A stretch of DNA of 23,563 nucleotides. It comes from a virus. Of the stretch, positions 1 through 23,563 are shown in pieces. Under the pieces are notes generated by a model. The model made no database searches and had not been told where the DNA came from. It worked only from the letters and a program-made list of their open reading frames with translations. How positions within the stretch are numbered: position 1 is the first letter of the stretch; each line of letters begins with the position of its first letter. Both the position numbers and the translations under genes were made by a program. The stretch is from positions 1 through 23,563 of IMG/VR virus record IMGVR_UViG_3300005915_000118. One strand, 5' to 3'.

Positions 1-114
1 AACAAAAAAGTAAGGTTTAAACTTAATTTTCTTTTCTACTTTATTTCCGTTTTTATAACCTTTAACAAGTATATAATTTTTATGTTGGAATACATTAGTA
101 TAAAATTCAGACAT
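1..114 (-). CDS. 43: DNA polymerase gp43, N-terminal 38 codons (cut by window edge)
   Basis: The reading frame starts at the ATG at 114-112 and runs off the window. It begins MSEFYTNVFQHKNYILVKGY and continues with NGNKVEKKIKFKPYFFV. This matches the opening of T4-like family B DNA polymerases (T4 MKEFYISIE..., marine T4-likes MSEFYTNV...GxKxKFRPxxF). The start is supported by a good Shine-Dalgarno (AAAGGAAG) about 5 bases upstream. Its position directly after regA in the order 45-44-62-regA-43 is the T4 core arrangement. Only the beginning of the N-terminal domain is visible; no exonuclease or polymerase motif can be checked. A consensus sigma70-type promoter sits just upstream (143-171). 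Confidence 0.88.
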   Translation of the reverse strand, partial: MSEFYTNVFQHKNYILVKGYKNGNKVEKKIKFKPYFFV

Positions 115-142
115 TCACTTCCTTTACTTCAGCTTTACTTAT

Positions 143-171
143 ATTATAATAAAAAAGACAGTAAATGTCAA
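143..171 (-). promoter_or_regulatory. Consensus sigma70-type promoter upstream of gene 43
   Basis: On the minus strand, -35 TTGACA (171-166) and -10 TATAAT (148-143) are separated by exactly 17 bases, a perfect match to the bacterial housekeeping consensus. It lies in the gap between the secreted-peptide gene and gene 43, whose ATG is 29 bases downstream of the -10. It would let DNA polymerase be transcribed by unmodified host RNA polymerase, independently of the clamp operon. Confidence 0.8.
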
Positions 172-173
172 TG

Positions 174-392
174 TTAATTAGCTGATTTTACAACAAATCT
201 TTGCTTTGGTCTAACAGAAAGAGTATGGTTTAAAACTACTTTTCCTCTATAAGTAGAAGTAATGGTAATTTTACGAACACCATTAGGAACGGTATAATAA
301 GATTGAGCACATTTCTTTGCTGCTGAAGCTATTTCAGGAACCATCATATATCCAAACATCACAGACACTAATATAAGTAATGTATTTTTCAT
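174..392 (-). CDS. Small secreted protein between regA and gene 43
   Basis: 72 residues. The N-terminus is a clear Sec signal peptide: Lys2, a hydrophobic core LLILVSVMFGYMMV, and a likely cleavage site after IASA near residue 24. The mature part is basic (KKCAQSYY..., RGK, RPKQR) with a single Cys, so it is probably periplasmic or exported. No family is recognised. The ATG at 392-390 is preceded by AGGA at about 9 bases. It is the last gene before the gene 43 promoter. An exported peptide inserted in the replication operon is odd; an envelope or superinfection role would be a guess. Confidence 0.7.
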   Translation of the reverse strand: MKNTLLILVSVMFGYMMVPEIASAAKKCAQSYYTVPNGVRKITITSTYRGKVVLNHTLSVRPKQRFVVKSAN

Positions 393-402
393 CTTTGTTG
401 TC

Positions 403-798
403 CTACTTCTTTTTTCCTATTGTGTATTTTGCTACTAAATTCCAGTTAGTTTTATCACTAAAAGGAATTATTTTTATTTGATTCATAGTCGCTAATGGCT
501 CAGTTATAGACTCTGGATTAACTACATCTAGTAACTTCCATTCTTCAAGAAGCTTAATAATAGTATTTCTTCTTGCTACATCGTTTTCATCAAAGTTAGC
601 TTCATTACCGTCTAAAAGAAATAATTCTTTAAAATGTGTAATAAAGTATTTTTGGCGTTTATGTAAAATATGGCATGATTGATATAAGGTATCTGTTTTT
701 CTAGATGCAATACCAATTCTTGTCAACGTTTCTTTTATCTTCAAGAAGTCTTCGTCATTCTTTAATGTAACTTCTATTAGAGAATCTACTATATTCAT
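403..798 (-). CDS. regA: RegA translational repressor
   Basis: 131 residues, close to T4 RegA (122). Recognisable stretches are IEVTLKNDEDFLKIKETLTR, LYQSCHILHKRQKYFITHFK, DVARRNTIIKLLEEW and the C-terminal WNLVAKYTIG; T4 has IEITLKKPEDFLKVKETLTR and WKLVPKYTIGN. RegA binds around the start codons of early phage mRNAs, including its own and the clamp/clamp-loader genes, and blocks ribosome loading. The start ATG overlaps the gene 62 stop (ATGA), which suggests translational coupling, and is preceded by GGTGGAG. Position between 62 and 43 is as in T4. Confidence 0.96.
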   Translation of the reverse strand: MNIVDSLIEVTLKNDEDFLKIKETLTRIGIASRKTDTLYQSCHILHKRQKYFITHFKELFLLDGNEANFDENDVARRNTIIKLLEEWKLLDVVNPESITEPLATMNQIKIIPFSDKTNWNLVAKYTIGKKK

Positions 799-1193
799 TT
801 TGAAACTCCACCTGTTCTTATTGCTTTTTTTATTTGTTTCAAATCATCGTCAGAAAGAAAAGCCATGATTTCTAATGTTTTTTTATGATTAACTTTAAAG
901 AAGTTTTTCACCATATCAATATCATCATCTTTTTGTTTCTTCAACCAAACATGTTTTCTACTCATGCTCCTGATGTTATTTATAAAATACGAATACTGCA
1001 TATGATGATCTAAATCTCCATGCATATTCATCTCATTAGCATATAGAATACTATCAGCATAAAACGACAAAGCTCTATTTGTCAAAAATGGATTATAGTT
1101 TTTTTCAGAAGCTTCTTTGTCATCAGATGTATCAATAAGATGCTTTTTAGTTTTAAGAATACTTGTTACATAATCAAAAGGATTTTCACTCAT
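795..1193 (-). CDS. 62: Clamp loader small subunit gp62
   Basis: 132 residues, shorter than T4 gp62 (187). The sequence opens MSENPFDYVTSILKTKKHLI and contains YNPFLTNRALSFYADSILYANEMN, the pattern of the compact gp62/phage clamp-loader A subunit of marine T4-like phages. gp62 is the single non-ATPase subunit that joins four gp44 ATPases to open gp45 and load it at primer-template junctions. The context (44 upstream, regA downstream with ATGA overlap) confirms it. The start has AAGGA 8 bases upstream and overlaps the end of the small zinc-finger gene. Confidence 0.93.
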   Translation of the reverse strand: MSENPFDYVTSILKTKKHLIDTSDDKEASEKNYNPFLTNRALSFYADSILYANEMNMHGDLDHHMQYSYFINNIRSMSRKHVWLKKQKDDDIDMVKNFFKVNHKKTLEIMAFLSDDDLKQIKKAIRTGGVSK

Positions 1194-1374
1194 TATATAA
1201 TCCTTCTGTTTTTTCTACCATGTATTCCATAAACTTTTCACAATCATCACATACAAATTTGCTAATAGTTATAGACTTATCATTTTCATCTAGAACTTTC
1301 ATTTCAAGTTTAGCTGGATCAGACGACTGAATTATTTCTTTACATATAAAACACTGTCTAGAAATTATTTCCAT
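1186..1374 (-). CDS. Small CxxC zinc-binding protein between 44 and 62
   Basis: 62 residues from the ATG at 1374-1372 (MEIISRQCFICKEI...). I prefer this start because GGTGGAG lies 5 bases upstream; a longer frame up to 1404 would run further into gene 44. Two CxxC knuckles, CFIC near the N-terminus and CDDC about 35 residues later, predict one structural zinc site. It overlaps the end of 44 by 10 bases and the start of 62 by 8, so it is part of the operon. No T4 counterpart sits exactly here. Function unknown; a modulator of the clamp loader or of transcription is possible from position only. Confidence 0.75.
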   Translation of the reverse strand: MEIISRQCFICKEIIQSSDPAKLEMKVLDENDKSITISKFVCDDCEKFMEYMVEKTEGLYNE

Positions 1375-2312
1375 TCTAACTCCACCATCATTTGTGTAAG
1401 ACACGCAGCAAGATTTATTTCTTGATCTGCTACAAAAGCAGCTTTATATTGGTATTCACCAATGATTAAAACGAGTGGAGGGATGCTGGATGGCTTAATA
1501 TAATCATATGCCATATCATAGAACTTACGAAATATCGAAGTAGTATCTATATCAGAATTATCACTAACCCATTTTCTCATGTTTGTAAAATTTTTAGTTT
1601 TCAATGATTCTATAAGAATCTTAAAATTATCTTCAGACACATTAATAAAAATACCTGAATCGATACTACCATTAACAGAATATCTCTGCAACTCGTTAAT
1701 GACTCTTCTCCAATCTGGAAAATGAACATTAACTAATTCAGCTACTGTAGCTTTATCATATGATATATTTTCACTATCTAAAATTCCACAAGCTTTTTTG
1801 AAAAATTGAGATGCTATTTTTGGTTTGTCTGATTTTTCAATTCTAAAAGGTATTACACTGCATCTAGACTGAAGTGGTTTTAAAATTCTATTAATAAAAT
1901 TGCATGTGAGAATAAATCCACAATTCTTCGAATACTCTTCCATAAAATTACGAAGGGCAGGCTGAAAACTATTGGGATTTAAATAATCTGCCTCATCAAG
2001 AATAACATATTTTCGACCACCCTGAAACGAAACAGAAGAAGCAAAATCAGATATCTCATTCCTAAGTGTATCGATATTGCCACTCAATGATCCATTGATA
2101 ACTATATAGTCACATCCTATTTCTTCTAACATTGCTCTAGCGATTGTAGTTTTACCTACACCAGAACCACCTGCTAAAAGCAAATTTGGAACTTGTTTAT
2201 CATCAACGAATTTTTGAAAAGTCTTTTTTAAATCTTCAGGAAGTACGGTGTCCTGTACACGATGTGGCCTATATTTTTCGGTCCACACAAGTTCTTTCAT
2301 AATATTGTTCAT
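1365..2312 (-). CDS. 44: Clamp loader ATPase gp44
   Basis: 315 residues (T4 gp44: 319). AAA+ landmarks: TEKYRP near the N-terminus, Walker A GGSGVGKT (48-55), Walker B ILDEAD (104-109), sensor 1 in FILTCNF (133-139) and the SRC arginine-finger motif (149-151). It hydrolyses ATP to open and load gp45 with gp62. The ATG at 2312 is chosen because AGGA sits 7 bases upstream; the preceding in-frame GTG is less likely. It is flanked by two small operon-specific genes upstream (2325-2725) and the zinc-finger gene downstream. Confidence 0.97.
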   Translation of the reverse strand: MNNIMKELVWTEKYRPHRVQDTVLPEDLKKTFQKFVDDKQVPNLLLAGGSGVGKTTIARAMLEEIGCDYIVINGSLSGNIDTLRNEISDFASSVSFQGGRKYVILDEADYLNPNSFQPALRNFMEEYSKNCGFILTCNFINRILKPLQSRCSVIPFRIEKSDKPKIASQFFKKACGILDSENISYDKATVAELVNVHFPDWRRVINELQRYSVNGSIDSGIFINVSEDNFKILIESLKTKNFTNMRKWVSDNSDIDTTSIFRKFYDMAYDYIKPSSIPPLVLIIGEYQYKAAFVADQEINLAACLTQMMVELEWK

Positions 2313-2324
2313 CACTTATCCTAA

Positions 2325-2564
2325 TCATTTTATATATTTTTTAATTTCTGCAGAAAGTTCTTCATCAATAATTTTTATTAATTCTTTTTCTGCTCTATCA
2401 TTTGGATCTATAACCTTACTTAAATTATATTCACATTTAAAAAATCTTTTTCTATTATTTTCAAACATATAAAATCTTACTTTTGGTATAAAACTTTCTT
2501 CATCAACACCATGTATTGAATAAATATCTATACCATCTATTTTTTTATATAAAGTATTATTCAT
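2325..2564 (-). CDS. Hypothetical protein between 45 and 44
   Basis: 79 residues, beginning MNNTLYKKIDGIDIYSIHGV. No family recognised. It is soluble and charged, rich in Lys/Glu, and ends in an acidic-amphipathic helix (ELIKIIDEELSAEIKKYIK). Its ATG overlaps the stop of the preceding small gene (ATGA), so it is translated as part of the clamp operon. Codon use and spacing are like its neighbours. Confidence 0.72.
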   Translation of the reverse strand: MNNTLYKKIDGIDIYSIHGVDEESFIPKVRFYMFENNRKRFFKCEYNLSKVIDPNDRAEKELIKIIDEELSAEIKKYIK

Positions 2565-2725
2565 TTGTTATCATACAGTTCATCAGTAATAGATTTTCTA
2601 ATTTCTTCACCAATCTGCTCATTAGAGCAATCTAATAATTCTCTAATTGATATATCAATAGTCAATTCAACATTTGGTTCAAATGTTGTTTCTTTAATGT
2701 ATTTACTAAAATTTGTAATCTTCAT
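2561..2725 (-). CDS. Small acidic hypothetical protein after gene 45
   Basis: 54 residues from ATG 2725 (MKITNFSKYIKETTF...). The ATG lies one base beyond the gene 45 stop. An upstream in-frame ATG at 2737 would overlap 45 and has no Shine-Dalgarno, so the start remains uncertain. Content is acidic (EEIRKSITDELYDNK at the C-terminus). No family recognised. It is coupled through ATGA to the following gene. It could be an operon-specific accessory protein of the clamp machinery, but this rests on position alone. Confidence 0.65.
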   Translation of the reverse strand: MKITNFSKYIKETTFEPNVELTIDISIRELLDCSNEQIGEEIRKSITDELYDNK

Positions 2726-2726
2726 T

Positions 2727-3386
2727 TTATTCTTCATATTTAGATTGCGCTTCTGTTGCAACCCAATAAACAATAGAATTCGATTTAAACTGCGAAATAC
2801 CTTTTGATGATAAACTTACTTCATAATCATTATTCATAAGCTTGAGATTTTCTGCTTTAAAAATCATATTAAAAGCTTTTTCTGTTACACCAACAGCAAT
2901 AGAAAAAGAATCTGAAGAAGAAGACTTATTATTCATGGCTTTAACATAAATTGTACCATCTTCGCCAACAATCGACATCTCAGGAACCTTAAGAACAGAT
3001 AATGCTCTTTGCACTTTATTTAAATCATCACTTGTAAGATTAAATACAATATCTACTGAAGGAAGACTCACTTCTTTATTAGGAGGAGAAATAACCATCG
3101 TTGGGTCTGTGTATACATATCTAATAGCTTTTTTATTTTCACTAATTTTCATATGATCATCAAAAAATTCAATTTCAGGATCACCAAAAAGACTCATTGC
3201 CCCAAGAAATTTTGATACTTCATATACAGCAAAATCCTTTGGAAAACTATCATCTATAGTTGCTTTAGCAAATATAGTTTTTTGTGGAGAAATAGTAGAA
3301 AGAACATTACCAGCTTTTACTGATAATGATGGATTAATAGTCGCAAAGTTTTTAAGTATACTAAGCGTATTTTCAGAAATTTTCAT
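2727..3386 (-). CDS. 45: Sliding clamp gp45
   Basis: 219 residues (T4 gp45: 228). The N-terminus MKISENTLSILKNFATINPSL and the paired-domain pattern (IFAKATIDDSFPKDFAVYEVSKFLGAMSLF, then the second copy with SIAVG...NMIFKAENLKLM) fit phage trimeric sliding clamps. It encircles DNA, gives DNA polymerase processivity and in T4 also activates late transcription. It heads the 45-44-62-regA-43 block. It is the predicted partner of the C-terminal PIP-box-like peptides found in three proteins at 5950-9344. Confidence 0.94.
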   Translation of the reverse strand: MKISENTLSILKNFATINPSLSVKAGNVLSTISPQKTIFAKATIDDSFPKDFAVYEVSKFLGAMSLFGDPEIEFFDDHMKISENKKAIRYVYTDPTMVISPPNKEVSLPSVDIVFNLTSDDLNKVQRALSVLKVPEMSIVGEDGTIYVKAMNNKSSSSDSFSIAVGVTEKAFNMIFKAENLKLMNNDYEVSLSSKGISQFKSNSIVYWVATEAQSKYEE

Positions 3387-3389
3387 ATT

Positions 3390-3680
3390 TTATGCACTCC
3401 ATTTTTTAAAAAAATTCGACCAAATATTAGTTTTTTCATTTTTATATTCTATATCTAATATCAATGGCCAAACTAAACCATTCAAATTATAAATCATTAC
3501 ACCACTGTTTCCCACACCAGCAAAAGCAGCATCATATCCATCAAACCAAGATGTAATAGTATTGCCTATTGCTTCTCTATCACCATCTTTTTCAATAATA
3601 AATTTTCTATTCTTAGATTTTATTATATCATGATAAGCTTTATTTGTCAATACTTTAAGCTTTTTCTTTTCTTTTGTCAT
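3390..3680 (-). CDS. Hypothetical protein upstream of gene 45
   Basis: 96 residues with a very basic N-terminus (MTKEKKKLKVLTNKAYHDI) followed by a compact globular part with several Trp and Gly residues (SWFDGYDAAFAGVGNSGVMI). AAGGA precedes the ATG. It is separated from 45 by 3 bases, so it is co-transcribed with the clamp. No family recognised. Confidence 0.7.
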   Translation of the reverse strand: MTKEKKKLKVLTNKAYHDIIKSKNRKFIIEKDGDREAIGNTITSWFDGYDAAFAGVGNSGVMIYNLNGLVWPLILDIEYKNEKTNIWSNFFKKWSA

Positions 3681-3695
3681 TATATAAGTATTCCT

Positions 3696-4876
3696 TTATT
3701 CTATTTTAGAACTAGATAAATCTTTTGTAGATCTATTTGTTTTCTTCTTTAACTGACTTGGATCTGCTGTTGCAGAAGCTCCAATAGAAGCTAAATCTTG
3801 TAACGACCCTCCAAATATATAAGTGCCAACGTGATTCATCTTCATCCATGGGCAGAACCAGACTTTACCACCTGCTTTTTGCACATCATAACAGAAAAGA
3901 TAATCCTCAGATAAATATCTTCTAGAATCTGGATCAATTGCAGCCTGGAAGAACATATGAATTTCTCTATCACCACTAAAGTGTTCTGTTCTAACATGAT
4001 CTGGTTTATAGCTTTTTTCTGGATAAGACTTCATATAATCTTCAAATGTTTTACGTCTGATCATCATGAAACCAGTTCCAATTTCTAAAACTTCTACTGG
4101 CTTATGAAGAGAAATCGAACCACTGCCCTGTTTTGGATTAAATACATAATCACCAACATACTTTTCAAGAACATTTGGGTCATCATCAGCAACACCACGA
4201 TCTACAGCAAGTTTAATTTTTTCCCACGAAATACACTTCTTCGGATATGGCCCACCAATTACATCATATTCTGATTCGTCAGTCTGAAGAGCTAAAAGAG
4301 CTAATACATCTTTTGGATCAAATCCAATGTCAGAATCGATAAACATAAGATGAGTCGCGCCAGATCTCATGAATTCATCACAACAATAATTTCTTGCACG
4401 AGTGACAAGAGATTCATTAAAAAGAAAATACATCTGTAATGGAATTTGATATTGGGCGCACATAGCAGAAAGATCTGCAATCGATCTAGCAAACATTCCT
4501 GCACAATTTCCCATTTATATTCGCATAGATTCGTAATATCTATACCGCTTTCGCTGCTTTATATTGCTATAAAGATTAGACTATATCTTCATCCCAATTT
4601 ATTGGGAGCTGGGCGCTTCGAAAACCATGTACTTGTTTTCTACTCCTTTCGGATAGTCGTTGAACCTTCCATTTTTCAATGGCTTGGCTGCTGATAATCC
4701 ACGCGGGACGTCCCAGCAATTCACCCAGTTATCATCTTTAAATTACTTTAAAGTGAGGCAGATTTACCATACATAGGAGTTGCAATGAACAATTTCTTTT
4801 TTCTTAATTCTTCAATTGGAACTTTTAATTGAAATCCTTGATTTGGTGCTTGTTCTTCTTTTTGTTCTTCACTCAT
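3696..4876 (-). CDS. GT-A-fold glycosyltransferase, split by a group I intron
   Basis: The gene is in two exons. Exon 1 (4876-4766, 37 codons) ends ...LFIATPMYG; exon 2 (4511-3696) continues GNCAGMFARSIADL. Joining them gives an in-frame 308-residue protein with an uninterrupted FIATPMYGG-type start, as in homologous phage glycosyltransferases as I remember them. Key features are FNESLVTRARN, the metal-binding DSD (FIDSDIGF, spliced residues 96-98) and a later SEDYLFCYDVQKAGG segment, typical of Anp1/GT2-like GT-A enzymes. Unspliced, exon 1 reads 4 codons into the intron and stops. The start has only a weak Shine-Dalgarno and overlaps the DUF3310 gene stop (ATGA). Next to a hydroxymethylase pathway it may glycosylate modified DNA, but a surface or virion target is equally possible. 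Confidence 0.88.
4512..4765 (-). ncRNA. Group IA self-splicing intron, 254 nt, no ORF
   Basis: All core elements are visible on the minus strand. The 5' splice site follows a U (TATGGT/AAATCT) with internal guide GCC; the intron ends in G (ATAAATG/GGAAAT). P2 is a 7-bp hairpin with a GUAA loop. P3 is CTGGGTG (4728-4722) with CGCCCAG (4615-4609). P4 is TTGCTG with CAGCAG. P6 has a GAAA loop. P7 is GACTA (4658-4654) with TAGTC (4583-4579) inside the S box AAGATATAGTC. Two extra hairpins (P7.1, P7.2) lie between P7 and P3, the hallmark of IA introns such as T4 td, nrdB and nrdD (sunY). P8 is CCCAAT/ATTGGG and P9 has a GCAA loop. No homing endonuclease is encoded. Confidence 0.93.
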
Positions 4877-5223
4877 TCTTTTTTATTCCCTAAGTTATTT
4901 ACATCATGGTTGTGTAATTGTATCATTGTGTAATGAATAATTTTTAAAAGATCATTACGATTATACCCAGCTTTTCGCCCATATCTTTGAGCATATTTTA
5001 AAATATTTCCCATACAAAAACCAGTGCCGTGACCGGAGTCCAAAATGAACTCCGTGGCTTGATACTTGTTTGAAGAATAATGTTCTTGATAAGTTGAGTC
5101 AACATATTGTTGCATCTCATCAATATATTTATTCTCATTATATTTGTAATTTGGGGATTCGTCTGGAAATATCGTAAATTTGATTCCAGGTTTTGTTGTT
5201 TTATTCATTTCATCATCTTTCAT
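4873..5223 (-). CDS. DUF3310-like protein
   Basis: 116 residues. The C-terminal half GFCMGNILKYAQRYGRKAGYNRNDLLKIIHYTMIQLH follows the DUF3310 (SaV-like) signature GFClGNaiKYisRaGkK...DLkKaxhYl. These proteins are common in phages near nucleotide metabolism genes; T7 gp1.7, a nucleotide kinase, carries a related segment, but no kinase activity can be read from this sequence. The N-terminal half is Tyr/Asn-rich and probably flexible. AAGGA precedes the ATG, and a T4-late-type TATAAATA lies 18 bases upstream. Confidence 0.72.
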   Translation of the reverse strand: MKDDEMNKTTKPGIKFTIFPDESPNYKYNENKYIDEMQQYVDSTYQEHYSSNKYQATEFILDSGHGTGFCMGNILKYAQRYGRKAGYNRNDLLKIIHYTMIQLHNHDVNNLGNKKE

Positions 5224-5240
5224 AATAAAGTCCTTACAAA

Positions 5241-5248
5241 TATTTATA
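5241..5248 (-). promoter_or_regulatory. Putative T4-type late promoter TATAAATA
   Basis: TATAAATA on the minus strand, the T4 late promoter -10 consensus, lies in the gap between the vWA gene and the DUF3310 gene. The extended string TATAAATATTTGTA is repeated exactly in front of the HtrA-like gene (19410-19423), which raises the chance that it is a real phage promoter rather than AT-rich background. Confidence 0.45.
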
Positions 5249-5252
5249 TAGT

Positions 5253-5939
5253 TTAGGCTGAAGCTTTAGAAGTACTTGTATTTTTATTTTTCACAAGTTC
5301 TTTTCTATCAGAATCGCTATATATTGCGTCCATCTTTGCTGCGGCAGATCCTACTGAAGCAGAAGAAGCAGCAAAAGCCGAATTTCTAGAAGCAAGATCA
5401 CTAAATGTACCTCTCAAATTAGACTTATTAAATGTAGCAGAATAATCGCCTTTAAAACCATAATTCATACCAGCAGCAAAGCCATCTTGATCAGCACCAA
5501 GATAAATCATAAGCCAATCATCATTTTCTTTCTGAGAAATAAGCTTCTTAATATCATCAGCCTTAAATTCCTTAGAATGATTTTCATGGCCATCTGTTAT
5601 TACGACAAAAGCTACAGCTTCATTCTTTTCAAGCTTTACTTTCTTATCAATAAACTTAATTGATTCGCCAATAGCATCAAACAAGTTTGTCATACCATTT
5701 GGTTGATATTCATCAACATGTCTCTTAGCTTCTGTTGGTGAAACACATTCACAGACATTTTTGATCTTATCACCTTCAAAGAATGTAATAGATACTGATG
5801 TGCTTTCTTGGTCAACCGATGTCAAATACTCATTAAGAGCTTCTACTGTTTGATTTCTATCAGCCATCATAGATCCAGACTCATCTACAACTAAATGAGC
5901 ATATAGTTTACCAGTGTTCTTTTTAATTAATTTTGCCAT
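5253..5939 (-). CDS. von Willebrand factor A-domain protein
   Basis: 228 residues from the ATG at 5939 (MAKLIKKNTGKLYAHLVVD...), chosen for AAGGA 8 bases upstream. A complete MIDAS metal site is present: DESGS (D19, S21, S23), Thr in GMTNLFDAIG and Asp in VVITDGHENHS. This is a stand-alone vWA domain followed by an Ala/Ser-rich tail (ASRNSAFAASSASVGSAAAK). Such proteins bind partners through a divalent cation. It follows the modification cluster with an 10-base gap. A role in assembling a complex is plausible; the partner is unknown. Confidence 0.85.
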   Translation of the reverse strand: MAKLIKKNTGKLYAHLVVDESGSMMADRNQTVEALNEYLTSVDQESTSVSITFFEGDKIKNVCECVSPTEAKRHVDEYQPNGMTNLFDAIGESIKFIDKKVKLEKNEAVAFVVITDGHENHSKEFKADDIKKLISQKENDDWLMIYLGADQDGFAAGMNYGFKGDYSATFNKSNLRGTFSDLASRNSAFAASSASVGSAAAKMDAIYSDSDRKELVKNKNTSTSKASA

Positions 5940-5949
5940 TATTTTTTCC

Positions 5950-7158
5950 TTATTCAAAAAATGTTTCTAGTGTGTTTTGTTTTTCATTCCAATTATCATG
6001 AGACTTATTCAAATTACTTTGAAATAAGTAATCTGTCTCGATGAATTCACGATTACCATCAATCACATTCTTTATTTCTGTTGCCATATCCTTTGATGTT
6101 TTATAATGAACATTTTGGCAAATGTGATTAACCGATTTAGTTGGATTTAATAGCTCAAAATCAGCTGGTAAACCCATAATAGTCATTGCTTCTCTATATG
6201 TTATATAGCGATCTTCATATGGATGAGTCAGAACATTTGGATAATGCCCAACAAAAGCTCCAATATAATCTTTTGGTATAATAGTTCCCCTTCTCATAAT
6301 ATTACCGCCGGCTGCTAATTTATGAAATTTTCTATTACATTTTGGAACTTCTCTATCATATCCATTTTTAGCCATCCATTCTCCAACAACATCATATGTA
6401 TAACCGGCTCTTTCGATTAAAGACTCTATATCATTTCCTCTAACATTCTTTGTTTCAAGAACATCAAAAAACTCACGATGAGTTATGCCACCATGTATTT
6501 CTTCTAACATATATCTATAATATGGATCATCTTTTGATGGTGTTTTAGAGTTGATTGGCTCCATCTGAAAATTGCTAGTAACACCAGTAATAACATCTTC
6601 AATTTTATCATGGGGTCTATTAAAATATTGAAGCAGTGGTGTTTTTTCTCCAAATTCTTTTTTGTTCCAAAAGAAATAAAACGATCTTTTTCTGAATTGA
6701 GGAACACCATGTAATATATTTTTAGTTAAATATAAACTCATTCCATAACCATTCTTAAGAGAAATATCTCTTAATTTATCAAGCATGAATTTACCAATCT
6801 TCCCTGCTAGCGCTGGGGCATTCTCACCCCAGAACACTAGTGGCTTTACCTCGCCTAAAACATAATTAGCAGTCTTTTCCATCCATTGATTATTTTGATT
6901 ATCTTCTCCAGCTTTATGATGATATTGACTTAGACCAGCGCATGGACATACTGAAGAAACAACATCAATTGGATAAGGAAAAGAGCCACCTTTATCAAGA
7001 AGATAATAAGGAACTTCATTATTATAATAATTTAATAAATGAGATTCATTTGCTTCAAATGGTGAATAACTTAAAATATACTCAGGTCTATTTCCCCACA
7101 CTTCATCAGAAGCTAGAACTTCTCCTCCTATAAGTGGTATTATACTAGCGTGTTTCAT
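5950..7158 (-). CDS. C5-cytosine methyltransferase homologue with degraded motif I and a C-terminal clamp-binding peptide
   Basis: 402 residues. C5-methyltransferase motifs: IV with the nucleophile Cys73 in VCPCAGLS, VI as ENAP, VIII VPQFRKRSFYF, IX around YREAMTIMGLP, X-like QNVHYKTSKDMA. Motif I, normally DLFxGxGG, is here only SIIPLIGG, and the motif II acidic residue is E35 in SPFEANESH. The cysteine chemistry therefore looks intact while the cofactor pocket is altered. The protein ends QNTLETFFE, a textbook QxxLxxFF PIP-box (residues 394-401). It overlaps the upstream SGNH-like gene by 4 bases and sits in the hydroxymethylation cluster. It could methylate, or transfer another group to, cytosine or hydroxymethylcytosine in DNA. 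Confidence 0.85.
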   Translation of the reverse strand: MKHASIIPLIGGEVLASDEVWGNRPEYILSYSPFEANESHLLNYYNNEVPYYLLDKGGSFPYPIDVVSSVCPCAGLSQYHHKAGEDNQNNQWMEKTANYVLGEVKPLVFWGENAPALAGKIGKFMLDKLRDISLKNGYGMSLYLTKNILHGVPQFRKRSFYFFWNKKEFGEKTPLLQYFNRPHDKIEDVITGVTSNFQMEPINSKTPSKDDPYYRYMLEEIHGGITHREFFDVLETKNVRGNDIESLIERAGYTYDVVGEWMAKNGYDREVPKCNRKFHKLAAGGNIMRRGTIIPKDYIGAFVGHYPNVLTHPYEDRYITYREAMTIMGLPADFELLNPTKSVNHICQNVHYKTSKDMATEIKNVIDGNREFIETDYLFQSNLNKSHDNWNEKQNTLETFFE

Positions 7159-8252
7159 ACAAATAAATCCTCTAATGTAGATCTTTCAATTCCATTATAT
7201 TCTAACCCCTGCCAATATGGATAATATTCTCTAGATATATGAACAGATTTTGGTTTTTCCATTACTTTAAAATCCATCTCTCCTTCTGCATTATAAAATT
7301 CAGGAGTTATCCATTCTTTAATTTTGATATCTGTTCCTTTAGTGCTAATACACAATCTCTCTTTAAAATATTTACGTGCGGTATCCCTGTTTTCCCACGA
7401 GCCATAATATGATGTCCCATTGTAATGGCCGCTTTTTGGGATATTTCGTCGTGTATTTTCAATAGGAAGTAATTCATAGATGGCTTTAGTTTCATATTTC
7501 ATCTCACTTACTTGTTTTACATAACGATCTACTAAATTATTTACAGCAGCTTTCATATCATCAAATCTACATATATGATGTCTTATATCGATATTACCAA
7601 AATAAAATTCTACATGATTTATTCCAGGCTCAATAAAGGACTCAAGTCCCATTTCAAGGGCGCCATGGAGTGTTTTATAAGGAACTGAATTTATATTCCA
7701 TCCTGGCCTATACATGCATATAGCATGGCTATCTCCAACAACTAACTTATCCCATGGACCTTTTGGTTTAATAACAATAGCTCTTTTTTGCATTTCTCTT
7801 AAATTGGCGACATCGACTTCAAGAAATTCTTTTATAATTCCTTCTTTGCCGTGCTTGTTTTCGAAATGGTTAAGCTTATTTTCAAGCATTGTAGCATAAT
7901 CTGGCATATTATAATCAATGGAATAAACTTCTCCTTTAAACCATGATATATTTCTAATATTATATGCGTGTGGAAATTCTCTAACACCACCAAAGAAATT
8001 CAAATCAGTAGAATCAGCTTTACGGTCGTTTCCATGATACATGTATAATCTATCATATTTATTAAAGTCTTCGGTTTTGTTTTCTTCTTTAGCCTTCTCT
8101 CCTTGCACGCTAGGTCTTGAAAGACTAACTGTTATATCATCACAATGTCTACTTTGTTTAAGCAAGTCTGCATATATAACTCCTTGTGCAGCTCTATGAC
8201 TTGCTAACTGAAACGATATTGGAATAAATGGAGCGGCAATAACTGATTTCAT
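7155..8252 (-). CDS. SGNH-hydrolase-like protein of the modification cluster, clamp-motif C-terminus
   Basis: 365 residues. The central part has VVGDSHAICMYRPG, a GDSH block I as in SGNH/GDSL enzymes, and downstream YFGNIDIRHHICR, which could supply the block III/V residues. The N-terminus SVIAAPFIPISFQLASHRAA is followed by a Tyr/Asp-rich region. No close family name can be given. The C-terminus ends STLEDLFV, nearly identical to the ends of its two neighbours, and I read it as a sliding-clamp peptide. AAGGA precedes the ATG and the stop overlaps the methyltransferase start. SGNH folds act as esterases or acyl/sugar-transfer enzymes, so a base-decorating or trimming role is a possibility. 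Confidence 0.6.
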   Translation of the reverse strand: MKSVIAAPFIPISFQLASHRAAQGVIYADLLKQSRHCDDITVSLSRPSVQGEKAKEENKTEDFNKYDRLYMYHGNDRKADSTDLNFFGGVREFPHAYNIRNISWFKGEVYSIDYNMPDYATMLENKLNHFENKHGKEGIIKEFLEVDVANLREMQKRAIVIKPKGPWDKLVVGDSHAICMYRPGWNINSVPYKTLHGALEMGLESFIEPGINHVEFYFGNIDIRHHICRFDDMKAAVNNLVDRYVKQVSEMKYETKAIYELLPIENTRRNIPKSGHYNGTSYYGSWENRDTARKYFKERLCISTKGTDIKIKEWITPEFYNAEGEMDFKVMEKPKSVHISREYYPYWQGLEYNGIERSTLEDLFV

Positions 8253-8261
8253 ATCAAATCC

Positions 8262-9344
8262 TTATACAAAAAAACTATCTAATGTGGACCCACTCTTTTT
8301 TTCTTCTATTTGACTAGCAATATCAAAAAATGAATCAAAGGTTAATGGAAGCATTCTTTTTTCTTGAGCTTTTGGATTATCTTTAATTCCTAAAAAGCAA
8401 TTAAATTGACAGAAGGTTATTTCAGTTCCAAATGTAGTTAATTTACCACCACGTTCTAAATTATTTTGAAACCAAAATAAGTCAGAATCTTTTAAATCAA
8501 AAAACTCATACTGATGTTTCTTAACAGACACAATAAATTTTTCCATTATAGAATTATTTGAAAACTTAACATCTGGAAAAACGAACTCAAGACCTCTTTT
8601 TGCTCCTGGACCAACTAAACAATAATCTTCATCTTCATCTATATGAGAAAGATCTATACTTCTAGAAAAATTACAGGGAGGATGATAAGAAAAATAAGGA
8701 CCTATTCCACGATGCTGTAAAAGCCAATCACAGACATCTTTAAGTTTAGATTCTGGATTTTGAACCACATCACTCATTCCCTGTCGATCTAGTTCTTCTA
8801 TCCATCTTATCATATGAGATAATTTAAATGGAGCTTCTTCATTTTGCTCTTGAATTCTAACAAAATTTCTTGATGCTGTTTGAAGACTTGTTTGGAGCTG
8901 AGTAGCTCCCCACACTTTAGTCTTAAAGCGATTTTCATCTAAATTTTTATTGATAAAATCATAATATTCTTCATGTTTAGAATATTCATCAAAATTTATA
9001 ATATTTGAATAATCAGAAGAATCTGTAGCCACTAAAGTTAGTGTTGGCATCCCAACAAATTTAACAGCCATAGCATTTAAAATTTTGTTTTTCATAGAAG
9101 TTTCTTGATTAAAAACAAAATTTTCTAACCAAAAAACTTCAGCATGTTTAGATCTATTTGGATTCCAATATGAAACAGCTGGTCTCATAGCAGATCCAAA
9201 TAAATCTGAAACATCATACTCTTCTAATCTATTTGATTCTCTTAGATATTCTCGTTTAAAGAAATCGATAACCCAATCTCTAAAATAAGAAAAATTATCA
9301 GCATTTTTAAAAGAATTTAATTCTGATAAGTTAAATGTATTCAT
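8262..9344 (-). CDS. HhH/GIG protein resembling alpha-glutamyl/putrescinyl-thymine pyrophosphorylase family, clamp-motif C-terminus
   Basis: 360 residues. The region LLQHRGIGPYFSYHPPCNFSRS followed by DYCLVGPGAKRGLEF and later TTFGTEITFCQFNCF resembles the helical, DNA-glycosylase-like aGPT-Pplase/HMUDK_hel family (GIGxFxAxQ..., GPGsxRGL..., LCEFxKY). Iyer and colleagues predicted this family to act on hydroxymethylpyrimidines in phage DNA, and the 5-hmdU DNA kinases contain it. The similarity is by eye and partial. The protein ends SGSTLDSFFV, the same clamp-type tail as the next two genes. There is no strong Shine-Dalgarno. The setting beside a gp42-type hydroxymethylase supports a DNA modification role. 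Confidence 0.55.
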   Translation of the reverse strand: MNTFNLSELNSFKNADNFSYFRDWVIDFFKREYLRESNRLEEYDVSDLFGSAMRPAVSYWNPNRSKHAEVFWLENFVFNQETSMKNKILNAMAVKFVGMPTLTLVATDSSDYSNIINFDEYSKHEEYYDFINKNLDENRFKTKVWGATQLQTSLQTASRNFVRIQEQNEEAPFKLSHMIRWIEELDRQGMSDVVQNPESKLKDVCDWLLQHRGIGPYFSYHPPCNFSRSIDLSHIDEDEDYCLVGPGAKRGLEFVFPDVKFSNNSIMEKFIVSVKKHQYEFFDLKDSDLFWFQNNLERGGKLTTFGTEITFCQFNCFLGIKDNPKAQEKRMLPLTFDSFFDIASQIEEKKSGSTLDSFFV

Positions 9345-9347
9345 ATA

Positions 9348-9764
9348 TTAAAATGGTACTTCATTAACATTATATGATAAATCATCATCTGTTTCAATAT
9401 GTTCTCGATTTCCGATCATAACAACTTTACTTTTATTTGGCATAATTTTTCTAACTTCATCTGCCTGAATCGGATCATCTTCAAAATGATAAACGACACA
9501 AACACCAATCTCATATAAATGTTTAAGAGTTTTGGCTTTATGTTCTCCAGATGAAAGTCTACCATAGAGAACATCTGTTCTTGATAAAGGATTAAAGAAT
9601 ACAAAGTTATTTATACCTCTTCCTCGAAGCATACTGAGAGTTTCATCTTTTTGTTGATAAGATCTTCCGGTAACAATAATATCATCTGGGCCAGGTCTTA
9701 AACCTTCATGTTGAGCACCCATAAAAATAACTCCGTCTATATCATAACTATTTAATGTAATCAT
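9348..9764 (-). CDS. HAD-superfamily-like phosphatase/hydrolase
   Basis: 138 residues. Motif I DIDGV (D8, D10) starts the protein, VTGR gives the motif II Thr, HKAKTLKHL could supply the motif III Lys, and HFEDDPIQADEV the acidic motif IV. This is a minimal, capless HAD domain. Its ATG overlaps the stop of the myo-inositol-phosphate synthase gene, so the two are tightly coupled. Dephosphorylating inositol phosphate would be a natural partner reaction, but substrate specificity cannot be read from the sequence. Polynucleotide or nucleotide phosphatase activity is an alternative. Confidence 0.7.
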   Translation of the reverse strand: MITLNSYDIDGVIFMGAQHEGLRPGPDDIIVTGRSYQQKDETLSMLRGRGINNFVFFNPLSRTDVLYGRLSSGEHKAKTLKHLYEIGVCVVYHFEDDPIQADEVRKIMPNKSKVVMIGNREHIETDDDLSYNVNEVPF

Positions 9765-11041
9765 TATTCATAATCCGTTTGTGATGATTGAAAAGTATAA
9801 TCTAAATTATCAGCTTTTGGATTGTTTAAAACCAACTGTTTTTTAGTAAGACTAGTAAGTTCTCTTCTTGCTAAAGCATCACACTCAAATTTAGCATCTT
9901 CTGTCTTGAGTTGAAGAGGCGGGGTTTTCTGAGTCCAAGCTGAAGGACCTCTTAAGTATCCAACGACTCCAAGTTCAGAAGCCACCTTACAAAATCTAAT
10001 AGCAGATATTACAACTCCACCGGAATTTGGAGAATCTTGAACAGATAATCTAGCAGTCAATTCATATCTGGCCCCACCAAATCCATAAGCAATAATATCA
10101 AAATTGGCTATCTTATTATCAGTTCCAATATATTCTCCGCCAGGTTTTTGCATAACTGTTAATGATGGGCCTGCAAATAAAGTCATACCAGCAATAGATT
10201 CATCTCTTACAGAATTTTGACCCTTTAAAACATTTTCTTTTGAAATATGCTTATCATGAAGTCTATATTCTTTAGCCATATTAAGAAAATCGCAATTGGC
10301 TGTTCTACCAGTTCTTATTCCTTCTTGGCCCTGAGTTGAGCCAGAGGCCATATTAGTCTGAATATGTTGTGTAACCAACAGCCCAGAATCTAACATTGCT
10401 CCCTGAAGAACTTCTGATAATCTAGAAGCTCCCCAAGCCGATCTCATATCATTACCAACAATAGTTAATCCTTTGTCAATAAATTTTTGTTCAATTCTCT
10501 TTGTTGTCTTTGTATCAATAAGAGTTGGTATGCAATTTACAAAATGAACTCCAGCTTCTAAAGCTGCATCAACATAAAACTTAGTTGCCTTTTCAGATCC
10601 AACTGGAAGATAATTAACTAACACATCTACTTCATATTTTTTTAAAATATCTACAATATCATCATATGATTTTGCTGATTCAGCCCCAGTTCTAAAAGAA
10701 ACTGCTTCTGGATATTCCAACATATGTGGTGCAATTCCATCTAATTCTGGGCCAGAATAAACCATTGCATTTTTAGATACACAAGTATCATCAATAGTTT
10801 CAACATGATCCATTGCGCAATTTGGTTTTGCTCTAAGAGCTACAGATAGATGTCTGTTTACTTTTCGCCTATCAACATCGAATCCAACTACAAATTGAAG
10901 ATCATTAACAGTATAACCTCCAATGTCTGAATACATTAATCCAACTTTATCTTGTGGATTTTGTATATAGTATTGAACACCTTCTACTAGGGATTTAGCA
11001 CAGTTTCCTGCGCCAATAATTCCAACTTTAATTTTTGACAT
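9764..11041 (-). CDS. myo-Inositol-1-phosphate synthase homologue
   Basis: 425 residues, somewhat longer than bacterial MIPS (about 360-390). NAD-binding GIIGAGNCAKSLVEGVQYY at residues 8-26, then FVVGFDVDRRKV, YLPVGSEKATKFYVDAALEAGV, IVGNDMRSAWGAS and DFLNMAKEYRLHDKHISK, matching MIPS GxGNCxSSLVxGxxYY, PVGSExATxFYAxAAL, VGDDxKSQxGAT and DFxNMxxxxRLxxKxISK. The end TQKTPPLQ matches the conserved SxxxxKxPPxQ. The enzyme converts glucose-6-phosphate to inositol-3-phosphate. AAAGGAG lies directly upstream. In a phage, between dCMP deaminase and DNA-modification proteins, it may supply inositol for a DNA base adduct rather than for lipids. Confidence 0.88.
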   Translation of the reverse strand: MSKIKVGIIGAGNCAKSLVEGVQYYIQNPQDKVGLMYSDIGGYTVNDLQFVVGFDVDRRKVNRHLSVALRAKPNCAMDHVETIDDTCVSKNAMVYSGPELDGIAPHMLEYPEAVSFRTGAESAKSYDDIVDILKKYEVDVLVNYLPVGSEKATKFYVDAALEAGVHFVNCIPTLIDTKTTKRIEQKFIDKGLTIVGNDMRSAWGASRLSEVLQGAMLDSGLLVTQHIQTNMASGSTQGQEGIRTGRTANCDFLNMAKEYRLHDKHISKENVLKGQNSVRDESIAGMTLFAGPSLTVMQKPGGEYIGTDNKIANFDIIAYGFGGARYELTARLSVQDSPNSGGVVISAIRFCKVASELGVVGYLRGPSAWTQKTPPLQLKTEDAKFECDALARRELTSLTKKQLVLNNPKADNLDYTFQSSQTDYE

Positions 11042-11105
11042 ATTGTTCTCCTTTATATCAGTTTTTTACGTGGCAATTTGTCTGGAGCAGAGTAGGCCAC
11101 AAATA

Positions 11106-11579
11106 TTACTCTTTAGTGTCTGCATATTTAATAATAATCACTTCAATATTTGATTCATTATATAATTTCTCAGATTTTAACCATTCTTCGTTCCAATGAT
11201 CTGATTTATAAATATCTTCTTCTCTTATTACAACTGTATTTATGCCAGATTGAATAATAGACAAAGCACATTTTGAACATGTAGGAAGACCACACGAATA
11301 AAGCGTAGAATCTTTTAAAGAAACTCCAATCAAATTCGCATTATGCATTGCATTTAATTCAGCATGAATAGTCAATCCATATTTAACTTCTCTATTATTT
11401 AGTCTTTCCTCGGTATCATCAATTCCTCTTGGAAACCCATTATAACCAGTTGATAATATCTGGCCTGTTTCTGGAAACACTACTACAGCACCTACACAAG
11501 TAGACGGATCTTTACTCCATGTTGAAACAGACTTAGCAAGATTCATATATCTAATATGCCATTTTAAACTAGTGTACAT
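11106..11579 (-). CDS. cd: dCMP deaminase
   Basis: 157 residues from ATG 11579 (MYTSLKWHIRYMNLAKSVST...). The zinc site is complete: HAE (72-74) and PTCSKC (99-104). WSKDPSTCVGAVVV and GYNGFPRGIDD are typical of T4-type dCMP deaminases, which make dUMP and help set the dCTP/dTTP balance. The enzyme competes with dCMP hydroxymethylase for dCMP, and both are encoded together as in T4-like genomes. The start overlaps the small membrane gene by 11 bases. An upstream TTG is in frame but less likely. Confidence 0.93.
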   Translation of the reverse strand: MYTSLKWHIRYMNLAKSVSTWSKDPSTCVGAVVVFPETGQILSTGYNGFPRGIDDTEERLNNREVKYGLTIHAELNAMHNANLIGVSLKDSTLYSCGLPTCSKCALSIIQSGINTVVIREEDIYKSDHWNEEWLKSEKLYNESNIEVIIIKYADTKE

Positions 11580-11775
11580 ACTTATCACCAACAAAAAATA
11601 AAAGTTTAGACGCGCTTAATATCGCTACTCCTGATATTTGAAAATACATAATTGATAAAGATAATGAATAGTGTATAAGCACATATTTTCCAATTGGAAT
11701 TATTAAATAACCATTCAATAAAATAAGTAAAAGTATTACAATTATAACTTTAATCATTTCCCCACACTTTCTCAT
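11569..11775 (-). CDS. Small membrane protein between the hydroxymethylase and dCMP deaminase genes
   Basis: 68 residues with two hydrophobic segments: VIIVILLLILLNGYLIIPIG near the N-terminus and a second around YFQISGVAILSASKLLFFV. It overlaps the hydroxymethylase gene upstream and dCMP deaminase downstream. The start may be ATG 11775 (AAGAAG upstream) or ATG 11757 (GGGGAA very close). No family recognised. Confidence 0.6.
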   Translation of the reverse strand: MRKCGEMIKVIIVILLLILLNGYLIIPIGKYVLIHYSLSLSIMYFQISGVAILSASKLLFFVGDKYVH

Positions 11776-12478
11776 ATTCTTCTTTTGTTATACTAGAAAG
11801 TCTAAGTTTATCCCAGGCTTCAACCATCCAAAAATGTTTTTCATAAATATGAAGAGAACCAACTTGCCAAATAATTTTATGAGAAGTGAGACGCAATGAA
11901 GTTGAAACCAAACCAGCTACATAATCCTGCCAAGCATAATCATTACGATAGCCAAACACCACATCATTGCTTCTCATTTGTACAATAACAACAAGCTCGT
12001 CATTTCTTATGAGATATTGAACAGTATTTGTACAAATAAAATCTGACATTCCATCTCTATTATAATCAGTATGCATAGTAGGTCTAGTATATATCATAAT
12101 AGCTCTACGAGAATCTGGATTTAATCTTAATTCTTTTACTACATTCCAATACTGAGCACCATTATGATGAGTACAATTATTTGAATCAGACCAAACACAC
12201 CAACCATAATTAGAATTAATTTCTCCAGATGGCGTAGAAACACTTTGCCAAATAGCTGGAACTTTTCCTTCTATATCATCAACATTGAGAGACATACTAT
12301 TATACCAATTTAGCTCTCTTTTAATATACTCATGATTTAACGGTCCAAATATTAACGGCTCATTAGCTTCGAAAGAAGCTCCTTGAATTTCAAGAGTTTT
12401 AACGCTGGTTTTATCTATAACAAAATTTTCATTTGCTAATTCATCTGAAAATGAATTTCTAATATATTCTACATTCAT
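11750..12478 (-). CDS. 42: dCMP hydroxymethylase (T4 gp42-like)
   Basis: 242 residues (T4 gp42: 246). Very close to T4: VIDKTSVKTLEIQGASFEAN, EINSNYGWCVWS, NPDSRRAIMIYTRPTM, DFICTNTVQYLIR and MRSNDVVFGYRNDYAW. The thymidylate-synthase nucleophile is Cys149. Asp180 (in YRND) replaces the Asn of thymidylate synthases, the substitution that gives T4 gp42 specificity for dCMP. It makes hydroxymethyl-dCMP from dCMP and methylene-tetrahydrofolate, so the phage genome probably contains 5-hydroxymethylcytosine or something built on it. The start overlaps the preceding gene (ATGT/TGA region). Confidence 0.94.
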   Translation of the reverse strand: MNVEYIRNSFSDELANENFVIDKTSVKTLEIQGASFEANEPLIFGPLNHEYIKRELNWYNSMSLNVDDIEGKVPAIWQSVSTPSGEINSNYGWCVWSDSNNCTHHNGAQYWNVVKELRLNPDSRRAIMIYTRPTMHTDYNRDGMSDFICTNTVQYLIRNDELVVIVQMRSNDVVFGYRNDYAWQDYVAGLVSTSLRLTSHKIIWQVGSLHIYEKHFWMVEAWDKLRLSSITKEEYEKVWGND

Positions 12479-12954
12479 GTTTTTTTCCTGTTCAGAAAAT
12501 CTCTATCATCTTGCTGGCCTTCTATTTTACCACGAGAATAAGAGACAAAAAATGAAGCATAATTAATTAAGTCTTTAGCAGAATCTTCAAGAGATTCAAA
12601 ATTTTGGCTATAAAAAGAATCGTGTTCCATTGCTTCCATCACAGATTTAATACGAAGCATTTTAGCATGCATTATTTCATATATTGTCTTACATCCAGTT
12701 GGATAGTAATCTGACTGAAGAATAGTTGATTTATCATTTTGATAATCAGCAGATTTTGCTCTCTGAGTTTCTATACACTCTCTTAATATTTCTATAGATT
12801 CTTTTTCTTGTACTAAATCAGGCGATTCTTTTTCTCCTGAATCTCTATCTTTTTGAAGCACTTTAATATACCTTCCATCTTTATCTCTAATAAAAGAAGC
12901 ACTCAACAAATCTTCTTCGTTACAATAATTATTCTTTATATCATCTTTATACAT
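12475..12954 (-). CDS. DUF1599/Nmad1-like (MazG-type all-alpha) protein
   Basis: 159 residues. The C-terminal two thirds, AKSADYQNDKS...SDYYPTGCKTIYEIMHAKMLRIKSVMEAM...NFESLEDSAKDLINYASFF, follows the pattern of DUF1599, called nucleotide modification associated domain 1: a short K-x-x-DY motif, then K-x-LRI and NxESxxDSxxDLINYA. These proteins are related to all-alpha NTP pyrophosphatases and occur in phages with modified bases. The N-terminal 50 residues are charged and variable. Placed immediately before the hydroxymethylase, it may remove unmodified dCTP or regulate the pool; that is inference. Confidence 0.62.
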   Translation of the reverse strand: MYKDDIKNNYCNEEDLLSASFIRDKDGRYIKVLQKDRDSGEKESPDLVQEKESIEILRECIETQRAKSADYQNDKSTILQSDYYPTGCKTIYEIMHAKMLRIKSVMEAMEHDSFYSQNFESLEDSAKDLINYASFFVSYSRGKIEGQQDDRDFLNRKKT

Positions 12955-12971
12955 TATAACACATCCTATAC

Positions 12972-13586
12972 TTATTGTAAATTGTTTTCTATTCTTATTA
13001 TTGTCTGCATGCGTAATAAATCAGCGGCAATATCATGTGTACATAAGTGTTTAACAAAACTATCTTTAAAGTCATCTGTTACAAAATCATCTCTTGTATT
13101 AGAATCTTCTCCAAATTTAGTCATGATCCAAGTTCTTATATCTCTTACTTGCCAATACTTAAGAATATTACTCACTGAATTATCTATAGTTGCTTTTGAA
13201 AGCATGACATCAAGAACAATTGGGTCATAACTATTACCACGGGTCCAACTATATTTAATTGGTTTATATTTTTTTAAGTATTCTTCAAAACTCGTAATGA
13301 ATTCATTTAAATCAAGATCATCTGAAGATGGTGTTAACTGTTTTCTAGCATCTGACGGAAGACCTTTCCACCACTTTAATGAATCCTTATCTAGAATATA
13401 ATTGTGATTTTTAATAATCTTTTCAAAATCTAGTTTTTCATAAAAACATTCACTCACAATTTCTTTAAATTGATATGGATCATTACTAACAAATCTATTT
13501 CTATCAAAACAAAATGCTGCCAAACAAACGGGTGCGGCAGTCATAGAATTATTTCCTACTGTTTCAAAATCATAAATTACATCCAT
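12972..13586 (-). CDS. dexA: DexA-like 3'-5' exonuclease (DnaQ fold)
   Basis: 204 residues from ATG 13586 (MDVIYDFETVGNN...). The DEDD motifs are visible: DFE (D6, E8) in motif I, the GNSYDPIVLDVM segment for motif II and HDIAADLLRM for motif III. T4 DexA (227 residues) has the same DFETxG opening. T4 DexA degrades single-stranded DNA ends. The start is 2 bases after the stop of the nuclease-like gene; an in-frame TTG at 13601 is rejected. The gene ends just upstream of the DUF1599-like gene. Confidence 0.82.
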   Translation of the reverse strand: MDVIYDFETVGNNSMTAAPVCLAAFCFDRNRFVSNDPYQFKEIVSECFYEKLDFEKIIKNHNYILDKDSLKWWKGLPSDARKQLTPSSDDLDLNEFITSFEEYLKKYKPIKYSWTRGNSYDPIVLDVMLSKATIDNSVSNILKYWQVRDIRTWIMTKFGEDSNTRDDFVTDDFKDSFVKHLCTHDIAADLLRMQTIIRIENNLQ

Positions 13587-13588
13587 TT

Positions 13589-14056
13589 TTATTGTTTCCA
13601 ACTTGAGGTTGATAAATCATATAAAGCATTAATAATTTCTGGCTCATTATATGACATCACTTTTGTCATTTTAGAAAGTGGATACATTCTAGTTTCTTGA
13701 CCTTTGTCATACCCAAATCCAGTTACTACATCATATTTTTTGTCTTCGGCATAATATACATTAATAACTTCATCTCTTGCAGCAGGATTATTAATAAAAT
13801 AAAGTTCATCACAAGTATCTGCTTTATACCATTGAGATGTTTCTAATGGCATAGAATTATATTTTCTTATTACGGTTCTAAGTTTGCATTCAATTTTAAG
13901 TGGAACGCCAGCTTTTTCTGCTATAATATCTTTATGCATGTCATATTGATTATCACTATATGATATATTTAAATAAAAAGGAGAACTTTCAAGATAGTTT
14001 AAAACAAGTTCTTCTCCTATACTTCCGGCTTTTGTAATTTTTTCTTTTCTATCCAT
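13589..14056 (-). CDS. PD-(D/E)XK nuclease-like protein
   Basis: 155 residues. GSIGEELVLNYLESS (conserved first-helix Glu), then DMHKDIIAEKAGVPLKIECKLR: the Asp of KDI and the ExK of IECK form the usual restriction-endonuclease-fold active site. No accessory domain is present. AAGGATTTAAGT precedes the ATG. It lies just upstream of the DexA-like exonuclease, so the pair could process DNA ends or degrade host DNA. Substrate unknown. Confidence 0.65.
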   Translation of the reverse strand: MDRKEKITKAGSIGEELVLNYLESSPFYLNISYSDNQYDMHKDIIAEKAGVPLKIECKLRTVIRKYNSMPLETSQWYKADTCDELYFINNPAARDEVINVYYAEDKKYDVVTGFGYDKGQETRMYPLSKMTKVMSYNEPEIINALYDLSTSSWKQ

Positions 14057-14058
14057 AC

Positions 14059-14358
14059 TTAAATCCTTAATAATATTTTATCATTAAATTCTTTTCTTAT
14101 TTTATCTCTTTTTTGTGGTACTTCTGTTTCTAAATTTACTAATTTCCAAGATACATCATAACCAATTACTTTTGGCATAAAAAATCCTGCTAAATTAGTT
14201 TTTTTATAGATAGAATGAGCATATAACAAACTTCCACAAATACATCTAACTTCACCTTGGCGAACTTCTTTTTTCTCAAAAGACTCTAATTGTGAAGAAA
14301 AATAATTCACAACCGAATACGTTATATCACCTTCTTTATAAAATACTGTTGTTGTCAT
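14059..14358 (-). CDS. Hypothetical protein with an RCICGS segment
   Basis: 99 residues from ATG 14358 (MTTTVFYKEGDITYSVVNYF...). An earlier in-frame start at 14442 would lie inside the MazG-like gene and is rejected. One CxC pair (RCICGS) is the only noticeable motif; the C-terminus is basic (KRDKIRKEFNDKILLRI). It starts 4 bases after the MazG-like gene. No family recognised. Confidence 0.62.
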   Translation of the reverse strand: MTTTVFYKEGDITYSVVNYFSSQLESFEKKEVRQGEVRCICGSLLYAHSIYKKTNLAGFFMPKVIGYDVSWKLVNLETEVPQKRDKIRKEFNDKILLRI

Positions 14359-14362
14359 TAAT

Positions 14363-14818
14363 TTAATCCTTTGTTGGATACACACACTCATCAACACAAT
14401 CATATCCATCACAGCCATCACACATTTCGCGTAAAAGACCATAATTACCAGTATGATCAGGAGCTACCCAATCATCTGGCTTCATAAGATCTGGAAGTCC
14501 GAGTGGATTAGGTCTTCCTTCTTTAATGCCAACAGTTTTTGACATATTAGCTCTTAACACCTCATCCCATGCTTTATAAGCATCTACAGTAAACGAATCT
14601 AAAGTTCCTATAGCAACCACACATATATCAACAAGGGCATCTACGACTTCTTCTGGATTGTCTTTATTATCTTCTAATTCGTTTAATTCTTCACGAATAA
14701 AATCTATACGAAACTGTAAAAAAGTATTAAGAGTTTCTTTATCCATTTGTTTTATAGTAGAATGAACATTATAATGTCTATGCATTTCATTAATATCTTT
14801 TACCCAATCTTCACTCAT
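14363..14818 (-). CDS. MazG-like nucleotide pyrophosphohydrolase
   Basis: 151 residues. The all-alpha NTP-PPase metal site is visible: EELNEL (E43, E44, E47) and VVDALVDICVVAIGTLD (D60, D64). The C-terminal part KAWDEVLRANMSKTVGIKEGRPNPLGLPDLMKP is the conserved substrate-side segment of phage MazG/HisE-like proteins. It ends with a Cys-rich tail (CDGCDGYDCVDEC) that could bind a metal, which is unusual. The start overlaps the preceding gene (ATGA) and follows AGGAGA. Likely function is hydrolysis of a (d)NTP or alarmone to the monophosphate; in this context possibly sanitising the pool of non-modified nucleotides. Confidence 0.83.
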   Translation of the reverse strand: MSEDWVKDINEMHRHYNVHSTIKQMDKETLNTFLQFRIDFIREELNELEDNKDNPEEVVDALVDICVVAIGTLDSFTVDAYKAWDEVLRANMSKTVGIKEGRPNPLGLPDLMKPDDWVAPDHTGNYGLLREMCDGCDGYDCVDECVYPTKD

Positions 14819-15015
14819 TTATTTCTCCTTAATAAGGTATCAAACAAAGAAAACTTACTAGAAGATTCATCATATTTTCTTTGGCTTTCCCATAATTGTT
14901 GTTGTAACATATGAATAGTATTTCTTGCATCAGCAAGAGATTCTCTTAATTGAGAATTTTCTTTTTTCAAAAGATTAAAAATTTGTTCGTCTTCTGGAGG
15001 ATCAGTAATTGGCAT
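14815..15015 (-). CDS. Small coiled-coil protein with SLFD-type C-terminus
   Basis: 66 residues. Residues 10-50 form a Leu/Gln/Glu-rich heptad pattern (FNLLKKENSQLRESLADARN..., then HMLQQQLWES), a likely coiled coil. The C-terminus SSSKFSLFDTLLRRNK contains SLFD, similar to the end of T4/RB69 DNA polymerase (KKASLFDMFDF as I recall), which binds gp45. It might therefore be a clamp-binding adaptor such as a gp33-like late-transcription coactivator; this is speculative. The ATG follows the upstream stop directly. Confidence 0.65.
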   Translation of the reverse strand: MPITDPPEDEQIFNLLKKENSQLRESLADARNTIHMLQQQLWESQRKYDESSSKFSLFDTLLRRNK

Positions 15016-15423
15016 TTAGTCAAGTCCAAGAATAGTTTTTATTATTCCTCTTTTCTTTGGAGCATTTAAAACTACAGAATTATAATTAGATATTGCATCT
15101 TTTGCTAATTTAAACTTTTCGTTCAATGATGTACAATAATCATCAGTACCTTCAATAAATTTAATATCATTATCATCTAACAAAATATCTAATTTATTAG
15201 AAATAGAATAATTAACAAGAGCAACAGAATTATCTAACGATTGCAATGTAGAATGTATGCTATAAAAAAAATTTGAAATAACAGGACTTGATGCTAAATC
15301 ATAATCAGATTTAAGTATTTTTACTTCTAAATCATCAACAATGCTTGATATAACATTAGTGACAATTTTTAAATTATTTAAAATATGTGTTTTTTCATTT
15401 TGTTTTTTAATCACAATTTGCAT
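15016..15423 (-). CDS. Hypothetical helical protein
   Basis: 135 residues, largely helical, Asn/Ser/Asp/Leu-rich, with no recognised motif. It ends in a basic-hydrophobic tail (APKKRGIIKTILGLD). AAAGGA lies upstream of the ATG. Its stop is immediately followed by the ATG of the coiled-coil gene, so the two are probably made together. Confidence 0.66.
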   Translation of the reverse strand: MQIVIKKQNEKTHILNNLKIVTNVISSIVDDLEVKILKSDYDLASSPVISNFFYSIHSTLQSLDNSVALVNYSISNKLDILLDDNDIKFIEGTDDYCTSLNEKFKLAKDAISNYNSVVLNAPKKRGIIKTILGLD

Positions 15424-15438
15424 AATATATTTCCTTTA

Positions 15439-15987
15439 TTAAAACCAAAATGGTTGTTCTCGTTTAGTCCATACCATTTTAAATGATTCTTGTTTAGATC
15501 TATAATAATTTCTATATGTTGCTATAGTTTGACCTGGAACAACACAATCTGTTTTATCACCAACAGCTATAACATACGACTGCTGCTGTGATATAACAAA
15601 TGGAATATTTTTTGGAAAATTAGATAATGGATCTAAATACTTTTCAAGAGCACGGTGCTTTTCATATCTAAAAGTATATTCTTTTATAAGAGATTTAAAA
15701 TGATCAAATAGCCATTTATAGTTATCTTCACAGTCTCTAACCCAAATTGAGCATGGATGATTTACATGACATGGCTTCATTAAAACATTTTCTCTTTCAT
15801 CAGAAAGAGACCAATAATCTATCATTCTTTTTCCAGATTTAGATTGGATTTTTGTTTTAACACCATCTAAAACACGATGAGCAGTAGAGAGCATTTGTGC
15901 TGACTCTACTGCCATTTTTAGGACATGTTTATCGCACTGATATTGTGCGGCTTTTTGTGGGGAATCATCAAGTATAAAAATATTCAT
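15439..15987 (-). CDS. Conserved phage protein starting MNIFILDDSP, probably from a leaderless mRNA
   Basis: 182 residues from ATG 15987. The pattern MNIFILDDSPQKAAQYQCDKHVLKMAVESAQMLSTAHR, then HPCSIWVRDCEDNYKWLFDHF and a C-terminal WTKREQPFWF is one I associate with a widespread conserved phage family of unassigned function. Invariant-looking residues are C33, D34, K35, H36. A frame extended to 16035 would place the promoter inside the coding region and lacks a Shine-Dalgarno. The ATG itself also lacks one: it is preceded only by TTATTATTACATA, with the -10 box 6 bases away, so transcription should start at or next to the A of the ATG. Confidence 0.78.
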   Translation of the reverse strand: MNIFILDDSPQKAAQYQCDKHVLKMAVESAQMLSTAHRVLDGVKTKIQSKSGKRMIDYWSLSDERENVLMKPCHVNHPCSIWVRDCEDNYKWLFDHFKSLIKEYTFRYEKHRALEKYLDPLSNFPKNIPFVISQQQSYVIAVGDKTDCVVPGQTIATYRNYYRSKQESFKMVWTKREQPFWF

Positions 15988-15993
15988 TATGTA

Positions 15994-16022
15994 ATAATAA
16001 CATACTATAAAGCAAATGTCAA
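15994..16022 (-). promoter_or_regulatory. Sigma70-type promoter, leaderless arrangement
   Basis: Minus strand: -35 TTGACA (16022-16017), 17-base spacer, -10 TATTAT (15999-15994). The downstream ATG (15987) begins 7 bases after the -10, which is where transcription would start. The -35 overlaps the stop codon of the 55-residue gene upstream. Confidence 0.75.
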
Positions 16023-16186
16023 TTATAAACTTCAACTATTATATAATAATCTTTATTCATATTCTTAACAAAAGCATTCACTTCATCTTTAGTTTTAAAT
16101 ATCGCTTTTTCAAAAGTAGCTTTATCAGATCCACTTAAAATCCAAATCCAACTATCTTCAAACTTTACTTTGATATTGTATGCCAT
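16019..16186 (-). CDS. Small hypothetical protein (55 aa)
   Basis: This short frame begins MAYNIKVKFEDSWIWILSGS and continues with KAIFKTKDEVNAFVKNMNKDYY, ending VEVYN. The alternating hydrophobic pattern (IKVKFED.WIWIL ... YYIIVEVYN) suggests a small beta-alpha-beta fold, as in other phage mini-proteins. It overlaps the end of the upstream gene by 22 bases; its Shine-Dalgarno is weak. Its stop codon lies in the -35 box of the next promoter. Confidence 0.6.
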   Translation of the reverse strand: MAYNIKVKFEDSWIWILSGSDKATFEKAIFKTKDEVNAFVKNMNKDYYIIVEVYN

Positions 16187-16323
16187 CTATCTTTTACCAC
16201 TATTGTCTGTTCATAATTCAAATAGCCAAGATGGCTTTTTATCCATTCAATTAAATCATTATCTATTGTTATGTGATTATCTTTAATCACTTTACTAAAA
16301 ACTTTTTTAACTGATGGATCCAT
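16165..16323 (-). CDS. Small hypothetical protein (52 aa)
   Basis: Starts at ATG 16323 (MDPSVKKVFSKVIKDNHITI), chosen because GGGAG is 7 bases upstream; a longer frame would need a TTG start at 16347. The protein is mainly helical and ends in KDRWHTISK. It follows the folded element at 16357-16438. No family recognised. Confidence 0.6.
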   Translation of the reverse strand: MDPSVKKVFSKVIKDNHITIDNDLIEWIKSHLGYLNYEQTIVVKDRWHTISK

Positions 16324-16356
16324 CGAACACTCCCTTATTTTAAACAATTAAAATAA

Positions 16357-16438
16357 AAATACTAATGGTGTTGCTTCAAGATTATGATTCTTTATAGACT
16401 TACTATCTGTATTTCTACAGCGCTCACCATTAGTATTT
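16357..16438 (-). ncRNA. Candidate folded RNA closed by a perfect 14-bp stem
   Basis: AAATACTAATGGTG (16357-16370) is perfectly complementary to CACCATTAGTATTT (16425-16438). On the minus strand the 54-base interior contains three possible arms: CTGTA-GAAA-TACAG (GNRA loop), ATAG-TAAGT-CTAT and AAGA-ATCATAA-TCTT. This gives a cloverleaf-like four-way junction without tRNA consensus bases. It starts 4 bases after the tRNA and is followed by T-rich sequence, so it may be a processing or termination element of the tRNA transcript or a separate small RNA. Confidence 0.45.
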
Positions 16439-16441
16439 ATT

Positions 16442-16517
16442 TGGAAGCCACGCAGGGAATCGAACCCTAAGCATCGGGATTGAAAGCCCTAGCCAACCCT
16501 GTTGTTAAGACGCGGCC
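16442..16517 (-). tRNA. Divergent tRNA, possibly tRNA-Glu(UUC), with encoded CCA
   Basis: 76 bases on the minus strand. Acceptor GGCCGCG (16517-16511) pairs with CGTGGCT (16452-16446, two G-U pairs), followed by discriminator U and CCA. T arm TAGGG-TTCGATT-CCCTG is standard; the variable loop has 5 bases. The anticodon loop CTTTCAA would give UUC (Glu), but the anticodon stem TAGGG/TCCCG has an A-C mismatch and G-U pairs, and the D arm TTAA/TTGG is weak. If the loop is shifted by one base the anticodon reads UCA (UGA-decoding). Discriminator U is unusual for Glu. Its first 13 bases overlap the end of the upstream coding gene. It may be a real but unusual tRNA or a decaying one. Confidence 0.6.
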
Positions 16518-16882
16518 TTAACTTGTCGCCAACTTGAAATAGCATTGGCATCAGTATTATGATATTCATTACCGCCATATTTAGAAACCATATCGGCAAT
16601 TTTCTTATCGAGTCCATATTCCCATCCATGAGTTGATTGCTCAACCCTCAGATATGGCATTCCTTTTAAATAAGCCCTTGCTACATGAGTAGCTCTAGCT
16701 TCTTTTCGAACAACATTATCGCGATGGTTTTTAAGATTTTCAAACTGAGCAAAATGTTCATTATAATACTCATATCCAACACCAATTTTACGAAAATATT
16801 TCTTCTGCTTATTTTCTTCTTTTCTGATAATTTTTGTTTCTTCAGAAAGAGTTTTGAATTTAACTTTTAGTTCAATAGACAT
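16505..16882 (-). CDS. Hypothetical basic protein whose stop codon lies inside the tRNA
   Basis: 125 residues, strongly basic in the N-terminal half (KVKFKTLSEETKIIRKEENK, then KHRD/KEAR), with a C-terminal STHGWEYGLDKKIADMVSKYGG segment. AAAGGA precedes ATG 16882. The last codons AAG GCC GCG TCT TAA overlap the 5' acceptor strand of the tRNA, so RNase P maturation of the tRNA would remove the final Ala-Ser codons and stop. No family recognised. Confidence 0.7.
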   Translation of the reverse strand: MSIELKVKFKTLSEETKIIRKEENKQKKYFRKIGVGYEYYNEHFAQFENLKNHRDNVVRKEARATHVARAYLKGMPYLRVEQSTHGWEYGLDKKIADMVSKYGGNEYHNTDANAISSWRQVKAAS

Positions 16883-16991
16883 TTTTAATTCCTTTGTTAA
16901 TATAAATTATTTGTTTGATTCGCTTGATTCATACAAAGAAAACGGGGGTGATCTAATTGGATATTCAGTTCATATCTATACTCTTTCTTAA

Positions 16992-17225
16992 TTAATATTT
17001 ACCAACATTAGTAGAAATTCTAGAATAATATTCATTAGTTTCTGTACTTCTTAATTCAGATTCTGTCACTGATCTTCCGCAATCAGGACATTTCCAACAA
17101 TCTATAAATCCTATATCATCTTTATTGGCATATGGAGTAAACATTGGTCTAACTCCATCTTCAATTGAGGAATTTAAAGCAAACCCCTTTTTCATTTTAG
17201 TTCCACATTTATCACAACTAATCAT
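16992..17225 (-). CDS. Small zinc-ribbon protein
   Basis: 77 residues with two CxxC pairs, CDKC at residues 4-7 and CPDC about 45 residues on (CWKCPDCGRS), predicting one zinc ribbon. The rest is polar with no further motif. The start has AAGAGA upstream. It is the first coding gene after the tmRNA/structured RNA region. Function unknown; nucleic-acid binding is possible. Confidence 0.66.
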   Translation of the reverse strand: MISCDKCGTKMKKGFALNSSIEDGVRPMFTPYANKDDIGFIDCWKCPDCGRSVTESELRSTETNEYYSRISTNVGKY

Positions 17226-17240
17226 AAAAATCTCTTTTAT

Positions 17241-17365
17241 TATAAATTATCACTTCTAATTATATCTGATCGCCGCAAAGTCCACGTGCCAGAGATTATC
17301 TATCCGTTAAGACTTTATATGCTCATACTTTTTCTACTCTTGCATACCAAGCGTGATAATTTATA
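17241..17365 (-). ncRNA. Candidate structured RNA downstream of tmRNA
   Basis: A 13-bp perfect inverted repeat (TATAAATTATCAC at 17241-17253, GTGATAATTTATA at 17353-17365) closes about 100 bases. Inside are AAAGTC/GACTTT (17277-17282 with 17311-17316) and TATGC/GCATA (17318-17322 with 17342-17346), a possible multibranch fold. No reading frame of note crosses it. The 130 bases between it and the tmRNA (17366-17495) also lack a gene but contain short GAAA-capped hairpins (GACTGAAAGTC), so the RNA could extend upstream. I do not recognise RNase P, SRP, 6S or a riboswitch class. Confidence 0.45.
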
Positions 17366-17563
17366 TGGCTTTGGGTGGCTCACTTTCAGAACGACTTTCA
17401 GTCTTGCAAAACCTAATTATCTAACCATCTTCACAAAATTAGTGATATCCTATTATACTTGATCAAAATAAATTATTAGACGAACCCAAACTAAATTTAT
17501 TGGAGTATTCTGTTGCTAGGCTACTCCAGGCCCCAGTACTCTAGTTTCTAATCCACAAAGGGA

Positions 17564-17602
17564 TCAGGCAGCAAGAGCCAAAGGTGCAAAGTTATCGTTT
17601 GC
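17564..17602 (-). other. tmRNA tag reading frame (A)ANDNFAPLALAA
   Basis: Resume codon GCA at 17602-17600, then AAC GAT AAC TTT GCA CCT TTG GCT CTT GCT GCC and stop TGA: ANDNFAPLALAA, preceded in the product by the Ala carried on the tmRNA. The AND- start and LALAA end are the conserved ends of SsrA tags (E. coli AANDENYALAA); -LAA is the ClpXP recognition end. The AANDNF start resembles alphaproteobacterial tags such as that of Caulobacter. Confidence 0.9.
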
Positions 17603-17679
17603 GTTTAGTTTCTAGCCAGTCGGCCAACCAGTTAACTCCAGTTACTCATTACGCACCCAATCGATCCCAGTTCATCCCC

Positions 17680-17748
17680 ATCAAAAGAAGTGCGACCTTT
17701 GTGCACCAAGTCTTTTCAAACACCAATAGAATATTCTAGCACTTCTTT
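17680..17748 (-). other. Intervening segment of the permuted tmRNA precursor
   Basis: The 69 bases between the acceptor-piece CCA and the coding-piece GGGG. Its ends are complementary over 11 bp (AAAAGAAGTGC at 17683-17693 with GCACTTCTTTT at 17739-17749), extending the acceptor stem into a long hairpin. In bacterial two-piece tmRNAs this loop is removed by processing. Confidence 0.82.
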
Positions 17749-17816
17749 TGGTGGAGATGGGCGGATTCGAACCGCCGTGTTAAGTGTTTTTTGTTTCCTT
17801 CAACGTCAACATATTA

Positions 17817-17845
17817 TTTATATCACATTATTTGTTTGGTGTCAA
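17817..17845 (-). promoter_or_regulatory. Promoter of the tmRNA gene
   Basis: Minus strand: -35 TTGACA (17845-17840), 17-base spacer, -10 TATAAA (17822-17817). The -10 is also part of TATAAATA (17822-17815), the T4 late promoter consensus, so early host-type and late phage-type transcription are both possible. Predicted start about 17810. Confidence 0.72.
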
Positions 17846-17848
17846 CAC

Positions 17849-18375
17849 TTATTTAGTTATCTTTAATAATGTATCACCAATTAATTCTTTTTTTGAAAAA
17901 AATTGAACACTCCAATCATAATAAAATTCTCTTCCACGATAATCATGAATAAAGATCAATGGATTCTTTTTTGTAGATTTTATAAAAATTGTAGCTAATG
18001 TAGCAGCCCTAGCTATACCATCTACAAAAACAAATCAGAATCCCATATATCAAATTTAGGATTTATATAATGATCTAAACCGCAAGCCATTTCTTCGTTT
18101 GGAGTTGCAAATTTATAAAAATCAATATCAACATTTAATTTAAACATTGTATATGAATAGTTCTTTTTTGGTTGTTCTTTTAATTTTTTGCTAACAATAG
18201 AATACCATTCTGGATTATGCTCTATTGAATATAAAAATTGGGTGTCTTTAAGTTGTTTTAAAAACCATAAAGTAGACCCACCAGATCCCCATTCGACTAT
18301 TTTAGCATTATCAGGAAGCGCTTTTAAAGAATTTTCTAAATAATCTAATTCATTGTTTCTCATCAATGGAATCAA
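17849..18375 (-). pseudogene. Class I SAM methyltransferase-like gene, frameshifted and without a normal start
   Basis: The first frame (to 18022) reads LPDNAKIVEWGSGGSTLWF (motif I), QFLYSIEHNPEWY (motif II acidic), ending FDIWDSDLFL and stop. In the -1 frame the sequence continues DFVFVDGIARAATLATIFIK and HDYRGREFYYDWSVQFF to a stop at 17849; FVFVDGxARA is the expected continuation of this enzyme type. One missing T in a GATTTTG run near 18032 would explain it. At the other end the first usable codons are TTG 18375 or ATG 18363, but homologous-looking sequence (TPLIPLMRNN) extends upstream to an ATT at 18411 that sits 5 bases after AAGGA. Either a decayed gene, a sequencing error, or recoding. 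Confidence 0.68.
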
Positions 18376-18423
18376 TGGCGTTTGTTTTTTATCAAGTAAA
18401 TATGTATTAATTAAAATCCTTAT

Positions 18424-19410
18424 TTATTTAAGGTCAATACTTTTTTCTTCAAATTGAGCTACAAAAGGTATAGTTTTAAGTTTTCCTTTTCTCATAACTT
18501 CAACCCAAAATACTTCATCTTTTTCTAACATAGAAAGATTAATCAATACATCAGTCATATTAAGTATTTTTCCGTTTGTAGCAGAAGAATATGATGATAT
18601 AATTCTAACTAATCTATCACCTTTTTCAAGTCCATATATACTAGCAGGACTTTCTGGCATGATATTAAGAACATATAAATCACCATCTTCTTTTTCTTTA
18701 AGAGAAATACCAAGCTTAAACCAGTATACTGAGTTAAATTTTGTAAGTTGTCTAATTACTTTTTGAACAAAATCTCCAGTTAAAGAAAAACCATATGATC
18801 CTCCAGGTCTAGCCAGCATTCTTGAATTCATACCAATCACACGCCCATTATAATCTAGTAATGGACCGCCAGAATTACCCTGATAAATTTTAGCATCTAC
18901 CTGAATAAAATACTGTGGTGTTTGATCAATTCGTCTATTTAAAGCAGATATAATTCCTCTAGATACAGAATATTCAAGACCCCATGGATGGCCAAAAGCC
19001 CAAATTCTTTGTCCTAATTTTAAATTTTCTGATGGAGAAAAAAATAGCTTTTTCCACTTTTCTTCATTTTTATATAAATTCCATTCATTAATAGCAACAA
19101 TAGCTATATCACTTGAAATATCGCTTGCAATAACCTTTGCTTTATATTTTTTATTTGATTTACTATTTTTAACATAAATAAAAGTAGCACCATTAACAAC
19201 ATGCTCATTTGTAATTATAACATTATTATCAATGAAAAATCCAGTTCCTAATCCTCTGGCTTCTTTATCTCCCACAGTTTTTGTGGAATATACTACAACA
19301 ACGCCATCAATAGTTTCTTCGACTATATTTTTAAGATTATCTGGTACAGAACAAGCAGAAATGCTTATGCTAATAAAAAATAGTACTAAATATTTGTATA
19401 TGTGTTTCAT
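18424..19410 (-). CDS. HtrA/DegP-like serine protease, predicted lipoprotein
   Basis: 328 residues from ATG 19410. The N-terminus MKHIYKYLVLFFISISISAC is a lipoprotein signal with lipobox ISAC (Cys20), so it should be anchored in the envelope. The trypsin-like triad is His70 (TNEHVV), Asp101 (SSDIAIV) and Ser180 (GNSGGP). A PDZ-like domain follows (about 225-310, PESPASIYGLEKGDRLVRI). Bacterial HtrA proteases act in periplasmic quality control; a phage copy could protect the host envelope during infection or process virion proteins. An in-frame ATG at 19440 overlaps the end of speD. No good Shine-Dalgarno precedes either ATG. Confidence 0.88.
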   Translation of the reverse strand: MKHIYKYLVLFFISISISACSVPDNLKNIVEETIDGVVVVYSTKTVGDKEARGLGTGFFIDNNVIITNEHVVNGATFIYVKNSKSNKKYKAKVIASDISSDIAIVAINEWNLYKNEEKWKKLFFSPSENLKLGQRIWAFGHPWGLEYSVSRGIISALNRRIDQTPQYFIQVDAKIYQGNSGGPLLDYNGRVIGMNSRMLARPGGSYGFSLTGDFVQKVIRQLTKFNSVYWFKLGISLKEKEDGDLYVLNIMPESPASIYGLEKGDRLVRIISSYSSATNGKILNMTDVLINLSMLEKDEVFWVEVMRKGKLKTIPFVAQFEEKSIDLK

Positions 19411-19415
19411 ACAAA

Positions 19416-19423
19416 TATTTATA
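19416..19423 (-). promoter_or_regulatory. Putative T4-type late promoter TATAAATA before the HtrA-like gene
   Basis: TATAAATA on the minus strand ends 5 bases before ATG 19410 and shares the 14-mer TATAAATATTTGTA with the site at 5241-5248. If used, the mRNA would have almost no leader. The AT-rich background makes single hits weak evidence. Confidence 0.35.
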
Positions 19424-19810
19424 TTATAGCTCACCTTCATCTAATACTTTTTGCAACCCATGCTCCCTATCTATGAATTTATATTCAATTTTTATAGGTG
19501 AAAAAATATGAAGATTTTCAAAAACAGTAGTAATATCTAGAGAACCGCATGTATATACATCTAATTGCATTATTCCAGGAGAAAACTCGTCCCAGACATG
19601 CATCGCAATATGAGAAGTTTCAATTATACAAACTCCAGTAAAGCCAGCATTTCCTTCAATATCAACATATCTAACATACGGTCCAGCCAAAAGTTTCATA
19701 TCAATCTCTTCAACAAGATTTCTAAACCACTCTTCCATCAAAACTAAATCTGTTTTCTTTGGCGGTGATTCTATTTCGGCTCTAACAAGAAGATGTTTGT
19801 GTTGCAGCAT
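19424..19810 (-). CDS. speD: S-adenosylmethionine decarboxylase
   Basis: 128 residues, the size of bacterial class 1B SpeD. The segment CIIETSHIAMHVWDE contains the Ser-His pair (Ser66, His67) where autocleavage generates the pyruvoyl cofactor; MQLDVYTCGS with Cys88 is the second conserved block. The enzyme decarboxylates SAM for spermidine synthesis. speD is a recurrent auxiliary metabolic gene in marine T4-like phages. Its end lies in front of the protease gene. Polyamines could neutralise phage DNA or feed a modification pathway; the former is the simpler idea. Confidence 0.92.
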   Translation of the reverse strand: MLQHKHLLVRAEIESPPKKTDLVLMEEWFRNLVEEIDMKLLAGPYVRYVDIEGNAGFTGVCIIETSHIAMHVWDEFSPGIMQLDVYTCGSLDITTVFENLHIFSPIKIEYKFIDREHGLQKVLDEGEL

Positions 19811-19822
19811 TTTAAGTGTATC

Positions 19823-20017
19823 CTATTTGCTATATGGTTTATATATATAAGATGCAATATCCTGAATTATATATAAAACTACCATTTCGACAGGACCAAA
19901 TGGAATACCCATAAGCCAAAGTATAAAATAACCACAAATCTGTGGCCAAATCATATCAGCTACAATATATTCTGTAACATTTTTTCTAGGAATTTCCCAA
20001 CGAATCCATTTTATCAT
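19823..20017 (-). CDS. Small membrane protein
   Basis: 64 residues with a hydrophobic stretch from about residue 20 to 52 (MIWPQICGYFILWLMGIPFG, then VEMVVLYIIQDIASYIY), one or two membrane segments, and a basic N-terminus. Its ATG overlaps the stop of the preceding gene (4 bases). It precedes speD by 12 bases. No family recognised. Confidence 0.66.
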   Translation of the reverse strand: MIKWIRWEIPRKNVTEYIVADMIWPQICGYFILWLMGIPFGPVEMVVLYIIQDIASYIYKPYSK

Positions 20018-20205
20018 TCTGAAAATCCAATATTATCTCTATTAAGCCAATACTTTTCAATCAACTGAATAGCTTCATTAACATTTTCATCATTACCATC
20101 AAGCAATTCAGCATAAAAAGTAGCTAGTCTATCAAAATTATTTTCAAACTCACTGGCACGATATGAATTCTGAATAAAATCTACACCTGAAAATTGATCA
20201 TTCAT
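20014..20205 (-). CDS. Small acidic hypothetical protein
   Basis: 63 residues beginning MNDQFSGVDFIQNSYRASEF; acidic and helical, no recognised domain. GGAG with good spacing precedes the ATG. It is the first gene behind the promoter at 20228-20256 and leads an operon with the membrane protein, speD and probably the protease. Confidence 0.68.
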   Translation of the reverse strand: MNDQFSGVDFIQNSYRASEFENNFDRLATFYAELLDGNDENVNEAIQLIEKYWLNRDNIGFSE

Positions 20206-20227
20206 TTAATCTCTCCTTTGTATAAAT

Positions 20228-20256
20228 AATATATCATAAACAAACCTAATTGTAAA
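20228..20256 (-). promoter_or_regulatory. Sigma70-like promoter of the speD operon
   Basis: Minus strand: -35 TTTACA (20256-20251), 17-base spacer, -10 TATATT (20233-20228), about 23 bases before ATG 20205. The rest of the 138-base gap (20206-20343) holds only the direct repeat. Confidence 0.55.
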
Positions 20257-20297
20257 TGGCCAAAATGAAAAAATTTAAGCATTATTTAAAATCAATA

Positions 20298-20326
20298 TCT
20301 AAAGGAACTCCTGTTCTAATCCAACA
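20298..20326. repeat. 29-bp direct repeat, copy 1 (intergenic)
   Basis: Identical over 29 bases (tctaaagg...ccaaca) to copy 2 at 20343-20371, with a 45-bp period. This copy lies beyond the stop of the truncated kinase-like gene. Confidence 0.95.
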
Positions 20327-20342
20327 GGGCAAGCATTCTATT

Positions 20343-20371
20343 TCTAAAGGAACTCCTGTTCTAATCCAACA
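20343..20371. repeat. 29-bp direct repeat, copy 2 (gene end)
   Basis: Covers the last codons and stop of the truncated kinase-like gene (VGLEQEFL-stop). Together with copy 1 it marks the point where the gene loses its expected C-terminal part, consistent with a duplication or deletion event. Confidence 0.95.
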
Positions 20372-20733
20372 ATATCCCAGTTTTTTGTAAGAACTGCTCC
20401 ATGATACATTTTTCCTATATCATGCGCATTATCTTTACTAATATGCTCATATTCATATGGCTTTAAAGTTTTCACATCAGGATTCCATTCAGACGAAATA
20501 GAATGTTTTCCATTTATCTGTTTATACTCTGGCTTAAGAGTATGAATTCCCATGTGGTCATAAATCTTAGCAGTAAGAGATTCAACTTTAGCATGATCAC
20601 CATTTTCATAATGTTTTATGTAATGTTTCTTTCCTGTTTCAGTATCAGTATGAATTCCACCCTCATTAGAACCAAATTGAGTGCCATGTTCTTTTTTCAA
20701 TTCTTCACCTAAGAAATTTTTAAAGCTTTTCAT
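20344..20733 (-). CDS. Kinase-like-fold phage protein, C-terminally truncated
   Basis: 129 residues from ATG 20733, with GGAG 5 bases upstream. GSNEGGIHTDTETGKKHYIKHY, then HAKVESLTAKIYDHMGIHT and TKNWDIVGLE, resemble the N-lobe and linker of HipA/actin-kinase-like phage proteins (ATP-binding K of YIKHY, helix Glu, then NWDxVGLExDN...). In the full family as I remember it, an HDN...DxGG catalytic and metal segment follows; here the protein stops 5 residues after GLE, exactly where the 29-bp repeat begins. The protein therefore probably lacks catalysis, although the remaining part is open and intact. Confidence 0.7.
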   Translation of the reverse strand: MKSFKNFLGEELKKEHGTQFGSNEGGIHTDTETGKKHYIKHYENGDHAKVESLTAKIYDHMGIHTLKPEYKQINGKHSISSEWNPDVKTLKPYEYEHISKDNAHDIGKMYHGAVLTKNWDIVGLEQEFL

Positions 20734-20761
20734 CACATCTCCTTTAATTTTTTATTATTTA

Positions 20762-21130
20762 TTAAACGTGAGATCTTACTTTTAATAATAATTGTTCATA
20801 AGATTCTTCTTTTAGATGAAAAAATAATCTAAGATTTATTGAATTTGCATATTTAATTTCTTCAGTAACTCCAACAGAATTTTCCCAACCTTCTTGTTCA
20901 TGCACTAATATAGCAGTCGAAATAGAAAGCATATGCTCATCATATTCTTTCCAATATGCATGATCAGTCGGCATTTCATGTTGTGTTGCCAATTCATGAC
21001 AATGAACTATAGGTGAAAAGCACCAAACTTTATTTCTTAAAAGAAACGCAGTAAGAGCTTCAACTGATCTATGTCTTTTTTCTCTAACAGCAAAAGACTT
21101 ATCAGAATAAGGTGACGCAATATATATCAT
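20762..21130 (-). CDS. DUF1937 protein (nucleoside deoxyribosyltransferase-like)
   Basis: 122 residues. MIYIASPYSDKSFAVREKRHRSV, FSPIVHCHELA and the final GWENSVGVTEEIKYA match the DUF1937 pattern (MIYLASPYS...R...FSPIxHxHxxA...D...GWxxSxGVxxE). The fold is related to nucleoside 2-deoxyribosyltransferases, with Glu in VTEEI a likely nucleophile equivalent. Activity on deoxynucleosides is possible but unproven. It lies 8 bases after the zinc-ribbon gene. Confidence 0.8.
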   Translation of the reverse strand: MIYIASPYSDKSFAVREKRHRSVEALTAFLLRNKVWCFSPIVHCHELATQHEMPTDHAYWKEYDEHMLSISTAILVHEQEGWENSVGVTEEIKYANSINLRLFFHLKEESYEQLLLKVRSHV

Positions 21131-21138
21131 TTAAACTC

Positions 21139-21363
21139 CTAAAAACAAAACCAATAACCACATTTATTACTACAAACAACTCCTCCACCTATACCTGATA
21201 TTAAATGACTATCACAATCAGGACACTTATTAACTTCACACCAAGTACAACTTACAACTAATTCATCTTTAAAACTTTTTCTTGGTTCGCCCCATGTATG
21301 ACCCATCCTTCTACACTTCTCATTAGTATCTTTAGTAACCTCATATAAAAGATCAGTCCACAT
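21139..21363 (-). CDS. Cys-rich zinc-ribbon protein
   Basis: 74 residues. Cysteines occur as CTWC, CPDC and CSNKCGYWFC, enough for one or two zinc sites; the last block resembles a rubredoxin-like knuckle. N-terminal half is helical and basic (KCRRMGHTWGEPRKSFK). The ATG overlaps the methyltransferase gene end. Function unknown. Confidence 0.68.
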   Translation of the reverse strand: MWTDLLYEVTKDTNEKCRRMGHTWGEPRKSFKDELVVSCTWCEVNKCPDCDSHLISGIGGGVVCSNKCGYWFCF

Positions 21364-22090
21364 AAATTATATCTTTCTTAATATCAAAAAACAATTGAGC
21401 TTTCGATTCCGAAATTTGTAAATCACAGCCACATCCATGCCATTTAGTATCTGTCAATTCATCAATAAAAGATTCTTTGGTGTATTCTTTAAATCTTGGA
21501 TTTAACCAAGTATCTATAATTTCGCTGTCTTGTTTAGAATGTGATTCAAAATGTGTATTAGCAGTAATCTTAAAAAAATCTTTTATTTGATCTACGTTAT
21601 ATTCATTTTCAATAAAATATTTTGATAGTTGTTTTATTTCTTTACGACCTTCTAAATTATAAACAAAGCCGCGAAAAATACCATTTTCTTTTGTTGAATC
21701 GTAACAATGATTCAAAAAAGCTTTTGTGTCAGCAACGTGATGAATAACTCCTGTTGCTATAACAAAATCATATTCATTGTATACATTCATAAAATCTGAA
21801 TTTATATGTGTTATATTCAAAATTTTATTTTGTTTCGCTAATTTAATAGATTCATATATACTATTCTTTGAAACATCAACTGCAGTAATTCTAGCAAATG
21901 GGTGATGAATCCCAATAAGTGTTGGTTGAATAGTACCACAACCAACACTAGCTATACTTTTTCCTATAGTGGATTCAGCAGGTCCCATACATCCATCACT
22001 AAGTCTTTCTAAATATCCATTACAATATTCTAAATATTGTTTGATTTCTGGATATGTTTTATCATTATAAAATTCTTGTATACAATCCAT
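21353..22090 (-). CDS. Class I SAM-dependent methyltransferase
   Basis: 245 residues. Motif I ASVGCGTIQPTLIG (about 47-60), motif II RITAVDVS, motif IV/post-motif YDFVIATGVIHHVADT with a His-His pair as in UbiE/Methyltransf_11-type enzymes, then TKENGIFRGFVYN. The C-terminal third (DTWLNPRFKEYTKESFIDEL) resembles tRNA- or small-molecule methyltransferases that act on bulky substrates. Substrate unknown. ATG 22090 follows a TAA-rich gap; the end overlaps the zinc-ribbon gene. Confidence 0.86.
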   Translation of the reverse strand: MDCIQEFYNDKTYPEIKQYLEYCNGYLERLSDGCMGPAESTIGKSIASVGCGTIQPTLIGIHHPFARITAVDVSKNSIYESIKLAKQNKILNITHINSDFMNVYNEYDFVIATGVIHHVADTKAFLNHCYDSTKENGIFRGFVYNLEGRKEIKQLSKYFIENEYNVDQIKDFFKITANTHFESHSKQDSEIIDTWLNPRFKEYTKESFIDELTDTKWHGCGCDLQISESKAQLFFDIKKDIIYVD

Positions 22091-22093
22091 AAG

Positions 22094-22207
22094 TTACCTA
22101 TTATTTAACTTTTTTATAATATCTGGAATAACTGTATTGTCCATCTCTTCAACTGAAGTTTTAATAGTATTATAATCTACATTATATCTATTAAGAACTT
22201 CTTTCAC
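22094..22207 (-). CDS. Possible mini-protein with GTG start
   Basis: A 37-codon frame from GTG 22207 (VKEVLNRYNVDYNTIKTSVE..., ending IPDIIKKLNNR) fills the gap between the SLOG gene and the methyltransferase gene. Its composition is protein-like and the frame stays open upstream to HKENSLWAIIE with no ATG, so the true start could be a non-standard codon such as ATT. There is AAGGA 20 bases upstream. Weak evidence for a gene; the 136-base gap otherwise shows nothing. Confidence 0.35.
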   Translation of the reverse strand: MKEVLNRYNVDYNTIKTSVEEMDNTVIPDIIKKLNNR

Positions 22208-22226
22208 TTCTATAATGGCCCATAAA

Positions 22227-22676
22227 CTATTTTCCTTGTGTTAAATTCACATACAAATTATATAAATTATGAACTTTAATATTATTGGCTTTGGCTATTC
22301 TAATTCCAAGGCCAGTTCCACCAATATCTTTTCCATTCTTTGTAAAACAATATACCACAGATACTGGTGTTTGTAAATACTTTCCTAAAATAATCATCGA
22401 ATTTCTTCCATGTAATTTTTTGGCATAATCACTACACCTATTCCAGGCCGGATGAAATTTAGAAGCATATTCTATAGCTTCTTCTGTAGCATCATTAGCT
22501 TTAAATATTTCTTTTAAATCATCAGCTCCTTCTTCAAAAGCAGTGTCTGCTCCTATTGCTCCACCAGATCTAAGAACATAGCCAGATGCTTTAAGTGTTA
22601 TAGCTATATTTTTCATTTGAGATAATATAACTTCTGGCGTTTCTCTTGATCCTATTCCAGCATAAAAATGTTTCAT
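22227..22676 (-). CDS. SLOG-domain protein (DprA/LOG-like Rossmann fold)
   Basis: 149 residues. FYAGIGSRETPEVILSQM, LRSGGAIGADTAFEEGA, FHPAWNRC and IGGTGLGIRIAKANNIKVHNL are characteristic of SLOG domains, with SGGAxGAD the nucleotide-binding loop and GGTGxGIR the second loop. LOG enzymes cleave nucleoside monophosphates or sense nucleotide-derived ligands; DprA uses the fold to bind ssDNA. Phages often carry this short form, whose role is not known. The small membrane gene overlaps its start (ATGA). Confidence 0.83.
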   Translation of the reverse strand: MKHFYAGIGSRETPEVILSQMKNIAITLKASGYVLRSGGAIGADTAFEEGADDLKEIFKANDATEEAIEYASKFHPAWNRCSDYAKKLHGRNSMIILGKYLQTPVSVVYCFTKNGKDIGGTGLGIRIAKANNIKVHNLYNLYVNLTQGK

Positions 22677-22864
22677 TTTCTACCAATATCTAAAAAACCA
22701 ATCCATAATACATATGTAGTGGCAAACAATGCTAACATACAAACAACAATTAGTAGTTTAGCTGCAAGAAGTGGCCACATAATAAAAGAAAACATAAAAA
22801 ACCCTATAATACAAAAGGTTATTATTGTTAATATAAAAGCTGATATATCAAACCCATATTTCAT
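22673..22864 (-). CDS. Small membrane protein with two hydrophobic segments
   Basis: 63 residues; residues 8-30 (SAFILTIITFCIIGFFMFSF) and 33-56 (LLAAKLLIVVCMLALFATTY) are membrane spanning. Ends in IGFLDIGRK. Overlaps the SLOG gene start and follows the ArfB-like gene by 3 bases. A holin-like or signalling role cannot be told apart. Confidence 0.68.
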   Translation of the reverse strand: MKYGFDISAFILTIITFCIIGFFMFSFIMWPLLAAKLLIVVCMLALFATTYVLWIGFLDIGRK

Positions 22865-22867
22865 AAT

Positions 22868-23245
22868 TTACTCCAGTGTTTCACCTGTTTCAACATATTC
22901 TTTTTCATCAACCCACTTACCATCTTTTTTAAATTCAACTTTAGCAAATTTCATTTGGCGCAAAGCTTCTTCTTCAGCTTCCTTTAATTGGCCAGTTCTT
23001 TTAGCAATTTCTAATTTATGCCAAGCTTTAAATACAGAAGTTTCTATACACTTTGTAAAAGCATCAACTTTATTCTGGTGTTGTGATCGTGTTGCATCAG
23101 AATATCCAGCAGCACCGGACTCTTTATGTGTGCAATATACAGCAGAAGAGGTTTTATTTCTCTTCTGCCCACCCTTTCCTGTTCCTCTGGTAAACTTAAA
23201 AATAAAATCTTTTTCGGTTACACTAAATAAAAGTTCTTTACTCAT
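22868..23245 (-). CDS. ArfB-like peptidyl-tRNA hydrolase (GGQ domain)
   Basis: 125 residues. FTRGTGKGGQKRNKTSSAVY puts the catalytic GGQ at residues 25-27, exactly where stand-alone ArfB/YaeJ has it, and HKESGAAGYSDATRSQHQNK follows the RF1-domain pattern HxxSGxxxxxxxxRSQxxNK. It lacks the codon-recognition domains of RF1/RF2. The usual ArfB tail is basic and enters the empty mRNA channel; here the end is acidic (KYVETGETLE), so binding to stalled ribosomes may differ. It should hydrolyse peptidyl-tRNA in the A site. Together with tmRNA the phage would own two rescue routes. Confidence 0.88.
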   Translation of the reverse strand: MSKELLFSVTEKDFIFKFTRGTGKGGQKRNKTSSAVYCTHKESGAAGYSDATRSQHQNKVDAFTKCIETSVFKAWHKLEIAKRTGQLKEAEEEALRQMKFAKVEFKKDGKWVDEKEYVETGETLE

Positions 23246-23447
23246 ATGCAGATCTTCTTATAAAATTATTAATAATATTAACAACCATATGTAATCTAGG
23301 AATAGATGTATTTTCATAAAGAACATTCTCCATATAGTGAATTCTAATGTTATAAAACCCTTCAAAATAATATTTTCTATGGATAATTCTATCTGTGTTT
23401 ACTGTATTGTATTGACCTGTAATTATTTTTCTTTTAAAACTTCTCAT
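23238..23447 (-). CDS. Hypothetical basic protein
   Basis: 69 residues with many Arg/Tyr/Ile residues (MRSFKRKIITGQYNTVNTDR at the start, RRSAYE at the end). No family recognised. Its ATG overlaps the upstream partial gene and its end overlaps the ArfB-like gene by 8 bases, so it is part of the same transcript. Confidence 0.62.
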   Translation of the reverse strand: MRSFKRKIITGQYNTVNTDRIIHRKYYFEGFYNIRIHYMENVLYENTSIPRLHMVVNIINNFIRRSAYE

Positions 23448-23563
23448 GATCTAATAAATAATTTCCATCTTCTGGTGAACAGCCAAAATGTTCCCAATCA
23501 CTAGGAAGAGCTTTTCTAATTGTTTCATAATCGTAATCGCCATCAACTTCTCCATAATAATCT
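23434..23563 (-). CDS. C-terminal part of a hypothetical protein (cut by window edge)
   Basis: An open frame enters from beyond 23563 and ends at TAA 23436-23434. It reads DYYGEVDGDYDYETIRKALP then SDWEHFGCSPEDGNYLLDHEKF. It overlaps the next gene by 14 bases. The acidic start and Trp/Asp/Gly-rich end look like a real protein C-terminus, but no family can be named. Confidence 0.6.
   Translation of the reverse strand, partial: DYYGEVDGDYDYETIRKALPSDWEHFGCSPEDGNYLLDHEKF

Follow-up and report, generated by a model that had tools for sequence, protein, structure and literature searches.

A circularly permuted tmRNA gene on a contig of an aquatic T4-like phage raises the question of whether the phage uses the RNA and, if so, when and to what end. 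The window, by which we mean the whole stretch of DNA analysed here, comprises 23,563 nucleotides (positions 1 to 23,563 of the IMG/VR virus record IMGVR_UViG_3300005915_000118). Judged from its sequence, we consider it highly probable that the gene specifies a working phage-encoded two-piece tmRNA, used with host factors for ribosome rescue. We take the gene to be functional because its anatomy is intact, the RNA and its promoter are conserved, and the stem of its intervening segment appears to be kept by compensatory change.

The window carries a complete two-piece tmRNA gene

The minus strand of the window holds an intact circularly permuted (two-piece) tmRNA gene at 17499–17810, with a promoter that begins at 17845. 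Using cmscan, the gene matched the permuted tmRNA model RF04321 (94.5 bits, E 1.9e-17, model positions 1–213 of 213) and the alphaproteobacterial tmRNA model RF01849 (88 bits, E 6.5e-23, model positions 1–355 of 355), above the gathering scores of 47 and 50, respectively, and over the full length of both models. ARAGORN called a permuted tmRNA with the tag ANDNFAPLALAA, the fold z-score of the RNA was −3.2, and the match is far above chance. An earlier sequence-only reading had proposed a complete alphaproteobacterial-type permuted tmRNA on a phage contig, with a search against the Rfam alphaproteobacterial model as the check; the covariance models and the ARAGORN call bear this out.

The acceptor piece of the mature tmRNA (17749–17810) comprises the 5′ strand of helix 2, a tRNA-like T-arm (GGCGG-UUCGAAU-CCGCC, 17760–17777), the 3′ strand of the acceptor stem and the CCA end, finishing with CATCTCCACCA at 17749. 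The RF04321 match starts at 17810, which is exactly the predicted transcription start (G17810), 7 bases past the −10 box. Next comes a 69-nt intervening segment (17680–17748), predicted to be removed on maturation and closed by an 11-bp stem (AAAAGAAGUGC/GCACUUCUUUU) that stacks on the acceptor stem in the fold. The mRNA-like piece (17499–17679) opens with GGGGATGAACTGGGATCGA at G17679 and contains the 5′ strand of the acceptor stem, the 3′ strand of helix 2, the pseudoknot region, the tag frame and the 3′ domain; its 3′ end is approximate, the RF01849 match extending to 17499 and the ARAGORN call to 17473. The 7-bp acceptor stem (GGGGAUG/CAUCUCC) has an encoded CCA and includes the G3:U70 wobble, the alanine identity pair. 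The tag frame runs from the resume codon GCA at 17602 to the stop codon UGA ending at 17564, and the encoded ANDNFAPLALAA ends in -ALAA, in keeping with a hydrophobic C-terminal degron. In the RF01849 alignment, the upstream helix is partly missing or shortened, as is the extra hairpin of the alphaproteobacterial model. The sequence-only reading had described an acceptor half with a TTCGAAT T-loop and CCA preceding the 5′ half on the same strand, the 7-bp pairing, the 11-bp closing stem and a tag frame with a stop; all are present on the minus strand, and its coordinates and predicted piece ends (17749 and 17679) agree with this anatomy.

The intervening segment is delimited by the fold and by end-pairing statistics from 98 permuted genes of phage and bacterial loci. 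The segments' own ends paired at a median of −10.9 kcal/mol, compared with −4.1 kcal/mol when partners were exchanged between genes, and −8 kcal/mol or better was reached by 80% of own ends against 13% of swapped ends. All 121 permuted genes have the G3:U70 pair.

The gene resides in a T4-like phage

The window encodes T4-type replication proteins, namely a clamp loader (phrog_168, E 9e-118), a sliding clamp (phrog_223) and a DNA-binding protein (phrog_624), and by this gene content it is a fragment of a T4-like phage related to the Kyanoviridae. Among named phages, its clamp loader is closest to those of Stenotrophomonas phage DLP_6 (61% identity), Melnitz (57%) and Mosig (54%); at the DNA level, no relative turned up in searches of named phages. 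The contig was assembled in several metagenomes, and one short contig (L218) has a clamp loader identical to that of the window. That host ssrA DNA was joined onto a phage contig during assembly is extremely improbable, given that phage genes flank the tmRNA and that the same tmRNA recurs in the same context in independent assemblies, a second contig (L037, 98.7% over 6.3 kb) and the 115.7-kb contig behind L152, which has identical RF-1 and clamp-loader proteins.

Several other features of the window were recorded (all on the minus strand). An HtrA/Deg-like serine protease with a PDZ domain (18424–19440) is transcribed toward the tmRNA; such proteins are rare among named phages (19 records, each with a coverage below 80%). 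An unknown 125-aa protein (16505–16882) has relatives within ∼1 kb of the tmRNA in the sister phage G011 (48%, L181) and in L080 (40%). A group I intron (RF00028, 83.8 bits) at 4557–4776 appears to interrupt a gene between ...LFIATPMYG and GNCAGMFARS...; the 3′ exon lies in the open reading frame at 3696–4514, which by eye resembles a glycosyltransferase and had no Pfam or NCBIfam match. An inositol-3-phosphate synthase-like protein is encoded at 9764–11041 (TIGR03450, 212 bits, below the cut-off).

The RNA is conserved in a sister phage

G011 is a sister phage of 161.9 kb in which the RNA, tag (ANDNFAPMALAA) and promoter hexamers are kept relative to the window. Identity was highest in the acceptor stem and CCA (11/11, 100%), followed by the tag region (37/39, 95%), the pseudoknot region (30/32, 94%) and the 5′ part of the acceptor piece (30/33, 91%); the 3′ domain was less conserved (47/67, 70%). 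The first four of these tmRNA regions are 91–100% identical while the RF-1 proteins of the two phages are only 55% identical, which argues that the RNA is under purifying selection. The intervening segment retained only 35 of 69 positions (51%), and its stem is formed by different sequences in the two phages (GAAGUGC/GCACUUC and GAGCACAU/AUGUGCUC), so that the stem is, on this comparison, maintained by compensatory change.

This conservation bears on whether the gene might be a non-functional relic of capture, left for example when excision from an attachment site in host ssrA was imprecise. Integration at bacterial ssrA is common (PMC11915505), yet we hold a relic to be highly improbable: the gene is complete, with a conserved promoter and a stem that has changed in a compensatory manner relative to G011, permuted genes are widespread in related phages, and an integrase was not seen among the window proteins scanned.

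The promoter suggests early or constitutive expression

The gene is preceded by a sigma70-type promoter, TTGACA-17-TATAAA, with the −35 box at 17840–17845 and TATAAA at 17822–17817. The −35 box is identical in G011, and the box spacing is common to many phage tmRNA genes. Between the window and G011 the hexamers agree at 11 of 12 positions while the spacer agrees at 5 of 17 (29%), which supports the earlier proposal that the gene has its own promoter. A consensus promoter scan skipped this TATAAA because it requires the −10 hexamer to end in T. A promoter with no more than one mismatch to the 12 consensus positions lay upstream of 32% of 103 permuted genes, compared with 0.6% of control stretches from the same loci, percentages that are not independent trials as the 103 genes are interrelated.

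The sequence-only reading had placed the use of the RNA late in infection, a timing that the promoter does not favour. In T4-like phages, a full −35/−10 sigma70 promoter is associated with early or constitutive transcription by the host polymerase, and because the promoter is of this type, expression of the window tmRNA looks early or constitutive. The −10 box does extend to TATAAATA, the T4 late motif (17815–17822), although this 8-mer occurs at chance frequency in the window (7 found, 6.4 expected); a late contribution to expression is possible and is not indicated. Early or constitutive expression was likewise proposed by the authors who described Melnitz (PMC9004378).

An alphaproteobacterial-type RNA with a possibly long phage history

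In a tree of 132 genes, the window tmRNA pairs with that of G011 (support 0.997) within an alphaproteobacterial-type group (support 0.958) of 68 leaves. The 25 bacterial members of this group form a clade of their own (0.98); all come from one sampled alphaproteobacterial order, and SAR11 was not sampled by name. Genomes of this order (0.7–1.8 Mb) have mostly ANDNFAPV-type tags. The tag ANDNFAP[L/M]ALAA is common to phage contigs, some of which share the window's ANDNFAPLALAA. The exact tag context, sought genome-wide with a pattern that required the window's own AAAC prefix, gave no match. The mRNA-like domain and tag are, by these comparisons, alphaproteobacterial in type, so this part of the earlier reading stands, but acquisition from the present host does not follow, as the window tmRNA is closest to those of other phages. 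A lineage long established in phages is therefore at least as likely as recent capture from the present host.

The T-arm departs from this pattern. The alphaproteobacterial-type T-loop (GGCNGUA) is absent from the window tmRNA, which has UUCGAAU instead, whereas a GGCAGUA-type loop is present in G011, Melnitz and most alphaproteobacterial-type genes. The T-arm is only 44% identical to that of G011 (8/18), compared with 88–100% in the adjoining tRNA-like parts, and the difference is confined to the arm. The 29-mer from the T-arm to CCA (17749–17777) has exact matches in three bacterial genomes, where it belongs to tRNA-Ala(UGC) genes, and also in one ordinary tmRNA. We considered the exact bacterial T-arm matches as donor tmRNAs and rejected them, since they are mostly tRNA-Ala. 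A reasonable guess is that the arm was replaced locally, inside the tmRNA, through conversion by a tRNA-Ala gene; a cyanobacterial-type tmRNA is a possible donor.

Comparison with known tmRNAs

Phage-borne two-piece tmRNAs are already known, especially in many aquatic phages: 53 of 133 published distinct phage tmRNA genes are two-piece, nearly all from aquatic phages and with Melnitz and Mosig among the carriers (PMC9004378). Among the matches listed, at least 69 of at least 87 tmRNA genes on matched loci were permuted, a count that includes duplicates as well as the window and was obtained with a pattern chosen for such T-arms. All loci examined together yielded 114 distinct permuted genes, many of them with an almost identical tag, and three of 13 contigs chosen solely for a related clamp loader carried one.

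Melnitz (MZ577097; PMC9004378), a T4-like Kyanoviridae phage of Methylophilales, resembles the window in having a permuted alphaproteobacterial-type ssrA without SmpB, a TTGACA-17-TATAAATA promoter and a clamp loader 57% identical to that of the window. Its tag is ANDNYVPVDYALAA, and it differs in its alphaproteobacterial-type rather than tRNA-type T-loop and in a glutamine riboswitch just downstream of the tmRNA; none was found in the window. A structured RNA or glutamine riboswitch at 17245–17440 was considered and rejected, the interval having no Rfam match, a fold z-score of 0.09 and matches in the same phage only. The related Pelagibacter phage Mosig (MT647606) also has a permuted alphaproteobacterial-type ssrA, but with the tag GEDNFALAA and a weaker RF01849 match (67.6 bits). 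Alphaproteobacterial ssrA itself (RF01849; Caulobacter) shares with the window the order of acceptor piece, intervening segment and mRNA piece, the ANDNFAP.. tag family and G3:U70, whereas the window has no GGCGGUA-type T-loop, lacks part of the upstream helix and scores 88 bits against 212–261 for bacterial genes of one alphaproteobacterial order.

Two further observations concern other phages. Stenotrophomonas phage DLP_6 carries a permuted tmRNA that is not annotated (L130, KU682439.2 102838–103059, 136.8 bits) and has the tag ANDDSFAPMAIAA. Two contigs of 172 and 242 kb (L185 and L186) have a permuted tmRNA (81 bits) with an acceptor end other than CCA and a called tag, DTTNNWIATGSYDFSNEDVLA, that is without the usual ending; the call may be wrong or the tag unusual.

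Rescue, targeting and inhibition

The window also encodes a 125-aa stand-alone RF-1/GGQ-domain protein (22868–23245, minus strand; PF00472, 53.6 bits), which is without an ArfB-like basic tail and scores far below the curated ArfB and PrfH cut-offs. Among named phages, 193 of the 197 records with a relative of this protein are Mycobacterium phages, and all four mycobacteriophages sampled from these have a tmRNA. The mycobacteriophages of clusters C, V and M (Bxz1, Wildcat and Rey types) encode both, but are unrelated phages of actinobacterial hosts and their tmRNA is one-piece. A tmRNA gene was found in 8 of the 16 viral contigs that have an RF-1 relative and are at least 50 kb long (one being a tRNA-like domain only), compared with 3 of 13 related, shorter contigs. 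This co-occurrence is suggestive of a joint role in rescue, and we keep it as a lead, rather than claim an enrichment, because the samples are small and related. It is conceivable, if rather unlikely, that the two form a two-part rescue kit, an SmpB-dependent tmRNA and a stand-alone GGQ peptidyl-tRNA hydrolase without the ArfB tail, with separate origins in T4-like aquatic phages and mycobacteriophages; stalled ribosomes beyond the reach of tmRNA would then also be freed during infection.

A different emphasis, put forward for Melnitz (PMC9004378), would make protein targeting the main role, with the phage tag marking truncated host (or phage) proteins for degradation and amino-acid reuse early in infection. 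The early-type promoter fits this proposal, as does the L or M of the phage tags (ANDNFAP[L/M]ALAA) where one alphaproteobacterial order has mostly ANDNFAPV..., but this is a conservative change, and a tagging tmRNA always rescues too, so that the present evidence does not separate the two roles. We regard targeting as the main role as possible, though on balance doubtful. A third role is inhibition of the host tmRNA by titrating SmpB, as proposed for a tRNA-like-domain-only molecule of mycobacteriophage DS6A (PMC4131195), the source that documents phage tmRNA-like inhibitors. A gene resembling the DS6A inhibitor type is found on another phage contig with an RF-1 protein (L188, 1529–1609, minus strand), as an 81-nt tmRNA tRNA-like domain without a tag frame, within a tRNA array. 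In the window tmRNA the tag frame, stop and mRNA-like domain are all complete, with 94–95% conservation around the tag, which makes an inhibitor very unlikely here.

A model for ribosome rescue

Two-piece tmRNAs are matured by RNase P and tRNA 3′ processing, charged with alanine and delivered by SmpB and EF-Tu, and lead to tagging and ribosome release. From this established pathway we infer the processing, charging and tagging of the window tmRNA in its favoured role, ribosome rescue; its timing and benefit are likewise inferred. Host RNA polymerase would use the sigma70-type promoter and start near G17810, and in the folded precursor the intervening segment would form a long helix stacked on the acceptor stem. 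Cleavage by RNase P before G17679 and tRNA 3′ processing to CCA at 17749 would yield two RNAs that stay joined through the acceptor stem and helix 2, and host AlaRS could charge this complex via G3:U70. SmpB was found in none of 25 phage records that carry a tmRNA or are related, G010 and G011 among them, so host SmpB is presumed to be used; with EF-Tu, it would bring the tmRNA to ribosomes that have stalled on mRNAs that are broken or have no stop codon. Translation would resume at GCA 17602, add ANDNFAPLALAA and stop at UGA, releasing the ribosome, and the tagged fragment would pass to ClpXP-type proteases. The likely benefit is ribosome recycling while host and phage mRNAs are cut during infection.

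The window thus adds a well-preserved example to the phage-borne two-piece tmRNAs. That selection appears to have kept promoter, tag and processing hairpin alike in phages argues that trans-translation is used and not merely carried, and the window and G011 pair, together with the co-encoded GGQ protein, makes a phage's gain from ribosome rescue directly testable.
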